Assembly (NCBI RefSeq): GCF_021398735.1
Contig: NZ_CP090349.1
Location: 4,855,001 to 4,919,000 of the forward strand
Reading direction: 5' to 3'
Source of the DNA: Methylobacterium oryzae
GTDB taxonomy: Bacteria; Pseudomonadota; Alphaproteobacteria; Rhizobiales; Beijerinckiaceae
DNA: 64,000 nucleotides
Within the stretch, counting starts at the first letter, position 1. Every line of letters starts with the position of its first letter. Below, one piece after another: positions 1 to 64,000 of the stretch. The notes beneath the pieces were generated by a model. The model saw only the letters and a list, made by a program, of their open reading frames with translations, searched no databases and had not been told where the DNA came from. The translations under genes were made by a program, and so were the position numbers.

Positions 1-1421
1 TTCACCCACTCGGCGTAGGGATGCGCGGCGGCGAGCTCGCCCTTGATCTCCTCGTCGGAGACGATGCGGCCCTTCTGCAGGTCGATCAGCAGCATGCGGC
101 CCGGCTGCAGGCGCCAGGACTGGACGATCTTCTCGTCCGGGATCGGCAGGGTGCCCATCTCGGAGGCGAGCACCACGAGGCCGTCGTCGGTGACGATGTA
201 GCGCGCCGGGCGCAGGCCGTTGCGGTCGAGGGTGGCGCCGATCTGGCGGCCGTCGGTGAAGGCCACGGCGGCGGGACCGTCCCACGGCTCCATCAGGGCG
301 GCGTGGTACTCGTAGAAGGCGCGCCGCTCCTCGCTCATGAGCGGGTTGCCGGCCCAGGCCTCCGGGATGAGCATCATCATCGCGTGGGCCAGCGGGTAGC
401 CGCCCTGCACGAGGAACTCGAGGGCGTTGTCGAAGCAGGCCGTGTCGGATTGGCCCTCGTAGGAGATCGGCCACAGCTTCGAGATGTCGTTGCCGAACAG
501 GTCGGAATCGACGCTCGCCTGGCGGGCCGCCATCCAGTTGACGTTGCCGCGCAGCGTGTTGATCTCGCCGTTATGCGCGACCATCCGGTAGGGGTGCGAG
601 AGCCGCCAAGTCGGGAAGGTGTTGGTGGCGAAGCGCTGGTGGACGAGGGCGATCGCCGAGACGAAGCGGTCGTCCTTCAGGTCCAGGAAGTAGCCGCCGA
701 GCTGCGTGACCAGCACCATGCCCTTGTAGACGATGGTCCGGGTCGAAACGGAGACCGGGTAGAACTCCTTCACCCGCGGGTCGTCGAGGCCGTAGACCTT
801 GTTGGAGATCACCTTGCGGGCGACGTAGACCCGGCGCTCGAACGCGTCCTGGTCGGTGACCGAGGCGGGCCGGCCGATGAAGACCTGACGGTGGTGCGGC
901 TCGGTCGCCTTCACGGCGTCGCCGAGATCCTCCGGATCCACCGGCACGTCGCGCCAGCCGAGGAGCGGCAGGCCCTCGGCGGCCAGGGACGATTCGACGA
1001 TCTCCTGGATGATCGCCCGCGGCTCCTCCGCCTTCGGCATGAAGAACTGTCCGATGGCGTACGAGCCCGCCGGCGGCAGCTCGAAGCCGAGGCGCGAGCA
1101 CTCCTCGGCGAAGAAGCCGTGCGGGATCTGCGTGAGGATGCCGCAGCCGTCGCCCATCTTGGGATCGGCGCCCACCGCGCCGCGATGATCGAGGTTCTCC
1201 AGGATCTTCAGACCCTGCTCGACGATCGCGTGGGTCCGGCGGTCGTGCATGTCGGCGATGAAGCCGACGCCGCAGGCGTCGCGCTCGTGGGCCGGATCGT
1301 AGGAACCCTGGGCTTTCGGGAGGGCGGGGTCGCGCACGATGAGCGGCATCGCGCCGCCGCGCGGGGCGGCAGCCTGGGCCGTGGACGCAGCAAACTCTTC
1401 GGCGGGTCTGCGTTGTGACAT
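1..1421 (-). CDS. gltB: Glutamate synthase (NADPH) large chain, N-terminal part (cut by window edge)
   Basis: GOGAT large subunit: releases ammonia from glutamine and channels it to 2-oxoglutarate, giving two glutamates in the cytoplasm. The first 473 residues are visible; the family is about 1,500 long. This part is the class II glutamine amidotransferase domain. The nucleophile is the Cys in DACGVGFIADM, about residue 50, which becomes N-terminal after propeptide removal. Further conserved stretches are LDHRGAVGADPKMGDG, NGEINTLRGN and DRNGLRPARY. The start is the ATG at 1421 (MSQRRPAEEF). Synthase and FMN/Fe-S domains lie beyond the left edge. Family assignment is secure. Confidence 0.96.
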   Translation of the reverse strand, partial: MSQRRPAEEFAASTAQAAAPRGGAMPLIVRDPALPKAQGSYDPAHERDACGVGFIADMHDRRTHAIVEQGLKILENLDHRGAVGADPKMGDGCGILTQIPHGFFAEECSRLGFELPPAGSYAIGQFFMPKAEEPRAIIQEIVESSLAAEGLPLLGWRDVPVDPEDLGDAVKATEPHHRQVFIGRPASVTDQDAFERRVYVARKVISNKVYGLDDPRVKEFYPVSVSTRTIVYKGMVLVTQLGGYFLDLKDDRFVSAIALVHQRFATNTFPTWRLSHPYRMVAHNGEINTLRGNVNWMAARQASVDSDLFGNDISKLWPISYEGQSDTACFDNALEFLVQGGYPLAHAMMMLIPEAWAGNPLMSEERRAFYEYHAALMEPWDGPAAVAFTDGRQIGATLDRNGLRPARYIVTDDGLVVLASEMGTLPIPDEKIVQSWRLQPGRMLLIDLQKGRIVSDEEIKGELAAAHPYAEWV

Positions 1422-1970
1422 GCTTCGTCTCGTCCTTCCCTCGAACCCGTCCGCAGCCAAGAACCCGCGAGCATGTTTCATGCCCGCAAGCCGTCGGCGC
1501 CACGCGCCCGGCCTCTTGCCGCAGGCCATCCGGCCGGTCCGGGAGGACACGTCCGTCGGCCTGCGTTCATCGAGGACCCGGACCGCTCGGAGAGCGGTGC
1601 GCTGGCGCGCCCGTGTCCGTCTGCCGAAACTTCTCGCCCGCGCGCGAGACGGCGACGGCCGGGATGCACGGCCGATGGGACAGTTGTGCTGTCCTAAGTC
1701 GCGAAACTGCCAGATTGAAATGTTTTCAGCAAGAGACTGCAGGCCGCGACGGTGTCGCCGCTCTGGATGATGGGCCGGGATCCGCTCCGCGCCTCCGCAA
1801 TCTCGCCCGAATCGCGGGATCTACGGGTCGTGCCGAGCACAAGCGGCATGCGGGGCAACGACCTCGCCGGCATGGTCGAGGTCCGGGTCTACCGGCCCGG
1901 ACCATGCCGGAACCGGACACGAACCGGACACTCTGCCGGGTCTCCAAACCCAGAACGCACAAGAGTGACG
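1422..1970. other. Divergent intergenic region, no gene supported
   Basis: About 550 bases between the gltB start (leftward) and a secreted protein gene (rightward). Open frames cross it on both strands, but all are Arg/Pro-rich shadows with no ribosome site or family resemblance. It should hold the gltB promoter and the promoter of the next gene. I could not pick convincing -35/-10 boxes. Confidence 0.5.
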
Positions 1971-2831
1971 ATGACGAGCAGAGCCGCTGCGCGCTTCCCA
2001 CGCCCGATGAGCCGGACGCTTCGCGCCGCGTGCCTGTCGGCGCTCGCTCTCTTGGGCGCATCGGGCGGCGCGCGCGCGCAATTCGCCTTCGAGGAGGAGG
2101 TCCTTCCGCCTCGCGTCGTCGCTTGGCGCCTCGCAGATCGCGGGTTCAGCGGCCTGAGCCGCCCGCGCTTCGACGGGCGGGTCTACGTGGTCGACGCCGT
2201 CGGTCCCGCCGGCGCGCCCGTCCGGCTGTTCGTCGATCCCATGACGGGCGGGATCGTGGGCCGCCGGCCGATCGGTGCGCCCGAGACCGTCGCTCGGCTG
2301 GAGCGACCCGCACCGGGCTTCGGCTGGACCGAGGACGAGGTCGTGCCCCGCCGCGCGATGCGTCCGGTCCCGCCCGAGGACGGTCCGATGGCTCGACCCC
2401 AGCGCCGGCCGGGCACCGAGGCCCTGCGGCCCGAGGCCAATCCCGAAGGCGTGAATCCCGACAGCGTCGGCCGGACCGCTCCGCCCAACGCTCCGCCAAA
2501 GCGGGTCGCGCGCGGAGCGCTCGCCCGGACGCCGGAGCTGAAGCCGCCGCCCCGCACGTCTCCCGAGGCACCGGCCGCCAAGCTCCCGCCGGCCGATACG
2601 GCCAAGGCGGATCCGAACGCCGGTCCCGCGCCCGAGACCAAGGCGGCGGCGATCGAGAAGGCCCCGGCCCCGGTTCCCGCTGCGCGACCCGCCGCGCCGT
2701 CGAAGCCGGCCGACGCCGCCGTGGCCGAGACGGCCAAGCCGGCCGCGAAGGATTGGAAGGATCCGCCCACGGACAAGAAGCCGGTTCGGGTGATCGGCGG
2801 CGCGACCATCGTCCCCGGCCAGGCCGAGTAA
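1971..2831 (+). CDS. Secreted Pro/Ala-rich hypothetical protein with a PepSY-like N-terminal stretch
   Basis: A 286-aa protein. It has a signal peptide (hydrophobic LRAACLSALALLGASGG, then ARAQ), so it is probably periplasmic. Residues about 40-95 (VAWRLADRGF, YVVDAVGPAG, RLFVDPMTGGIVG) resemble the PepSY-like repeats common in Rhizobiales secreted proteins. The rest is a low-complexity Pro/Ala/Lys tail ending IVPGQAE. Possible starts are GTG 1965, ATG 1971 and ATG 2007; 1971 was chosen, but 2007 would give a more classical 24-residue signal peptide. Function unknown. It lies tail to tail with fdhD, 23 bases apart. Confidence 0.7.
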   Translation: MTSRAAARFPRPMSRTLRAACLSALALLGASGGARAQFAFEEEVLPPRVVAWRLADRGFSGLSRPRFDGRVYVVDAVGPAGAPVRLFVDPMTGGIVGRRPIGAPETVARLERPAPGFGWTEDEVVPRRAMRPVPPEDGPMARPQRRPGTEALRPEANPEGVNPDSVGRTAPPNAPPKRVARGALARTPELKPPPRTSPEAPAAKLPPADTAKADPNAGPAPETKAAAIEKAPAPVPAARPAAPSKPADAAVAETAKPAAKDWKDPPTDKKPVRVIGGATIVPGQAE

Positions 2832-2854
2832 ATTCGGCGGACGGAACCGGCGCG

Positions 2855-3697
2855 TCACGCGCCGTCCGTCAGCCGCTCGGCTCCCGTGAACACCGTCACG
2901 GTGTCGGCCCGCGCGATGGCGCAGAGCGTCATGCCGTAGGACCGGGCTCGGTCGAGGGCCAGCGACGTCGGCGCCGAGATGGCGACGATCACGGCCGCGC
3001 CGAGCCGCGCGGCCTTCTCGACCATCTCGTACGAGCAGCGGCTGGTGATGACCAGGAAACCCGAGTCCGCGGGCGTCCCGGTCCGCATCAGGGTGCCGAT
3101 CAGCTTGTCCAGAGCGTTGTGGCGGCCGACATCCTCGCGCACAGCCGCGAGGCCGCCGTCGAGGCGCGCCCAGGCCGCGGCGTGGACCGCGCGCGTCTCC
3201 GCGCCGAGGCGCTGGGCGCTGTCGAGATTCGACAGGGCGCGGGCGATGGCGGGCAGCCCGACCCGGACCTCGGAGTCCGCCCGCTTACCGGCCTGCGGCA
3301 GTTGCGCCAAGTCCTCGATGCCGCAGACCCCGCAGCCGGTGCGGCCGCTGATGGCGCGCTTGCGCGCCAGATGCTCGCGGAGCCGGCCCGGCGCGAGATC
3401 GACGTGAAGGCGCAGGCCGTCCGGCGCCGTCTCGACGCGGGTCGCGCGGATCTCCTCCGCGCTGTCGACGATGCCCTCCGTCAGGCTGAAGCCGTAGGCG
3501 AAATCCTCGAGGTCGGCGGGCGTCGCCATCATCACGGCGTGCGGCACGCTGCCGTAGACGAGGTTGACCGGCGCCTCGACGGCCAGCGCCCGCGTGTCCG
3601 GCCTCGGCGCCGAGCCCGTATAGGTCATCACCTGCATCGGCGCCGGCACTGCGCAGGGCAGAGGACCGGAGGTGGGGCTGCCGGTTTGGGTGGACAT
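2855..3697 (-). CDS. fdhD: Formate dehydrogenase accessory sulfurtransferase FdhD
   Basis: FdhD passes sulfur from IscS to the molybdenum/tungsten bis-MGD cofactor of formate dehydrogenases, which activates them. The 280-aa product has the family's Cys pair in TGCGVCGIEDL (Cys122/Cys125). It also has the nucleotide-cofactor stretch DVGRHNALDKLIG and the late motif ITSRCSYEMVEKAA. The start at 3697 is preceded by GGAG at a good distance; the frame stays open upstream, but that part is Arg-rich and not FdhD-like. Formate oxidation is central to methylotrophs, which fits the host. No formate dehydrogenase gene is adjacent. Confidence 0.95.
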   Translation of the reverse strand: MSTQTGSPTSGPLPCAVPAPMQVMTYTGSAPRPDTRALAVEAPVNLVYGSVPHAVMMATPADLEDFAYGFSLTEGIVDSAEEIRATRVETAPDGLRLHVDLAPGRLREHLARKRAISGRTGCGVCGIEDLAQLPQAGKRADSEVRVGLPAIARALSNLDSAQRLGAETRAVHAAAWARLDGGLAAVREDVGRHNALDKLIGTLMRTGTPADSGFLVITSRCSYEMVEKAARLGAAVIVAISAPTSLALDRARSYGMTLCAIARADTVTVFTGAERLTDGA

Positions 3698-3862
3698 CTC
3701 GAACTCCGCAGGCGTGGCACGAACGCGTCGCGACGCTTCATCCCCGGCGCGACGTGACAGGGAACGATTTCGCCGGCCCCTAGTGCGCCGACGCCACGAG
3801 GCGCCGTCAACTGGCGGGAAAGCGCGCGATGCGACGCTTGTGCGGTTGCACGTGGCCGGCCC

Positions 3863-3890
3863 TTGTGGTCTGAAGCGCCGGTCGGATAAT
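3863..3890 (+). promoter_or_regulatory. Candidate promoter for the cox operon
   Basis: In the 301-base divergent gap between fdhD and coxB there is TTGTGG (3863-3868), 16 bases, then GATAAT (3885-3890), reading toward coxB. The match to a housekeeping promoter is moderate and based on sequence alone. The rest of the gap shows nothing else I can name. Confidence 0.25.
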
Positions 3891-3998
3891 GCCGGGTGAC
3901 ACAACCGGTACTCCGTCACGTCGGTACAATCCCGCACGCGTTCAAGACGGGGAGGTCCGGCGGCAGCCAGACAGTTTCAGGGGAGCCACGAGAGGCAG

Positions 3999-4838
3999 AT
4001 GCGGACGGTGCGGACGATCAACCGGTCACTCTGGAGCCTCGCCGCTCTCGGCGCCCTGCTCTTCCCGATATCCGGCGCGCAGGCCGCGGGCTTCGGTCAG
4101 CCCGTGCCGTGGGAGATGGACCGGCAGATCCCGGTCACCGAGAACGCGCGCGACATCCTGAACTTCGAGATCGGCCTGCACTGGCTGTCCCTCGCCATCT
4201 CGGTGTTCGTCCTCGGGCTCATCCTGTGGTGCGTCTACCGCTTCGGCGAGAAGCGGAACCCGACGCCGTCGCGCACCACGCACAACACCGCCATCGAGGT
4301 CGCCTGGACGATCGTGCCGGTGCTGATCCTGGTCGCCGTGGCGATCCCGTCCTTCCGCCTGCTGCGCACGCAGCTCTCGGACCCGAAGGCCGACATGATC
4401 GTCAAGGTCGTCGGCCACGCCTGGTACTGGTCCTACGAGTACCCGCAGACCGAGGCCGGCGGCGGCTTCACGTTCGATGCCAACATCGACGAGGACAAGC
4501 AGCCGCGCCTGCTCCAGACCGACAACGAGATGGTCGTTCCGGTCAACAAGATCGTGAAGATCCAGGTCACCGCCGCCGACGTGCTGCATTCCTGGGCGAT
4601 GCCGGCCTTCGGCTTCAAGATCGACGCCGTCCCCGGCCGCCTGAACCAGATGTGGTTCAAGGCCGACAAGGAGGGCACCTTCCACGGCCAGTGCTCCGAG
4701 CTGTGCGGCCAGCGCCACGCCTACATGCCCATCGTGGTCCGCGTGGTCAGCGAGCAGGCCTACGCCGACTGGCTGAAGGAGGCGAAGACCAAGTACGCCC
4801 GCATCGACAACGGCACGAGCTTCGCCGAGGCCCGCTGA
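3999..4838 (+). CDS. coxB: Cytochrome c oxidase subunit II (aa3 type)
   Basis: Subunit II receives electrons from cytochrome c through the binuclear CuA centre and passes them to subunit I at the membrane. The 279-aa protein has a signal peptide ending near AQAAG, two membrane helices (about 58-80 and 100-118) and a periplasmic cupredoxin domain. The CuA ligands are all visible: His197 (DVLHSW) and Cys232, Glu234, Cys236, His240, Met243 in CSELCGQRHAYM. A purine-rich site (GAGAGGCAG) precedes the ATG. It is the first gene of the cox run, 50 bases before coxA. Confidence 0.98.
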   Translation: MRTVRTINRSLWSLAALGALLFPISGAQAAGFGQPVPWEMDRQIPVTENARDILNFEIGLHWLSLAISVFVLGLILWCVYRFGEKRNPTPSRTTHNTAIEVAWTIVPVLILVAVAIPSFRLLRTQLSDPKADMIVKVVGHAWYWSYEYPQTEAGGGFTFDANIDEDKQPRLLQTDNEMVVPVNKIVKIQVTAADVLHSWAMPAFGFKIDAVPGRLNQMWFKADKEGTFHGQCSELCGQRHAYMPIVVRVVSEQAYADWLKEAKTKYARIDNGTSFAEAR

Positions 4839-4849
4839 GCCCCGGCTGA

Positions 4850-6517
<1,668 letters not shown>

Positions 6518-6529
6518 TAGAGATCCCGC

Positions 6530-6551
6530 GAGGGCCGCGTCCGCGGCCCTC
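6530..6551 (+). terminator. Hairpin after coxA (terminator or attenuator)
   Basis: A perfect 10-bp inverted repeat, GAGGGCCGCG and CGCGGCCCTC, separated by two bases, 12 bases after the coxA stop. It lacks a T run, so it may be a weak or Rho-assisted terminator, or an mRNA-stabilising hairpin, before the 215-base gap to ctaB. Confidence 0.6.
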
Positions 6552-6732
6552 GCCCTTCCCCGGAGGCCGGTCGGCCGACCTCCCGGCAAGGGCGAGCGAT
6601 GAGGGCGACCCGCACGGGCCGAGGGAGAAGTCCCGGGCCCCGCTCACGCCGATCCTTGGAACACGTCGATTTCGAGACACGACTCGGCCGTGACGCGCGC
6701 GGCCGGGCGCCGACACAGCAGCGGCAGACGCG

Positions 6733-7683
6733 ATGACGAGCCTGACGAACACGATCGGACCGGACGTTCCTGCCCCGGCACTCACGACCGCCGGCGGCGA
6801 CGTTCCGGACTACTTCGCCCTGCTGAAGCCGCGGGTGATGGTCCTCGTGATTTTCACCGCACTGGTCGGAATGGTGGTCTCGCAGGGCCACGTGCAGCCG
6901 GCCATCGGCGCGATCTCGCTCCTCGCCATCGCGGTCGGCGCCGGTGCGTCCGGCTGCCTCAACATGTGGTGGGACGCCGACATCGACGCGGTCATGAGTC
7001 GGACCGCCACCCGGCCGATCCCGTCGGGCCGGATCACCTCCCAGGAGGCACTGGGCTTCGGACTGTTCCTCTCGGTCGCCTCCGTGGTGGTGCTCGGGCT
7101 CGCCGCCAATCTCCTGGCCGCCGCGCTCCTCGCCTTCACCATCGTGTTCTACGCCGTGGTTTACTCGATGTGGCTGAAGCGGGCGACCGCGCAGAACATC
7201 GTCATCGGCGGCGCCGCCGGAGCCCTGCCGCCTGTCATCGGGCAGGCGGTGGTGACCGGGTCGGTCGGCGTCGAGTCGCTGATCCTGTTCGCCATCATCT
7301 TCATCTGGACCCCGCCGCACTTCTGGGCGCTGGCCCTGATCAAGGCCGACGAGTACGCCCGCGCCGGCATCCCGATGATGCCGAACGTCGCCGGTCCCGC
7401 CTCCACCCGCCGCCAGATCGTCTGGTACTCGCTGCTCCTCGCACCCCTCGGCCTCGTGCCGGTGGCCCTGGGCTTCGGCGGCCTCGTGTACGCGGTGGTC
7501 GGCCTCGTGGGCGGCCTCGGCATGGTAGCGTTCAGCATCCGCGTGCTGCGGAACCGCGAGGGCGATGCCGAGCGGCGCGCCGCCATGGGCATGTTCGGCT
7601 TCTCGATCCTCTACCTGTTCGCGCTGTTCTCGGCGCTCCTGGCCGAGCAGAGCTTCGGCCTGTTCCGCCCGGTCCTGGGTTGA
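6733..7683 (+). CDS. ctaB: Protoheme IX farnesyltransferase (heme O synthase)
   Basis: UbiA-family prenyltransferase that adds the farnesyl tail to heme b, giving heme o, the precursor of the heme a used by the oxidase encoded just upstream. It has 316 aa with about nine membrane helices. The first Asp-rich site is NMWWDADID (Asn77, Asp81, Asp85). The conserved opening FALLKPRVM is present. A second Asp/Lys site ([18 protein letters not shown]) follows [11 protein letters not shown]. Its place inside the cox operon is normal for alphaproteobacteria. Confidence 0.97.
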
Positions 7684-7688
7684 GCGCC

Positions 7689-7853
7689 ATGGCGGATCCC
7701 GAGATCCAGTACCGGCCGCTCACGCCCGAGCAGGAGGCGCGCCGCCGCAAGCGCTCGATCGCGATCGCGCTAGCGCTGGGAGCCTGGGTCCTGCTGTTCT
7801 TCGTGCTGACGATCGTCAAGCTCGGCCCTCAGATCCTGACCCGGCCGCTCTGA
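7689..7853 (+). CDS. Small single-span membrane protein of the cox operon (CoxF-like)
   Basis: A 54-aa protein beginning MADPEIQYRPLTPEQEARRR, with one helix (IAIALALGAWVLLFFVLTIV) and a short tail. It starts 5 bases after the ctaB stop and ends 10 bases before ctaG. Many alphaproteobacterial cox operons carry such a small protein between ctaB and ctaG, called CoxF in rhizobia. The name rests on position and shape, not on a clear motif. It probably supports assembly of the oxidase. Confidence 0.8.
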   Translation: MADPEIQYRPLTPEQEARRRKRSIAIALALGAWVLLFFVLTIVKLGPQILTRPL

Positions 7854-7863
7854 GGCGCTCCCG

Positions 7864-8475
7864 ATGACAGTTCCTCCATCAGGATCGAACCGAGCCGCCA
7901 CGCGCACCGCCCTCGCCTGCGCGGGTCTCGCCGTGGGCATGATCGGCCTCGCCTTCGCGTCGGTGCCGCTCTACGACGCCTTCTGCAAGGCGACCGGCTA
8001 CGACGGCACGCCCCGGCAAGGACCGGCCCTCTCGGCCTCCGCGGCGCGGACCGACGACAGCATGGTCGTCCATTTCGACACCAACGTCGCGCCGGGGCTG
8101 CCCTGGAAATTCATCCCGGAAGTGAGCAGCGTCGAGGCGAAGCTCGGTGAGACCAAGACGGTCTTCTTCCGCGTGCAGAACACCGGCAGCACGCCCTCGG
8201 CGGGTGTGGCGACCTTCAACGTCCAGCCCGGGTTGATGGGTGGTTACTTCGTCAAGATCGCCTGCTTCTGCTTCAATGAGCAGACGCTCCAGCCGGGCGA
8301 GACGCTGGACGTGCCGGTGGTGTTCTACGTCGATCCGGCCGTTCGGGACGACTCGAACACCGCGCATCTCTCGGAGATGACGCTGTCCTACACGTACTTC
8401 GCCTCCAAGAACGGTCAGCCCGTGAAGGCGGCGGTGGCGAAATCGTCTTCCTCGGGAACGAAGGGCGATTTCTGA
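7864..8475 (+). CDS. ctaG: Cytochrome c oxidase assembly protein CtaG/Cox11
   Basis: Membrane-anchored copper chaperone that inserts CuB into subunit I. It has 203 aa: one N-terminal helix (about 14-36) followed by an immunoglobulin-like periplasmic domain. The copper-binding pair Cys134/Cys136 is in KIACFCFNEQ, and the structural Cys41 sits in YDAFCKATGY. Other family stretches are PWKFIPE and NVQPGLMGGYF. Between the small CoxF-like gene and coxC, as expected. Confidence 0.97.
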   Translation: MTVPPSGSNRAATRTALACAGLAVGMIGLAFASVPLYDAFCKATGYDGTPRQGPALSASAARTDDSMVVHFDTNVAPGLPWKFIPEVSSVEAKLGETKTVFFRVQNTGSTPSAGVATFNVQPGLMGGYFVKIACFCFNEQTLQPGETLDVPVVFYVDPAVRDDSNTAHLSEMTLSYTYFASKNGQPVKAAVAKSSSSGTKGDF

Positions 8476-8622
8476 TCGCGGACCCGTGACAACACGGGGC
8501 CGCAGCGACTAAAGCTGCGAGCAAGCTTGGGTGTGGTGCGTGCCGCGCCCGGCCTAGGGCAAGCAACGAACAGCGTTAGGCCGGGAACGGTGCAGGGCGC
8601 GAGGGTGAGGAGCGACGGGACG

Positions 8623-9486
8623 ATGGCCGAGGCGCACGCCAAGAATCACGACTACCACATCCTGAATCCGAGCCCGTGGCCGTTGATCGGGGCCTTCTCG
8701 GGCTTTCTCATGGCGTTCGGCGCCGTGTTCTGGATGAAGAGCCTCACGATCGGCACCCTGGCTCCTGGTCCCTACATCTTCGGGGCCGGCACGATCGGCG
8801 TCCTCTACACCATGTTCTCGTGGTGGAAGGACGTCGCGCACGAGGCCAATTCCGGCGACCATACCCGCGTCGTCCAGCTTCACCACCGCTACGGCATGAT
8901 GATGTTCATCGCCTCCGAGGTGATGTTCTTCGTCGCGTGGTTCTGGGCCTACTTCGAGGCCGCCCTCTACACCGCCGACCCGATCCAGGTCTCGCGCGTG
9001 GAGTTCACCGGCGGTGTCTGGCCGCCGAAGGGCATCGAGGCGTTCGATCCCTGGCACCTGCCGCTCCTGAACACGCTGATCCTGCTGACCTCGGGCACCA
9101 CCGTCACTTGGGCGCACCACGCGCTGATCGAGGGCGACCGCAAGGGCCTGAAGTACGGCCTGTGGCTGACGATCATCCTCGGCGTTCTGTTCACCGCCTG
9201 CCAGGCCTACGAGTACAGCCACGCCGAGTTCGGTTTCTCGGGCAGCATCTACTCGTCGACCTTTTTCATGGCGACGGGCTTCCACGGCGCCCACGTCATC
9301 ATCGGCACGATCTTCCTGGCGGTGTGCCTGTTCCGCGTCTACGCGGGCCAGTTCACCCCGCGTCAGCACCTCGGCTTCGAGTTCGCCGCTTGGTACTGGC
9401 ACTTCGTCGATGTCGTGTGGCTGTTCCTGTTCGCCGCCATCTACGTGTGGGGTTCGGGGGTCTTCCACGGCGGCGGCGCTCACTGA
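8623..9486 (+). CDS. coxC: Cytochrome c oxidase subunit III
   Basis: Seven-helix subunit that stabilises the oxidase core and helps proton uptake. It has 287 aa counted from the ATG at 8623, which has GAGG/GGAG purines upstream; in-frame codons before it are not family-like. Conserved signs: [38 protein letters not shown] (with the conserved Glu), [10 protein letters not shown] and [14 protein letters not shown]. Last structural gene of the oxidase; a strong terminator follows. Confidence 0.97.
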
Positions 9487-9520
9487 GCGGAACCATCCCG
9501 TCGCCGCATGGCGGATCTGC

Positions 9521-9544
9521 GAAGGGCGGCTCAGGCCGCCCTTC
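9521..9544 (+). terminator. Rho-independent-type hairpin after coxC
   Basis: Perfect 10-bp stem, GAAGGGCGGC and GCCGCCCTTC, with a TCAG loop, 34 bases after the coxC stop and followed by TGCGTTT. It probably ends most transcription of the cox operon before the DUF983 and SURF1 genes. Confidence 0.75.
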
Positions 9545-9637
9545 TGCGTTTCCGACGCCGCGCGAACCCCGTATCGACGAGAGCGGCCAGCGCGCGGGTC
9601 GATGGGGTCCCGCACGGAACAGGTCTGGAGTGTGCCC

Positions 9638-10012
9638 GTGAACAACCGAACCTACTCGCCGCCTCCGCCGATCCCGACCGGCCTGCGCGGCCGGTGCCCG
9701 CGCTGCGGTGAGGGTCACCTGTTCAAAGGGTTCCTGAGCCTGCGCCCCTCCTGCGAGGCGTGCGGGCTCGACTACGCGCATTTCGACTCCGCGGACGGGC
9801 CGGCCTTCTTCGTCATGTCGATCGTCGGCCTGATCGTGGTCGGTCTCGCCCTCTGGCTGGAGATCACCTACGAGCCGCCGATCTGGGTCCACGCCCTGGT
9901 GGCCTTGACCCTCTCGGTCGGGCTCAGCCTGATCCTGGTGCGGCCCCTCAAGGGCCTGCTGATCGCCCTGCAGTTCAGCAACCGGGCGGAGCAAGGGCGC
10001 TTCGAGCCGTGA
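9638..10012 (+). CDS. DUF983 family membrane protein
   Basis: A 124-aa protein with a zinc-ribbon-like pair of CxxC motifs (CPRCGEGHLF and CEACGL) before two membrane helices (about 55-75 and 80-100). DUF983 proteins often lie beside cox assembly genes in alphaproteobacteria, but their biochemical role is not settled. The GTG at 9638 is chosen because GGAG lies 7 bases upstream; the GTG at 9632 would be too close to that site. The stop overlaps the SURF1 start (GTGA). Confidence 0.85.
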   Translation: MNNRTYSPPPPIPTGLRGRCPRCGEGHLFKGFLSLRPSCEACGLDYAHFDSADGPAFFVMSIVGLIVVGLALWLEITYEPPIWVHALVALTLSVGLSLILVRPLKGLLIALQFSNRAEQGRFEP

Positions 10013-10773
10013 CCGCGAGCGGACCGCACCGCGCTGGCTGGCGCGACCTCGTCGCGCCGGGACTCGCCTCGCTGATCGCCCTGGCCATCCTGCTCGGTCT
10101 CGGGACGTGGCAGCTCGAGCGCAGGGCCTGGAAGGAGGATCTCATCGCCCGGATCGTGCGCCAGAGCCGCGCGGAGCCGGTGGCGCCTCCGGCCGCGGAT
10201 GTCTGGGATCCGGCGCGCGACGAGTTCCGGCACGTCCGGGTCAGCGGTCAGTTCCTCAACGACCGGGAAACCCTCGTGCACGGGCTGGCGCCCGGCGAGA
10301 CGCCGGGCCGCGCCCTGCAGGGCTACTACGTGCTCACGCCGTTCCGCCGGGACGACGGGAGCATGGTGATCATCAACCGGGGTTTCGTTCCCACGGAGCT
10401 GAAGGCGCAGGGCGATCGCCGGGACGGCCTGATCGACGGGTCGACGACGGTCACCGGCATCCTCCGCGCGAGCGAGGCCCGGGGGATGTTCGTGCCGGAA
10501 CCGGATCCCGCCCGCGGGGAGTGGTTCAACCGGGACATCGCCGGCATCGCGGCGGCGCGCGGCCTCGGAACGGTCGAGCCCTACCTGATCGAGGCCGACG
10601 CCGTTCCCGGGCAGACGACGTGGCCGCGCGGCGGCCAGCTCCGGGTCGATTTGCCGAACAACCACCTGCAATACGCATTCACGTGGTTCGGCCTCGCCGC
10701 CTGCCTGATCGGCGTGTTCTCGGTCTTCGCGTGGCGCCGCCTGCACGATTCGCCCGCGGCCCGCGCCGCCTAG
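10009..10773 (+). CDS. SURF1 family cytochrome oxidase biogenesis protein
   Basis: SURF1 (Shy1) proteins help insert heme a into subunit I. It has 254 aa with two membrane helices, one near the N terminus (LASLIALAILLGLGTWQLER) and one near the C terminus (FTWFGLAACLIGVFSVFAW), flanking a soluble domain. Family marks: GTWQLERRAWK, GYYVLTPF, VIINRGFVP, YLIEAD and NNHLQYAFTWF. Translation starts at GTG 10009, overlapping the DUF983 stop, which suggests coupling. Confidence 0.93.
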   Translation: MTASGPHRAGWRDLVAPGLASLIALAILLGLGTWQLERRAWKEDLIARIVRQSRAEPVAPPAADVWDPARDEFRHVRVSGQFLNDRETLVHGLAPGETPGRALQGYYVLTPFRRDDGSMVIINRGFVPTELKAQGDRRDGLIDGSTTVTGILRASEARGMFVPEPDPARGEWFNRDIAGIAAARGLGTVEPYLIEADAVPGQTTWPRGGQLRVDLPNNHLQYAFTWFGLAACLIGVFSVFAWRRLHDSPAARAA

Positions 10774-10793
10774 GACAAAGCCGCGCGCGCAGG

Positions 10794-10820
10794 ATCTCGG
10801 CGAAGAAGAGTCTCGCCGAG
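10794..10820 (+). terminator. Hairpin after SURF1
   Basis: Perfect 10-bp inverted repeat ATCTCGGCGA / TCGCCGAGAT with a 7-base loop, 20 bases after the SURF1 stop. No T run follows, only CGGCTTAAAAAC. It separates the respiratory block from the sulfone genes. The remaining bases to 10,985 must carry the sfnG promoter, which I could not define. Confidence 0.6.
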
Positions 10821-10985
10821 ATCGGCTTAAAAACGGCAACCCGTTCCTTTGACCGACGGCCGTCGCCCCGGAATACTTTCGGTGTTCTTGAGCGATCGGT
10901 CGCGTTCTGCATAGTGTATTCAGTTCGCGGCGATCATCCGAAGACGACACGGCGCCCGACCGCCGTGCAACTGAGGTAACGCCGG

Positions 10986-12101
10986 ATGACCAGCCATATC
11001 GCCGACGCGGCGGCGCGCGAGCCGATCCGCTTCGCCTACTGGGTGCCCAACGTCTCCGGGGGGCTTGTCATCAGCAAGATCCCCCAGCGAACGAGCTGGG
11101 ATGCCGAGTACAATCGGAAGCTGGCGCAGATCGCCGAGGAGGCAGGGTTCGATTATGGGCTGACGCAGATCCGGTTCACCGCGGGCTACGGCGCCGAGTA
11201 CCAGCACGAATCGGTCGCCTTCAGCCACGCCCTGCTGGCCGCGACCACCAAGCTCAAGGTGATCGCCGCGCTCCTGCCCGGTCCCTGGCATCCGACCCTG
11301 GCCGCCAAGCAGATCGCCACGATCTCGCAACTCACCGAAGGCCGCATCGCGGTGAACATCGTCTCCGGCTGGTTCTCGGGCGAGTTCCGGGCGATCGGCG
11401 AGCCCTGGCTCGACCACGACGAGCGCTACCGCCGGTCGGAGGAGTTCATACGGAGCCTGCGCGGGATCTGGACGCAGGACAGCTTCACCTTCCGCGGCGA
11501 CTTCTACCGCTACAGCGACTACACGCTGAAGCCGAAGCCGGCCCAGCCGCTGCCCGAGATCTTTCAGGGCGGCTCGTCGCGCGCCGCGCGCGACATGGCG
11601 ACCCGCGTGTCGGACTGGTACTTCACGAATGGCGGCACGCCGGAGACGATCCGCGCCCAGGTGGACGATATCCGCGCCAAGTCGGCCGAGACCGGCAATC
11701 ATCCCCGGATCGGCGTCAACGCCTTCGTCATCGCCCGCGACACCGAGGAGGAGGCCCGCGCCGTCCTTCAGGAGATCATCGACAACGCCGACCCGGACGC
11801 CGTGAAGGCCTTCGGTCACGAGGTCAAGAATGCCGGCAAGGCCTCGCCGGAAGGGGAAGGCAACTGGGCCAAGTCGAGCTTCGAGGATCTCGTTCAGTAC
11901 AACGACGGCTTCAAGACCGACCTGATCGGCACGCCCGACCAGATCGCCGAGCGGATCCTGGCGCTGAAGGATGCGGGAGCGGACCTCGCCCTGCTGGCCT
12001 TCCTGCATTTCCAGGAGGACGTCGCGTATTTCGGCGCGCACGTGATCCCGCGGGTCCGCGCCCTCGAGGCCGCCCGCGACCGGCGCGCCGAGGCCGCCTG
12101 A
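10986..12101 (+). CDS. sfnG: Dimethylsulfone monooxygenase (FMNH2-dependent) SfnG
   Basis: Bacterial luciferase-like (LLM) flavin monooxygenase. SfnG oxidises dimethylsulfone with FMNH2 and O2, giving methanesulfinate and formaldehyde, so organosulfur can be used when sulfate is scarce. The 371-aa protein has hallmark stretches of SfnG: FAYWVPNVSGGLV near the N terminus, RFTAGYGAEYQHESV, VIAALLPGPWHP and VNIVSGWFSGEF. A TIM-barrel length of about 370 is normal. It forms a pair with the SfnB-like gene 42 bases downstream. The formaldehyde released would suit a methylotroph. The reductase supplying FMNH2 is not in the window. Confidence 0.9.
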   Translation: MTSHIADAAAREPIRFAYWVPNVSGGLVISKIPQRTSWDAEYNRKLAQIAEEAGFDYGLTQIRFTAGYGAEYQHESVAFSHALLAATTKLKVIAALLPGPWHPTLAAKQIATISQLTEGRIAVNIVSGWFSGEFRAIGEPWLDHDERYRRSEEFIRSLRGIWTQDSFTFRGDFYRYSDYTLKPKPAQPLPEIFQGGSSRAARDMATRVSDWYFTNGGTPETIRAQVDDIRAKSAETGNHPRIGVNAFVIARDTEEEARAVLQEIIDNADPDAVKAFGHEVKNAGKASPEGEGNWAKSSFEDLVQYNDGFKTDLIGTPDQIAERILALKDAGADLALLAFLHFQEDVAYFGAHVIPRVRALEAARDRRAEAA

Positions 12102-12143
12102 GCGCCGCCCGCCGAACCGTATCCCGACTGATCGGAGTGAGCC

Positions 12144-13400
12144 ATGAACATCGCCGTCGATGCGCGCACGCTCGAGCCGGAGCACCGCCCGGGCGCTCCC
12201 GGCCCCGCGCGGCCGCCCTCACCCGCCCACGTGATCCGTGACGACGCCGAGGCGCTGGCCGTGGCCCACGGGCTCGCGGCCGAGTTCCGGGCCGGCGCGT
12301 CGGAGCGGGACCGCCACGCCGTGCGGCCGCTCAAGGAGCTCGACGCCTTCTCGCAGAGCGGCCTCTGGTCGATCAACGTGCCGCGCGCCTACGGTGGCCC
12401 CGAGGTTTCGTACCGGACGCTGGCGCAGGTCATCGCCATCGTGGCGGCCGCCGATCCCGCCATCGCGCAGATCGCCCAGAACCACCTCGGCATCCTGGCG
12501 GCCATCCGGACCGTGTCGGACGAGGCGCAGAAGCACCTGCTGTTCGGCGAGGTCTTGCGCGGAACGCGGTTCGGCAACGCCTTCTCGGAGCGCGGCACCA
12601 AGCGGGCGGCCGATTTCGACACGCGCTTCACCGATCACGGCGACCACGTCGTGGTGCGGGGCCGGAAGTTCTACGCCACCGGCGCCCTCCTCGCGCACCT
12701 GGTCCCGATCGTCGCCCTCGATGCCGAGGGACGCGCCTGGTACGCCATCGCCGAGCGGGACGCGCCCGGACTCACGGTGATCGACGACTGGTCGAGCTTC
12801 GGCCAGCGCGGCACGGCGAGCGGGACTGTGCTGATCGACGACGTGCGCGTGCCCAAGACCCATCTGGTGCCGGCCTGGAAGGGCTACGCGGCGCCGACCG
12901 CCGACGGCGCCGTGTTCCAGATCATCCAGGCCGCGGTCGATGCCGGGATCGGCCGCGAGGCCCTGGACGACACCATCGGCTACGTCCGCGAGAAGGCCCG
13001 GCCCTGGATCGACAGCGGGCTGGAGCGGGCGGCCGACGATCCCTACACGATCCAGGCGGTCGGCGACCTGACCATCCGGCAGCACGCCGCCGAGGCGCTG
13101 CTCGACCGGGCCGGTCTCGCCCTCGACGCGGCGGTCGCGCGGCCGGACGCCGAGACGGTCGCGGCGGCCCAGATCGCGGTCGCCGAGGCGAAGGTGCTGA
13201 CCACCGAGGTCGCCCTGGCGGCGTCGAACAAGCTGTTCGAGCTGTCGGGGACCCGCTCGACTCTGGCCGCCGAGAATCTCGACCGTCACTGGCGGAACGC
13301 GCGCACGCACACGCTGCACGATCCCGTCCGCTGGAAATACGCGATCGTCGGCAACCACGCCCTCAACGGCGTGAACCCGCCGCTCCACGCCTGGAGCTGA
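12144..13400 (+). CDS. sfnB: SfnB family sulfur acquisition oxidoreductase (acyl-CoA dehydrogenase fold)
   Basis: FAD-dependent, acyl-CoA dehydrogenase-like protein of the SfnB/DszC group, linked with use of sulfones and sulfonates; its exact substrate is not established. It has 418 aa. The N-terminal helical domain contains LWSINVPRAYGGPEVSY and AQNHLGIL, the middle beta domain contains RGRKFYATGALLAH and DDWSSFGQRGTASGT, and the C-terminal helical domain ends with RHWRNARTHTLHDPVRWK. GGAG lies at the start codon (GGAGTGAGCC-ATG). It follows sfnG, supporting a two-gene sulfone operon. Confidence 0.88.
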   Translation: MNIAVDARTLEPEHRPGAPGPARPPSPAHVIRDDAEALAVAHGLAAEFRAGASERDRHAVRPLKELDAFSQSGLWSINVPRAYGGPEVSYRTLAQVIAIVAAADPAIAQIAQNHLGILAAIRTVSDEAQKHLLFGEVLRGTRFGNAFSERGTKRAADFDTRFTDHGDHVVVRGRKFYATGALLAHLVPIVALDAEGRAWYAIAERDAPGLTVIDDWSSFGQRGTASGTVLIDDVRVPKTHLVPAWKGYAAPTADGAVFQIIQAAVDAGIGREALDDTIGYVREKARPWIDSGLERAADDPYTIQAVGDLTIRQHAAEALLDRAGLALDAAVARPDAETVAAAQIAVAEAKVLTTEVALAASNKLFELSGTRSTLAAENLDRHWRNARTHTLHDPVRWKYAIVGNHALNGVNPPLHAWS

Positions 13401-13408
13401 TCGGCGGC

Positions 13409-14296
13409 CTACAGCACCGGCAATCCCCGCGCCTTGGCCTCCTCGCCGGGCTCGACGTGGATGGTCACCACCGCCCCGGGGATCGTCGTCTCCAGGGCGG
13501 ATTCCAGCCGGTCGCAGATCGCGTGCGAATCCTCGACGGTCATCGCGCCGGGGACGACGAGGTGGAAGTCGATGAAGGTTGCCTGACCAGCGGAGCGCGT
13601 GCGCACGTCGTGCGCCTCCAGCGCGCCCTCGCCGTGCTGGGAGATGAGCGACCGGATCTGGCTCACCATCTCGGCCGGGGCGGCCCTGTCCATGAGGCCG
13701 TCCACCGATTCCCGGACCATGCGGAAGCCGGACCACAGGATGTTCATGGCGACCAGCCCGGCCACCACGGGGTCGAGGACCGGGTAGCCCGTCACCACCA
13801 CGGCGCCGACGCCGGCCAGGACGCCGCAGGACGTGACCACGTCGGCGAAGACGTGGCGCGCGTCGGCGATCAGGGCCGGCGACCGCCACCGCCTTCCCCA
13901 GCGCATCAGTGCCGCCGCCCAGACCGCGTTGACGATCCCGGCCGCGAAGTTGATCGCGAGGCCGACCGCGGGCGCGTCGAGGGCCTTCGGGGCGAGCAGC
14001 CCGAAATAGGATTCGCGCAGGATCAGCAGCGCCGCCACCACGATCAGCGCGCCCTCGATCACCGCCGAGAAGAACTCGGCCTTGTGGTGACCGTAGGGAT
14101 GGTCCTCGTCCGCCGGGCGCGCGGCGACCCGCAGGGCCACGAAGGCGCCGATTGCGGCGACCACGTTGATGATGCTCTCCAGCGCGTCGGAGTACAGGGC
14201 GAGGCTGCCGGTGAGCCACGCCGCGTAGAACTTCATCGCCGTGACGGCGAGGCCGATGCCCGCGCTGAAGAGGGCGGCTTTCTGGGTGCGGTCCAT
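13409..14296 (-). CDS. Cation diffusion facilitator family transporter
   Basis: Inner-membrane metal/proton antiporter, probably exporting Zn2+, Fe2+ or Mn2+. It has 295 aa from the ATG at 14296. Six helices lie in the first 210 residues; helix II carries LYSDALESIIN (Asp37) and helix V carries DARHVFADVVTS (His148, Asp152), the usual transport site. DHPYGHHKAEFF is the conserved loop. The C-terminal cytoplasmic domain has AHDVRTRSAGQATFIDFHL and HVEPG. Helix II shows Asp-x-x-x-Ser rather than two Asp, so substrate is uncertain. Convergent with sfnB, 8 bases apart. Confidence 0.93.
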   Translation of the reverse strand: MDRTQKAALFSAGIGLAVTAMKFYAAWLTGSLALYSDALESIINVVAAIGAFVALRVAARPADEDHPYGHHKAEFFSAVIEGALIVVAALLILRESYFGLLAPKALDAPAVGLAINFAAGIVNAVWAAALMRWGRRWRSPALIADARHVFADVVTSCGVLAGVGAVVVTGYPVLDPVVAGLVAMNILWSGFRMVRESVDGLMDRAAPAEMVSQIRSLISQHGEGALEAHDVRTRSAGQATFIDFHLVVPGAMTVEDSHAICDRLESALETTIPGAVVTIHVEPGEEAKARGLPVL

Positions 14297-14393
14297 GGTT
14301 CGCGCCGTTGGGGTGACGCCGCGCCCATACGGCACCGGCCGCGGCCAAGGCCACGGCAAAGGTTCGACGCCGCCGAAAACGTGTTAGCCGCGG

Positions 14394-14612
14394 CTAAGTC
14401 TCCGACGCGCCGCCGTTGTCGCGGGCGGCCTCGCGCCGCCGGCTCGGCTCCGCCTTGGCACGCGCTGCCTCCGCCTTGCGCAGGAAGCGACGGCGCTGCC
14501 AGGCGAAGCGCGCTCCGGCGGCGAGGGTCTCCAGCCGGGCGGCCTCGCGCTCCCAGTACCCGAGGAGCTGCCCGTCGAGGGTGACCCGCCGGGGGCGACC
14601 GCGGGGCGTCAC
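14394..14612 (-). CDS. Small basic hypothetical protein
   Basis: A 72-aa, Arg/Ala-rich, helix-forming protein (LLGYWEREAARLETLAAG, then RRRFLRKAEAARAKAE). It starts inside the stop of the upstream 85-aa gene (ATGA overlap), which is the main evidence that both are translated. No motif recognised. It could be a small nucleic-acid-binding or structural protein, but that is a guess. Confidence 0.5.
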   Translation of the reverse strand: MTPRGRPRRVTLDGQLLGYWEREAARLETLAAGARFAWQRRRFLRKAEAARAKAEPSRRREAARDNGGASET

Positions 14613-14866
14613 GCGTCGCTCCCCCGCGGCGCCGGCGGCTCGCCCGTCTCGGCCACGACCAGGGCGTCCGGATCGCCGCGGAAGCTGCCGGCGCCGGTAT
14701 TCGGCACCGGGATTCCGGGGCTGCCGAAGGGCTGGCTCGGGTAGGCCGATTCGAACTTCGCGCGGGCGGTGTCGGGATCCTCGGCCTTCAGCACGATCTC
14801 GGACGTGCCGGGGAGCGGCCAGCGGGGATCGGCGGCGTCACGGGGGCGAACGGCGTACCAGGGCAT
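14609..14866 (-). CDS. Small hypothetical protein
   Basis: An 85-aa soluble protein, MPWYAVRPRDAADPRWPLPG, with a short alpha/beta-looking middle (SEIVLKAEDPDTARAKFES) and a flexible acidic tail. First gene of a two-gene leftward unit with the 72-aa protein, linked by an ATGA overlap. It is divergent from queA, about 100 bases away. I do not recognise the family. Confidence 0.55.
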   Translation of the reverse strand: MPWYAVRPRDAADPRWPLPGTSEIVLKAEDPDTARAKFESAYPSQPFGSPGIPVPNTGAGSFRGDPDALVVAETGEPPAPRGSDA

Positions 14867-14964
14867 GGATCGGGAGCCTCGCGTCTCGGTGACGCTGGAA
14901 ACGGACGCGCTCCCCGGCGGTTCCGCGGTTGAAACCGCGTGCCGTTCGGTGCAGGCAGCCGGCG

Positions 14965-16029
14965 ATGCGCGTGGACCTCTTCGATTTCGATCTGCCGGAG
15001 ACCAGCATCGCCCTGCGCCCGGCCGAGCCGCGCGACGCCGGGCGGATGCTCGTGGTCCGACCTGGCGCGCCGCTGGCCGACCGGACCGTGCGCGACCTGC
15101 CCCAGGCCCTCCGGGCCGGCGACGCCCTGGTCTTCAACGACACGCGGGTGATCCCGGCCCGGCTGAACGGCGTGCGCACACGGCCCGGCGCCCCCGGCCA
15201 GCGCACCGAGGTGATGCTCCACCTGCGGGAAGCCCCCGACCGCTGGCGCGCCTTCGCGCGTCCGGCCAAGCGGCTCGCGGCGGGCGACGCGCTGCGCTTC
15301 GGCGATCTGGCGGCGACCGTTCTCGAGAAGGCCGAGGCCGGGGAGATCGTCCTCGCCTTCGACCGGGCCGGGCCAGACCTCGACGCGGCCATCGCCGCGG
15401 AGGGTGCCCTGCCGCTGCCCCCCTACATCGCGGGCAAGCGCGCCACGGATGACCGCGACGCCACCGATTACCAGACGGTCTACGCCCGCAATCCGGGGGC
15501 GGTCGCGGCTCCCACGGCCGGCCTGCACTTCTCCGACGCGCTGCTGGCCGATCTCGACGCCGCCGGTCTGCGGCGCCACCACGTCACGCTGCATGTCGGC
15601 GCCGGGACCTTCCTGCCGGTCAAGGCCGAAGATACCGAGGCCCACCGCATGCACGCGGAGATCGGCATCCTCGACGCCGCCACGGCCGAGGCCCTGAACG
15701 CCGCGCGGGCCGCGGGCGGCCGGATCGTCGCGGTCGGGACCACGGCGCTGCGGCTGCTGGAGAGCGCGGCCCGACCGGACGGCACGCTCGCGCCCTTCTC
15801 GGGACCCACCGAGATCTTCATCACGCCGGGCTACCGGTTCCGCGCGGTCGACGCCCTCGTGACCAATTTCCACCTGCCGCGCTCGACGCTGTTCATGCTG
15901 GTCTCGGCGTTCTCAGGTCTCGCGACGATGCGCGCGGCCTACGCGCACGCGATCGCCGCCGGGTACCGGTTCTACTCCTACGGCGACGCCAGCCTGCTCT
16001 TCCCGGGCCCGGGCGCGGACACCCCATGA
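14965..16029 (+). CDS. queA: S-adenosylmethionine:tRNA ribosyltransferase-isomerase
   Basis: Converts preQ1 in the tRNA anticodon to epoxyqueuosine by transferring and isomerising the ribosyl group of SAM. It has 354 aa from the ATG at 14965. Family motifs: [12 protein letters not shown] start, [28 protein letters not shown]-like [32 protein letters not shown], and [13 protein letters not shown] near the end. Stop and tgt start overlap (ATGA), so the two queuosine genes are co-translated. Confidence 0.97.
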
Positions 16030-17162
16030 CCGACAGCGCACACTTCCGCTTCGACCTGCTGGCCCGGGACGGCACCGCCCGCACCGGCGTGATCGGGACG
16101 CCGCGCGGCGAGATCCGGACCCCGGCCTTCATGCCGGTGGGCACGGCCGCGACCGTCAAGGCCATGTATCCTGGCCAAGTCCGCGATCTCGGCGCCGACG
16201 TGGTCCTGGGCAACACCTACCACCTGATGCTGCGGCCCGGCCCCGAGCGTATGGCCCGGCTCGGCGGCCTTCACCGCTTCATGAACTGGGACCGGCCGAT
16301 CCTGACCGATTCCGGCGGCTTCCAGGTGATGTCGCTCTCCGCATTGCGGAAGATCGACGAGCAGGGCGTGACCTTCCGCTCGCACATCGACGGCACCGCG
16401 CATCACATGAGCCCGGAGCGCTCCATCGAGATCCAGGGTCTGCTCGGCTCCGACATCCAGATGCAGCTCGACGAGTGCGTCCGCCTGCCGGCGGACCACG
16501 GGGCCATCGAGAAGGCCATGCACCTGTCGCTGCGCTGGGCCGAGCGCTGCCGCGTCGCGTTCGGCGAGCAGGCGGGACGGGCCCTGTTCGGCATCGTCCA
16601 GGGCGGCGACGTGCCGGCCCTGCGCGTCGAGAGCGCCCGCGCGCTGACGGATCTCGATCTCAAGGGCTACGCGGTGGGCGGCCTCGCCGTCGGCGAGCCG
16701 CAGGCGGTCATGTTCGCCATGATCGAGACGGTCGAGCCGCACCTGCCCGCCGGCAAGCCCCGCTACCTGATGGGCGTCGGCACGCCGGACGACATCCTCG
16801 GCGCGGTCGCCCGCGGCATCGACATGTTCGACTGCGTGATGCCGACCCGCGCCGGCCGGCACGGCCTCGCCTACACGCGCCACGGACGGGTCAACCTGCG
16901 CAACGCCCGCCACGCCGAGGACACCGCGCCGCTCGACGAGACCTCGACCTGTCCGGCCGCGCGGGACTATTCCCGTGCCTACCTGCATCACCTCGTGCGC
17001 TCGAACGAGATCCTCGGGATGATGCTGCTGACCTGGAACAACCTCGCCTACTACCAGGACCTGATGGCCGGCGCGCGCGCGGCGATCCGGGACGGCCGCT
17101 ACGCGGAGTACTGCGCAGAGACCCGCGCCGGCTGGGCGAGCGCCGAGCGCGCCGCCGCCTGA
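16026..17162 (+). CDS. tgt: tRNA-guanine(34) transglycosylase with a degraded zinc site
   Basis: Exchanges G34 for preQ1 in tRNAs with GUN anticodons, just before QueA acts. It has 378 aa, normal length. The catalytic Asp95 ([11 protein letters not shown]) and nucleophile Asp269 ([15 protein letters not shown]) are intact. Substrate loops GIVQGG and [11 protein letters not shown] are intact too. Oddity: the C-terminal zinc motif (CxCxxC plus His in well-studied bacterial enzymes) reads S307-T-C309-P-A-A312, and the His position is Asn338 (LTWNNLAYY). Only one of four ligands remains, although the flanking [11 protein letters not shown] is conserved. Confidence 0.96.
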
Positions 17163-17169
17163 CCGGGCG

Positions 17170-18213
17170 TCACGGGTGCGCGAGCACCCGGTAGATTCCA
17201 TCCGGATCGTCGCGGCCGGTGGCGACGGCGCGCGCGAGATCGGAGACGACGCGCCCCGCCACGGGCAGGCGGTAATGCAGCGCGTCCCAATAATTCGCGT
17301 CCCGGGTCGTCAGCGGCGAGATCCGGCGAAAATCCACCACGACCGCGCCCCGGCGCTTCCCGATCGCCGCGGCGCGCGCCTTGCAGGCTTCCTCGCGACG
17401 GCCCGCCGCCGATCCCGGTGAACCCTGCGCCCCCGCATGCACCGGCATGAAGGCCACGATCTTCAGGGCCTCGGCGGGCACGCGACCGAGGAGATCGTCC
17501 AGGCGGTCGAGGGCCGGCATCGGCAGCTCGGGGGCGTCCGCCGCCGCCGAGTCCACGCGGCCTGCGCGGATATGGGCCTGGGCGCGTGCGAGGTCGTAGC
17601 GCGCCTCGGGCGGCGTGAAGACCGCGTAGCCGTCTCCGCGAATCCGCGCCCGCGTCAGCCCGAGATCGGCGAGTCCGGCCCGGACGGCCGTCGTGACCGA
17701 GCGCAGGCTGACCTGACGCAGGACATCGCCGGGCACGCGGTCCGCGTAGAGCCAGTCGGGAAAGGCATGGGCGGTCCGGGCCGGCGGATCGGCGGCGCAC
17801 CATGGGGCATCGAGGCCGAACAGGACCGCGCGGATCGGCCGGCGGGCCAGGAACAGCGCGGCGAGTCGACCCTGCTCGTCGGGCGTCGCGGCATTCACCG
17901 CCAGATTGGCGAACCGGACACCGAAGGCCGCGTCGAGAGCCTGCGGGTCGAGCAGTCGCGCCGTCGAGGTGCCGAAGACCGCCGCGTCGAACGGCCCCCC
18001 GCGGGCGATCTGCGGATAGGAGAGCCGCTGATTGGCATCCATGATCGGTCCCGGCGGATGCCCGGGCGCGGCCCGCAGTCCGTAGGGATCGACCGCGGCC
18101 ACGAAGCCGATCAGCGCCAAGCCCATGAGGGTGGCGCAGACGAGGAAGCTGCGCGCGAAGCCGACCCATCCAGCGGGTCGCCGGCCGGCTCGATGGTGAG
18201 AGGACGGATCCAT
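17170..18213 (-). CDS. Membrane-anchored SGNH-hydrolase-like protein
   Basis: A 347-aa protein with one N-terminal helix (about 20-40, FLVCATLMGLALIGFVAAVDPYG) and a large outside domain. The pattern GTSTARLLDP (Ser83) followed much later by ANYWDALHYRLP (Asp and His four apart) matches the DltD/AlgX-type SGNH fold, in which a Ser-Asp-His triad moves acyl groups or acts as an esterase. The start at 18213 is chosen as the ATG just before the membrane helix. It may modify a cell-surface polymer; no polymer gene is adjacent. Divergent from the methyltransferase at 18425, with a 211-base shared gap. Confidence 0.65.
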   Translation of the reverse strand: MDPSSHHRAGRRPAGWVGFARSFLVCATLMGLALIGFVAAVDPYGLRAAPGHPPGPIMDANQRLSYPQIARGGPFDAAVFGTSTARLLDPQALDAAFGVRFANLAVNAATPDEQGRLAALFLARRPIRAVLFGLDAPWCAADPPARTAHAFPDWLYADRVPGDVLRQVSLRSVTTAVRAGLADLGLTRARIRGDGYAVFTPPEARYDLARAQAHIRAGRVDSAAADAPELPMPALDRLDDLLGRVPAEALKIVAFMPVHAGAQGSPGSAAGRREEACKARAAAIGKRRGAVVVDFRRISPLTTRDANYWDALHYRLPVAGRVVSDLARAVATGRDDPDGIYRVLAHP

Positions 18214-18424
18214 CGGGCGGCTACATACGCCGTTCGACGGGCCCCGTCGCGGGCATCGCGTGCCCGGCCGCACCGTGGAGGCGGCGGTCGCGCCGACCTG
18301 ACCCATCCCGCCGGTCGACCGTTCGATACGGGCGGATCGACAAAGCGCGTGAACCGATCGGCCGCCGCCCGTATAGACGGACGAAGGCGTTGCCCGGCAC
18401 GAGTGGGCGGCGTGGGGAGGCGGC

Positions 18425-19177
18425 ATGACGTTCACGGCACACAACATCCGCCTCGCGGACGGGTCCGAGACCTTGCCCGAGGCGGGCTGGCTGATCGGCG
18501 ACAGCCCCTGGACCCAGGCGGCCCTGCGCTCGCTCCGGCTGTTCTACGGGCACAGGCTGGCCGGCCGGTCGATCGTCGATCTGGGCTGCCTCGAGGGCGG
18601 CTACACGCTCGAATTCGCCCGCGCCGGGATGCGCGCCACCGGTGTCGAGGTGCGCCGCTCCAACTTCGAGAACTGCCTGCGGGTCAAGGAGGGGACGGGC
18701 GTCCCCGACCTCGCCTTCGTCAACGACGACGTGTGGAATCTGGCGGCCCACGGCCCCTTCGATGCCGCCTTCTGCTGCGGACTGCTCTACCACCTCGACA
18801 GGCCGGCCGCCTTCATCCGCCTCATGGCCGAATGCGTCCGCGACGTGGTCATCCTGCACACGCATTTCGCGACCGAGACCAACGAGGCCCTGTTCCAGCT
18901 CTCTCCGCCCGCCGAGAACGAAGGTCTGCCGGGTCGCTGGATGCACGAGCACGATCTCGACGACACGAGCCAGCTCGAGGCGCACAAATGGACCTCGTGG
19001 AGCAACAAGCGCTCCTTCTGGCCCACCAAGCCGGCCCTTATCCAGCTTCTCAAGGAGTGCGGCTTCGACATGGTCTACGAGCAGTACGACATGCTGGGAC
19101 ACGACATCCGCGGCTCGATGGAGAGCGGCTACTACCACCAGCAGGGCCGGAGCATGTTCGTGGCCATGCGGACCTGA
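18425..19177 (+). CDS. SAM-dependent methyltransferase (class I)
   Basis: A 250-aa Rossmann-fold methyltransferase. SAM-binding motif I is SIVDLGCLEGGYTLEFARAG (about 57-76), the acidic residue after strand 2 is in GVEVRRSNF, and motif IV is FDAAFCCGLLYHLDRP. The C-terminal half (WTSWSNKRSFWPTKPALIQ) resembles methyltransferases tied to surface glycans or small molecules, but the substrate cannot be read from sequence. Upstream, GTGGGGAGGCGGC-ATG gives a good ribosome site. Confidence 0.88.
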   Translation: MTFTAHNIRLADGSETLPEAGWLIGDSPWTQAALRSLRLFYGHRLAGRSIVDLGCLEGGYTLEFARAGMRATGVEVRRSNFENCLRVKEGTGVPDLAFVNDDVWNLAAHGPFDAAFCCGLLYHLDRPAAFIRLMAECVRDVVILHTHFATETNEALFQLSPPAENEGLPGRWMHEHDLDDTSQLEAHKWTSWSNKRSFWPTKPALIQLLKECGFDMVYEQYDMLGHDIRGSMESGYYHQQGRSMFVAMRT

Positions 19178-19325
19178 GCGGCTGCGGGGCGGACATAAAT
19201 TTAGAATTCACCATCTCCAAAGACTTGCACTGGTCGGCTCAGTACGCATGTGACCGGCAATGTCCGCTTAATTCCTGCGGCGGATAAATGGCGACATAGG
19301 CCTTATTTCGCAAAGTCCCGCCGCC

Positions 19326-20036
19326 ATGTTCGCGACGAGCCTCGCCCTGTGGGTGATAGCCATCCTGCTTCTGCTCTCTTGGTTGCATCTGCAGGAGCGG
19401 CTCACCGAGCGGTGTCGCCGCGCGATCCGACCGCAGATCGAGCGCCTGTTCATCGAGAACCGGTGGATGGAGCACCACGCGCGCGGAGCGGCAGCGTTCG
19501 AGGCGCTCTGGGACCGGGAACTCGTCAGGCTGCACCGCGCCCATCTCTCGCGCCCGCTCCGCGCCGTCGTCCGGTTCCGCGGCTTCAGGCGCCTGGTCAG
19601 CGCGGAATTCGCGTCGATCCTGCCGGCCGAGGTCGCGTCCTGGACCTTCCTCGACCGCGTGAGCGCCTCGCAGGCGCATTACGAGGCGCTGATGCTGCGG
19701 TGCCTGAAGGCGGCCGGCTGGCGCCTGGATTACCAGGATCAGGACCACTTCGTGCTCCTCCGGGCCCGAACGCGCGTCGTCGTTTGCCTGCATTGGGCGG
19801 ACCGCGACGTCGCGTGTCTCCCGATCTCCGACGTCGCGGCGGCGGCGGAGCGCGCCGGGTCGACCACGGCGTGCGTGATGACGAATGGTCGGTTCAGCGG
19901 CGCGGCGCGCGCCATGGCGGAGGAGCAGAACGTCCTGGCGCTGCACTGCTCGCAGATCGACCTGCTGCTGCCCCGGGACAAGTCGACGGTCGCGCCCCGC
20001 ACGGCCCGCGGAATCGGTTTCCGGCTCGCCGCCTGA
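19326..20036 (+). CDS. Membrane-anchored Mrr-like (restriction-endonuclease-fold) protein, catalytic site probably lost
   Basis: A 236-aa protein with one N-terminal helix (about 3-21, LALWVIAILLLLSWL), a basic linker, and a C-terminal domain (about 115-215). That domain follows the Mrr layout: HYEALMLRCLKAAGWRL, a strand pair ending VVVCLHWADRD, an A-rich helix, CVMTNGRFSGAARAMAEEQNV, then a Leu-rich end. In active Mrr enzymes the central strand carries Q-x-K; here the position reads C-L-H, so cleavage activity is doubtful. Start is the ATG before the helix, with a weak ribosome site. Function unknown; a DNA-sensing or structural role is possible. Confidence 0.55.
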   Translation: MFATSLALWVIAILLLLSWLHLQERLTERCRRAIRPQIERLFIENRWMEHHARGAAAFEALWDRELVRLHRAHLSRPLRAVVRFRGFRRLVSAEFASILPAEVASWTFLDRVSASQAHYEALMLRCLKAAGWRLDYQDQDHFVLLRARTRVVVCLHWADRDVACLPISDVAAAAERAGSTTACVMTNGRFSGAARAMAEEQNVLALHCSQIDLLLPRDKSTVAPRTARGIGFRLAA

Positions 20037-20326
20037 CCGCGCCCGGACCCCGCGTCGTGCGATGAGGGCCCATGAGAACGACGACATCCCGCACGGCCGC
20101 GCGCCGGGTCCATTCCTCGACGCACCTCCCTCTGTCCCGCCGATGAACTGACCGGCGCGCACGCTTTCGTCAGGGACAGGCGCGATGCTCCTCTACGCAT
20201 CGAGCGCCCCGGGCCTCGCCCGCCGGTCCGCCGATGCGGGCATCGTCTTCCGCGATCGGACTAACGCTCGCTTCACCATCACGGGCGGAGGCTGAGGCCG
20301 AATCGTGGTTCGAGCCGTTGAGGCGC

Positions 20327-20653
20327 ATGGATCAGTCCGCAGCCCTCAGAACGGACCACCCCGCGACCGAACAGGACGCTCTCGCCGAGTTGCCGGCGGG
20401 CGATTTCGTCAGGCGATGGCGGCAGATCACCGGCGAGCCGCCGGCCATTCTCCTGAGCTCACGGTCCGAGATGATCGCGCTGCTCGTGGAGAGCGTGCCC
20501 ATGGCGCCCCTGATCCCGCAGGGCGAGAGCCCCGGCACGGCGGGGTCCGGGGAGACTCCGTCCCAGGATCACGGCTCGGACGGGCCAGACGGGGCGGCCT
20601 CAGGATCCTCCGCGCGCAGTGATCAGCGGGGTGCGAGACAGGGACCGGCCTGA
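20327..20653 (+). CDS. Small conserved-looking hypothetical protein
   Basis: A 108-aa protein. The middle (LAELPAGDFVRRWRQITGEPPAILLSS, then MIALLVESVPMAPLIPQ) looks like a small domain seen in several short Methylobacterium proteins; the last 45 residues are low-complexity Gly/Ser/Asp. Start chosen at ATG 20327 (MDQSAAL); an in-frame ATG exists at 20234. Last chromosomal gene before the phage att site. The 290 bases before it (20,037-20,326) and 167 after it show nothing else. Confidence 0.45.
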   Translation: MDQSAALRTDHPATEQDALAELPAGDFVRRWRQITGEPPAILLSSRSEMIALLVESVPMAPLIPQGESPGTAGSGETPSQDHGSDGPDGAASGSSARSDQRGARQGPA

Positions 20654-20820
20654 TGCGGAGCCGGGATGGCGCGACGGCTTCGGTCCGGTCGAGGTGGCCG
20701 CATTCGCGAGAGTCTGGGAATACGCGGACGCTGACCAGCGAAGTCACGCGTCATGCGTCAACGAGGTCCCTTGCGAAGGGTGACCGTCCGTTCTCGCTGA
20801 ACTTGAGATCGCGGGAATTT

Positions 20821-20867
20821 TGGTCGGAGTGGCAGGATTTGAACCTGCGACCCCCACGTCCCGAACG
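20821..20867 (-). other. Attachment site (attL): 3' half of tRNA-Pro(CGG)
   Basis: Read on the minus strand, this is the 3' half of a proline tRNA: anticodon loop TTCGGGA (anticodon CGG), variable loop, T arm GCAGG-TTCAAAT-CCTGC, acceptor strand CACTCCG and the encoded ACCA end. The expected 5' half is absent, because the bases to the right do not form the D arm or the matching acceptor strand. This is the usual scar when a phage integrates into a tRNA 3' end. The complete tRNA gene, rebuilt with the phage copy, should sit at the right end of the prophage. Confidence 0.87.
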
Positions 20868-20996
20868 CGTTTCCATTCGATCCTGCTGCGTCGTCCCTAG
20901 GAGACGCTCGGATCATCACCCCGCTTTGTTCACGTTCGGTGCGCGGGAAAGCGTCCCGGTAGGCGTCCCGGTGAATGACCCGCGCCGGCGCTACGA

Positions 20997-21383
20997 TTAT
21001 CGCAAAGCCGGATCGGGCGCACTCTTGAGAGGCGCACCAACCTGAGAGGTGCGTTCGGCTTTAGGCTCGGCTGTGAGTGTCGCTGGCGTCAGTCCGATGA
21101 TGATCGCCACAGCACCGCTCAAAATCGTCCAAAAGACTCGGGCAAACTGCTGTGCCTTTCTGAACTGATCCAGCTGAGGCCCTGGTTCGGGCGCCCAATA
21201 TTCTTCTAGCGTGAACCAATTCGGCAGCAGGAATATCCATAAGGCGATACATATATCCCTGTATGTATGGTCTTTCGATGCAATAAATTCTGGAAGTTTG
21301 TGATTGCCGAACAACATGCCCGAAATCAATAATAGTCCGATTGTGACTGCAAGAATGATAGCAATCGTATGTGCGATTTTCAC
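20997..21383 (-). CDS. Small two-span membrane protein, AT-rich cargo gene
   Basis: A 128-aa protein starting at GTG 21383 with AGAGGTG upstream. One helix is near the N terminus (IAIILAVTIGLLLISGML), one near residue 90 (FWTILSGAVAIIIGLTP), with a Trp-rich loop between (ALWIFLLPNWFTLEEYW). Base composition is clearly lower in GC than its neighbours. It lies between the att site and the integrase, a classic place for lysogenic-conversion genes. No family recognised; superinfection exclusion is one possible role. Confidence 0.65.
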   Translation of the reverse strand: MKIAHTIAIILAVTIGLLLISGMLFGNHKLPEFIASKDHTYRDICIALWIFLLPNWFTLEEYWAPEPGPQLDQFRKAQQFARVFWTILSGAVAIIIGLTPATLTAEPKAERTSQVGAPLKSAPDPALR

Positions 21384-21450
21384 GACGCACCTCTGTGAAT
21401 CGGCGTTCGATCGCAGATCAAATCAGATCTCGGTAGACATTACTAATTAA

Positions 21451-21463
21451 AATTTTGGTCGGA
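21451..21463 (+). repeat. Second copy of the 13-bp att edge sequence
   Basis: The 13 bases AATTTTGGTCGGA occur here and at 20816-20828, where they straddle the tRNA CCA end. The two direct copies flank the small membrane protein gene and lie just outside the integrase stop codon. They could be a recombination relic or an integrase-binding repeat; chance is not excluded. Confidence 0.4.
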
Positions 21464-21538
21464 CGCTGGAGGTCGGGTCAGCCCCACCTCGATCGAGCTT
21501 GGGTTGAGGTCCGCCTCGCGCGAGCCCTCAACGCTCCC

Positions 21539-22684
21539 TCAGGTAGATCCCGCAAGTCTCAGCGCAGGCTTGACGGTTGTCTTGCGTCCACCGATCGCTT
21601 GGAGGGCGCCCTGGAAGTGCTCAGGGCAATGGTGGCCGTAGACGTCCTGCAGAACCTCCAGCGTCACGCCGAAATAACCGCACGCCTCCCATGGCGGGCA
21701 ACCGCCGCGGAGCGCCAGGGTGATTGCCGTGTGGCGGAACGAGTGCGGGATGACGTCGGCGCCGAACCCGGCATTCTCACGTACTGAGCGGAAAGCCTTG
21801 TTGATCCGCCCTACCCGCTTGCCCTGCCACTCGACCACGTAGCGGGACGCGATGCCGGTCCGCTCCCAGCGCCGGAGGTGGGCGAGGAGGCGCGGGTGCA
21901 GCGGCGCGGGCGGCTGGCGCTTCTTGGTCTGCCGTGAGCCCGGCGCCCGCCGGTAGAAGGTGCCGTGCTCGAGGTCGACGTAGCCGCTGCCGACCGTCGG
22001 GCGGATGGCGGCGCCGCAGATCGCGCCGGCCCGGGTGCCGGTGTAGATCGCCACCAGGATGAACCGCGCAACATGCTGGCGCGATCGCCGGCCAGTCGCA
22101 TGGCCCTTCTGCACCTCGCGGTAGCGCCAGGCCGACCAGATCAGCTTCGCGACCTCGGAGCGGGTGAGCCACCGCTCCCGCGCGGCGCCCCGTTCCGGCA
22201 GAACCACCGGCACCGGCGAGGCGAGATGCCCCTCGCGGTGGTAGTGGTTGATCGCTGCCCGGAAGTCCTCCAGCTCGCGCCGCGCCACTGCGAGACCGCG
22301 GTGCTCCGCATAATCCCGGCAAGCCCGGCCGGTGACGGTCGCCAGCCGCTTGCCCTCGAAGAACGCCAGGATGTTGCCCAGGCGGCCGGCGATCTCCTTC
22401 GGCCGCGCCTTCTTACTGGCGATGTCGTCGAGGTAGACCGAAACTACGTCGGCGACCCAGACCTCAGCGGGGTCACGGTCGCTCTCCCGCGCGGGCTCGT
22501 GCTTTTCGGCGATGTAGGCGGCGAGCCGCTTTTCAGCCGCTGCAGCCTCATCAGCGCGGCAGCCTGTGCGGATTTTCCGTCGTCCGTCTCGGATGATCCA
22601 GGACGCGTGCCGGGTGATCCGGCCTTCGGAATCCGTCTCTGCCCGTTCGAGCTTGAGGTGGGGGCCTTCGGAGCGGCGCGGCAT
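21539..22684 (-). CDS. int: Tyrosine-type site-specific integrase
   Basis: Catalyses integration and excision of the phage at tRNA-Pro. It has 381 aa: an N-terminal arm/SAM-like core-binding region (about 70-160) and a catalytic domain. Catalytic residues seen are Arg218 (YTGTRAGAI), His314/Arg317 (IPHSFRHTAIT) and the nucleophile Tyr349 (LQDVYGHH). The opening MPRRSEGPHLKLERAE is typical of rhizobial phage integrases. It is the last gene of the leftward operon, next to the att site. Its 5' end overlaps the upstream gene by 241 bases in another frame. Confidence 0.95.
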   Translation of the reverse strand: MPRRSEGPHLKLERAETDSEGRITRHASWIIRDGRRKIRTGCRADEAAAAEKRLAAYIAEKHEPARESDRDPAEVWVADVVSVYLDDIASKKARPKEIAGRLGNILAFFEGKRLATVTGRACRDYAEHRGLAVARRELEDFRAAINHYHREGHLASPVPVVLPERGAARERWLTRSEVAKLIWSAWRYREVQKGHATGRRSRQHVARFILVAIYTGTRAGAICGAAIRPTVGSGYVDLEHGTFYRRAPGSRQTKKRQPPAPLHPRLLAHLRRWERTGIASRYVVEWQGKRVGRINKAFRSVRENAGFGADVIPHSFRHTAITLALRGGCPPWEACGYFGVTLEVLQDVYGHHCPEHFQGALQAIGGRKTTVKPALRLAGST

Positions 22685-22893
22685 AGCTCGATCATCTCGG
22701 CAATCGCACGAAGCGTGGTCCAGTCTTTCCCCGCCACGCGCGAGACAGCAAGCCGGTTGCGGGCGGCCTCGCGGCGCAGGCCTGCGCCCGTCATTGCGCC
22801 GCCGGGGAAGGCGATAGCGGCCGCCACGTCGAGCCGCAGCGGTGTGGTGTCGTCGACCTCGTGCCGGTCCGGCATGCGAACGCTACGGGGCAT
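22444..22893 (-). CDS. Excisionase-position small protein overlapping integrase
   Basis: A 149-aa protein (MPRSVRMPDRHEVDDTTPLR). The first 85 residues look like a winged or MerR-like DNA-binding module: LDVAAAIAFPGGAMTGAGLR, then AVSRVAGKDWTTL. The Ser/Thr-rich tail (GSSETDDGKSAQAA, ending PLRSGSPT) reads through the first 241 bases of int in a different frame. Similar proteins sit before integrases in many Rhizobiales prophages with the same tail, so the long overlap is probably genuine. An excisionase or recombination directionality role is inferred from position. Confidence 0.7.
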   Translation of the reverse strand: MPRSVRMPDRHEVDDTTPLRLDVAAAIAFPGGAMTGAGLRREAARNRLAVSRVAGKDWTTLRAIAEMIELCRAAPKAPTSSSNGQRRIPKAGSPGTRPGSSETDDGKSAQAAALMRLQRLKSGSPPTSPKSTSPRGRATVTPLRSGSPT

Positions 22894-23306
22894 CAGCGCG
22901 GGCCCTCCAGCATCAGCGTGTCCGTCGGCATCCGGCCCTTGTCGTAGGCGACCTGAAGCTGCGGCTCGATCCAGTCGCCGACCGTGCTGCCGTCCGGCAG
23001 GACGACATGCGCGAGCCACTCTTGCTCCACCGTCGTGATGCCCTGGGCGACGGCCTCGATCTTGGCCTTCACGACGAGGTGCACGGCGCGCCAGATCGCC
23101 CAGCAATTCTGCTCGCTCGCGTCGCCCGGGATCGCAATGCGCAGGCGTATCAGCCGGCCGGCCAGCATGAACATGCCGATCGCCTCAAGCGGCTCATCCA
23201 TGGTGGCGATGCGGCTGGCTCCGGCCTTGCGCAGGATGGCCTCGATCTGGCCCCTGCTCCGGACGGACGAGACCTTGGTGTCCTCGGCGTAGAAGCGGCG
23301 GTTCAT
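22893..23306 (-). CDS. Conserved phage hypothetical protein
   Basis: A 137-aa protein of the leftward early operon. It resembles a family common in Rhizobiales prophages: N-terminal MNRRFYAEDTKVSSVRSRGQ, central WAIWRAVHLVVKAKIEAVAQ, and the near-constant C-terminal part EEWLAHVVLPDG-like (here EWLAHVVLPDGSTVGDW) ending YDKGRMPTDTLM. Function not known. The stop overlaps the next start (TGATG), and its own start overlaps the upstream stop (ATGA). Confidence 0.8.
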   Translation of the reverse strand: MNRRFYAEDTKVSSVRSRGQIEAILRKAGASRIATMDEPLEAIGMFMLAGRLIRLRIAIPGDASEQNCWAIWRAVHLVVKAKIEAVAQGITTVEQEWLAHVVLPDGSTVGDWIEPQLQVAYDKGRMPTDTLMLEGPR

Positions 23307-23653
23307 GCTGCCCTCCCGCTCGTGTCCTCGGTCGGGCGCTCGCCGCGCTCGGCCAGCGCCTCGAGGTCCGGGATCATCTCGGCGCGGATCTCGCGCTGGA
23401 TGTAGCTCCAGCCGGGCAGCAGCTCGTGGATGTAGCGGCCGGTCTTGCCGTTGATCCGGTGGAAGCCGGTCAGGTTCGCCCAGCTCTCCCACCATTTGCC
23501 GCGGCGCGGGCGCGCCAGGTCGACGTGCGCGACGCTCTTCGCGCCCATGGTCGACGGGTCGGCGATGGCCGCGCGCAGGGCCTGGGCAGCTTCGCCCGCG
23601 CGGCGGCGCTCGTCGTCGGTCGGCGGCGGGAGGGGCTTCGGGGCGCGGGCCAT
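23303..23653 (-). CDS. Phage early hypothetical protein
   Basis: A 116-aa protein: MARAPKPLPPPTDDERRRAG start, Ala-rich helix, then a compact middle RGKWWESWANLTGFHRIN and YIHELLPGWSYIQREIRAEM. Lys/Arg and Trp content suggests binding to nucleic acid or protein, but nothing specific is seen. Coupled to both neighbours by ATGA and TGATG overlaps, which supports translation. Confidence 0.7.
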   Translation of the reverse strand: MARAPKPLPPPTDDERRRAGEAAQALRAAIADPSTMGAKSVAHVDLARPRRGKWWESWANLTGFHRINGKTGRYIHELLPGWSYIQREIRAEMIPDLEALAERGERPTEDTSGRAA

Positions 23654-23868
23654 CACTCTGCTCCAGGATGCGCGGGCACGTGGCCGCCGCTGAAGCCACC
23701 ACCACCGGGCAGCTTCACGGGATCGGGCACTGCGGCCTGTCGCCCGCCACGTTTCGGCGAGGAACTGGAGCCGGACGCCGCCGGCCACGACCGACCCGTG
23801 CCGGTCGATCGCGCCCTCGCCGCCGCGGTGGTGGAGGTGCTGGAGGGTTTGCTTCTGGGCGGGGTCAC
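23653..23868 (-). CDS. Small Pro/Gly/Ser-rich phage protein
   Basis: A 71-aa low-complexity protein. GTG start at 23868 with an excellent ribosome site (GGAGGT, 6 bases upstream). The stop overlaps the next start (TGATG). Composition (Ser, Pro, Gly, Arg) gives no fold clue; the C-terminal stretch is PVKLPGGGGFSGGHVPAH. First gene left of the AT-rich cargo gene. Translation signals are stronger evidence than the sequence itself. Confidence 0.55.
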   Translation of the reverse strand: MTPPRSKPSSTSTTAAARARSTGTGRSWPAASGSSSSPKRGGRQAAVPDPVKLPGGGGFSGGHVPAHPGAE

Positions 23869-23939
23869 AGGTGCACCTCCGGGAATCCGAGTCTTGCAGG
23901 ACCTTCCCTTCGCGTTCCATGAGGCGGTAGGAGGGACTT

Positions 23940-24833
23940 ATGGACAGAGTAGATCCGGTTCGACCCGCACAATTTTGGCGCTTGGTTGCGCTTATGTGTT
24001 TGTCGGGGCTGACGATTTTCGCAGGAAAATTGCTGCTTCCCGCGATGATGTGCCCTGTTCCAGCAGACATCCTCACTGAAGAACAGCTGAAACTTACAGC
24101 GCCGGGTCCGTTTGGACCTGGAATGACAATGAAATTCTGCTTCGATTTCTGGATAAATAGATATCAAACAATGATCGGCGCCGGCGTGGCGCTTCTCGCG
24201 GGATACTTGGCACTGATTGGCGCAAAGGGACAGATCCAGGTCGCGAACAAGCAACTTCCGATGATAGGACAGCAGACCGAGGCAATCAGGGCGGAACAAA
24301 TATCTAATATTATCGCAGCCACTATCCGGCTTGATGAAAAGATGACGGTCATTTTTGAAAGGCTCAACAAAATATTTTTTATCATGAGAGACATTAATAG
24401 CGTAATGAAGGTCGACGGCCCAGTTGCCAATGTTGTCCTCGCTCTGAATATGACTGTAAGTCAAACAGAAGACATAGATCAGAAATTTGATGATATCGAT
24501 GCGATAATAGATGTAATTACGTCCGATTTCGTCGATCTTTACCAAAAAAGGGCTGCCGCATACGTCAACCCGTCGCTTGAGTATGCCCTTAAAGCATGCA
24601 CCGATCTGGATCGGAGCTTTTTTTATTATAAAAGTAGTGTTTATTGCATGAAAAAAATATTTCATGGAACAGCAGCGCAGATCACGGCACATTCTTGCAA
24701 CGCTATGCTTTACGATAGAGAATTTCGTGGATCGAATGATATCGCTATTCCCGCCCGTGTCGAAATGCGTCCATCTGTCGAAAATATGAGGAAACAACTC
24801 AGGGCGATAACGGCTAGCATGCTCGATAAATGA
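23940..24833 (+). CDS. AT-rich two-span membrane protein, inserted against the operon direction
   Basis: A 297-aa protein with GGAGG just upstream of the ATG. It has two helices (about 13-36 and 76-95) with a short outside loop. A long cytoplasmic part with coiled-coil character follows (GQIQVANKQLPMIGQQTEAI, then IRLDEKMTVIFERLNKIFF). It is far less GC-rich than the phage backbone and points rightward inside the leftward operon, filling the gap between two otherwise adjacent early genes. These are signs of a transferred cargo (moron) gene with its own expression. Function unknown; membrane-based phage exclusion is a reasonable hypothesis only. Confidence 0.75.
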   Translation: MDRVDPVRPAQFWRLVALMCLSGLTIFAGKLLLPAMMCPVPADILTEEQLKLTAPGPFGPGMTMKFCFDFWINRYQTMIGAGVALLAGYLALIGAKGQIQVANKQLPMIGQQTEAIRAEQISNIIAATIRLDEKMTVIFERLNKIFFIMRDINSVMKVDGPVANVVLALNMTVSQTEDIDQKFDDIDAIIDVITSDFVDLYQKRAAAYVNPSLEYALKACTDLDRSFFYYKSSVYCMKKIFHGTAAQITAHSCNAMLYDREFRGSNDIAIPARVEMRPSVENMRKQLRAITASMLDK

Positions 24834-24838
24834 AATAT

Positions 24839-25306
24839 TCATGCCGCCACCCCTTCGCCGCTCGCCGGGGCGCGCCGCTTCATGCCGCGGCGCCACTGGG
24901 CCCAAATCCGGACGTCGTCGTAGGTCGTGGCGTGCAGGACGCGCCAAGCCTGCCGGAGCTGGTCGAGGGAGAGGTGTGCGAGAAGCCCTTCCTGGTCAGC
25001 CATATCGAGATGGTCCGCGAGGAAGGCGCGGACGCGGGCCGCGGCCGGGGACTGCTCGGTCGGCGGTGCCTGCCGGACAAGCGGCACGACCACCTGCAGG
25101 CAGAGCAACGCGCGGGCGTTGACGGTCGCCTGCCCGGCCGGGAGCCCAACGCAGCCGTCGTCCTTGTCCTGATGAGCCCACGACGCCGGGCACACCGAGC
25201 AGGCCCACACCCACGCGTCGGCGATTTCGGGGGTGTGCGCGTCGACGTCGCGGCCGTCGACGAGGGCGCATTCGGTGCCGCAGTCGGCGCAGAAGATTGC
25301 GCTCAC
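24839..25306 (-). CDS. Zinc-finger-containing phage protein (DUF3268-like)
   Basis: A 155-aa protein. The N-terminal part has a zinc-finger layout, CADCGTECALVDG, then WVWACSVCPASWAHQ, followed by the ALLCLQ and ARVRAFLADHLDM helices that match the DUF3268 pattern as I know it. Such proteins are frequent in alphaproteobacterial prophages, usually near recombination genes; the role is unknown. GTG start at 25306 overlaps the upstream XRE stop (GTGA). Confidence 0.7.
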   Translation of the reverse strand: MSAIFCADCGTECALVDGRDVDAHTPEIADAWVWACSVCPASWAHQDKDDGCVGLPAGQATVNARALLCLQVVVPLVRQAPPTEQSPAAARVRAFLADHLDMADQEGLLAHLSLDQLRQAWRVLHATTYDDVRIWAQWRRGMKRRAPASGEGVAA

Positions 25307-25671
25307 GCCGCCACCTGCAGGGCAGCCGCCTCACGCTGAAGAGCGTCTTCGAGGGCCTTCGTCGCAGCGCGATGCTCGGCCCAGGCCTGCTCGACCGTGA
25401 GCGGCGGGGGCGCCTGGATCTCAGCCGGCCCGTCGTAGAAGGACTCGACCGGCACACCGAGCAGCTCCGCGACCCGCTGGAGGTTGGCGGCGCAGATCCG
25501 GTTCTTGCCCTGCTCGTACTTCTGCACCTGCTGGAACGAGATGCCGAGCGCGTCGCCGAGGCTGGTCTGGCTCACCCGCGCCCGCTCCCGGGCGATGCGG
25601 ATCCGCCCGCCGATCCGGGCATCGAGCTCTGTGCAGCGCTTCGGGCCGGGCGCGGTGGTGGCCTCAGACAT
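25303..25671 (-). CDS. XRE-family transcriptional regulator (first of two related copies)
   Basis: A 122-aa DNA-binding protein with a helix-turn-helix of the Cro/CI class at about 18-75: RIGGRIRIARERARVSQTSL, then ISFQQVQKYEQGKNRI and LQRVAELLGVPVESFYDGP. The tail is a short Ala/Glu helix. It is roughly 40-45% similar by eye to the XRE protein at 30,897-31,271, so the two look like paralogues. The start at ATG 25671 has GGAGATG upstream. Possibly a second-tier regulator of the left operon. Confidence 0.85.
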   Translation of the reverse strand: MSEATTAPGPKRCTELDARIGGRIRIARERARVSQTSLGDALGISFQQVQKYEQGKNRICAANLQRVAELLGVPVESFYDGPAEIQAPPPLTVEQAWAEHRAATKALEDALQREAAALQVAA

Positions 25672-25930
25672 CGAACATCTCCGCAATGTCGCGATCGACG
25701 GGCAGGCCCATGGCCCGGTTGAGCGTGGCCTCGACGACGAGGTCAGCCATGCTTGGTTCGGGGTCGTGGCCTTGGCGGCGCGCGCGGCGCTCAGCCTCGC
25801 GCACGAAGACCGGGTGCTCCGGCACGCAGGCGCGGGCCGCCTTGAGCCCGTGCTTCGCCTTCACGTGCGAGAACAGCGCCTCGCTGCTGGCGAGCGTGCG
25901 GGTGCAGTGGGGGCAGCGGAGCGCGGTCAT
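25664..25930 (-). CDS. Single C2H2 zinc-finger protein
   Basis: An 88-aa protein whose first 25 residues form a textbook C2H2 finger, LRCPHCTRTLASSEALFSHV followed by KAKHG (Cys-x2-Cys, 12 residues, His-x-x-x-His region). The rest is acidic and helical (SMADLVVEATLNRAMGLPVD). Single-finger proteins of this size are common in Rhizobiales prophages and may bind DNA. Overlaps the downstream XRE gene by 8 bases. Start chosen just before MTALRCPHC. Confidence 0.78.
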   Translation of the reverse strand: MTALRCPHCTRTLASSEALFSHVKAKHGLKAARACVPEHPVFVREAERRARRQGHDPEPSMADLVVEATLNRAMGLPVDRDIAEMFDV

Positions 25931-26031
25931 GATCTCGCCACCGCAACCGCTTCGGTCGTTGCTGCGCTGCAACGGACAGGTAACCAAGCGGTCCCTACGC
26001 TGGGCATTTCCACCCGGAGGACACGCGCAGC

Positions 26032-26298
26032 ATGGCCAACAAGCACTTCACTCAAGCGTCCACGCACCCGACGGCCGCGATCCGCCTCGGCAGCTTCGAC
26101 GTGCCGTGCACGGTGTTGTCGTCCAGCGAAGCGACCGCCCACGTGCGCCTGGTCACCGCCGGCGGCATCCCAGAGCACCTGACCTTCATGCGTGATGGCG
26201 AGGTCCGGCGCGCCCGTGTCGCTCTGCGCAAGCAGGGCCCGCTTGGCTTGGACCTTTGGCTCGATCTCCAGGTGGCGCAGGACGCTCGCGCGGCCTGA
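26032..26298 (+). CDS. Small PilZ-like protein lacking the usual ligand residues
   Basis: An 88-aa protein that reads like a degenerate PilZ beta-barrel: AAIRLGSFDVPCTVL, then AHVRLVTAGGIPEHLTFMRD, and RRARVALRKQGPLGLDLWL. The RxxxR and DxSxxG motifs that contact cyclic di-GMP are not preserved (SSSEAT replaces the second), so binding is doubtful. It points rightward against the leftward operon; a GGAGG lies 11 bases before the ATG. The 101-base gap to the zinc-finger gene is a divergent promoter region. Confidence 0.55.
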   Translation: MANKHFTQASTHPTAAIRLGSFDVPCTVLSSSEATAHVRLVTAGGIPEHLTFMRDGEVRRARVALRKQGPLGLDLWLDLQVAQDARAA

Positions 26299-26418
26299 GA
26301 TAGGCTCACCCACCGCCTCGCACACGAACCGCGCCACCGCCGCGCAACCGCATGCGGCCAGCGGCACCTGAATCGCCCCGGGATTTTCGGAGGCTCCAAC
26401 TCTTGAGAGACTGGAGCC

Positions 26419-27647
<1,229 letters not shown>

Positions 27648-27686
27648 GCCAAACCAAACGGCCTCCGGAAAACCCGGGGCGATTCA

Positions 27687-27847
27687 ACCAGCACACCGCC
27701 GTCGTCCGGATCGGGGCCGCCCATGTCATCGCCGAAGTCGATGTCGTCGGCCTCGTCGCTCCAGCAATCCGGCTCGGGACAGCCGTCGCAGCCGCACCGG
27801 TCGAACTCGTCGCTGCCGCAGCAGTAGTTCCCGCACGCGTTGCACAT
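27687..27847 (-). pseudogene. Cys-rich phage early gene cut by the IS3 element (5' part)
   Basis: The intact 5' part encodes MCNACGNYCCGSDEFDRCGC and continues with DGCPEPDC and an Asp-rich stretch to DPDDGGVL, then runs into the IS. If the IS and one ACC are removed, the frame continues leftward as VPLAACGCAAVARF and stays open for some distance. The original end is therefore not certain. Seven Cys in the first 28 residues suggest metal binding. Starts 2 bases after the upstream 45-aa gene's stop. Confidence 0.75.
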
Positions 27848-27849
27848 GG

Positions 27850-27987
27850 TCAGATGTCCCTCTCAGGCCGATCGGCGCGCGCGGCGCTCTCGGCCTTGAG
27901 GGCGCGGTGCGAGGACACGAGGCCCCAGGCGGCCCCGGCCAGGGCGAGACCCGCGGCCAGCCCGATGAAGAAGCCCGGCCAGCACAT
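27850..27987 (-). CDS. 45-aa single-span membrane protein
   Basis: MCWPGFFIGLAAGLALAGAA followed by a basic/polar tail (SSHRALKAESAARADRPERD). One membrane helix. Start and upstream stop overlap (TGATG), and two bases separate its stop from the Cys-rich gene, so it belongs to the leftward operon. Function unknown; too short for family recognition. Confidence 0.6.
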   Translation of the reverse strand: MCWPGFFIGLAAGLALAGAAWGLVSSHRALKAESAARADRPERDI

Positions 27988-28667
27988 CAGGCGGCCTGCT
28001 CGTCTGCCGGCGCGAAGCCGGGGAAGCCATCGTCGTCGGCGACGTCCGCGCCGGCTGCGATCCGCTCCAGCTCGGCGCCGATCTCGTCGAGGACGCGATC
28101 AGCCCGCTCGGGAAGCCCGTCCCGGAACGCCCGCAGCGCATCGCTACCCTTGGCGGCCTCGACCCTGGCCGCGGCGAACATACGCTCGCGCGGACCCGGC
28201 TGGCGCGGGGCTTCCTGCTCGTCGCCGGCCGTGCGCGCCTCGTTCCTCGGCCTCTCCGGCGGCGGCGCCCGCTCGTCGGCCAGCGGCTTGACCGTGAATG
28301 GCTTGCGGCTCGCCCGGGTCACCGTGAGCGCCATCGTCACCGCCGAGGAGATCCCCGACATGTGGCTGATCCGGATCCCGCCGACGGCCGCGCCGCCGAA
28401 CTGCACGGCGTCGTCCCGGTAGAGCGTCATGCGCCGGCCGGCATAGGCCTCGCCGTCGCTGCCCCAGATCCGCAGGAGCACGCGGCGCATCGACTTGCCG
28501 GGCTTGTAGGGCTTGCCGCCGTCGCCCTCGAAGTAGATGGCGATCGGCTGGTCCGGCTCCTTCATCTTCGACACGCGCGTGACCGTGATGGTGCGCGGGC
28601 CGCCGATCAGGTCGTCGGCGTTGAGCTGGTCCGACCGAGGGGCCGTGGTCTGCGAGATGTCGATCAC
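27987..28667 (-). CDS. Phage recombination-operon protein next to YqaJ exonuclease (candidate annealing or ssDNA-binding protein)
   Basis: A 226-aa protein. The N-terminal half (ADDLIGGPRTITVTRVSKMK, IAIYFEGDGGKPYKPGKSMR, YAGRRMTLYRDDAVQFGG, GGIRISHMSGIS) looks like a compact beta-rich domain. The C-terminal half is charged with Pro linkers and an acidic end (DVADDDGFPGFAPADEQAA). It lies one gene after YqaJ exonuclease, where phages usually place the annealing protein or an ssDNA-binding protein. No RecT, Erf or Red-beta signature is seen. The acidic C-terminal tail is like that of SSB proteins. Function is inference. Confidence 0.6.
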   Translation of the reverse strand: MIDISQTTAPRSDQLNADDLIGGPRTITVTRVSKMKEPDQPIAIYFEGDGGKPYKPGKSMRRVLLRIWGSDGEAYAGRRMTLYRDDAVQFGGAAVGGIRISHMSGISSAVTMALTVTRASRKPFTVKPLADERAPPPERPRNEARTAGDEQEAPRQPGPRERMFAAARVEAAKGSDALRAFRDGLPERADRVLDEIGAELERIAAGADVADDDGFPGFAPADEQAA

Positions 28668-29212
28668 AGGTGCCTCCAGATTTTCTTCGAGCGGATCAGA
28701 CAGACGGTGGCAGGGCTCACCCCGTGCTCGGCCGCGAGGGATCTCCCGGTGCGCGCGGCCGCCGACCTGATGGCGATCACCGCCGCTTCGCTGAGCTTCG
28801 CGTGACCGTGCAGCTCGCCGCGCGGGGTCCGTTCGGGCTTCGTGCTCCGGCCGTGGCGCGGGCCGATCGCGCGCGTGCCGTGGGCTACGCAGTCACGCAT
28901 GTTCTCGGCGCGCGTCGCCCAACGGAGGTTGTCGGCCCGAGCGTTCGAGCGCGTGCCATCGCCATGGGCGACCTGGTGTCCCGGGGTTGGCGCCGGGCCG
29001 TGGAACGCCTCGCAGACGAGGCGATGTACGAGGCGCCGGAAGGTCCGGCCGTCCAGTACGAGGCCGACCGTTGGGTACTGGTGGTTGCCCAGCCAGGGGA
29101 CCAAGACACGACATGCATGGTTGAGGGCATCCGGCCTGGACCGCCTCACACGCCCGAGGTCGCTGACCTCGTAATCGGGGAAGCCGACGACAGGCATCCA
29201 GATCTCGGCCAT
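28664..29212 (-). CDS. HNH homing endonuclease with NUMOD4 domain
   Basis: A 182-aa protein with three parts: NUMOD4 (EIWMPVVGFPDYEVSDLGRV, residues 3-22), an HNH core (VHRLVCEAFHGP, HQVAHGDG, ARADNLRWAT; His63, His83, Asn95), and a C-terminal helix-turn-helix (LSEAAVIAIRSAAARTG, SLAAEHGVSPATVCLIRSKK). This is a free-standing phage homing nuclease. Start at ATG 29212 overlaps the exonuclease stop (TGATG) and its stop overlaps the next start (ATGA), so it was inserted without disturbing coupling. Confidence 0.92.
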   Translation of the reverse strand: MAEIWMPVVGFPDYEVSDLGRVRRSRPDALNHACRVLVPWLGNHQYPTVGLVLDGRTFRRLVHRLVCEAFHGPAPTPGHQVAHGDGTRSNARADNLRWATRAENMRDCVAHGTRAIGPRHGRSTKPERTPRGELHGHAKLSEAAVIAIRSAAARTGRSLAAEHGVSPATVCLIRSKKIWRHL

Positions 29213-29934
29213 CACGCCATGATCTCCCGTTCGATGCGCTGGGTCGGGATGGCTCCGGCGGAGGCGACCACGTCGCGGTAGCGGCGCATTGCGTCCCGGA
29301 GGCGCTGCTCGAAGTCGCCGGCGGCGGAGAGGATCGCGGCCTGGATCTCATCGTCCGGGTAGGCGCGGATCACCGCGAGCGGCAGGCCGCCGGAATACGA
29401 GACGAGGTCACACCAGAGCCGCTCGGAGACGAGGAGACCGGTCTGGATCTGGAGCGCGTAATCCGCGGGGATAGCGCCCTCGGGCACATGCTCGAGGAAG
29501 GTCTGGACCTGGTACTTCTGCCGGCGCGACTTGCACTCGACGAGGCCGTCGGTGCCGACCAGCGCGTCGGGTGAGTAGCCGAGCGTGAAGCCCCATCGGT
29601 CGTTGGTGATGAAGCCGACGGTCTCGGTCTCGGCGTAGTGCCGCGCGTAGAGGGTGAGCGCCTCGACCTCGTCGTCGCGGCCGCGCAGCATGTCGTCACT
29701 GACGTACCGGGGCTCGACGAACCTGGTGATTCGCTGGGCGAGCAGCTCGTAGAGGTGCGCCCGCTCCTTCTCGTTCCTGGCTGCCTTGAGGGTCGGCGTG
29801 AGGATCAGCGACATCTCGCTGGCGGTGAGCATCCCGCAGCGGGCGGCGATCCACTCGTCGGTGCCCTGGTAGAGGTCGGCGTGGATGCGCACGGTGGACG
29901 GGCGCACCGGGGCGTCGGGGGTGAGCAAAGCCAT
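29212..29934 (-). CDS. YqaJ/lambda-exonuclease-family viral recombinase
   Basis: Phage 5'-3' exonuclease for recombination, working with a single-strand annealing protein. It has 240 aa. Catalytic signs: Glu40 (MLTASEMS), Asp123 (LGYSPDALVG) and Glu133-x-Lys135 (GLVECKSRR), the PD-(D/E)xK arrangement. Start at ATG 29934, just after the 120-aa gene. The likely partner is the 226-aa protein two genes on (27,987-28,667), with the HNH gene between them. Confidence 0.93.
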   Translation of the reverse strand: MALLTPDAPVRPSTVRIHADLYQGTDEWIAARCGMLTASEMSLILTPTLKAARNEKERAHLYELLAQRITRFVEPRYVSDDMLRGRDDEVEALTLYARHYAETETVGFITNDRWGFTLGYSPDALVGTDGLVECKSRRQKYQVQTFLEHVPEGAIPADYALQIQTGLLVSERLWCDLVSYSGGLPLAVIRAYPDDEIQAAILSAAGDFEQRLRDAMRRYRDVVASAGAIPTQRIEREIMA

Positions 29935-29939
29935 CGCGC

Positions 29940-30302
29940 TCACTCCCCTGCCCGCTTGGCCTGGCGCTCCAGCCAGCCGCGGACCTTCGCGTCGTCGGTC
30001 TGGACGAGGACGGATTCCCCGCTGTCCCGGGTGAAGGACAGGCCGAACCCAGCGGAGCGGGATGCAAGCGCGATGCGCCGGTCGCTGCCGCCCCGGATTG
30101 CCATGATGACGTTGCCGCGGCGCCAGCGGCTTCGGCTCTGGCCGACCTGCACGTGGATGGTCTCGTCCGGCGGCAGCAGAGCGAGCGCCTGCGCGGACGT
30201 GAGGCGGAGATCCTCGATTGCAGTCGGGCGGAGCTCCGGGGCGGCAAGCGCCAGGGCCGTTGGCAGCGCCAGGGTGAGGTCGAGATAGCTGACGATGCTC
30301 AT
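29940..30302 (-). CDS. Phage early hypothetical protein
   Basis: A 120-aa protein. The N-terminal helical part (LTLALPTALALAAPELRPTA) is followed by a beta-looking part (ETIHVQVGQSRSRWRRGNVI, GFGLSFTRDSGESVLVQTDD) and a basic C-terminal helix. Coupled to the upstream gene by an ATGA overlap and lying 5 bases before the exonuclease gene. Family not recognised; position suggests recombination or replication. Confidence 0.65.
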   Translation of the reverse strand: MSIVSYLDLTLALPTALALAAPELRPTAIEDLRLTSAQALALLPPDETIHVQVGQSRSRWRRGNVIMAIRGGSDRRIALASRSAGFGLSFTRDSGESVLVQTDDAKVRGWLERQAKRAGE

Positions 30303-30679
30303 CGCGCACCCGCCAGCTTCGCTGTGATGCGGCCGGCCGAGATCTCCACCTTCTGGTGAACCTCGGCGATACGGCTGTTGATGCGCTCGAGCTTGTCGAG
30401 GTCGTAGGCCTGCCCGGCACCACGCTCGACGGCGCGCTCGACGTGCCACGCCATCATGGCGAGGGACTCGATCAAGCCGTCCAGGCCGGAGATGCTGGCG
30501 CCGAGCTCGCCGACGGAGTGGGCCTGATCGAAGGCGGATACCCGCGCGGCGATCTCGTCGACGGTGACGCCCGGCGCCAGACGAACGAGGGGCTGATCCA
30601 CAGCGACGCTCTCGACGAAGTGCGGGGCGACCTTGGGCAGGTGGCCGATGGCGGCGCGGATGGGGTGCTGAGCGTTCAT
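30299..30679 (-). CDS. Phage early hypothetical protein
   Basis: A 126-aa soluble, mainly helical protein. A notable stretch is DGLIESLAMMAWHVERAVER, then LDKLERINSRIAEVHQKVEI, which may be coiled coil. ATGA overlaps on both sides place it firmly in the leftward operon. No family recognised. Confidence 0.65.
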   Translation of the reverse strand: MNAQHPIRAAIGHLPKVAPHFVESVAVDQPLVRLAPGVTVDEIAARVSAFDQAHSVGELGASISGLDGLIESLAMMAWHVERAVERGAGQAYDLDKLERINSRIAEVHQKVEISAGRITAKLAGAR

Positions 30680-30894
30680 GCGGCCTCCAGGAACTGCTGG
30701 GCCTCGAAATCCGCGATGGCGGCCAGCTCGTCGGCGGCCTCCAGCGCGAGGGAATCGGCGTGTTCCTGGGCGGCGAAACAGGCCTCGGCCCAGCAGTCGA
30801 AGTCGTCGCCGAGGGGGCCGTAGGGGCCGCGCAGGGCGTAGCCGGCGGCATGGCCGCGGATCGCGTAGCCGGCGGGGAGGTCGAGGCGCGCCAT
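30676..30894 (-). CDS. Small phage early protein
   Basis: A 72-aa acidic protein, MARLDLPAGYAIRGHAAGYA then PYGPLGDDFDCWAEACFAAQ and an Ala/Glu helix. Start chosen at ATG 30894, two bases after the XRE stop. Stop overlaps the next start (ATGA). Unknown family. Confidence 0.6.
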   Translation of the reverse strand: MARLDLPAGYAIRGHAAGYALRGPYGPLGDDFDCWAEACFAAQEHADSLALEAADELAAIADFEAQQFLEAA

Positions 30895-30896
30895 GG

Positions 30897-31271
30897 TCAG
30901 GCCGCCGCGCCGATGAAGGCGATCGCCGATGCGCCAGTCAGCTCGCCCTCGCGCTGCTTGGCTGCGAAGTAAGCCTCGGCGGCATCGCACAGGCTCTCGC
31001 GGGCCCTGTCGACGGTCTGCGGGGCCGTCAGCGGCGCGGGCGTCTCCGGCACGTCGAAGAATGACGCGATGGGCGCGCCGGTGAGCTTCGCGATGATGCT
31101 CAGCGCGATCGCGCTGATGCGGTTCGTGCCCTTCTCGTACTTCTGGAGCTGGGCGGCCGAGACGCCGATCTCGGCGGCAACCGTGCGCTGGGTGAGGCGA
31201 GCGCGGATCCGGGCAGCGCTGATGCGCGCGCCGATCCGAACGTCGACGTCGGTCGCAGGCTGGCCGGCCAT
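30897..31271 (-). CDS. XRE-family transcriptional regulator (second related copy)
   Basis: A 124-aa helix-turn-helix protein: RIGARISAARIRARLTQRTV, VSAAQLQKYEKGTNRI, LTGAPIASFFDVP. Very similar in layout to the XRE protein at 25,303-25,671. It is the first DNA-binding protein of the left operon, so it could act like an early regulator (Cro or delayed-early type) that feeds back on the switch. A 35-aa membrane protein gene precedes it by one base. Confidence 0.85.
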   Translation of the reverse strand: MAGQPATDVDVRIGARISAARIRARLTQRTVAAEIGVSAAQLQKYEKGTNRISAIALSIIAKLTGAPIASFFDVPETPAPLTAPQTVDRARESLCDAAEAYFAAKQREGELTGASAIAFIGAAA

Positions 31272-31272
31272 G

Positions 31273-31380
31273 TCAGCGCCCCCAGCCGAGGGACATGCCG
31301 ACAGCCGGCACGCCGAACGCGAGGAGGACCGCGCTGACCGCGATCAGGGTGAGGACGAGATCTGCGGGGGCATCGAGCAT
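31273..31380 (-). CDS. 35-aa single-span membrane protein, first gene of the left operon
   Basis: MLDAPADLVLTLIAVSAVLL followed by AFGVPAVGMSLGWGR: almost entirely one membrane helix. ATG 31380 has GGAG six bases upstream; an in-frame ATG at 31392 lacks such a site. It lies directly downstream of the left promoter and one base before the XRE gene. Function unknown. Confidence 0.6.
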   Translation of the reverse strand: MLDAPADLVLTLIAVSAVLLAFGVPAVGMSLGWGR

Positions 31381-31408
31381 CTGGGGCTCCATCGGCTCGG
31401 TGAGTGGC

Positions 31409-31477
31409 GATGGGCAGATGATAATGGGCAAATGCCCCCTGTCAACGAGCAAATGGGCAAAAGCCCCATGTGCCCAT
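31409..31477. promoter_or_regulatory. Left operator cluster for the prophage repressor
   Basis: Contains the 12-bp palindrome-like GGGCAAATGCCC (31426-31437). An ATGGGC / GCCCCAT pair in ATGGGCAAAAGCCCCAT (31453-31469) follows, with further half sites ATGGGC (31410-31415) and TGCCCAT (31471-31477). The 12-mer recurs exactly at 32830-32841 beside the repressor gene. The proposed binder is the CI/LexA-like repressor; that link is inference from position and repetition. Confidence 0.8.
31418..31445 (-). promoter_or_regulatory. Left early promoter (PL-like)
   Basis: On the minus strand: -35 TTGACA (31445-31440), a 16-base spacer that holds the operator, and -10 TATCAT (31423-31418). Transcription would begin near 31411, about 30 bases before the ATG at 31380. 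It drives the whole leftward operon toward the integrase. Confidence 0.75.
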
Positions 31478-31587
31478 CGATCGTTGTCCACAGGCCCAGC
31501 GAAAATCTGGGGATCGTCGCGCAACTCCGTTCCCGTTTCGTTCTTTTAGGGTCAACCTTGAAGCGAACGGAGCTCGGGGGGTCGGAC

Positions 31588-31845
31588 TTGCCAAGCCTCA
31601 CCTATTTCGTCGTTCAGCCATTCTGCGATGCCGGCCGCGGGCGGATCGCGCCTGGTGAGCCGCGACGCGTGCATTCACGGCGTGAGGCGGAGCGCATCGT
31701 GGAGACACTGCGCGGCGGTCTTGCTGGTGCGCTGGCGTTCTCACGGACGGGCGATCCTGAGGAAGAAGACTGGGCGGACGCAGAGGTCTTCGCCCAGAAT
31801 GGTTCTGTACCGCTTGAGTTTTTGGAGGGTTCGCTTCCGTGGTAA
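31588..31845 (+). CDS. Small conserved hypothetical protein (YFVVQPF family)
   Basis: An 85-aa protein from TTG 31588, preceded by a G-rich stretch. Pattern SLTYFVVQPF, GRIAPGEPRRVHSRREAERI and GALAFSRTGDPEEEDW matches a short protein family widespread in Rhizobiales chromosomes and phages (VVQ-F then AFSRTGDP), function unknown. The stop codon overlaps the next start (TAATG). Expressed away from the left promoter, back to back with it. Confidence 0.7.
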   Translation: MPSLTYFVVQPFCDAGRGRIAPGEPRRVHSRREAERIVETLRGGLAGALAFSRTGDPEEEDWADAEVFAQNGSVPLEFLEGSLPW

Positions 31846-32111
31846 TGGCAAAAAGGAAGCCGGTTGACCCTCGCCTATCTACACCACTTACATCAGCTCC
31901 ATCGGTCCGAGTGCAGTGCGACGACTGCGGCCACATGGGCTACCTAGATGCAGATCGACTTGCGGACCTTTCGGATAGGGGTTGCATCACGTTCGACGAT
32001 CTTGGGCGCCGACTGAAATGTCACGACTGCTACGCCGCCGGAGGCCTCGGAAAAAGCATATCGCTCGAAGTGGTCGGCACCGATCTTAGACGTACAGCGA
32101 GCCGACGATGA
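31845..32111 (+). CDS. Small zinc-ribbon protein
   Basis: An 88-aa protein with two Cys pairs, VQCDDCGHMGYLD and LKCHDCYAAGG, about 30 residues apart, a likely zinc ribbon. GTG 31839 is an alternative start two codons earlier and is nearer to the GGAGG at 31824. The 3' end overlaps the end of the convergent repressor gene by 26 bases. Function unknown; possibly DNA-binding. Confidence 0.65.
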   Translation: MAKRKPVDPRLSTPLTSAPSVRVQCDDCGHMGYLDADRLADLSDRGCITFDDLGRRLKCHDCYAAGGLGKSISLEVVGTDLRRTASRR

Positions 32112-32769
32112 CATGTACCGATTTAACCAGGGAGCGATGAAGCTCGATCTCCTCGCCTGGATTGTGCTGCCAGAGCACTAGCTTCGTCGGCGTCAATTTT
32201 ACGAATTCCTTGATGTAGCCCTCTGGCGCTTCGCCTTCATTCTCCGGGTGTAGCTGGACCACGACGTCGTCGCCCTGGCGCGGCGGCCGGTGGGGATGAA
32301 CCCAGACCTTCTCACCCGGCTTGAAGCGCGGCCGCATGCTGTCTCCGACGACGTAGGTTGCGTATGCCTCGTCGACGTTCTCAAGCTGAGGCGGACGTGG
32401 AATCGTCTCGATCACCTGCCCGTTATAGATGAGCTTGCCGTCGTCTCCCCCGCGTGAGACGCCAAGGACGTCCAATGGTGGCCCATAAGATGGTGCCAGC
32501 TCCCGCCGCGACGCATTCGGCTTCATCGTCACGGTCGCGCTGCCCCTCGGCTCGACAGGTCCAGGCTCAGCCGTGCCGAGCAGCCATTCGCTCGATTTGC
32601 CGAGTTCGGCGGCGACCTTGAACAGATTTTCCAGCTTGCCGCGGCCTCGCTTGAGGGCGTCGCGGACGTAGGTCTCTCCTAGGCCAGCGGCCAAGGACAG
32701 CTCCTTCATCTCGCGACCCTGCGCCTGCATCTCGTCTTCGAGGCGACGGCGAACTGCGTTCTCGATCAT
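32086..32769 (-). CDS. Prophage repressor (HTH plus S24/LexA-like C-terminal domain)
   Basis: Maintains lysogeny by blocking early promoters. It has 227 aa. The N-terminal helix-turn-helix is at about 22-65 (ELSLAAGLGETYVRDALKRG). The C-terminal S24 domain has Ser144 in YVVGDSMRPRFKPGEKVWVH and a probable general-base Lys in GYIKEFV (Lys187). The usual Ala-Gly cleavage pair before this domain is not evident; the equivalent place reads VSRGGDDG. Self-cleavage on SOS is therefore uncertain, and an antirepressor route is possible. Start ATG 32769 follows the operator GTGGGAGACTGCCCAC, suggesting autoregulation. Confidence 0.92.
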   Translation of the reverse strand: MIENAVRRRLEDEMQAQGREMKELSLAAGLGETYVRDALKRGRGKLENLFKVAAELGKSSEWLLGTAEPGPVEPRGSATVTMKPNASRRELAPSYGPPLDVLGVSRGGDDGKLIYNGQVIETIPRPPQLENVDEAYATYVVGDSMRPRFKPGEKVWVHPHRPPRQGDDVVVQLHPENEGEAPEGYIKEFVKLTPTKLVLWQHNPGEEIELHRSLVKSVHVIVGSLYV

Positions 32770-32770
32770 A

Positions 32771-32846
32771 GTGGGAGACTGCCCACCGTTCTGCCCATCG
32801 CCAATATGGCAGATGCCCATTGACTTGATGGGCAAATGCCCTTTAT
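32771..32846. promoter_or_regulatory. Right operator cluster beside the repressor gene
   Basis: Three related sites: GTGGGAGACTGCCCAC (32771-32786), ATGGCAGATGCCCAT (32806-32820) and ATGGGCAAATGCCC (32828-32841). The last contains the same 12-mer as the left cluster. Spacing of roughly 20-35 bases resembles a multi-site operator in which occupancy sets repressor and Cro-side expression. Confidence 0.8.
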
Positions 32847-32847
32847 C
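32820..32847 (+). promoter_or_regulatory. Right early promoter (PR-like), nearly leaderless
   Basis: -35 TTGACT (32820-32825), a 16-base spacer containing the operator GGGCAAATGCCC, and -10 TTTATC (32842-32847). The next ATG is at 32857, so the predicted message would have a leader of only a few bases. No Shine-Dalgarno sequence precedes that ATG, which agrees with leaderless translation as in some CI/Cro-type switches. Confidence 0.7.
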
Positions 32848-32856
32848 TCGCCTGCC

Positions 32857-33075
32857 ATGAGCGAGACCAGCCAGCTTCTCCGCGAGATCGAGTGCTTCAT
32901 CCGCGATGCGCGGATGGCAGCAAGCACGTTCGGCCGGAAGGCCGTAAACGACGGCAAGCTGGTCAGTCGCCTCCAAGCCGGGAGCACGGTGACGCTGGAG
33001 AAGGCGTCGCGCATCCGAGCGTACATGCGCGACAACCCGCCCTCAGCCTCCCCGGTCGAGGAAGCGGCCGCGTAA
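32857..33075 (+). CDS. Small helix-rich regulator-like protein at the Cro position
   Basis: A 72-aa protein, MSETSQLLREIECFIRDARM then ASTFGRKAVNDGKLVSRLQA and LEKASRIRAYMRDN. The middle reads like a short helix-turn-helix (TFGRKAVNDGKLVSRL). This protein type is common in Rhizobiales and often annotated as hypothetical. As the first gene from the right promoter, opposite the repressor, it is a good candidate for a Cro-like protein. The stop overlaps the next start (TAATG). Confidence 0.72.
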   Translation: MSETSQLLREIECFIRDARMAASTFGRKAVNDGKLVSRLQAGSTVTLEKASRIRAYMRDNPPSASPVEEAAA

Positions 33076-33350
33076 TGCGCCGCGCCCTCCTCCTCGCCGC
33101 GACGCTCGCCCTGGCCGGCTGCGAGGCCGACGCGATCGCCGCGCGCGCCACGCTGAAGGATCTCGGCTTTCACGGCATCGCCGTCGAGCGGGCGCCGTTG
33201 TTCGGACGGCCCTGCGGTTGGGGCGAGCCCTTCGCGGTACGCTTCCGGGCGACGCGCGAGGACGGCTCGGCCGTCGCCGGCACGCTTTGCTCGGCCGACG
33301 AGGCAACCGAAGACGCGCGCCTCCTCCCGGATGCGGAGGCCCGGAGCTGA
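33075..33350 (+). CDS. Small lipoprotein
   Basis: A 91-aa protein with a lipoprotein signal (MRRALLLAATLALAGC, lipobox LAGC, Cys16). A short mature domain carries two further Cys (GRPCGWGEPF and GTLCSADEA), perhaps a disulfide. It is linked to both neighbours by TAATG and TGATG overlaps. Prophage-encoded lipoproteins often exclude related phages at the cell surface, but no such family is recognised here. Confidence 0.7.
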   Translation: MRRALLLAATLALAGCEADAIAARATLKDLGFHGIAVERAPLFGRPCGWGEPFAVRFRATREDGSAVAGTLCSADEATEDARLLPDAEARS

Positions 33351-33502
33351 TGCTCGCGGCACTGGTCTTCCTCCTCAAGCTAATGGTCGTGGCCTCTGCC
33401 GGCGTGGCCGCCGGTAGCCTGCTTGGCTTCCGGCCGATCATCGCGGCGATCACCGTGCTGCCGGCCCTGCTGATCGGCTGTCGCGCCCTGGCGGTGCTGT
33501 GA
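33350..33502 (+). CDS. 50-aa two-span membrane protein
   Basis: Two hydrophobic stretches, LAALVFLLKLMVVASAGVAA and IIAAITVLPALLIGC, with a short loop LGFRP. TGATG overlaps on both sides show it is part of the rightward early operon. Function unknown. Confidence 0.6.
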   Translation: MLAALVFLLKLMVVASAGVAAGSLLGFRPIIAAITVLPALLIGCRALAVL

Positions 33503-34008
33503 TGGCCGCCCCTCGCCTTTCGCCGCGTGCCCCTGCCGTCGCCAGCGTCGAGGCTGCGGCCTCGGTGGCGGTCTCCTGCCAGGAGCCCAACGTGACCGAT
33601 GCGAAGAACCTACTGGCCCTTGGCTGCGCCTGCCGCCGCGCTGCGGGCGCGTTCGCGATCCTGGCGTCGAGTCTCGCCAACGAGGTCGAGCGCGGCGAGC
33701 AGCCGGACACCGGCGCGCCGGCCGAGATGGCGCAGCAGGCCCTCGACCTGGAGCGCGCCGCGCAGCACCTCCAAGCCCAAGCCCAGGATTCCGAGTTGCT
33801 GGCGCTCCTCCCGCACCGGGAACGCTTCGCTGATCTTCTGCGCATGGCCCAGGCCATGGACCGCGGGCTGGTGTTTGTGCCGGTCGAGCCCGTCGCCGCG
33901 GACCAATCTGAGCGACCGGTGGATGTTGTCGTTGTCGGCCAGGACAACACCGCCTCGCTTCGCGAGCGCATGGGCCGTGGTCTGGCGCGTCTTCGGAGGC
34001 GCGCCTGA
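33502..34008 (+). CDS. Rightward early hypothetical protein
   Basis: A 168-aa protein, mainly helical. Centre: ALGCACRRAAGAFAILASSL, LDLERAAQHLQAQAQDSELL; C-terminal region basic (LRERMGRGLARLRRRA). ATG 33502 overlaps the upstream stop (TGATG). No family seen; could be a small coiled-coil protein. Confidence 0.55.
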   Translation: MAAPRLSPRAPAVASVEAAASVAVSCQEPNVTDAKNLLALGCACRRAAGAFAILASSLANEVERGEQPDTGAPAEMAQQALDLERAAQHLQAQAQDSELLALLPHRERFADLLRMAQAMDRGLVFVPVEPVAADQSERPVDVVVVGQDNTASLRERMGRGLARLRRRA

Positions 34009-34368
34009 GATGTTGTTTCCGATCGCCATGGCCGGGTCTACCGTTCTCTTCCGCGAGAACTGTAACGCGCCGGCCCTGCCGTCGTCTTTACTGGCTGTCG
34101 CGTGCCTGTGCACAGCTTCCCCCCATCGCAGCGGTCGCAGGCTCACGCCTCCCGCCGGCGAGCGACCCGGCCGAGACCATCGCAATCTCGGACCCTCGGC
34201 CGGGTCGTCCCTCTACCTGCGCGCCCGTCCATGCCGCCAAGCCAGCGGTCGCGCTCGTGTGTCTGCGTACTCCGTCAACCTCCCGCATTCGCTGCGCTCC
34301 TCGTCGACATCCGCAAGATGTCGCGAAGGAGTGGGCCAGTGGGGACAAAGACTGACCGGAACCGAGCA
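34009..34368. other. 360-base stretch without a convincing gene
   Basis: A frame opening at ATG 34010 could encode 121 residues (MLFPIAMAGSTVLF start), but composition is erratic, no ribosome site precedes it, and it runs into the next gene. I see no family match. The stretch may hold a promoter for the next block. Confidence 0.4.
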
Positions 34369-34857
34369 ATGCTGACCGCATCTCAAGCTCGGGACGAGAC
34401 CTTGCCGAAGCTGTCGGCGCTCGTCCGCCTCGCCCAGTCGAGCATGGGCTCGAAGATGGCCGCCTACGACGCGGTTGGGCGCCGGATCGGCGCCTCGGGC
34501 TCCTGGGTCCGCAAGTTCATGGGGCGCCAGGACACCGGCCTGGACGGGCACGTCCTGCACAACATCCGGGCCGCTTACGAGCGGCTCTGCTCGAACATCG
34601 AGGCCGCGGCCGACGCCGCAGAAGCCACCAACGCTCTGCTCCGGGAGGATCTCCATGCGGCTCTTCGGGGAGATCGGGCGGCTCATCCGCGCACACCGGG
34701 AGGCACGCCGGCTGCGGGCGCAACTCCGCGCCGTCCAGGACGGGCGGCCGCATCGGCACTGGTCGTTCCGGATGCTCGCCCGCGTGTGCCGGGCCTGCCG
34801 GGTGCGGGTGATCTGACGGACCTGCCGCTGTGGCGGGCCGTGAGCGAAGAGGAGTGA
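34369..34857 (+). CDS. Phage hypothetical protein with HTH-like core
   Basis: A 162-aa protein. The first 95 residues resemble a family seen in Rhizobiales phages: SMGSKMAAYDAVGRRIGASG, SWVRKFMGRQ, HVLHNIRAAYERLCSNIEAA. The repeated pattern YDAVGRRIG-S-SWVRK suggests a DNA-binding helix pair. The last 60 residues are Pro/Ala/Arg-rich to DLPLWRAVSEEE and overlap a separate gene at 34,655-34,816 in another frame. Start is uncertain; ATG 34318 is also in frame. Confidence 0.6.
   Translation: MLTASQARDETLPKLSALVRLAQSSMGSKMAAYDAVGRRIGASGSWVRKFMGRQDTGLDGHVLHNIRAAYERLCSNIEAAADAAEATNALLREDLHAALRGDRAAHPRTPGGTPAAGATPRRPGRAAASALVVPDARPRVPGLPGAGDLTDLPLWRAVSEEE
34655..34816 (+). CDS. Nested 53-aa basic protein
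   Basis: MRLFGEIGRLIRAHREARRL then QDGRPHRHWSFRMLARVCRA. It has a strong ribosome site (GGAGG, 6 bases before ATG) although it lies completely inside the preceding gene in a different frame. Basic, helical. It may replace the low-complexity tail of the host frame as the true coding sense; both are listed because translation signals support this one and continuity supports the other. Confidence 0.45.
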   Translation: MRLFGEIGRLIRAHREARRLRAQLRAVQDGRPHRHWSFRMLARVCRACRVRVI

Positions 34858-34859
34858 CC

Positions 34860-35234
34860 ATGGGCATGGGTCGCAAGGGCGAAGACGGCGACACCGCTTC
34901 GGAAGATCAGACGGTGGTCGGCCCTGCCACGTTCGGTCTCGATTTCGGCGACGCGCTCCGTGCGCTGAAACGAGGCGAGCGCGTCTGCCGGGCTGGATGG
35001 AACGGCAAGAGCATGTGGCTGGCGAAGACGCCCGGCTCGATCGTGCCGGCCACCGCAGCCTCTCGGACTGGCGCTCTCCTCGCCTACGTCGAGGCCGAAA
35101 GCGTCGAGGAGGTTCGCATCCTCCCGCACATCGACATGCGCGCCGCCGACGGCAGTCTCGTGATCGGCTGGCTCGCCTCCCAGACGGACATGCTCGCCGA
35201 GGACTGGATGATCGTCCCGGCCGACGCTGCCTGA
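34860..35234 (+). CDS. DUF2829 protein, Tad2-like (candidate anti-Thoeris)
   Basis: A 124-aa protein with GAGGAG before the ATG. The domain from about residue 25 carries the DUF2829 hallmarks: FGDALRALKRGERVCRAGWN (Arg-Ala-Gly-Trp-Asn-Gly at 44-49), MWLAKTPGS, LPHIDMRAADGS, and the highly conserved GWLASQTDMLAEDW (104-117). DUF2829 is the fold of Tad2, phage proteins shown to sequester the cyclic ADP-ribose signal of Thoeris defence. This copy has an insert (about 63-85) between the two halves. Family call is firm; anti-defence activity is inferred. Confidence 0.85.
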   Translation: MGMGRKGEDGDTASEDQTVVGPATFGLDFGDALRALKRGERVCRAGWNGKSMWLAKTPGSIVPATAASRTGALLAYVEAESVEEVRILPHIDMRAADGSLVIGWLASQTDMLAEDWMIVPADAA

Positions 35235-35324
35235 CCCCGAAAACAGAACCGCCCGGCCTGCTGTGGGAGCGGATGCCGGGCGGTCTGAACCGAATGGGCG
35301 TAGTGCCCATCCATGGAGAGAGCA

Positions 35325-35885
35325 ATGGAAGCCACAACAGACGCGGTCGCGCAAGCCGAAGCCGCTGTAGAGCTCGGCATCGAGACCTTGCGGGGCGACA
35401 TCCGCGACCGGATCCTCGACAACATCTGCCGGCAGATGCCGTGCTGGACCAAGATGTCCGAGCACGAGCAGCGGCTGATGATCGGCCGCTGCGACGAGGT
35501 CGCCGGGAAGACGGTGCGCGAGGCCATCAAGGTCGTCGCGCATCAGGGCTTCGACCACTTGGTGGTCTCGACCGGCAAGTGGACCGTGAAGGACGGCATC
35601 AAGCTCGAGGTCGGCGCCTCGGGCTCGGTCGACGACATCACGAAGCTGGCCGAGCACGGCGCGAAGCCGGCAGTCCTCGTCCTGGCCGAGCCGAGCGTCT
35701 TCTTCGGCCAGCGCGCAGACGCGGTCGCGGACAAGGACCAGCCCGACCTGCCGATCGACGAGGGCGATGAGGCCGAGGACGGCGACGAGGAGGCTGAGGA
35801 GACCGAGGCCGACCGCTCGCCTGTGCCGGAGCCGCCGGCCCGGGAGACCCGGTCGCGCCGCACGCGCGAACCCGCGGACGCTTGA
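35325..35885 (+). CDS. Phage hypothetical protein with acidic tail
   Basis: A 186-aa protein. A helical N-terminal half (VELGIETLRGDIRDRILDNI, MSEHEQRLMIGRCDEVAGKT) is followed by a small beta part (LVVSTGKWTVKDGIKLEV), then AVLVLAEPSVFFGQR and a strongly acidic tail (DEGDEAEDGDEEAEETEAD). The middle resembles a family in alphaproteobacterial phages near RusA genes. ATG 35325 has GGAGAG 5 bases upstream; ATG 35313 is less likely. Role unknown, perhaps in replication. Confidence 0.7.
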   Translation: MEATTDAVAQAEAAVELGIETLRGDIRDRILDNICRQMPCWTKMSEHEQRLMIGRCDEVAGKTVREAIKVVAHQGFDHLVVSTGKWTVKDGIKLEVGASGSVDDITKLAEHGAKPAVLVLAEPSVFFGQRADAVADKDQPDLPIDEGDEAEDGDEEAEETEADRSPVPEPPARETRSRRTREPADA

Positions 35886-35900
35886 GCCTGGAGGCGCGCG

Positions 35901-36359
35901 GTGTCCGAGACCGTCATCATTCGCCTGCCGGGTGCCCCTCGCGGGAAGGGCCGGCACCGCGCGCAGCTCGTCCATCGGGGAGGCGTGGCGCGGATCCACT
36001 CCCATCCCGACCAGAAGACCAAGGCGTACGAGAGCGCCCTGCGCTTGGCGGCCGGTGCCGTCATGAGCGGGCGCGTCCTCCTCTCCGGGCCACTGGAGGT
36101 CCGGATCTTCGCTACCATGCCGATCCCGGCGAGCTGGTCGAAGCGAAAGCGGCGTGACGCCATCGAGCGCCGCCTGCGGCCCACGACCAAGCCCGACTGG
36201 GACAACATCGCCAAGGTCATCGACGCGCTGAACCATGTCGTCTGGGCCGACGACGCGTCCGTGGTCGATGGCCTTGTCCGCAAGTTCTACGGCGAGATGC
36301 CCGAGCTGGTGATCCAGGTCACGGCGCTGGAGCCGCAAGCCGTTGGGGCGGCGGCATGA
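35901..36359 (+). CDS. rusA: RusA-family Holliday junction resolvase
   Basis: Dimeric, metal-dependent nuclease that cuts four-way DNA junctions during phage recombination. It has 152 aa. Family marks: LPGAPRGKGRHR near the start, TTKPDWDNIAKVIDALN (acidic residues Asp99, Asp101, Asp108) and VVWADDASVVDG. GTG start at 35901 with GGAGG 8 bases upstream. Its stop overlaps the next start (ATGA). Confidence 0.93.
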   Translation: MSETVIIRLPGAPRGKGRHRAQLVHRGGVARIHSHPDQKTKAYESALRLAAGAVMSGRVLLSGPLEVRIFATMPIPASWSKRKRRDAIERRLRPTTKPDWDNIAKVIDALNHVVWADDASVVDGLVRKFYGEMPELVIQVTALEPQAVGAAA

Positions 36360-36556
36360 CATGGGTGCTCATCTTCTCGGGCCGCGAGCTGTTCCGCGGC
36401 ACCTATCGCGGCGCGCTCGACGCGGCCGAATCCATGCGCCTCTGCGAGCGCTCCTTCCATCCGGACGGGACGGAGCTGGCGCCGCGCCAGGATCGCGGCG
36501 TGATGCTGGTGCTCGCGCGGATGGTCCCGGCCTTCCGACGGAGGGCTGCAGCGTGA
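36356..36556 (+). CDS. Small phage hypothetical protein
   Basis: A 66-aa protein, MTWVLIFSGRELFRGTYRGA then a helical middle and basic end (MVPAFRRRAAA). ATGA overlap with rusA, and its stop overlaps the methyltransferase start (GTGA). Unknown family; operon coupling supports it. Confidence 0.6.
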   Translation: MTWVLIFSGRELFRGTYRGALDAAESMRLCERSFHPDGTELAPRQDRGVMLVLARMVPAFRRRAAA

Positions 36557-37167
36557 GCCACCGCGAGAACAAGGCGCACGCGCTCTCGGAGCGCGGGAAC
36601 GACCTCTACGAGACGCCGGCCGCGGCCGTGCGCGCGCTGCTGGCTGTCGAGTGGCTGCCGCAGCGGATCTGGGAGCCGGCCTGTGGTCCCGGCGCCATAG
36701 TGCGCGAACTGGCCGCTGCCGGGCATGACGTTCTGCCCACCGACCTCGTCGACTACGGCTGGGAGGGGCAGGAGGCCGGCTTTGACTTCCTGAAGTATGA
36801 GCGGGCGCCCCACGGCATCGACTGCATCGTCACGAACCCGCCCTACAAGGACGCCCGCGCCTTCGTGGAGCAAGCCGTGCGGCTCTGCCCGCGCGTGATG
36901 ATGCTGCTGCGCTTCTCGTTCTACGAGAGCATCTCGCGCGGCTCCATCCTCGACACCGGCACGCTGGCCCGGGTGCATTGCTTCCGGAAACGCCTGCCGA
37001 TGATGCACCGGCACGGCTGGGAGGGACCCAAGGCCTCCTCGAACATGGCGTTCGCCTGGTTCGTCTGGGACGTCTCCCACCACGGTCCGACGCAGCTCGG
37101 CCGCCTGTCCTGGGAAGATTTCACCGACGAGGCCGGCGCCGATCCTGTCCTCATGGCGGCGGAATAG
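36553..37167 (+). CDS. Phage DNA N6-adenine methyltransferase-like protein
   Basis: A 204-aa Rossmann-fold methyltransferase. SAM motif WEPACGPGAIVRELAAAGHD (40-59) and catalytic NPPY (95-98) in CIVTNPPYKDARAF, typical of N6-adenine or N4-cytosine enzymes. C-terminal part MAFAWFVWDVSHHGPT is typical of short phage members. GTG start at 36553. No matching endonuclease is seen, so it is an orphan enzyme that may protect phage DNA or alter regulation. Confidence 0.88.
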   Translation: MSHRENKAHALSERGNDLYETPAAAVRALLAVEWLPQRIWEPACGPGAIVRELAAAGHDVLPTDLVDYGWEGQEAGFDFLKYERAPHGIDCIVTNPPYKDARAFVEQAVRLCPRVMMLLRFSFYESISRGSILDTGTLARVHCFRKRLPMMHRHGWEGPKASSNMAFAWFVWDVSHHGPTQLGRLSWEDFTDEAGADPVLMAAE

Positions 37168-37170
37168 GCG

Positions 37171-38028
37171 ATGGCGATCCGTTCAGAAGCCCTTCGCGCG
37201 CTCGTCGCGGCCGGGGCCTCGGCCGAGATGCTGCTCGCGGTGATCGAGGCGGACGAGAAGGCTACGGCTGCCGAGGTCGATGCCAAGACCGAGAAGCGCC
37301 GCGCCCAGACCGCCGCCCGAGTGCGCCGGCACCGTGAAACGCACCGTAACGCTGGTAACGGCGGTAACGCGTTACCCCCCGTCCCCTCCCCGGATGGTCC
37401 GCCCCCTCCTCCTGCACCTCCACCCCCACCCCTTAACCCCTCCCCGACCCCCGGTTCCGACCCTGACGGGTCGGCCGACGATGTCGGGCAGGCTGGCGGC
37501 GCTGGTGCGACCGAACAGGCTCGAGCCTTCCGCCGGGAGCTGCTGACCCGGGGCGCCGCGCTGATCTGCGCCAACACTGGCCGGTCCCAACGCTCCGCCC
37601 TCGCCCTGATCGGCCACTGGCTGGCGATCGCCCAGGACGAGGCGGTGGTGGTGCTCGGGCTGATCGAGGACGCCGACGGCCGCGAGCTGGCCGACTTCTC
37701 GAGCTGGGTCGACCGGCGCCTCCAAGCCCGCCGCGAAGCGATGGGTCGGCGCCCAGACCGCGGCCGCCCTGCCCAGCCCGCGCCTACCGGCCTCGCCGCC
37801 CGCCTCATCCGCCAACGTGCCGAATCCCTGACGGGAGCCTACGATGTCGAACCGCCTTCCATCGACGCAAACGACCCCGATGCCGGCCCAAGTCGAGGCG
37901 AGGATCTCGGCACTGCATGGCAGGCTGGAGGCGCATCCCGTCCTTCCGACCCGCTGCTGCGTGCGGCGGGACAGGGCGGTCTCGACCACCGAGCGGCAGC
38001 AGCTCTGCGTGCTCGCCGAGCGGCTTAG
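37171..38028 (+). CDS. Phage replication-region protein with polyproline linker
   Basis: A 285-aa protein. The N-terminal part (about 1-60, IRSEALRALVAAGASAEMLL, then RAQTAARVRRHRETHRNAGN) is a helix pair with a basic end seen in alphaproteobacterial phage proteins of the replication region. A polyproline linker (about 69-93) and a helical domain (AALICANTGRSQRSALALIG, LADFSSWVDRRLQARREAMG) follow. The last 62 codons overlap the next gene in another frame. A replication-initiator role is possible but not demonstrated by motif. Confidence 0.6.
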   Translation: MAIRSEALRALVAAGASAEMLLAVIEADEKATAAEVDAKTEKRRAQTAARVRRHRETHRNAGNGGNALPPVPSPDGPPPPPAPPPPPLNPSPTPGSDPDGSADDVGQAGGAGATEQARAFRRELLTRGAALICANTGRSQRSALALIGHWLAIAQDEAVVVLGLIEDADGRELADFSSWVDRRLQARREAMGRRPDRGRPAQPAPTGLAARLIRQRAESLTGAYDVEPPSIDANDPDAGPSRGEDLGTAWQAGGASRPSDPLLRAAGQGGLDHRAAAALRARRAA

Positions 38029-38599
38029 GGCCGAGCTGACGGCAGCCTCGAATCCCCGCCACGTCGACACGGTCGTGACCCGGGTGCTGCTGGGATTTGA
38101 GCAGGGCCGCGGGCGCGGCGACGACGAGAACGAGGTGCTCGTCGCGGAGTACGTCTCGGCGCTGAAGGACCTCCCCTTGGCCGCGATTCACGAGGCGGCC
38201 GAGCGCTTCCGGAACGGCAAGACGCTGCGGCCCTGGGTGAAGCGCTGGCGGCCCTCCCCGGCCGAGTTCGCCGACGAGGCGCGCGAGGGCCTGATCCCGC
38301 TCCGGACTCAGCTCCTGCACATCCGGCGCGTGCTCGACGCCGAGATCTACGACGTGCCGACGCCGGAGCAGCGCGCGGAGGTCGCGAAGGCGGCCGAGGC
38401 GCACCTGCAGCGCATGCGGCAGGCCGAGCCCCAGCCCGAGCGCCGTCGTGCCGAGACGCCGGCCGAGATCGCCCGGGCGCAGCGGGCGAAGTTGGACGAG
38501 GACCTTGCCCGGCTCCGCGCGACGGGCCACGGGCCGGACATCGGCAGGCTGATGGCGCGCCTCGACCAGCGGCAGGGCCAGGCGGGAGGCGCACGGTGA
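37844..38599 (+). CDS. Phage replication-region helical protein
   Basis: A 251-aa protein whose ATG has GGGAG upstream. The opening (MSNRLPSTQTTPMPAQVEAR, then AVSTTERQQLCVLAERLRAEL) and the middle (VAEYVSALKDLPLAAIHEAA, RPSPAEFADEAREGLIPLR) match a protein type frequent next to replication genes in Rhizobiales prophages. The C-terminal third is a long charged helix, probably coiled coil. It overlaps the previous gene by 185 bases; both frames seem to be used. Confidence 0.68.
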   Translation: MSNRLPSTQTTPMPAQVEARISALHGRLEAHPVLPTRCCVRRDRAVSTTERQQLCVLAERLRAELTAASNPRHVDTVVTRVLLGFEQGRGRGDDENEVLVAEYVSALKDLPLAAIHEAAERFRNGKTLRPWVKRWRPSPAEFADEAREGLIPLRTQLLHIRRVLDAEIYDVPTPEQRAEVAKAAEAHLQRMRQAEPQPERRRAETPAEIARAQRAKLDEDLARLRATGHGPDIGRLMARLDQRQGQAGGAR

Positions 38600-38715
38600 G
38601 CCGGCGCCCCGATCTCTGGAAGGCCGAGCTTCTGTGGTCGTGTGTCGACTTAGAATGTCAGGCAGCGGTCGAAGCGATGGCTATCATGCCTGCGAGCCTT
38701 GATGCGGTGCAGTAG
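38596..38715 (+). CDS. Short phage protein, perhaps truncated
   Basis: 39 codons from GTG 38596, overlapping the previous stop (GTGA): MSRRPDLWKAELLWSCVD and then a change of character to a TAG at 38715. The beginning looks like the start of a normal early gene. The composition shift near 38,640 suggests that the rest was replaced when the AT-rich cargo patch (to about 40.9 kb) arrived. Confidence 0.4.
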   Translation: MSRRPDLWKAELLWSCVDLECQAAVEAMAIMPASLDAVQ

Positions 38716-38796
38716 CCATCTGCTCCAACGCAGGCCACCAACTCGCACCTGTTTGGCAATCGAGCCGCGTGAGGAGCGTCGGCGTCGCCGGCACGT

Positions 38797-39168
38797 ATGA
38801 TGGTAGAGCGAATTCCTGAATCCGTCCCACTGGCCTATCCCCCGCTGCATACAATCCGCGGCGTGAAGGCTTGGGCGATCCACCACCTCAACGCTTACAG
38901 GCCCGCCCTTCCCCGGAATGCGCTGACCACCGGGGAAGCGCGCCCCAAAGCGGATAGGGAGTTCCGGCGGCTCTTGGACCAGGCGGTGCGCGATCCCGTG
39001 CACAGGCGTCAGTTTGCGGCTTGGTGCACGGCACTGGCCAACCCCAAAGATCAAGATCTGTCGTTTGCGAGCACTTGCATCCGCAACGGATGGCCAGCAT
39101 CGACCGCCGAGCGCAATGTTGACCGTGCGCTTACCGCTCTTGTGCTCGCATTCAATCGCAACATGTAG
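38797..39168 (+). CDS. Hypothetical protein at the left side of the cargo patch
   Basis: A 123-aa protein: MMVERIPESVPLAYPPLHTI, AWAIHHLNAYRPALPRNALT, FRRLLDQAVRDPVHRRQF, CIRNGWPASTAERNVDRALT. Composition is near average. No strong ribosome site. A leftward frame over the same bases is open too, but less protein-like. No family recognised. The 190 bases after it (39,169-39,358) are very AT-rich and probably carry the promoter of the next gene. Confidence 0.4.
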   Translation: MMVERIPESVPLAYPPLHTIRGVKAWAIHHLNAYRPALPRNALTTGEARPKADREFRRLLDQAVRDPVHRRQFAAWCTALANPKDQDLSFASTCIRNGWPASTAERNVDRALTALVLAFNRNM

Positions 39169-39358
39169 TACTTATACTGATATTACGCACTTAGATAAGT
39201 CAGTAATAATTATGAATTTTCAAAATAGCCAACTTGGCCAGAGCCGTCAAAAATGTGACGTATCATTGTCAAATTTATACTGACGATAAAAAATGAAATG
39301 CTTTACAATTCCGACGTGGTCAATTATGATATGGATATTTCACGCGGAGTGATTGGCC

Positions 39359-40708
39359 ATGACGGATCTTGGCAGAAAGAAAAGGTTGTCAGCTCGTGCT
39401 GCGTCGGCGATTACCGCTTCAGTATTTCTGATGATTTTTTCCGCAATTGAATTGGCTCCCTTATGGATCAATCGGAATGACCACAGTCCAGATAGGTCGC
39501 AAAATAAATGTGATCCCATCCTAAATCAGATACAAGACCCCCGAAAAACAATACGACCTAATGATGATTTGAAGATCATTAGACTCACAAATTCTGGAGA
39601 ATTTGTGAGTCGGTGCGATTTAACAAATGTCCTCTATGAATTGAACTGGGATAAGAAAAGGCCAGCCTGGGCTTTCGGTCCCTCTTCAGATGACCAAGCT
39701 CCGCACCTTCCAAAACTCGCCTTGCTGTACATACACGGTTGGAAGCATAGTGCCGACAAAGACGATGATGATCTTAAGCATTTCAGCAGACTGGTCGAGA
39801 ATTTGCGAGATAAATATCGAGACCATAAACGCGTTGTTGGCATTTATGTAGGCTGGAATGCGAGCGCTGATTTCTGGTCGTGGGCTAGTTTTTTAGAAAA
39901 CACCACGTTCTGGGTAAAAAAGAACAATGCCGATCGAATAGCGCAGAGCGCGGCTGTAACCATGATTGTTAGCGCAGTCGGTAGCGCCACAAAAAAAGCA
40001 AATAATCCGAAAGATCAGTTTATTGCCATAGGTCATAGTTTCGGGGCCCGGCTGCTTTATTCTGCAACTGCGCAATCGCTAGTCACCGCAGCTCAGCAGG
40101 CGCACCCTGGTTATCCAACCGGTACTTACTCGCGCATAGAAGGAGTTGCGAATGCGGTCATACTACTCAATCCCGCGTTCGAGGCATCAAGATATTCAAT
40201 TATCAACGACTTTACCCGGAATGAAGAGCGCTTTCTTGCATCTCAGCCGCCGCTCTTAATCACTGTTTCATCACGGGGGGATCTGGCGACGCGGGATGCG
40301 TTCCCGCTCGGGCAATGGCTCGGACTTGCGAGAAGTGAAAGAGAGAAAACAACGCTTGGAAATTATAGGCCCTTCGTGACGCATGCGTTGGAAAGATCTT
40401 CTAAAGAAAAATGCGCGCATGTAGACGGAGACGGTGCGTTTGAAAACAACTTCTCAGCCAATTTTTGCTTGCGCCGAATTTCTCCTCAGCAGGAGAGTAT
40501 CACAAATTATAAAGGCGGTGGATCAATACAGTACAACAATCCGTTTATAGTCGCGCAAACAGACGAAACAATAATTAAAGATCACAACGATATTTGGAAT
40601 GATGATTTCACATCATGGATGACGGAAATAATCCAAGGTTTGGAACAACGCCACGAATTGGTGCCTGGGGCTCAGCCGGAAAGCGATGCTCCTAGCATCA
40701 GTAGATAA
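39359..40708 (+). CDS. Membrane-anchored alpha/beta hydrolase, AT-rich cargo gene
   Basis: A 449-aa protein (ATG 39359, GGAG nine bases upstream; TTG 39353 also possible). One N-terminal helix (about 18-37) is followed by an alpha/beta hydrolase: LALLYIHGWKHSADKDDDDL (strand and oxyanion HGW at 126-128), RVVGIYVGWNAS, and the nucleophile elbow IAIGHSFGARLLY (Ser227). ILLNPAFEAS and VSSRGDLATRDAF fit the acidic and later core parts. Related chromosomal hydrolases have YVGWRG here. GC content is far below the backbone, so it was probably gained as a unit. Lipase/esterase action at the envelope is possible. Confidence 0.8.
   Translation: MTDLGRKKRLSARAASAITASVFLMIFSAIELAPLWINRNDHSPDRSQNKCDPILNQIQDPRKTIRPNDDLKIIRLTNSGEFVSRCDLTNVLYELNWDKKRPAWAFGPSSDDQAPHLPKLALLYIHGWKHSADKDDDDLKHFSRLVENLRDKYRDHKRVVGIYVGWNASADFWSWASFLENTTFWVKKNNADRIAQSAAVTMIVSAVGSATKKANNPKDQFIAIGHSFGARLLYSATAQSLVTAAQQAHPGYPTGTYSRIEGVANAVILLNPAFEASRYSIINDFTRNEERFLASQPPLLITVSSRGDLATRDAFPLGQWLGLARSEREKTTLGNYRPFVTHALERSSKEKCAHVDGDGAFENNFSANFCLRRISPQQESITNYKGGGSIQYNNPFIVAQTDETIIKDHNDIWNDDFTSWMTEIIQGLEQRHELVPGAQPESDAPSISR
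39582..39611. repeat. Perfect 30-base palindrome inside the hydrolase gene
   Basis: Arms of 14 bases, GACTCACAAATTCT and AGAATTTGTGAGTC, separated by GG. It lies about 220 bases into the coding region and codes for part of RLTNSGEFVSR. It would form a stable hairpin in RNA or act as a symmetrical protein-binding site. Confidence 0.85.
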
Positions 40709-40924
40709 TCATGTGCCTCCAAAGATTAATCTGATCCGATAAGCACACACGGGTGTCATCTTTGGAAGATCGATAAATCACTTATTGTTGCAATGAGCTG
40801 CGAGATTGCTGTTTCCAAATTAGCAACATCGTGCCCTAAGTTAGCGCTTGACAGTGATGGCGAGCGCTTTCGACTGAAGCGGTCACAGATCGGCTGGAAG
40901 CCAGCCGCTTCAAGAGGCAAAACC

Positions 40925-41656
40925 GTGGCACCGACGAGGACCAAGGCCATCACCCTAGCCGGCTCGCCGGCTACCCAGTCGCACGTGCGCATCGAGAAGC
41001 GCTCTGCCGGCGCGCGGCGCCGGGCGGCCGCGTCTCAGCCGATCACGGCGCGCGACCGCGAGATCCAGCCCGGGGCCACGACGGTCCCGTGCCCCTACGA
41101 GCTCGGCACCTTCATCCCGGCCACCGTCAACCGCCAGGTCGACGTGCTGGCCGCCGAGCGCGCCCGCGGGGACATCACTGACGCGCAACTCTTCGTCGGC
41201 CGGCTGATCCAAGCCGTGTACGAGCGCGGCTCCGGCGCCCGGCTCGGCTCCGGCGGCTGGGACATCTCCAGATCCCGCGACCAGACGATCGCCCACGAGC
41301 TGGCCATCATCTACAGCGTCGAGGACGCCGAGCGGGTGCGGAAGTTCTCCGCCCGCCTCGAGCGCGCCGTCGGCTCCGTCGGGGCCCGATTCCTCCGGGC
41401 GATCCTGACCGAGGGCTGGACCTTCCGGACCTACGCGGCGGCCCGGGGCAAGGGCAGCGAGAAGGGCACGGCCCAGGTCGCGGCGCACTTCCGCTTCCTC
41501 CTGGAGGGCCTGACCGCAGCTCAGCACACCGCCCGCGGAGCCGCGCGGCCGACGCCGGACGATGTCTACCTCGCGGACGCGCAGAGCGTGCCGGCCCGGA
41601 TCGCGGCGGCGAAGGCGCGGACAGACGAGGCAGAAGCCGAGGCCGAGCCGGCCTGA
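40925..41656 (+). CDS. Phage late-regulator-position protein (helical, Rhizobiales phage type)
   Basis: A 243-aa protein starting at GTG 40925 (AGAGGC upstream); the frame is open back to 40793, but those bases are AT-rich cargo DNA. The core (VNRQVDVLAAERARGDITDA, FVGRLIQAVYERG, IIYSVEDAERVRKFSARLER, LRAILTEGWTFRTYAAARG, RGKGSEKGTAQVAAHFRFLL) ends in an apparent helix-turn-helix. Similar proteins lie between replication and late genes in Rhizobiales prophages, where a late-gene activator would be expected. That role is inferred from position. Confidence 0.6.
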   Translation: MAPTRTKAITLAGSPATQSHVRIEKRSAGARRRAAASQPITARDREIQPGATTVPCPYELGTFIPATVNRQVDVLAAERARGDITDAQLFVGRLIQAVYERGSGARLGSGGWDISRSRDQTIAHELAIIYSVEDAERVRKFSARLERAVGSVGARFLRAILTEGWTFRTYAAARGKGSEKGTAQVAAHFRFLLEGLTAAQHTARGAARPTPDDVYLADAQSVPARIAAAKARTDEAEAEAEPA

Positions 41657-41859
41657 TGTGCGGCAGCCTCATCAGCCATTCGCCGCTCGGCTGGCGACGT
41701 GTCGAGCGGCCGCGCGTCCGATACGAGTGCCTCAACCGCTTCGCCTCCGACCGGATGCTGGCCGCGCAGTCGCCAGCCGCGCACCGCTTCTGGAAGCGCG
41801 TCCTCGACGCGACGGTGACCGTCGAGGCAACGTGGGTGCGCGACGAGGCCTATTGCTAG
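41656..41859 (+). CDS. Small hypothetical protein
   Basis: A 67-aa protein, MCGSLISHSPLGWRRVERPR then RFASDRMLAAQSPAAHRFWK and VRDEAYC. Translation is coupled to the upstream gene (TGATG). Basic and helical in the middle, Cys at both ends. No family recognised. Confidence 0.5.
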   Translation: MCGSLISHSPLGWRRVERPRVRYECLNRFASDRMLAAQSPAAHRFWKRVLDATVTVEATWVRDEAYC

Positions 41860-41920
41860 GCTTGGCGACGGGCGCACGGTTTCGGTTCGTGACACAGGAC
41901 GCGCTCTAGACGGCTCGAAC

Positions 41921-41950
41921 GAAAGTCGATATAGGGCTATATCGACTTTC
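41921..41950. promoter_or_regulatory. Perfect operator palindrome upstream of padR
   Basis: 30 bases: arms GAAAGTCGATATAG and CTATATCGACTTTC with GG between them, ending 13 bases before the PadR ATG. PadR proteins normally bind palindromes in their own promoters. This is therefore the probable autoregulatory operator. Confidence 0.85.
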
Positions 41951-41963
41951 AAATGAGGCTGCG

Positions 41964-42287
41964 ATGGCAGACCGAGACCCACGGCTGTCGGGACCCACGC
42001 TTAAAGTTCTGCGGCTGTACCTCATGACGCCTCGCGAGGATCGCTCCGGCGCGGCGATCTCGAAGGCCACTGGCGTGGGAGCCGGTACGCTCTACCCAAT
42101 GCTCGCTCGGCTCGAAGAGGCGGGCTGGTTCGAGAGCGAATGGGAGAACATCGATCCGAGCGAGGCCGGGCGGCCGCGTCGCCGGTTCTACCGCATGACT
42201 GGCCTGGGCCAGACCAGGGCACGCGCCGCCCTTGCCGAGTTCCAGATACCCTCGATGGATGGAGAGGCAGCATGGGCACCGCGCTGA
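41964..42287 (+). CDS. PadR-family transcriptional regulator
   Basis: A 107-aa winged-helix protein: LKVLRLYLMTPREDRSGAAI, KATGVGAGTLYPMLARLEEA, GWFESEW, RRRFYRMTGLGQTRARAAL. The GTLYPMLARLE recognition helix and the RRFYRMT wing are typical of PadR. It overlaps the downstream membrane-protein gene by 16 bases, forming a two-gene unit under the 30-base palindrome. Ligand unknown. Confidence 0.9.
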   Translation: MADRDPRLSGPTLKVLRLYLMTPREDRSGAAISKATGVGAGTLYPMLARLEEAGWFESEWENIDPSEAGRPRRRFYRMTGLGQTRARAALAEFQIPSMDGEAAWAPR

Positions 42288-42763
42288 CGATCCTTGCATG
42301 GGTGGGCGGTGTTATTGGCGCCGTTGTACTTGGACTTCTAAAGGACGAGGCAACATCTTGGTTTCCAAGGCTTAACAAGTTCATCCTTGATGTCGCTGCC
42401 AAACGAATGCCGCCTGAAAGGCGGGAGCGAAGTCGTGAGGAATGGGCCGCTCACGTCGATGAGTATCCCGGAAAGATCAGTCAGCTATTTCAATGCCTAA
42501 GATTTCTTAAGGCATCCGACGAGTTCGTGGTCATCGATGCGGCGGAGATCGACCAGAACCTGAGATATACCGGCTACGCAATGATATTGCTGAATATATC
42601 CCAGTACTTCACCGATGGAGTCCGCGGGCTTGGTTTTTGGCCAGAGCACGTTGTCGGCTTTGTCGAATTCCTTTTGTCCATCCGTGTATGCATTGCTCTC
42701 TGGTGGATGATACGCTTTAAGCCACAAATCCTCCGTAGGATCGGTCAGGGCGAAGGTCCTTGA
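42272..42763 (+). CDS. Membrane protein partner of PadR
   Basis: A 163-aa protein. N-terminal helix (TALTILAWVGGVIGAVVLGL), then a basic amphipathic middle PPERRERSREEWAAHVDEYP that matches a pattern in proteins paired with PadR regulators in rhizobia and actinobacteria, then a hydrophobic C-terminal half (YAMILLNISQYF, FVEFLLSIRVCIALWWM). GGAGAGG precedes the ATG. PadR probably controls it. Cargo cassette rather than a phage core function. Confidence 0.75.
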   Translation: MGTALTILAWVGGVIGAVVLGLLKDEATSWFPRLNKFILDVAAKRMPPERRERSREEWAAHVDEYPGKISQLFQCLRFLKASDEFVVIDAAEIDQNLRYTGYAMILLNISQYFTDGVRGLGFWPEHVVGFVEFLLSIRVCIALWWMIRFKPQILRRIGQGEGP

Positions 42764-42805
42764 CCCGTCGGGCGAAACCCGGCAAAACCTGACCGTCGCG
42801 AGACG
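42761..42805 (+). repeat. Structured repeat, copy A
   Basis: A 45-base element starting in the stop codon of the previous gene. It contains a hairpin CGGG-CGAAA-CCCG and a second hairpin CGTC-GCGA-GACG with a GNRA loop, joined by GCAAAACCTGAC. A closely related copy is at 52526-52571. The 258-base gap from here to 43,021 shows no other gene that I trust. Confidence 0.65.
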
Positions 42806-43021
42806 CACGCCCGGGGCTGAGAAGCCGCCGGGCGTTTGCATGTCCGCTCCGATCTTCCGGTACGGCACTGGCGGACGCGCCGGGCTCTGGCCGGCAGGGG
42901 CGCGGCACCGGCTGAACGAGCCGGGCACGGCCCCGTAAGTTTCCCGAGACCGAACCCGCTCAACAGCTTAGGCGTTGTCCCGGCAGACGCTGGCGGTGTT
43001 CCATGTCATGATCGGTCCCTG

Positions 43022-43264
43022 ATGAGCGCCCACGCTATCGTCACCGCGATCGAGGAGGAGAGCCTTGCGCTCTGCCGCCTCCGCGCGACTGGGCGCCAAG
43101 ACATCGACATCGAAGCCCGCGATCATCACTGCCGGCGCATCCGGTCGCTGATCCGCCAGCTCCGGCCCCTCATCGGCACCGTCGAGAAGCGCACGTTCGG
43201 CCTGTCCGGACAGAGCGAGAAAGGCAAGCCGTTCACCGTCGCGAGGCGGCGCCGGGCGGCCTAA
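43022..43264 (+). CDS. Small hypothetical protein
   Basis: An 80-aa, basic, helical protein (MSAHAIVTAIEEESLALCRL, DIEARDHHCRRIRSLIRQLR, KPFTVARRRRAA). Upstream in-frame codons are open back to 42836, but ATG 43022 is the best start. No strong ribosome site. Possibly a small DNA-binding protein; weakly supported. Confidence 0.45.
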   Translation: MSAHAIVTAIEEESLALCRLRATGRQDIDIEARDHHCRRIRSLIRQLRPLIGTVEKRTFGLSGQSEKGKPFTVARRRRAA

Positions 43265-43267
43265 TCC

Positions 43268-43507
43268 TTACTTCGGGCTGCATCCGATGCAGATGCCACG
43301 GCTGAGCCTGTCGCCAACCGCATCGTTCTTCGCTCGGCCAGCCGCCGCTCCTCGAAAGGTCATGTCGGCTGGGCGGCGGGGCGGCTTGGTCTGACCCAGG
43401 GCGGTCGTGTCGCGGACGAGCATCACCGACGCGCCGATCGGTTCGGCCCCGACGGCTGTCGGGGCGATGATCGCGACGGCGAGCGTCAGTGTGCGCAGCA
43501 AGGTCAT
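43268..43507 (-). CDS. Small secreted protein
   Basis: A 79-aa protein with a signal peptide (TLLRTLTLAVAIIAPTAVGA, cleavage after VGA) and a short mature part ending GICIGCSPK with two Cys. AGAGGAAC lies just before the ATG at 43507. It reads leftward, against the late genes, and is probably a cargo gene expressed in the lysogen. No family recognised. Confidence 0.6.
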   Translation of the reverse strand: MTLLRTLTLAVAIIAPTAVGAEPIGASVMLVRDTTALGQTKPPRRPADMTFRGAAAGRAKNDAVGDRLSRGICIGCSPK

Positions 43508-43653
43508 GGTGTTCCTCTTCGAGAGGTAACGTCCGCCGATCCGCTTCACGGGTGCGGCGTCTTCACCGTTGAGACGTCTATCCAACGTCCCGATGCGGAA
43601 TTACCAAGACATTTCCGCAAGAACCGCCCCGACAGCGTAAATAATGAAGCAAT

Positions 43654-44529
43654 ATGAGTGACTTACCCGCGATTTCAGGGTCGCGGCGAACCGCTCGCGC
43701 CCGGGGCAGAATAAAAACCCAAGAGGCCGCGAAGGCGGTTCTGGCCACCCGAGCGGTGGCCTACCTCCGGGTCTCCACCGATGAGCAGGCCGCTCACGGT
43801 TTCGGGCTAGAGACGCAGGAGCGAGCCCTCCGCGCCTTCGCCGAGAGCCAGGCCTACGAGCTTGTCGCGGTCATCACCGATGCGGGCGTGTCCGGAGCGA
43901 CCCGGCCCGCCGATCGCGCCGGCTTCGGCGAGGTCCTGCAGCTCGCGGCCGATGGGAAGTTCTCGGTGCTGCTGGTCTACCGGTTTGACCGGCTGGCCCG
44001 CGAGATCCGGTACGCGGTTACCACGGTGGCGGATCTCGCCGAGACGCACGAGGTTGGCATCCGGTCCGTCACCGAGCCGATCGACACGGCGACGCCGATG
44101 GGGCGCACCGTGTTCGCCATCCTCGCCGGCATGGCGGAATCGGAGCGCTTCACGATCCGGGACCGGACCGCAGGCGGGAAGCTCGCCAAGGCCGGCCGGG
44201 GCGGCTTCGCTGGGGGCCGGGTCCCCTACGGCTACGCGACCGACCGAGCCGGCGGCCTTGTCATCGTTCCGGAGCAGGCGGCGATCGTCCGGCGCATCTT
44301 CCGAGAGCGGGGGCGCGGCAAGCGCCCGCGGGCGACCCTCCAGGCGATCGCCGAGGGGCTGAACCGCGACGGCATCTCCTCTCCGACCGGCCGCCGGTGG
44401 CGGCACGATACGGTCGGCTACGTCCTCGACAACCCGAAGTACCGCGGGGCGGTCGAGTACCTGTTCACTTGGACCGGCGCCGAGCAGCACGTGCTCCAGC
44501 CGGGCGCCCATGAGGCGATCATCCTTTGA
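43654..44529 (+). CDS. Short serine recombinase (resolvase plus recombinase domain)
   Basis: A 291-aa protein. Resolvase domain (about 33-170): VAYLRVSTDEQAAHGFGLET (Arg39, nucleophile Ser41), VYRFDRLAREI and GRTVFAILAGMAESERFTIRD. A Recombinase domain follows (GGRVPYGYATD, RIFRERGRGKRPRATLQAIA, PTGRRWRHDTVGYVLDNPKYRG). It stops where large serine integrases would continue with a zinc-ribbon and coiled coil, so it is about half their length. It is a second recombinase in a phage that already has a tyrosine integrase, just before the terminase block. The next gene starts in its stop (TTGA). Confidence 0.9.
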   Translation: MSDLPAISGSRRTARARGRIKTQEAAKAVLATRAVAYLRVSTDEQAAHGFGLETQERALRAFAESQAYELVAVITDAGVSGATRPADRAGFGEVLQLAADGKFSVLLVYRFDRLAREIRYAVTTVADLAETHEVGIRSVTEPIDTATPMGRTVFAILAGMAESERFTIRDRTAGGKLAKAGRGGFAGGRVPYGYATDRAGGLVIVPEQAAIVRRIFRERGRGKRPRATLQAIAEGLNRDGISSPTGRRWRHDTVGYVLDNPKYRGAVEYLFTWTGAEQHVLQPGAHEAIIL

Positions 44530-44756
44530 CCGCACGCCCCGACTTCACCCCGGCCGACGCGGACCGGGCGCTTCGCCATGCGCAGCGCCTCCAGCGCGAC
44601 CCGGCGGCCCAGGCCTACGGCGACCACCTCCGCCGACAGGGCCTGATCCCGGGGCGGATCCGGCTCCCGGCCGAGACCCCGTACGACGAGGCCAAGGCCG
44701 GCGAGTTCGAGGTCCGCCGCTCCATGGCGATGAGGAACGCCCGGCCATGCTGCTGA
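44526..44756 (+). CDS. Small hypothetical protein
   Basis: A 76-aa protein from TTG 44526, overlapping the recombinase stop. TPADADRALRHAQRLQRDPA then AYGDHLRRQGLIPGRIRLPA. Charged and helical. Its 3' end overlaps the next start by 10 bases. No family recognised. Confidence 0.5.
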   Translation: MTARPDFTPADADRALRHAQRLQRDPAAQAYGDHLRRQGLIPGRIRLPAETPYDEAKAGEFEVRRSMAMRNARPCC

Positions 44757-44944
44757 AGCGCCTCGTCCTCCGCTGGCTGCTCAGCACGCGCCCAGCTGGC
44801 CCCGCGCCGGCCCGCGTCCACCGCGGCGAGCACGAGCTGTCCGTCGGCGCCGCGAACCTCGGCGCGCCGGCCGGCCCGATCGCGAAGCTCTCTCGCGAGG
44901 ACGCTGAGCGCCTGCTCGGCTTTCCGGTGAGGATCCTGCGCTGA
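44747..44944 (+). CDS. Small hypothetical protein
   Basis: A 65-aa protein, MLLKRLVLRWLLSTRPAGPA then REDAERLLGFPVRILR. A short amphipathic start and an acidic-basic end. The ATG lies inside the previous gene, and its stop overlaps the next start (TGATG). The coupled layout supports translation; function unknown. Confidence 0.5.
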   Translation: MLLKRLVLRWLLSTRPAGPAPARVHRGEHELSVGAANLGAPAGPIAKLSREDAERLLGFPVRILR

Positions 44945-45117
44945 TGCCCCGCCTCTGCGCTGCCATCCTGCTCGCCGGCATCGCCGCGGCGGCCCTGCGC
45001 CCGCGCCGGCCTGCCTCCTTCGTGCTGGTCCGGCCTGCCGTCCCCGACGACGTGCGCGTCATGGCCGAGCGCCTGACACTCATGTTCGGCGACATGCCGT
45101 CCCGGGCGGTGCACTGA
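44944..45117 (+). CDS. 57-aa membrane or secreted small protein
   Basis: MPRLCAAILLAGIAAAALRP followed by a short soluble part (VLVRPAVPDDVRVMAERLTL). One hydrophobic helix near the N terminus. TGATG overlaps on both sides place it in the row of tiny genes before the terminase. Confidence 0.5.
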   Translation: MPRLCAAILLAGIAAAALRPRRPASFVLVRPAVPDDVRVMAERLTLMFGDMPSRAVH

Positions 45118-45263
45118 TGCGCGGAATCGTCGGCTTCCGGCACGTCGCCGGCATCCTCCTGGTGCTCGTCGCGGGCTGGGCCTGGGTGTGGGTGTTCGAC
45201 CGCCCCGCGCAGGCAGCGTCTTGCTGCGGCGGACCTGAGATCAGGCACGAAACAGGCCCATGA
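45117..45263 (+). CDS. 48-aa single-span protein
   Basis: MRGIVGFRHVAGILLVLVAG then WAWVWVFDRPAQAASCCGG. One helix and a Cys-Cys pair in the tail. Overlaps both neighbours (TGATG upstream, ATGA with the small terminase). Function unknown. Confidence 0.5.
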   Translation: MRGIVGFRHVAGILLVLVAGWAWVWVFDRPAQAASCCGGPEIRHETGP

Positions 45264-45550
45264 GCCAGTTCCAGCCCGGCCAGTCCGGCAACCCTGGCGG
45301 CCGCCCAAAAGCGTCGGCCAAGGTGCGCGACCTCGCCCGCGCGCATACCGAGACAGCTCTGCAAGTCCTCATCGACATCGCGACCGCCGGTGAGAGCGAG
45401 GCCGCGCGGGTGGCGGCCGCCAACGCCATCCTGGATCGCGGCTACGGCAAGCCGACCCAGCCCATCGACGGCGATGGCGAGGGCGGTGCGATCCCGACCG
45501 GCATGACGGTCACCTTCATCCGGCCCGGGCAGCCGCCCGATGCAGGTTGA
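45260..45550 (+). CDS. DUF5681 protein, probable small terminase subunit
   Basis: A 96-aa protein with the typical opening FQPGQSGNPGGRPKAS, then KVRDLARAHTETALQVLIDI, AARVAAANAILDRGYGKPTQ. DUF5681 proteins precede large terminase genes in many phages and take the place of the small subunit that recognises the packaging site. It overlaps the large terminase by 11 bases. Confidence 0.85.
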   Translation: MSQFQPGQSGNPGGRPKASAKVRDLARAHTETALQVLIDIATAGESEAARVAAANAILDRGYGKPTQPIDGDGEGGAIPTGMTVTFIRPGQPPDAG

Positions 45551-46862
45551 GTTCCCGGAGAAGCTCGCCTTCCTGTTCGAGCCGGCCCGCTACAAGGTCG
45601 CCTATGGCGGCCGCGGCGGGGCGAAGTCGTGGGGGTTCGGCCGGGCGCTCCTCATCATGGGCGCGCAGCGGCCGCTCCGGGTGCTCTGCGCGCGCGAGTT
45701 CCAGAACAGCATCGCGGAATCGGCGCACGCGCTGTTCGCGCAGCAGATCGACCTCCTCGGGCTCGATGGCCTTTACGAGGTCCAAGAGAAGCGGATCCTC
45801 GGCCGGAACGGCACCGAGTTCATCTTCAAGGGGCTCCGGCACAACGTCGCCTCGGTGAAGTCGACTGAGGGCGTCGATATCGCGTGGGTTGAAGAAGCCC
45901 GCACCGTCTCGAAGACGTCCTGGGACGTGCTGATCCCGACCATCCGCAAGGAAGGCTCGGAGATCTGGATCAGCTTCAACACCGAGCTGGAGGAGGACGA
46001 GACCTACCAGCGCTTCGTGAAGAAGCCGCCGACCGGCGCGCGGGTCGTAAAGATCGGCTGGGAGGACAATCCCTGGTTCCCCGACGTGCTCCGGCAGGAG
46101 GCGTTGGACCTGAAGGAGCGCGACCCGGTCGCCTACGAGACGGTCTGGGGCGGCAACTGCAAGGCCGTGCTCGACGGCGCGATCTACGCGAACGAGATCC
46201 TGGCGGCGACGACCGCCAAACGGTTCACCAAGGTCCCGTACGACCCGACGAAGCCGGTTCACACCTTCTGGGACCTGGGCCGGGCCGACAAGACCAGCAT
46301 CTGGTTCGCCCAGATTGTCGGCTTCGAGTTCCGGCTGATCGACTTCTACGAGAACCGCGGCCACGCGCTCGGCCACTACCTCGAGGTGCTGAAGGAGCGG
46401 GCGCTCCCGGTCGAGCAGGGCGGGAAGGGCTACGTCTACGGCGAGCACTGGCTTCCGCACGATGCCCGCAACGAGCTGCTCGCCTCCGAGCGCACGATCG
46501 AGCAGCAGATGTGGGCGGCCGGGCACCGTGTCCGGATCACGCCCCGCCTGACGGTCGCCGCCGGCATCGACGCGGCCCGCAAGATCTTCGCGCGGTGCTG
46601 GTTCGACGAGGAGGCCTGCGCCGACGGGCTCCAGGCGCTCCGAAACTACCGGTTCGACGTCGACCCGAACACGCAGGCCTTCTCCAAAGCGCCTTTGCAC
46701 GACTGGGCGAGCCACGCAGCCGACGCCTTCCGGTACTTCGCCATCGGCATCGCCGAGCCCCGTGAGGACGATCCGCCCCCGGATGGTCCGAACGACGTCT
46801 CCGCGCGCCGGCGCCGCCGCGAGGCGGAGGAATCGACATCAGGATCAGGTTGGGCGGCATGA
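45540..46862 (+). CDS. Terminase large subunit (PBSX/XtmB type)
   Basis: ATP-driven DNA packaging motor and headful/cos nuclease. It has 440 aa. Walker A is GGRGGAKSW (about 23-31), Walker B is VDIAWVEEA (112-120), and the coupling motif SFNTE is near 146. Nuclease acidic residues are Asp245 (HTFWDLGRADKTSIW) and the late Asp in HDWASHAADAFRYFA. All motifs are intact. It overlaps the portal start (ATGA). Confidence 0.95.
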   Translation: MQVEFPEKLAFLFEPARYKVAYGGRGGAKSWGFGRALLIMGAQRPLRVLCAREFQNSIAESAHALFAQQIDLLGLDGLYEVQEKRILGRNGTEFIFKGLRHNVASVKSTEGVDIAWVEEARTVSKTSWDVLIPTIRKEGSEIWISFNTELEEDETYQRFVKKPPTGARVVKIGWEDNPWFPDVLRQEALDLKERDPVAYETVWGGNCKAVLDGAIYANEILAATTAKRFTKVPYDPTKPVHTFWDLGRADKTSIWFAQIVGFEFRLIDFYENRGHALGHYLEVLKERALPVEQGGKGYVYGEHWLPHDARNELLASERTIEQQMWAAGHRVRITPRLTVAAGIDAARKIFARCWFDEEACADGLQALRNYRFDVDPNTQAFSKAPLHDWASHAADAFRYFAIGIAEPREDDPPPDGPNDVSARRRRREAEESTSGSGWAA

Positions 46863-48817
46863 CGGACACGGACGCGCCCGCCATCGACGGCGAGGCGGTG
46901 GATCAGGCTGGGCTCGACCGCGAGGCGCTCTTCCGCCGCCTGCGCGGCCAGTACCGCACCGATCGGGAGGCCTCCGCGAAGTGGCGCGAGGATGCGCGCG
47001 AGGACTTCGACTTCGTGGCCGGCCGCCAGTGGAGCACTGAGGATGAGGCCGTGCTGCGCCAGCAGGGCCGGCCGCCGGTGACGTTCAACCGGATCCTGCC
47101 CGTCATCAAGGCGGTGGCCGGCTCCGAGGTAAACAGCCGGCAGGACATCCAGTACCTGCCCCGCGAAATCGGCGACGCGGCCAAGAACGAGCTGCTCACC
47201 GAGGCCTCCCGCTACCTCGCGGACGAGGCCGAAGCGGAGGACGAGGAATCCGACGCGTTCGTCGACTGCGCGATCTGCGGCATGGGCTGGGTCGAGATGC
47301 GTCTCGACTATGAAACCAACCCGGACGGCGCCTATGTCGAGGACCGGATCAACGCGCTGGAGATGATCTGGGACGCGGCCGCGCGGAAGCGGAACCTCGC
47401 CGACGCCCGCCGCCTGTTCCGCGCGAAGACGATGGACCGAGCCGAGGCCGAGGCGCTCTTCCCCGAGGTCGACCCTGCGCTCCTCGACGCCGCCTGGGCC
47501 GAGGATCGTGACGGTGACGGCGAGCACCGCGAGATCCAGCCCGGCGAGCGCCGCATCGACCGCCCGGGCCAGGATGCCGACGCCTCGTCCTCGCGCGTGA
47601 CGATCGTCGAGTGCCAGTGGTGGGAGCGCGCCCGCGTCGCGCTGGTGATCGACCCCGCGACCGGCGAGCCCCAGGAGATGGAGCCGAAGCAGGCCGCCAT
47701 CCTCACCCGCCGCGCCGAGATGCTCGGCATGCCGGTGAAGGTGTTTCACCGGATGAAGCGGGTCTACCGCCGCGCCTTCCTCGGCGCCGTGGTGCTGGAC
47801 GAGGGCCCTGCCCCGGCCGGCGACCAGTTCTCCTACGCCTGCCTGACCGGTGACCGCGACCACAACAAGGGCACGTGGTTCGGCATCGTGCGGCCGATGC
47901 GCGATCCGCAGCGCTTCGCCAACAAGTGGCTGTCCCAGACCCTCGACATGCTCAACCGCCAGTCCAAGGGCGGCTGGATCATGGAGAAGGGCGCCGTCCC
48001 CGACCAGCGCGCCTTCGAGGCCAGCATCGCCAAGCCCGGCGCGGTGTCGTGGGTCTCGGACGGCGCCCTGATGTCGGCGCGCATGAAGGAGAAGCCGCTG
48101 CCGGTCCTGCCGTCGGGCCACTGGCAGCTCATGGAGTTCGCGATCGGCTCCATCCGCGACACGTCGGGCGTGAACCTGGAGCTCCTCGGCCAGAAGCAGA
48201 ACGACCAGGCCGGCGTGCTGGAGTACCAGCGCAAGCAAGCCGCCATGACGATCCTGGCGACGCTGTTCGACTCGCTGCGTCGGGCCCGGAAGCACATCGG
48301 CCGGGTGCGCCTGTTCTTCATCCAGAGCTACCTCTCGGACGGCCGCCTGATCCGGATCGTGGGCGACGAAGGCGCCAAGGTCGTGCCCCTCATCCGCGAC
48401 CAGACGATGGGCGATTTCGACGTGGTGATCGACGATGCCCCGGCCTCGCCGAACCAGCAGCAGATCGTGTGGCAGACCTTCACCAGCGTCCTGCCGATCA
48501 TCAAGGACATGATCACCCCGCAGGTCCTGCTCGAGATCCTGCCGTACTCGCCGTTCCCGGCCTCGTTCGTGGCCAAGATGCGCGACCTGCTCGCCCAGTC
48601 CGCCGACACACCGGAGCAGGAGCAGCAGAAGGCGCTCGCCGTGCAGTCGGCTGTCGCCAAGATCCAGGACATGACGGCCGGCGCGAACCTGAAGAACGCC
48701 AAGGCCGGGCGCGAGCAGGCGCTCACCCACCAGGATCACGCTTCGGCCGCGGTGCAGCTCGCCCAGCTCCTCACGGCGCCCGAGGCCGCAGCCCAGGCCG
48801 CGGAAGCCGCCGCCTGA
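46859..48817 (+). CDS. Portal protein (P22-like family)
   Basis: Twelve-subunit ring at one capsid vertex through which DNA enters and leaves. It has 652 aa, close to P22 gp1 size. Recognisable parts: WREDAREDFDFVAGRQWSTE, VTFNRILPVIKAVAGSEVNS, YETNPDGAYVEDRINALEMI, SYACLTGDRDHNKGTWFGIV, NKWLSQTLDML, TSGVNLELLGQKQNDQAGVL. The C-terminal third is helical and Gln-rich (barrel-like). This type points to a short-tailed phage. Confidence 0.93.
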   Translation: MTDTDAPAIDGEAVDQAGLDREALFRRLRGQYRTDREASAKWREDAREDFDFVAGRQWSTEDEAVLRQQGRPPVTFNRILPVIKAVAGSEVNSRQDIQYLPREIGDAAKNELLTEASRYLADEAEAEDEESDAFVDCAICGMGWVEMRLDYETNPDGAYVEDRINALEMIWDAAARKRNLADARRLFRAKTMDRAEAEALFPEVDPALLDAAWAEDRDGDGEHREIQPGERRIDRPGQDADASSSRVTIVECQWWERARVALVIDPATGEPQEMEPKQAAILTRRAEMLGMPVKVFHRMKRVYRRAFLGAVVLDEGPAPAGDQFSYACLTGDRDHNKGTWFGIVRPMRDPQRFANKWLSQTLDMLNRQSKGGWIMEKGAVPDQRAFEASIAKPGAVSWVSDGALMSARMKEKPLPVLPSGHWQLMEFAIGSIRDTSGVNLELLGQKQNDQAGVLEYQRKQAAMTILATLFDSLRRARKHIGRVRLFFIQSYLSDGRLIRIVGDEGAKVVPLIRDQTMGDFDVVIDDAPASPNQQQIVWQTFTSVLPIIKDMITPQVLLEILPYSPFPASFVAKMRDLLAQSADTPEQEQQKALAVQSAVAKIQDMTAGANLKNAKAGREQALTHQDHASAAVQLAQLLTAPEAAAQAAEAAA

Positions 48818-48876
48818 CCCCTTCGCCCGCCGGCGGCGCACGCCGGCTTTCGTCCCCTTCACGTCACGAGGACCAC

Positions 48877-49887
48877 ATGACCGATACCGACCTCGCCATC
48901 GGCGGCGGCGAAGACGCCTTCACGCCCGAGGAGCAGGCTGCCTTCGAGGCCTACGAGCGCGGCGACGAGACGCTCGCCTCCGATGGTCTGACCCCTCCGG
49001 CCGCCGAGCCCGCTCCGGCTGCTGCCGAGCCGCCCGCGGCCGATCCCGAGACCGCCGAGCCCGCGGCTGCCCCCGAGGCGCAGCCGCGCGACGAGAAGGG
49101 CAAGTTCGTCCCGCACGGCGCCTTGCACGAGGAGCGCGAGCGTCGGAAGGCGGTCGAAAAGGAGCGCGACGAGCTGCGCGAGCGCTTCGCCCGCGGCGAC
49201 GAGCGCCTGCGCATCCTGTCCGAGGCGATGCAGCGTCCGGCGACGCCTGCCCAGCCCGCCCCGGAGCCGGTGAAGGTGCCGGACCCGGCCGAGGACATCT
49301 TCGGCTATGCGAAGCACCTGGAGCAGCAGATCGAGGCGCTGCGCACGGGGCAGACTCAACTCACCGAGAGCCAGAAGCAGGCCGAGGAGACCCGCCGCGC
49401 CAACGACGAGCGGAATGAGGTGATCGGGTTCTACCAGCAGGACCTCCGGACCGCGATCCAGGCCGATGCGTCGGTCGCGGACGCCTACGAGCACCTGTTC
49501 GCCGGCCGCGTGGCCGAGCTGACCCTGTTCGGCATGGACCGGAAGGACGCGATCGAGGCGGTGCGCGATGAGGAGTTCAACCTCGCCCAGACGGCCCGCC
49601 AGCGTGGCCAATCGCCGGCGGCCCTGATCGCCGCGCTCGCCAAGACGCGCGGGTTCGCCCCGAAGGCGCCGGAGCCCGCCCCGGCCCCCGCCCCGCAGGA
49701 GACCGCCGCCGAGAAGGCCGCGCGCGCCGCCGCCGGACAGGCCGGCCCGGGCCGCTCGCTCTCGGCCGCCGGTGGTCAGCCCGCCGGTGAGATCACGCTG
49801 GAGACGCTGTCCAGCATGTCCGAGGCCGACTTCGAGAAGCTGATGACCGCGAACCCGGCCCGCGTCCGCGCTCTCATGGGCGGCTGA
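48877..49887 (+). CDS. Capsid scaffold protein
   Basis: A 336-aa protein with GAGGA before the ATG. Acidic, Ala/Pro/Glu-rich N-terminal region, then long charged helices (HEERERRKAVEKERDELRER, HLEQQIEALRTGQTQLTESQ) and a low-complexity C-terminal part ending ANPARVRALMGG. Position between portal and capsid and the coiled-coil character are typical of phage scaffolds, which shape the procapsid and then leave. Identity rests on layout, not on a catalytic motif. Confidence 0.78.
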   Translation: MTDTDLAIGGGEDAFTPEEQAAFEAYERGDETLASDGLTPPAAEPAPAAAEPPAADPETAEPAAAPEAQPRDEKGKFVPHGALHEERERRKAVEKERDELRERFARGDERLRILSEAMQRPATPAQPAPEPVKVPDPAEDIFGYAKHLEQQIEALRTGQTQLTESQKQAEETRRANDERNEVIGFYQQDLRTAIQADASVADAYEHLFAGRVAELTLFGMDRKDAIEAVRDEEFNLAQTARQRGQSPAALIAALAKTRGFAPKAPEPAPAPAPQETAAEKAARAAAGQAGPGRSLSAAGGQPAGEITLETLSSMSEADFEKLMTANPARVRALMGG

Positions 49888-49939
49888 TCCAGTCGAGAGT
49901 ATCGGTCCTTGTTGAGCAGGGCCGCCAACCATTCGGTGG

Positions 49940-52306
49940 TCAAATTGCCATAGCAGGCGGCTGCGAAGTTGTTAGACGTTCAGGGCGACCGATCAAGTAG
50001 CCCTGAACCGCATCGCAGCCGAAGCGCCTAAGAAATTTTAGTTGGTCCGCTTCTTCGACACCCTCAGCTATAGTTCGGATATTCATGTCGCGAGCCATTT
50101 GGGTGATCGCCTTGACCACCGCCATGCAGTGATTGTCACCAAGCGCTGCCGCGACGAAACTACGGTCAATTTTGATCCGGTCCAGCGGCAAATCGCGAAG
50201 ATGAGCCAGTGAGGAATATCCTGTCCCGAAGTCGTCCATCGCGATCTTCAAACCGAGCCGGCGCAGGGCTGAGAGGGTGTGAACGATCTGGCGGCCATCC
50301 TCGACTAACGCTGTCTCCGTCAGTTCGATTTCCAATCGGTGTGGGGGCAAGCCGCTTTCTGCGAGCGCCGACGTGATGTGAGCCAGAAGCATCGGGGAAC
50401 GGAACTGTATGGCCGATACGTTCACGGCGACATGCTGATGGGCGTGCCAAAGTGCTGCTTGGCGGCAGGCTTCAGTCAACACCCACGCCCCAATCGGCAC
50501 GATGAGACCAGTCTCTTCCGCCAGTGGAATGAAGCTAGCCGGCGAGACGAAACCTCGCGTCGGGTGCTGCCACCGAATGAGTGCTTCATAGCCGACAATA
50601 TTGTCATCAGCGAGCGACATGATGGGCTGATAGGCAAGATGAAATTGCTGCTCGGTCAAAGCAAGACGAAGGTCGTGCTCCAAGGCATGCCGCTCAGCAA
50701 CGGCCTCCATCATGCCCGATGCATAGCGAGCCGCGCGACCGCGTCCGTGTCGCTTCGCTTCGTATAGAGCGATGTCGGCACGCTGCATCAGCTCTTCAGG
50801 GCTTGACTGATCTTCGTTTCCACTCAAGCCAATGCTGCAGCCTATGACAACAGTGATATCATTTAGATCGTATGGTTTTTCGACTTCGATAATAATATTT
50901 TCCGCTAAGCGGTTCACCGATTCGATGCCCAATTGGGTGATCACCGCCATTTCGTCGCCGCCAAGCCGTGCCACGAAGCCTGTCTCACCGATTTGTGAGC
51001 GCAGTCGTTCTGCGACTTCAACGAGCAGGCGATCGCCGATACCATGGCCGAAGGTGTCATTGACAGCTTTGAAGCGATCAAGATCGATCAGTAGCAGGTC
51101 AAACTGTTTCTCTTTGGAATACAGCAATTCCATATATTCGATGAGCGATCGGCGGTTGGCGAGCCCTGTAAGAGGGTCATGGTAAGCGAGATGAAGGATT
51201 TCCTGTTGGGCTCTTTTTTCTTGAGAGATATCATCGAAAGTCAATACCGCGCCGCCATCGATTGGCTGGCATACAATGGAAAGAATGCGTCCGTCTTCAA
51301 ATATATGCTCCACCTGTGTTTCTGTACTTCGCGCCATCCAAGCTCGATGATTTGCAAGCACGCGCTCAGTTCGGTGCTGGTCCCAGCCATTGGCACGGCC
51401 AGTAAGCTCTAAAAACTGTGTCAAAGTCATGCCGCGGACAAGATTTCCAGGGGGTAGCATGAGCATGGAGCGCAATTTTTCATTGTATAGTTCGATTATC
51501 TCAGTCCCAGAAATCTTCAGAATGCCATTGGACATATTCTGAAGGGTGGTTGTGAGAATGCGGGCGTGCGCGGCCTCTTGTCCTTCAAAACGTCTCGCAA
51601 CTACTAGGGCAAGAAGAGTGCCGAATAGCAGCGTAGCCGCTCCCGTCGCGGCAAGAATACCGAGTTGCAGCTGCATGATTGGGAGCAACTGGTCAGACGA
51701 TGCGCCAACGAGCTTCGTGCCGGCAATGGAAACGAAGTGCGTCCCACAGACAGCCGCAACTATGAGGGAAACGGTGACCAGTGGCTTATAGGCGCGTCGC
51801 GCCATAATTTGAGCAGTCGCCATAAAAACTGCGCCAATCAGGCAAGCAATGACATTGAGACCGGCCGACTGCGTCTGAGCGCAATCCTTCAACGCAGCCA
51901 TGCCAATGAGATGCATGGCTGCGATACCCAAGCCGGATATCGCTGCGGCTGCTGCACTCGTCCACGCTCGTGAACATTGCGTTGATAGAGCCAATGGGCC
52001 ACCCACCGCGACGATCGCCACTAGTGCGGAGCAGAGGGTTCTAGTAGTATCGTAATTCAGGAGGAGATCAGTACGGTACCCGAGCATAGCGACGAAGTGG
52101 GTGGTCCACACCCCTGTCCCCGCGACTACAGCTGTCCCCACCATCCACCATTTTCTATCGACCTTCGTCGCGGTCTCAGCCTGATGGACGAAGTGTACGA
52201 GCAACCACGCGCTTAGATAGCATATGGCAATCGCCGCCAACACAAAGCCAGCGGCCTGATTGTCGAGTAGAAATGAGGACGGCAGGTGCATAATGAGATT
52301 GTGCAC
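49940..52306 (-). CDS. MHYT-GGDEF-EAL cyclic-di-GMP signalling protein inserted in the head genes
   Basis: A 788-aa bacterial signalling protein (GTG 52306; ATG 52291 also possible). The MHYT sensor covers about 15-240 with seven helices and the motifs WTTHFVAMLGY, AAMHLIGMAAL, CGTHFVSIAG. A PAS-like part follows, then GGDEF with RLGGDEMAV (449-453; Met instead of Phe). The EAL domain has YEALIRW (Glu574), VNVSAIQF, ELTETALV, AMDDFGTGYSS (691-699) and TIAEGVE. EAL residues look complete, so phosphodiesterase activity is likely; cyclase activity is possible. It is clearly AT-richer than its neighbours, reads leftward, and separates scaffold from capsid. Confidence 0.95.
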   Translation of the reverse strand: MHNLIMHLPSSFLLDNQAAGFVLAAIAICYLSAWLLVHFVHQAETATKVDRKWWMVGTAVVAGTGVWTTHFVAMLGYRTDLLLNYDTTRTLCSALVAIVAVGGPLALSTQCSRAWTSAAAAAISGLGIAAMHLIGMAALKDCAQTQSAGLNVIACLIGAVFMATAQIMARRAYKPLVTVSLIVAAVCGTHFVSIAGTKLVGASSDQLLPIMQLQLGILAATGAATLLFGTLLALVVARRFEGQEAAHARILTTTLQNMSNGILKISGTEIIELYNEKLRSMLMLPPGNLVRGMTLTQFLELTGRANGWDQHRTERVLANHRAWMARSTETQVEHIFEDGRILSIVCQPIDGGAVLTFDDISQEKRAQQEILHLAYHDPLTGLANRRSLIEYMELLYSKEKQFDLLLIDLDRFKAVNDTFGHGIGDRLLVEVAERLRSQIGETGFVARLGGDEMAVITQLGIESVNRLAENIIIEVEKPYDLNDITVVIGCSIGLSGNEDQSSPEELMQRADIALYEAKRHGRGRAARYASGMMEAVAERHALEHDLRLALTEQQFHLAYQPIMSLADDNIVGYEALIRWQHPTRGFVSPASFIPLAEETGLIVPIGAWVLTEACRQAALWHAHQHVAVNVSAIQFRSPMLLAHITSALAESGLPPHRLEIELTETALVEDGRQIVHTLSALRRLGLKIAMDDFGTGYSSLAHLRDLPLDRIKIDRSFVAAALGDNHCMAVVKAITQMARDMNIRTIAEGVEEADQLKFLRRFGCDAVQGYLIGRPERLTTSQPPAMAI

Positions 52307-52842
52307 AACAAAGATTTTTTCCGTCTAAACTATCGTAGTGAACGACTTATCTCAGATGATAAACTCGGGGCGATCTTCGCAACTACTAATTGCAATATCA
52401 TGATCGTAGCCATACGTCTGCGCTATCGAACAAGTTTAGGTGAGGCGGTTCAGGTGGTGGATGCAACGGCCCGCATTCATGGGTCGTTGGGGGGCCCCGT
52501 TTAAAGCGCAACGGCGTTTCCGGGTTGACCCGACGGGCGAACCCGCGCAAAGGACTATCCGTCGCGAGACGTGCGGGCCCTGCCCCGTCTCGGCGCCTTC
52601 CCGAGTTCCGTCCGGTCCCGTGCCGCACCCTGCTGCAAGGCGGGGCGCTCGCGCGTGTCCGGTCGTTCGTCTGATCCACGCCAGGATCCGCCCGGCCGCG
52701 TCAGTGCCTTCGTCCGCGCCACGCACGGCGCCCGTCCGACCCCGTCCCCAACGGTCACTCTGGGGCCCGGCTTCCGTCCGCGTGCCGACGCACGGCCCGC
52801 ACGAACCCTCCCCCACGGAATCCAGCCTTCAGAGGCACCCCC
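52307..52842. other. 536-base region between the c-di-GMP gene and the capsid gene
   Basis: The first 130 bases are AT-rich and should hold the promoter of the leftward signalling gene. From about 52,440 the DNA returns to phage-like GC and carries repeat copy B, then about 270 bases of leader before the capsid ATG. Frames open across it on both strands look like shadows. A capsid-gene promoter or regulatory leader is likely. Confidence 0.55.
52526..52571 (+). repeat. Structured repeat, copy B (capsid leader)
   Basis: Related to 42761-42805: TGACCCG-A-CGGGCGAA, hairpin CGGG-CGAA-CCCG, linker GCAAAGGACTATC, then the identical hairpin CCGTCGCGAGACG. Differences fall mainly in the linker, while both stems and the GCGA loop are kept. 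It lies about 270 bases before the capsid ATG. Confidence 0.65.
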
Positions 52843-53940
52843 ATGTCCTACACCGCGTTCGGGCAGAACGACCCGATGGCCGTCAAGCTGTGGAGCAAGA
52901 AGCTCGCAGCCGAAGCCAACAAGTCCATCGACATCGATCCCCTGATCGGCACCGGCGACGACGCCGTGATCCAGGAGAAGACCGAGACCAAGAAGGGCAA
53001 CGGCGACCAAGTCACCTTCGGCCTGCGCATGCAGCTCCGCGGTCCGGGCTTCTCCTCGTCCGACGTGGCCGAGGGCAACGGCGAGCAGATCGGCGTCAAC
53101 TCCGACAAGGTCACCATCGACGAGCTCGGCGAGGTCGTCGGCGTGAAGTCGGAGAACACGATCGACCAGCAGCGCGTGCCGTTCAATCTGCGCGAGACCG
53201 CCCGCGCCGGCATCGCCGACTGGTTCCAGACCCGCCGCACGGTGTGCTTCTTCAACCACGTCTGCGGCTTCACCCCGGCCAACCAGCTCAACGGCGCCAA
53301 GAAGTTCACCGCCAACAACGTCGTCACCGCGGCGACGGCAGGCCGCATCTTCCGCCCGAATGGCCGGGCCGACGACGCCGCCCTGACCAACGCGGACGGC
53401 TTCACCCTCGACCTGATCGACAAGGCGGTCGAGCTCGCCAAGACCGGCGGCAAGAACCGCAAGGTCATGATCCGCCCGGTCGTGGTCGGCGGGCGCAAGC
53501 TCTACGTGCTGTACCTCGCCTCCGAGCAGGTCACGTCGCTGCGCACCAACACCGGCGCCGGCCAGTGGCTCGACATCCAGAAGGCCGCGATGGCCGGCAT
53601 GCAGTCGAGCAAGAGCCCGATCTTCTCGGGCGCGCTCGGCGAGTACAACGGCGTCGTGCTCCGCGAGGCGCAGGACGTCACGGCGGGCGTCTCGCCCGAC
53701 GGCATGTCCGCTGTGCCGCTGACCCGGCGCGCGGTGCTGCTCGGCGCCCAGGCGGCGACCATCGCCTACGGCAAGGCCGGCGGCGACACCCGGTACCGCT
53801 GGAACGAGGAGCTGCTCGACCACAAGCGCAATCTCGAGGTCTCGGCCTGGGCGATCTGGGGCCTGAAGAAGACGACCTTCAACGGCGACGACTTCGGCAC
53901 GATCGTGATCCCGACCTACGCCAAGCCCGTCGACGCCTGA
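52843..53940 (+). CDS. Major capsid protein, N4-gp56 family
   Basis: A 365-aa HK97-fold capsid subunit of the N4-gp56 type. Recognised by MAVKLWSKKLAAEANKSIDI, GDQVTFGLRMQLRGPG, VNSDKVTIDELGEVVGVKSE, RVPFNLRETARAGIADWFQT and the end KTTFNGDDFGTIVIPTYAKP. Length is typical and the frame is intact. Separated from the scaffold gene by the inserted signalling gene. Confidence 0.93.
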   Translation: MSYTAFGQNDPMAVKLWSKKLAAEANKSIDIDPLIGTGDDAVIQEKTETKKGNGDQVTFGLRMQLRGPGFSSSDVAEGNGEQIGVNSDKVTIDELGEVVGVKSENTIDQQRVPFNLRETARAGIADWFQTRRTVCFFNHVCGFTPANQLNGAKKFTANNVVTAATAGRIFRPNGRADDAALTNADGFTLDLIDKAVELAKTGGKNRKVMIRPVVVGGRKLYVLYLASEQVTSLRTNTGAGQWLDIQKAAMAGMQSSKSPIFSGALGEYNGVVLREAQDVTAGVSPDGMSAVPLTRRAVLLGAQAATIAYGKAGGDTRYRWNEELLDHKRNLEVSAWAIWGLKKTTFNGDDFGTIVIPTYAKPVDA

Positions 53941-54034
53941 TCGGCCGCCCATCCAGCCTGACGGCTGACCCGGGCCGGGGCCTCGCGCTCCGGCCCGCCG
54001 CTCCTCCCTGCCTGTCCCGAACCCGGAGGCCACC

Positions 54035-54427
54035 GTGCCCACCAACGTCACCCCGGTGCAGCCGCCCGCGCGCGAGCTGCGCGAGCAGGTCTCGCACACC
54101 ATCCGCAAGACCGTGAACTTCGCCAACGGCGCTTTCGTCATGCCGGCCTCGCTGCCGGCCGGCGCGCTCATCACCTCGCTGCTCGTGCTGGTAGAGACCG
54201 CCTTCACGGCCGGCGCCTCCCTCACGCTCGGCACCTCCGCCGGCGGCAACGACCTCGCCGCCGCGGCCGACACCGCCGTCACCGCGGCCGGCGTGAAGCG
54301 CGTCGACACCGCGACCCTGAAGGGCCGCCTCGCCGCCGATACCCCCGTCTACGGCACCATCGCCGGTGGCCCGGCAGCGGGCGTGGCCACCCTCGTCCTG
54401 CACTACGCCCCGGACAACGACGCCTGA
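54035..54427 (+). CDS. Phage head or decoration-like protein
   Basis: A 130-aa protein from GTG 54035 with GGAGG upstream. Ala/Gly/Thr-rich and beta-looking: NFANGAFVMPASLPAGALIT, LLVLVETAFTAGASLTLGTS, TPVYGTIAGGPAAGVATLVL. Composition and place just after the capsid suggest a head decoration or stabilising protein. No specific family match. Confidence 0.6.
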   Translation: MPTNVTPVQPPARELREQVSHTIRKTVNFANGAFVMPASLPAGALITSLLVLVETAFTAGASLTLGTSAGGNDLAAAADTAVTAAGVKRVDTATLKGRLAADTPVYGTIAGGPAAGVATLVLHYAPDNDA

Positions 54428-54624
54428 TGTCGGCGTGGATGCTGCTGCACCTCGGCGCGGCAGTCCTGGCGGCGGAGCCCAGCGCCCCGCCGTCGCCCTC
54501 GAAGACGGAGACGGTGCCCGATGCCGACACAGGACGGGCGGCCGACGCTCGCCGATCTGTACGCGGAGATCGCGGACGACATCGAGCGCGCGGACCTTGG
54601 CCCGCAGATCGCGACCGCCGTTGA
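54427..54624 (+). CDS. Small protein with hydrophobic start
   Basis: A 65-aa product, MSAWMLLHLGAAVLAAEPSA then a Pro/Ser and Arg-rich tail that overlaps the next gene by 104 bases. TGATG coupling with the upstream gene supports initiation. The overlap leaves doubt about its real length. Function unknown. Confidence 0.4.
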   Translation: MSAWMLLHLGAAVLAAEPSAPPSPSKTETVPDADTGRAADARRSVRGDRGRHRARGPWPADRDRR

Positions 54625-55159
54625 CCGAGCGATCCGGTTCTTCCAGCCGGACCGCTTCTTCTTCAACGAGGGCTACGTGACGTTCCAGACTATCGCCGGG
54701 TCGGACGTCTACTCGGCCGGCGATGCGGGTGCGATCCCCGACCTGATGGCGATCGACAGTGTCGTCATGCTCGACGGGGAGACCCCGACTGTCCTGCAGC
54801 GCGTCGACGAGGCCTGGATCGAGAAGGGCGACGAGCCCACCAGCCAGTCGCGGCCGTGCGCCTACTCGTACTTCGACCGGTCCATCCGGCTGTGGCCGAT
54901 GCCGTCGGACGCGTGGACGGTCCGCCTCATGGCGCATGTCCGGCTGCCGGCCCCGGCGCTCGACGACGCCAACGCCTGGACCGACGAGGCCTCCAGCCTG
55001 ATCGCGGCCTACGCGAAGCGGCACCTCGCCCGCAACGTCCTGCGCAGCCCGGCGATGGCGCGGGATCAGGCCGAGATCGTCGCCGAGGAGCTGAGCGCCC
55101 TGCGCGGCCGCTCCAACGTCATCGCCTCCACCGGCCAGGTGCAGGCCTACTATCTCTGA
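54521..55159 (+). CDS. Phage connector/adaptor-like protein
   Basis: A 212-aa protein with GGAG before the ATG. LADLYAEIADDIERADLGPQ start, then AIRFFQPDRFFFNEGYVTFQ, VVMLDGETPTVLQRVDEAWI, RPCAYSYFDRSIRLWPMPSD, and SSLIAAYAKRHLARNVLRSP. This alternation of helices and a small beta domain is like gp4-type head-completion adaptors of podoviruses. The next gene is similar in layout. Confidence 0.7.
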   Translation: MPTQDGRPTLADLYAEIADDIERADLGPQIATAVDRAIRFFQPDRFFFNEGYVTFQTIAGSDVYSAGDAGAIPDLMAIDSVVMLDGETPTVLQRVDEAWIEKGDEPTSQSRPCAYSYFDRSIRLWPMPSDAWTVRLMAHVRLPAPALDDANAWTDEASSLIAAYAKRHLARNVLRSPAMARDQAEIVAEELSALRGRSNVIASTGQVQAYYL

Positions 55160-55166
55160 GGCAGCC

Positions 55167-55820
55167 GTGGCCGCACCGATCACCGATCTGGCGAGCCTTC
55201 AGGCCGCCGTCCTGGACTACATCGCCCGCCCCGACCTCGCGGACGCGGTGCCGGGCTTCATCGCGCTCGCAGAGAGCCACTTCAACGCGATCCTGCGCGC
55301 GCGCGAGATGGAGGCGGAGGCGACCCTCGGCACCGCCGCGGCGCCGGTCGCCGTGATGCCCCTGCCGGCCGACTTCATCGAGTGGCTGGCCGTCTCTTGG
55401 GCCGGATCGGGCCGGACGGCGCGCCCGACCTTCGCGGAGGCCGACAGCCCGGAGGCGCGCTTCCGGCACCGCCCCGGCGGCGACCCGCAGTACTTCACGA
55501 TCCGCGCCGGCAAGGTGCGCATGGTGCCGGAGAAGCCCGGCGCAGTGACGCTGGCCTACTATGCCGCGATCCCGGCGCTGACCGATGCCGCGCCCTCGAA
55601 CTGGCTGCTGGCCAAGGCGCCGGACGCTTACCTCTACGCGGTTCTGGCGGAGGCCTACCTGTTCCAGAAGGATCCGGCCGCCGTACAGGCGCATACCGGG
55701 CTGATGCTCTCGGTGCTGAACGCGCTCGGGATCAAGGCGGACACCGCGAAGGTCGCCAAGCGCACCGGCCGCCCGGCGGAGTTGCAGGCCTCCGCCCAGG
55801 CCGTGGCGCGGCCCGAGTAG
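55167..55820 (+). CDS. Phage adaptor/head-completion protein
   Basis: A 217-aa protein from GTG 55167, seven bases after the previous stop. LASLQAAVLDYIARPDLADA, VPGFIALAESHFNAILRARE, VMPLPADFIEWLAVSWAGSG, PQYFTIRAGKVRMVPEKPGA, TLAYYAAIPALTD, DAYLYAVLAEAYLFQKDP. These are typical of short-tailed phage head-tail adaptors (the WL-P-DF-E pattern). Two adaptor genes in a row suggest a P22-like neck. Confidence 0.75.
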   Translation: MAAPITDLASLQAAVLDYIARPDLADAVPGFIALAESHFNAILRAREMEAEATLGTAAAPVAVMPLPADFIEWLAVSWAGSGRTARPTFAEADSPEARFRHRPGGDPQYFTIRAGKVRMVPEKPGAVTLAYYAAIPALTDAAPSNWLLAKAPDAYLYAVLAEAYLFQKDPAAVQAHTGLMLSVLNALGIKADTAKVAKRTGRPAELQASAQAVARPE

Positions 55821-55821
55821 C

Positions 55822-57336
55822 ATGAACCCGATCAAGCTGGCGCCGTACGCGCCCGACACGGCCTCGGTCGACGCCTCGGTCTCGGCGGTCGCCACGAACG
55901 TCGTACCGCGCTCGGACGGCTACGGCCCGGTCCTGGCGCCCGTGCCGCTGTCGCTCGCGCTGCCGGCGGAGTGCCGCGGCGCCATCGCGGTGTTCTCGCC
56001 GACCTACAATTTCCCGATCTACGTCGCGGGGACCAGCACCGGCCTGTTCGTCTACAAGACGACGGATCAGGCGTGGCACGAGGTGACGAACCCGACCACG
56101 CCCTACAGCGTCCCGCCCGGGGACTACTGGTCCTTCGTGGTCTACGGCACCCTGCTGCTGGCCTGCTCGGCCGGCACCCGGATCCAGAAGGCCACCATCG
56201 ATGTCCTGCAGGCCGGTTCCCAGCCGTTCGCGGACCTCGGCGGGAATACGGACGGCGTGGATAAGCCCCCGCGCGCCCGGCACATGGGCGTCGTGGGTGA
56301 CTTCCTGGTGCTGGCCGGCCTGCCCGACTCGCCACAGACGGTGCGCTGGTCGGACAGCGGCGATATCGAGAAATGGGGTCTCGGCCTGGCCCAGCACGAG
56401 GCCGACGAGCAACTGCTCCCCGACGGTGGCGCCGTGACCGGGTTCGCCGGCGGCGAGTACGGCGTAATCTTCCAGGAGCGGGCGATCCGGCGCATGACGC
56501 TGAGCCCCGACTCCGGCAACATCTTCGACTGCTCGGTGCTGGAGGAGAACCGCGGCGCGGTGGCGCCCTGGTGCATCGCCAAGGTCGGCCCGCGCATCTT
56601 CTTCCTCGACCGGGACGGGTTCTACGCCCTGGTGATCGGCGGCGGCCCGTCGCAGCCGATCGGCGCCGAGCGGGTCAACCGGTTCTTCTTCGGCCGGGTC
56701 GACCCCGAGCGCGTCGGCATGACGGTGGCGTTCCGCGACCCGACCGGCGAGCGGATCCTGTTCGCCTACCGGCTCGCCGGCACGGACGCCGCCGACCCGT
56801 CGCTGCTCGGCGAGGCGCTCCTGTACGACTGGCTCCTCGACCGCTGGTCGTTCCTCAACGTGCCGTTCCGCTTCGGCCTGTCCGCAGCCACGCCCGACGT
56901 CTCGGTCGACTCCATCGAGGGCTCGGTCGACGATCCGGGCCAGCCCTCGCTCGACGATCCGATCTACCAGGGCGGCGCCACGCTGCTCGCGGTGATGACC
57001 ACCGACAACCGGCTCGCCCTCCTCGACGGCCCGGCGCTCGAGGCGACGGTGCAGACCCCCGACGCGATGCTGGCGCGGCCGAACCGCTCGTTCCTGCGCG
57101 GCGCCCGCCTCGACACGGATGCCGACGACTGGCGCGTGGCCATCGGCGTGCGCGAGAGCCTCGCGGCCTCCTCTCCGGTGCGCTGGCTGCCGGAGACGGC
57201 GCCGACGGTGGAGCGGATCGCGCCGACCCGCGCCTCGGGCCGCTATCACCGCGCCCGCGTGCGCATCCCGGCGGGCACGACCTGGTCCTACGTCTCGGCG
57301 ATCGAGCCGGACGCCACCGCGGAGGGCGCGCGATGA
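55822..57336 (+). CDS. P22 gp10-like packaged-DNA stabilisation / tail hub protein
   Basis: A 504-aa, beta-rich protein. Repeated strand motifs such as GDFLVLAGLPDSPQTVRWSD, FAGGEYGVIFQERAIRRMTL, FLDRDGFYAL, ERILFAYRLAG and LLYDWLLDRWSFLN fit the beta-propeller of P22 gp10-type proteins, which plug the portal and form the tail tube. Starts one base after the previous stop and overlaps the next start (ATGA). Confidence 0.78.
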   Translation: MNPIKLAPYAPDTASVDASVSAVATNVVPRSDGYGPVLAPVPLSLALPAECRGAIAVFSPTYNFPIYVAGTSTGLFVYKTTDQAWHEVTNPTTPYSVPPGDYWSFVVYGTLLLACSAGTRIQKATIDVLQAGSQPFADLGGNTDGVDKPPRARHMGVVGDFLVLAGLPDSPQTVRWSDSGDIEKWGLGLAQHEADEQLLPDGGAVTGFAGGEYGVIFQERAIRRMTLSPDSGNIFDCSVLEENRGAVAPWCIAKVGPRIFFLDRDGFYALVIGGGPSQPIGAERVNRFFFGRVDPERVGMTVAFRDPTGERILFAYRLAGTDAADPSLLGEALLYDWLLDRWSFLNVPFRFGLSAATPDVSVDSIEGSVDDPGQPSLDDPIYQGGATLLAVMTTDNRLALLDGPALEATVQTPDAMLARPNRSFLRGARLDTDADDWRVAIGVRESLAASSPVRWLPETAPTVERIAPTRASGRYHRARVRIPAGTTWSYVSAIEPDATAEGAR

Positions 57337-57638
57337 ACGTCCCCGGCCAGAACGAGAAGGACCTGTCGCTGTTCGCCCGCGCGATCGGCGAGCTGGCCCG
57401 CGGCGCCACCAACGCGATCTCGGCCGACACCTTCACCCTCGCCAACGGTGTCTCGCGCACGACGGTGCCCTGCGAGAACGGCGGCTCGGGCGCCCTGCCC
57501 CGCTGGGTGCCGATCACGGAATCCGCCTCGAAGGCGACGGTGTGGCTGATCTCGGCCGACCGCCGCAGCTTCACCGTCGGGCACAACCTCGACGCGGCCA
57601 CGGACCGGACCTTCCGTTACGAGATGCGCCGGGCCTGA
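57333..57638 (+). CDS. Small virion-region protein
   Basis: A 101-aa protein: ARAIGELARGATNAISADTF, SRTTVPCENGGSGALPRWVP, KATVWLISADRRSFTVGHN. ATGA and TGATG overlaps with both neighbours. The order after the gp10-like gene suggests a tail accessory or decoration role; no family recognised. Confidence 0.6.
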   Translation: MNVPGQNEKDLSLFARAIGELARGATNAISADTFTLANGVSRTTVPCENGGSGALPRWVPITESASKATVWLISADRRSFTVGHNLDAATDRTFRYEMRRA

Positions 57639-58060
57639 TGCACCTCCAGCCCCTGTCGATGCCGCTCGCGCCCGACCTCGCCGAGCGCATCGAGGCATGT
57701 CTGGCCGCCGCCTGCGCGCGGCCCGGGTGCGATGCCACCGCCCCCGCGCTGCTGGCGATGGCGGCGGTCGGCGAGGCGCAGCTCGTCGGGATCTTCGACG
57801 GCGACCTGTTCGTGGCGGCGGGCGTGACGCAGGTCTGTCGCCGCCGCGACGGTGAGATGGCGTGCTGGGTGCTGTCGCTCGGCGGCCGCGCGGCCGGCCC
57901 GTGGGGTGCGGTAATCGCCGCCGTCGAGCGCGGCGCCGCCCGGCTCGGCTGCTCGTCCGTCCAGTTCATCGGCCGCCGCGGCTGGGCCCGCGTGCTGCCG
58001 GATTACACCGCCGCGCCCTGCGCCTCCGGCATCCACTTCACGAAGCACATCGGGGCCTGA
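57638..58060 (+). CDS. GNAT-fold protein like podovirus gp13
   Basis: A 140-aa protein. AAVGEAQLVGIFDGDLFVAA, ACWVLSLGGR, WGAVIAAVERGAARLGCSSV, FIGRRGWARVLPDYTAAPC: strand-helix order and the RRGWARVLPDY end resemble GNAT acetyltransferases. T7-group phages carry such a protein (gp13) in the virion-assembly region. Whether it keeps enzyme activity is unclear; the acetyl-CoA loop is not obvious. Confidence 0.65.
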   Translation: MHLQPLSMPLAPDLAERIEACLAAACARPGCDATAPALLAMAAVGEAQLVGIFDGDLFVAAGVTQVCRRRDGEMACWVLSLGGRAAGPWGAVIAAVERGAARLGCSSVQFIGRRGWARVLPDYTAAPCASGIHFTKHIGA

Positions 58061-58061
58061 G

Positions 58062-59348
58062 ATGAGCGGCAAGGCCAAGACGCAGACCACGAACACCAGC
58101 TCGACGCAGGAGCCGTGGGCGCCTGCGCAGCCCGCGCTCCAGGGCATCATCAACGGCTCGACCGCGGCGTACAATTCCGGCGTCGGCTCGCAGGTCTACG
58201 GCGGCGAGCGCTACGCGGGTCTCGGGGATGTCTCGCTCGAGGCGCTGAACAGCATCGCCGGCAGCGCCAGCGCGGGCCAGGGCGCGGCCAAGGCCGGCGA
58301 CAGCTACCTGACCGGCCTGCTGTCGAACGGCGGCACCACGTCGGGCATCCAGTCCGCGCTCGCCGGCCTCGACAGCATCGGCAAGATCGACACGTCGCGC
58401 ATCTCGTCGCTCGCCGACCAGATGGCGGACCCAAACAACCTCGCCTACTCGACCGCGCGCAAGCTCACGAACGGGGACTACAACCTCTCGACCTCGGGCT
58501 ACACGGGCCTGCTCGACGGCCTGAAGGGCCAGACGCAGACGGAGAAGTCCCTCCAGGATGCCGCCGACGGCAAGTTCCTGGGCGGGGCCAACCCGTACCT
58601 CGACGCGGTGATCGGCCGGAGCCAGGGCGAGGCCGCCTCGACGATCGCGCAGAAGATGGGCGCGGCGGGCCGCAGCGGCTCGGGCCGGTACGCGGCGACG
58701 ATCGCCGACACCCTCGGCGGGATCGCCACGCAGGCGCGGTACACCGACTACGATAACGAGCGCACGCGGCAGGCGCAGGCGGCCACGGCGATCGACAGCT
58801 CGCGCAACGCCCGCACCAGCCTCCAGCAGGGGCTCTATGGGTCGATCAACAACGCCGAGCAGGCCAACGCCAACATCGCCCTGTCCGGCGCCGGCCTCTA
58901 CAACTCGACGAACACGACTGCGCTCGGGGGCGCGACCGCGCTGGCCGGCGTCGACGGCCAGAACATCCAGAACGGGATCCAGACCGCCGGCATGAAGCTG
59001 TCGGCGGCCCAGGCGGACCGCGCCGCGGCGCTCCAGGGCCTCGGCATGGTCGGGACGAACATCGACAACCTGCAGCGGCCCGGCCTGACCCTGGCCGGTG
59101 TCGGTGCGGCGCTCGATGCCGACCGGCAAGGCCAACTCGACGCCGCTCAGCAGGTCTTCGACGAGCAGCAGAGCGCCCCCTGGCGCCAGCTCGGCCTCTA
59201 CAGCGGCCTCGTGAACCCGATCGCCGGCCTGGGCGGCTCCTCGAGCGGCACGTCGGTGCAGAAGATCCCGCAGCCGGGCGTGCTCCAGCAGCTGCTCGGC
59301 GGCGGGCTGGCCATCGCCGGCACCGCCTCGAAGTTCATGGGCAAGTAG
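58062..59348 (+). CDS. Virion ejection/internal protein
   Basis: A 428-aa Ala/Gly/Ser/Gln-rich protein. AQPALQGIINGSTAAYNSGV, PYLDAVIGRSQGEAASTIAQ, KMGAAGRSGSGRYAATIADT, AQQVFDEQQSAPWRQLGLYS, and a Gly-rich C-terminal end (LLGGGLAIAGTASKFMGK). The W-x-x-L-x-x-Y end is common in podovirus internal proteins that leave the head with the DNA. Three large proteins in a row match a P22 gp7/gp20/gp16-like set. Confidence 0.7.
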   Translation: MSGKAKTQTTNTSSTQEPWAPAQPALQGIINGSTAAYNSGVGSQVYGGERYAGLGDVSLEALNSIAGSASAGQGAAKAGDSYLTGLLSNGGTTSGIQSALAGLDSIGKIDTSRISSLADQMADPNNLAYSTARKLTNGDYNLSTSGYTGLLDGLKGQTQTEKSLQDAADGKFLGGANPYLDAVIGRSQGEAASTIAQKMGAAGRSGSGRYAATIADTLGGIATQARYTDYDNERTRQAQAATAIDSSRNARTSLQQGLYGSINNAEQANANIALSGAGLYNSTNTTALGGATALAGVDGQNIQNGIQTAGMKLSAAQADRAAALQGLGMVGTNIDNLQRPGLTLAGVGAALDADRQGQLDAAQQVFDEQQSAPWRQLGLYSGLVNPIAGLGGSSSGTSVQKIPQPGVLQQLLGGGLAIAGTASKFMGK

Positions 59349-59357
59349 GAGCGCCTC

Positions 59358-61094
59358 GTGTCCGCAGGTCTCATGCCGTTCGGCGCCCTCTCCCCGGCCG
59401 ACATCACCCGCCTGATGCAGCAGGCGCGGCCGCAGGTGGATGTCGGGGCCGACGACGTTCCGGCCGCCATCCCGCCGGGCTTCACCGGGTTCGTCCCGCC
59501 GACGGCGCCGACGATGCAGCCGCCCGTCGCTGCGGCGTCCGTCCCCGGTTCCGAGCCGGAAGCGCCGGCCCGCGCGCCGCTGCGCATGTTCGGCTCGCTG
59601 CCGCCGCAGATGTCGGCGCCTGTGGCCGCAAAGCCGGATCGGTCGCCGCTGCCGAGCCTCGTCGGCTCGCGCGCGCCCGCTCTGCCGGTCAGCGCGTCGG
59701 CCGCGCCGCGTGGTGATGATGAGGCGCCGGCCACGCCCGCGCGCCCGCTGATTTTTGGCAGTCTGCCGGCGCCCGCCGCACCGGTGACGACCGGGTCGAC
59801 GAACGCCCCTGCTACGACCGTGCCGCCCTCTCCCGCAGCGGAGCCGTCGTTCCTGAACCGGATCGGCGACGGACTGCGAAATCTCAACGCAAACGGGGGT
59901 GGCGATCTGCTGACCTCGCTCGGGATCGGCCTCATGTCGACGCCCGGGTTCGGTCGCGGTGCCGCGGCCGGGCTGAAGGCCTACCAGGACAACGAAGGGA
60001 AGCGCGCCGCCTCCGATCTCGCCCGGGCCGAGTTCGGCCTGAAGGTCCGGAAGGATGCACAGGAGCAGCGCCAGCTCACCGGCAACGCCCAGTACGTCAC
60101 GAGCAAGATCCCCGGCATCAGCCCGGATCAGGCCCTCACCCTGGGCGGCAATCCCGCCTTCATGAACGAGCTGTTCAAGGGCGTCCTGCCGCCGGCGGAG
60201 CTGTACAAGCAGTACACCGACGCGGACGGCAACCGCTGGAACCGCAACGAGCGGACCGGCCAGGAGACGGTCGCGCTGCAGGCGAAGGACGACAAAACCG
60301 TCACCCCGGTCTCGGAGGCCGACCGGGTGGCGCTCGGCCTGCCCGCCGGCTCCTACCAGAAGGACGCCAACGGCAAGATCAGCCCCATCAACGCGACCGG
60401 CACCACCATCAACATGGGGGCCGAGAAGGCGCAGGACGCGACTGTGGGCAAGGCGTACGGCGACTATCAGGTCGACCTCGCCACCAAGGGCCGGAACGCC
60501 GGCAACACCCTCAACAGCCTCGCCCTCATGGAGCAGGCTGCCCGCAGCCCGAACTTCTACTCCGGCACGGGCGCCGAGACGGTGAAGCGCGCCAATCAGT
60601 TCCTCGTCGCGATGGGCGTGAAGGACGCGAACTACACCAAGCCCACCGAGGTCTTCGACGCGCTCTCCAACAAGGTCGTGCTCGACGGCCTGGGCGGCTC
60701 GCTCGGGCCCGGCATCTCGAACACGGACCGCGACTATATCGGCCGCACCGCGCCGACCCTGGCCCAGAGCCAAGCCGGCAACCTCGAACTCATCGCGATC
60801 GCCCGCTCGCTCGCGCAGCGGCAGCAGGCGGTGGCAAAGCTCGGTCGGGACTACGCCGCGGCGAACGGCGGCCGTCTCGACTCCGGCTTCGACCAGAAGC
60901 TCGAGGAGTACGCTGCGGCCAACCCGCTGTTCCCGGCCGCGCAGGCATCGGCGACGCAGCGGTCCGACGGCGCCACCGGGGCGAATGGTCCCGGCGGCAT
61001 CGCTGCCCCGCGCTCCCAGGCCGATTTCGATGCTCTGCCGAAGGGGGCGATGTACGTCGACCCCGCCGACGGCCGCCGCTACCGGAAGAACTGA
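59358..61094 (+). CDS. Virion ejection/internal protein
   Basis: A 578-aa protein from GTG 59358. A Pro/Ala-rich, disordered first 150 residues, then a helical body (FLNRIGDGLRNLNANGGGDL, AAAGLKAYQDNEGKRAASDL, KVRKDAQEQRQLTGN) and a mixed end (NPLFPAAQASATQRSDG, KGAMYVDPADGRRYRKN). The end resembles a common phage motif (ALP-G..Y.DP.G..R.K). Inferred ejection protein from position and composition. Confidence 0.7.
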   Translation: MSAGLMPFGALSPADITRLMQQARPQVDVGADDVPAAIPPGFTGFVPPTAPTMQPPVAAASVPGSEPEAPARAPLRMFGSLPPQMSAPVAAKPDRSPLPSLVGSRAPALPVSASAAPRGDDEAPATPARPLIFGSLPAPAAPVTTGSTNAPATTVPPSPAAEPSFLNRIGDGLRNLNANGGGDLLTSLGIGLMSTPGFGRGAAAGLKAYQDNEGKRAASDLARAEFGLKVRKDAQEQRQLTGNAQYVTSKIPGISPDQALTLGGNPAFMNELFKGVLPPAELYKQYTDADGNRWNRNERTGQETVALQAKDDKTVTPVSEADRVALGLPAGSYQKDANGKISPINATGTTINMGAEKAQDATVGKAYGDYQVDLATKGRNAGNTLNSLALMEQAARSPNFYSGTGAETVKRANQFLVAMGVKDANYTKPTEVFDALSNKVVLDGLGGSLGPGISNTDRDYIGRTAPTLAQSQAGNLELIAIARSLAQRQQAVAKLGRDYAAANGGRLDSGFDQKLEEYAAANPLFPAAQASATQRSDGATGANGPGGIAAPRSQADFDALPKGAMYVDPADGRRYRKN

Positions 61095-61097
61095 TCC

Positions 61098-64000
61098 ATG
61101 GCCGGACCCCGCTTCAGCGGCACGCTCGTCGAGGATGATGCGGCGCCGGCACCGGCCGGACCGCGGTTCTCGGGGACGCTCGTCGAGGACGACGCCCCGG
61201 CGGCCGGTCTGCCGGGCGATGCCACCGCCGCGGTCGGCCGCGGGCTGGTCGACGGCGTTCCCGTCGTCGGCCCGTACCTGCTCGGCGGGCTGAACCGGGT
61301 GGCGGCGGGCGTCCGCGCGCTGAAGAACGACAGCCGGTACAGCGACGAGCTGAAGGCGGTCGAGGACTTCGGGCAGCGCACCGCGTCCGAGCATCCCTAT
61401 GCCAGCGGTGCCGGTGAGATCCTCGGCGGCGTGCTCGGGACGGCTCCTCTGGTCGCGGCAGCTCCCGCTGCGTTCGGCGCGTCGGGAGCGGCGCTTCCGG
61501 CGCGGATGCTGGCATCTGGCTTCTCCGGCGCGGCGCTGGGTGGCGCCGATGCTGTGGTCCGTTCAGGCGGTGATCTCGGCGCCATTGAGTTCGGCGCGGG
61601 TCTCGGCGCGGGTCTCGGCGCGGCTGGCCCTGCGGCTGGCCGTCTCGCCGGCAAGGTGGTTTCTGCCGTCACCGGTGGCGGTCGCGGCCAGGGTGTCGTG
61701 CGCGAGGCGCTGGAAGGTCTCGACGAGAAGGACCTGGAAGCCGCGCAGCATCTGATCCGGCAGGCGCGGGATCTCCCTGGCGGCGGTGTGCCGCTGTCCC
61801 TCGACGAGGCGCTGAACGCCGCGACCGGCGGCCGCGCGGTGCGCGCGTCGCAGCTCGCCCGGGTAGTGGCCAATTCCGGCGGCGATGGCGGCCGCGTCAT
61901 GAGCGAGTTCTACGCGGCGCGCCCGGCCGCGATCGACAACGTGGGTCGTGAGGCCCTCGAGCGTCTCGCCCCGATGCCCGAGGCGCCCTCCGCACTCGGC
62001 CCGCAGATCCAGGAAGCCGCCCGCGCCGGCGTCTCGCAGACCCCGGAGGGGATGGCCTTCTCGGCGGCGCGCACGGCGGCCGGTCCCCGGGTCACGCCCG
62101 AGCAGGCCGGCCAGACGATCCAGGGCGAACTCTCCGGGATCCGTGGTGGCCTCGAGGCGACGCGGAAGACGGCGAGCGACCCGCTGTACGAGGCCGCGCG
62201 CAACGCTCCGGAGCGCGCCGGTATCGAGCGGATGATCACCGTCGAGCGGCCCGGCGACCCCATCGTGACGCCGCAGGCCTACTCGCGCCCGCAGTTCACG
62301 GATGTTGCGCCGCGCCCGCTGGAGGCCTTCGTGCGTCCGGATGCCGAGGCCGCCGCCGCGGGGCCCGAGAGCCTCGCGCGCTTCATCGCGCGCAACGGCG
62401 GCATCCGGCTCGATGGCGATGTCGCCGCGACCGATCTGCACCGGTTTAACATCCCCGGGCAGGGCAACGTCGCCCGCCCGACCGGCAAGGGGATCGACGA
62501 CTTCTGGCGCGAGCGGCTGATCGAGGAGGGGTACTTCCGGCCCGACGCCGACGGCGGCATGGCGCGGGACATCTCGTCCGAGCTCCTGCGCAAGCTTCAG
62601 AACGAGCAGCGCGGCTTCCCGTCGTACCCGCTCGGCACGAGCCGGGGCGCGGGCGGCGCGCCGACGGCAGGCCAGCTCGCCGACGATTACAGCCAGGCGG
62701 TGTCCCTCGCGAACAGCCGCCTCCGCGAGGACCTCGGCAGGGTCGGCATCGACGCGAGCACACTTCACCCGGACGTCCGCGACCGGGTGATTGGCTCTCT
62801 GGTGCGCGGCCAGCACGCCGACCCGCTCGACGCCTTCGAGGCCGTCGTCGGTGCGATGCGCGAGCCGCCCGCGCCCCTCGTGAAGTCGACGACCATCCAG
62901 GAGCAGATCCCGGATGTGCGGTTCGGGCAGGTGAACCCGCAGCCCGGCATCGCCGCGATCGACGGCCTGCTGCAGACCGCGAAGGGCGATGTGCGCTCCG
63001 GCCTCCAGGCCGCGCGCCGCAACCTGTTCGAGGGGGCGAACCCGGACGGGCAGGTCGACATGACCGTGGCGGGCAATCTTCGCGCCCGCGAGCGGCTCGA
63101 CCAGGATGTACGGTCCGCCATCGAGATCGGGGATGGCACGAAGGCCCGCGACCTGACGATCGCGCGCCAGGGCATCGACCGCGGGCTCAAGGACGTGCCC
63201 GAGGTGGTGGCGGCCGACGAGGTGTTCGCGCGCCATTCCGTGCCGCTCGAGCCCTACACCCGGCCGAACGCGCCGCTCGGGCGCGCCACGGATCGGTTCG
63301 AGACGCCGGCCGGCGACGGGCCGTTCCGGATGCCGGCCGAACAGGTGCCCGGCACCTTCACGGGCGCGACCGCCGCCCGCGAGCTGCTCGCCCAGCCTGC
63401 TCCGCTCTCGCGCGAGGCTCTGGAACGGTATGTGACGACCCAGGTCCTAGACCGTGCAGCCGGCGCAGGCGGCAACCTGTCGTCTGAGGCGATGCGCACC
63501 GCGATGCGCAAGCATGCCGACGTCCTGGATCAGCTCCCGGGCGCTCGCGACCGGCTCTCGAACATCGTGCTGGCCCGCGAGGGACTCGCGCGGGTCGAGG
63601 CCTCTCCGCTAGGCCAACTCGCGCGATCGCCCGATGTCGGCAACGCCGTGCGGACGCTGTTCAACCCGAACCCGGCACCGGGCAGTCACACCGAGGTGGC
63701 TGCCGCCATGCAGGCGCTGGCGGCCAATCGCCCGCAGCAAGCACGCGAGCTGTCGCGGACCTATCTCGAGACCGTGTTCAACGAAGCGACACAGCAGACC
63801 AAGGGCCTCGCCTCGCAGTATGGCGGCGCGGGCTTCGCGTCCGCGGTCCGGGGCAACGCCCAGCAGCGGCACAACCTCGAAGCCGTGATGCGCGCCCTGC
63901 CGGAGGGCGAGACCCGATGGATGGCGCTCGACAAGATGCTCACCACCCTGGAGGCGACCGGCTATCGCCCGAACAAGGGCAGCGACACGGCCTTCAACGC
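61098..64000 (+). CDS. Large virion ejection protein, cut by window edge
   Basis: At least 967 residues, still open at 64,000. It begins with two tandem copies of GPRFSGTLVEDDA (residues 3-15 and 21-33). A Gly/Ala-rich hydrophobic region follows (about 100-170: AGEILGGVLGTAPLVAAAPA, GFSGAALGGADAV), which could insert into membranes, and then long helical parts (SGIRGGLEATRKTASDPLYE, NLRARERLDQDVRSAIEIGD). Similar GPRFSG-type starts occur in large phage internal proteins. A role in carrying DNA across the envelope is inferred. Confidence 0.75.
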   Translation, partial: MAGPRFSGTLVEDDAAPAPAGPRFSGTLVEDDAPAAGLPGDATAAVGRGLVDGVPVVGPYLLGGLNRVAAGVRALKNDSRYSDELKAVEDFGQRTASEHPYASGAGEILGGVLGTAPLVAAAPAAFGASGAALPARMLASGFSGAALGGADAVVRSGGDLGAIEFGAGLGAGLGAAGPAAGRLAGKVVSAVTGGGRGQGVVREALEGLDEKDLEAAQHLIRQARDLPGGGVPLSLDEALNAATGGRAVRASQLARVVANSGGDGGRVMSEFYAARPAAIDNVGREALERLAPMPEAPSALGPQIQEAARAGVSQTPEGMAFSAARTAAGPRVTPEQAGQTIQGELSGIRGGLEATRKTASDPLYEAARNAPERAGIERMITVERPGDPIVTPQAYSRPQFTDVAPRPLEAFVRPDAEAAAAGPESLARFIARNGGIRLDGDVAATDLHRFNIPGQGNVARPTGKGIDDFWRERLIEEGYFRPDADGGMARDISSELLRKLQNEQRGFPSYPLGTSRGAGGAPTAGQLADDYSQAVSLANSRLREDLGRVGIDASTLHPDVRDRVIGSLVRGQHADPLDAFEAVVGAMREPPAPLVKSTTIQEQIPDVRFGQVNPQPGIAAIDGLLQTAKGDVRSGLQAARRNLFEGANPDGQVDMTVAGNLRARERLDQDVRSAIEIGDGTKARDLTIARQGIDRGLKDVPEVVAADEVFARHSVPLEPYTRPNAPLGRATDRFETPAGDGPFRMPAEQVPGTFTGATAARELLAQPAPLSREALERYVTTQVLDRAAGAGGNLSSEAMRTAMRKHADVLDQLPGARDRLSNIVLAREGLARVEASPLGQLARSPDVGNAVRTLFNPNPAPGSHTEVAAAMQALAANRPQQARELSRTYLETVFNEATQQTKGLASQYGGAGFASAVRGNAQQRHNLEAVMRALPEGETRWMALDKMLTTLEATGYRPNKGSDTAFN

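Follow-up and report, generated by a model that had tools for sequence, protein, structure and literature searches.

We describe a gene for a c-di-GMP enzyme with MHYT, PAS_7, GGDEF and EAL domains which lies, reversed, among the head genes of a Methylobacterium prophage. The place between scaffold and capsid in which it stands is an exchange site, near-empty in some phages and occupied by unrelated genes in close relatives. The gene is real and foreign, codes for a probably functional c-di-GMP enzyme, and is carried as phage cargo in this exchange slot. Taken as a whole, we consider it likely that it represents moron-like, swappable cargo of a temperate podovirus-type Methylobacterium phage, that such cargo would benefit the lysogen or the prophage, and that this particular cargo would lower c-di-GMP.

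The prophage and its reversed gene

The window, that is, the whole stretch of 64,000 nucleotides analysed here, belongs to a 6.65-Mb genome and holds part of a prophage of 58,514 bp, which lies between two copies of an exact 47-bp repeat. The repeat is the 3' end of tRNA-Pro(CGG), and the whole tRNA stands at the far end. The phage was taken as temperate because its Peptidase_S24 protein was read as a CI/LexA-like repressor. The features on which the analysis relies are given below, in window coordinates except for attR.

20821..20867, attL, exact 47-bp repeat of the tRNA-Pro 3' end
21539..22684, minus strand, tyrosine-integrase-like gene next to attL (weak PF00589 match, below cut-off)
32086..32976, minus strand, Peptidase_S24 protein, the putative repressor
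45540..46862, plus strand, terminase large subunit (Terminase_3, Pfam)
46850..48817, plus strand, P22-like portal protein (P22_portal, Pfam)
48790..49887, plus strand, scaffold-position gene, 365 aa, left flank of the slot
49888..52524, exchange slot, from the scaffold stop to the TTGACC box, without DNA homology to sister phages
49940..52306, minus strand, MHYT-PAS_7-GGDEF(GGDEM)-EAL cargo gene, 788 aa (783 aa from the ATG at 52291)
52525..52842, plus strand, conserved capsid leader, 318 bp, beginning TTGACCCGACGGGC, right flank of the slot
52843..53940, plus strand, major capsid protein (Phage_capsid_3, Pfam)
genome C1:4934288-4934334, attR, outside the window

The gene is called 'scaffold' for its place between portal and capsid and its conservation there in relatives; it has no match in Pfam or PHROG. 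The capsid protein matched 147 of 50,697 phage records, with identities of 49% to Rhizobium phage RHph_Y1_10, 43% to Paracoccus phage KLEP18-1 and 33% to the Bcep22-like phage BcepIL02; when it was searched against 397 genomes of the family and 397 of the order, both sets including genomes of the same genus, 3 and 4 genomes respectively outside the genus gave a match at E 1e-40. Elsewhere in the prophage, a serine recombinase near the terminase genes (43654-44529) has a 55-80% match in four sister prophages, and a forward gene of 451 aa at 39353-40708, AT-rich (about 45% GC) and without a Pfam match, is a possible further cargo gene.

The cargo gene is an open frame of 788 codons running from 52306 to 49940, and the databank prediction of 783 aa fits a start at an ATG five codons in. 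All of its Pfam domains lie above cut-off (MHYT 63-120, PAS_7 255-368, GGDEF 374-523 and EAL 545-775), so that MHYT, GGDEF and EAL are joined on one chain. The first-pass annotation, made from the sequence alone, had proposed a leftward MHYT-GGDEF-EAL gene between scaffold and capsid, richer in AT than its surroundings. The open frame and the Pfam domains bear out the former, with PAS_7 in addition, and the base composition bears out the latter, the GC content being 0.544 where the adjoining 3-kb stretches have 0.709 and 0.691, a composition unlike that of the phage as is characteristic of morons. Searches of the gene with an E. coli-type consensus returned one promoter-like site, on the other strand, where 1.5 were expected, and no terminator-like site where 2.5 were expected.

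An exchange site between scaffold and capsid

We looked at 99 loci around related capsids, in 84 of which the scaffold gene was present. Among the 15 others, 11 have less than 0.8 kb of sequence ahead of the capsid, and four (L101, L113, L137 and L142) have 3.6-10 kb ahead of it without a recognised scaffold. Loci were classed as Methylobacterium type when the capsid was at least 63% identical to that of the window, the hosts of metagenomic ones being assumed; this applied to 44 of the 84, and removal of 12 as the same or near-identical slots left 32 distinct slots. Additional loci from a portal search were read in part and stand outside the slot counts. The coding-score ORF picker missed AT-rich genes, the MHYT gene among them, and plain ORFs were therefore also listed.

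When the window was compared with nine sister prophages, DNA homology ended at 49836-49891, the scaffold stop being at 49885-49887, and resumed at 52514-52525 in eight of them and at 52651 in one. TTGACC was present in 32 of 32 slots, 251-337 bp ahead of the capsid, with a column identity of 1.00 over the box and mostly 0.3-0.6 in the preceding 60 bases. The gap between scaffold and capsid ranged from 362 to 7626 bp across the 32 distinct slots. Cargo was found in 26, and six near-empty slots (362, 377, 381, 549, 660 and 712 bp) had no closed ORF of 100 aa; the MHYT gene is thus an extra gene at a place where some relatives (L088, L120 and L127-L130) have the neighbours adjacent, as expected of a moron. 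Outside the Methylobacterium type, the gap was at most 800 bp in 35 of the other 40 loci with a scaffold (33 of 38, plus L095 with 159 bp and L096 with 167 bp). Gaps of more than 800 bp occurred in 26 of 32 Methylobacterium-type loci versus 5 of 38 others (Fisher p = 8e-9, a value that ignores relatedness), and long cargo is therefore typical of the Methylobacterium-type phages.

In three of the smallest sites the scaffold stop is followed by a GC-rich hairpin and then by TTGACC, the hairpins having folding energies of -24 to -29 kcal/mol (z -2.2, -3.7 and -3.0). In L100, a fourth small slot, the hairpin folded no more stably than shuffled sequence (z -0.7), and the same holds for the beginning of the slot in the window (z -0.95). 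Hairpin and TTGACC may be a terminator and a promoter, an arrangement at the slot edges that would account for tolerated insertions.

Contents of the slot

Signalling or motility genes were found in 7 of the 26 filled slots, comprising three c-di-GMP enzymes (that of the window and two HD-GYP proteins), two chemoreceptors, Crp-type regulators and a flagellin. Beside that of the window, the slots include the following.

G043, HD-GYP and MCP genes, both reversed; capsid 99% identical to that of the window
L098, PAS-PAS-MCP gene, reversed; capsid 100% identical
L097, Crp-type regulator, DUF6894 gene and response regulator-Crp fusion; capsid 100% identical
G058/L085, sigma-70-type factor, response regulator-HD-GYP and two Crp-type regulators
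G031/L087, Crp-type regulator next to a forward gene without a match
G054/L084, flagellin
L103, metagenomic relative, Mrr-type nuclease (L103:1642-3051)
L086, L117, L118 and L119, AT-rich genes without a Pfam match

Slot contents differ between phages whose capsids are 94-100% identical. Some of the cargo is nevertheless related from slot to slot: the Crp proteins of L085 and L087 and the fusion of L097 are related at 39-84%, a small companion gene is common to L087 and L097, and the two cargo MCPs align over 190 residues (48%). As regards INDEPENDENCE and background, the two cargo HD-GYP proteins are 37% identical to each other. A Bradyrhizobium relative, L093, has an HWE histidine kinase at the same place.

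No recognised signalling or motility gene was present in the other 19 filled slots, which hold the Mrr-type nuclease, AT-rich genes without a known domain, or mostly phage-like forward genes. The AT-rich genes (L086:8301-9557, L117:8868-9503, L118:8213-9592 and L119:7621-9408), whose slots belong to a group with M. fujisawaense among its members, are possible new defence or conversion genes. The remaining 14 slots contain mostly forward genes, several of them common to different phages (for example 73% over 164, 79% over 144 and 52% over 246 residues), with matches that include a collagen repeat, a GH26-like domain and a sub-threshold GDSL-like one; these genes probably belong to the phages themselves. 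An additional AT-richer stretch without identified genes occurs in two of these slots, G101/L081 and G015/L068.

Exchange and origin of the cargo

The slot of G058 (L062/L085; Methylobacterium sp. Leaf108) repeats the beginning of the capsid leader and, after it, the 3' end of the scaffold gene; these extra copies lie at L085 (identical to L062):8210-8293 and 8303-8420 and are 72-78% identical to the window. These copies sit between two Crp genes which are 84% identical to each other, and are the mark of tandem cargo; they would result if one filled slot recombined with another, or from a tandem duplication. They suggest that exchange would proceed by homologous recombination through the conserved flanks.

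By tblastn the MHYT protein was found in one of the 32 distinct slots, its own. Among phage records, 177 matched its GGDEF/EAL part and none over 80% of the query, and a scan of viral contigs, which reaches close relatives only, returned no relative of the gene. A core gene of these phages was ruled out by the tblastn and viral-contig results, and the possibility, raised at the outset, of a fixed core gene lacking an insertion signature fails on the same count. The picture of foreign, reversed cargo inserted at one point in the head module of a temperate phage holds, since relatives are without the gene or have others there.

A copy of the present host's own gene was likewise ruled out, the nearest relative in its own genome being 52% identical among the matches listed. 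The nearest database relatives are 77-79% identical, with Methylobacterium and one Microvirga MAG among those named. Because of this difference, the source of the gene was probably a different member of Methylobacterium or of a near genus, and not the present host. None of the phage query proteins matched in the flanks of the MHYT relatives L070-L080. Ten of 11 measured relatives are less AT-rich (GC 0.575-0.712), and the broken copy of G106 has 0.539; to the 77% relative, dN is 0.14 and dS about 2.1, which is near saturation.

The encoded enzyme

All catalytic EAL motifs searched for are present (EALIRW 574, NVSAIQ 629, ELTE 661, DDFGTGYS 691, KIDRSF 712, AEGVE 747 and QGYL 768). In the GGDEF signature the protein has GGDEM at 449 in place of the canonical residues, and no RxxD I-site occurs in register; the F to M change and EALIRW read as they had been given in the first pass. 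Among 12 aligned relatives, row L037, taken from the wrong strand, being excluded from the count, GGDEM occurs in 8, GGDEL in 3 and GGDEF in 1. GGDEM in 8 of 12 relatives argues for a family trait and not for decay, and with the EAL motifs intact the c-di-GMP enzyme looks functional. GGDEM and the missing RxxD weaken the case for an active cyclase, and leave the family membership as it is. MHYT domains are associated with gas or redox sensing.

The HD-GYP motifs are intact in both L057 and L085. Given the intact EAL domain, and since each of the three c-di-GMP enzymes among the cargo includes EAL or HD-GYP, both of them hydrolytic, the net effect of the cargo enzyme would be that of a phosphodiesterase. 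The direction of net c-di-GMP change is not readable from sequence, and the GGDEF domain may be active too.

Possible role of the cargo and alternative readings

In the reading that we favour, the slot follows the terminase-portal-scaffold block and precedes the capsid leader, the MHYT gene would be a swappable, moron-like insertion, and DNA would be swapped there by recombination through the flanks. The lysogen would make a membrane-bound sensor enzyme from the gene, and its EAL phosphodiesterase would lower c-di-GMP on MHYT/PAS input, which may favour motility over attachment in the host; cargo that is retained would help the lysogen or the prophage. To regard the MHYT gene as a candidate for lysogenic conversion, as in the first pass, is reasonable. 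Part of the slot pool (HD-GYP, MCP, Crp and flagellin, with CsrA in distant relatives) points to phage control of host lifestyle.

The slot contents were compared with the host background. The window genome has 28 GGDEF, 7 HD_5, 49 MCP and 18 Crp-HTH members over cut-off, and with an assumed host gene total of 6,336 the scanned cargo ORFs gave 10 of 40 in the GGDEF, HD-GYP, MCP and Crp families versus 0.64 expected. Since three slots have Crp genes of a single lineage, lineage and tandem copies were also collapsed, giving 6 of 36 versus 0.58 expected (P 2e-5). The 40 ORFs are part of the cargo ORFs (L093, L090, the first gene of L089 and others being left out), and some of them, such as overlapping frames in L067/L091, are unlikely to be genes. 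As the families were named after the cargo had been looked at and the ORFs were scanned in part, the enrichment is a strong hint and not a test.

It could be envisaged that the slot takes any DNA, because a terminator-like hairpin precedes it and the capsid leader follows, and that the MHYT gene is a neutral passenger, one of many host genes that arrive by chance recombination and are mostly lost later. The diversity of the cargo, with its differences between phages of near-identical capsids, and the AT-rich genes without a known domain in several slots are what such arrivals would give. However, the signalling families, albeit chosen afterwards, stand some tenfold over host background with copies collapsed, the catalytic motifs are intact in all three c-di-GMP enzymes, and dN is low, though it mostly reflects time outside the phage. 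We regard a neutral passenger as unlikely.

A role in conflict is about equally unlikely. The gene might change, through c-di-GMP, a surface of pili, flagella or polysaccharide such that competing phages are blocked, or might degrade cyclic-dinucleotide immune signals; the Mrr-type nuclease in the same slot of L103 and HNH genes in two phage records fit with this, as does the control of a phage receptor by c-di-GMP in E. coli, reported in PMC8669472. Yet it would be odd for an anti-immune enzyme to be a membrane sensor that takes PAS input, and PADLOC gave little on 17 distinct cargo proteins (15 of Methylobacterium-type slots plus those of L093 and L131, the window gene being left out), for which reason defence cargo was set aside. 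PADLOC matched the L103 nuclease to candidate defence families (best E 1.7e-8), both HD-GYP proteins weakly to Cas3-HD and L086 to BrxA (E 0.0097), with no other match among the 17. That the phage is dead and the MHYT gene an insertion of chromosomal kind, not phage cargo, is very improbable: an IS3-type transposase does lie within the prophage (26742-27647), but the head genes are open and conserved, the att repeat is exact, and many related prophages, as well as isolated phages, carry cargo between the same two genes.

If the reading of swappable, beneficial cargo is true, motility and c-di-GMP control would have a mobile reservoir in Methylobacterium phages, found at a single, predictable address in the genome. 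The effect of a prophage on host lifestyle would then be directly testable, and phages whose capsids are nearly identical while their slots differ already exist among the sequenced strains. The stretch from scaffold stop to TTGACC box also offers a simple search rule for new cargo.

Relation to known phage cargo

The same place was read in 14 annotated phage records, 12 of them with capsids 31-49% identical to that of the window, and in two plasmids with head genes. A CsrA-like gene stands there in 8 of the 12, annotated in seven (BcepIL02, JC1, CSP3, DC1, SopranoGao, Parlo and Pavtok) and found by tblastn in Erwinia phage Stean as an unannotated frame (L259:2697-2849) between the post-portal gene and the capsid gene; the eight include four Lessieviruses and two Pavtokviruses. 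RHph_Y1_10 and KLEP18-1 have HNH genes at this place, POI1126 has small genes, three of them reversed, and nothing is annotated in Mae-JY35, in phiARM81mr (capsid 27%), in Vibrio phage 1.205.O (24%) or in the Pseudochrobactrum plasmid. On the Chromobacterium plasmid, a small gene matches CsrA weakly (39% over 44 residues, E 2e-4). The 32 Methylobacterium-type slots yielded no credible CsrA, the two matches there being 11-17 residues long (E 0.008-0.009).

CsrA at the scaffold-capsid place of Bcep22-like phages has already been called a moron, with one virion peptide, in PMC9144972, and PMC7366521 gives a survey of phage csrA genes. The window phage has a capsid homologous to theirs (33% to BcepIL02) and the same order of portal, next gene and capsid; it is a relative of Lessievirus by its head module, and at this capsid identity not a member of the genus. 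The likeness to the csrA moron of Lessievirus (JC1, BcepIL02, DC1 and CSP3) lies in a host-lifestyle regulator between the post-portal gene or genes and the capsid, and records of Lastavirus, Parlovirus and Pavtokvirus have csrA at the same place. In contrast to the Lessievirus CsrA, a small forward gene in every Lessievirus examined, the Methylobacterium slot is larger, often has reversed genes, and differs in nearly all phages. We tentatively suggest, as a possibility somewhat less probable than not, that in podovirus-type phages with this head-gene family, from alpha-, beta- and gammaproteobacterial hosts, the scaffold-capsid place would serve genes by which the host's choice between sessile and motile life is steered, CsrA in one branch and, in the Methylobacterium phages, a rapidly changing set of c-di-GMP phosphodiesterases, chemoreceptors, Crp-type regulators and flagellin.

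MucR and NbdA are proteins with an MHYT membrane sensor followed by GGDEF and EAL, and MucR is not known to have a PAS domain. The cargo protein resembles them in these domains, and the EAL structure of MucR, 5m1t, is among the matches listed; its family differs from MucR in the PAS_7 between MHYT and GGDEF and in the prevalence of GGDEM. A mucR gene has been reported in two sargassum viruses (PMC11295528), and a diguanylate cyclase gene on a Mu-like phage contig was proposed to affect the host (PMC7785012). The latter is alike in being phage-borne with a proposed host effect, and differs in being a cyclase on a metagenomic contig, without an exchange slot in the passages that describe it. Thus the first-pass view of c-di-GMP enzymes as unusual phage cargo stands only in part, both because these virus-borne genes are in print and because 3 of the 26 filled slots carry such enzymes. 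The MHYT gene alone would add one member to an established kind. What is new is the slot, whose contents are rich in signalling genes and quickly exchanged, and no description of it or of such content in Methylobacterium phages was found in the literature searched.

A second variable place lies behind the capsid-neighbour gene, at 54427-54521 of the window. Long forward ORFs stand there in G017 and G097 (L086:11592-13399 and L088:11590-17104), and similar gaps occur in L117, L118, L119 and L113.
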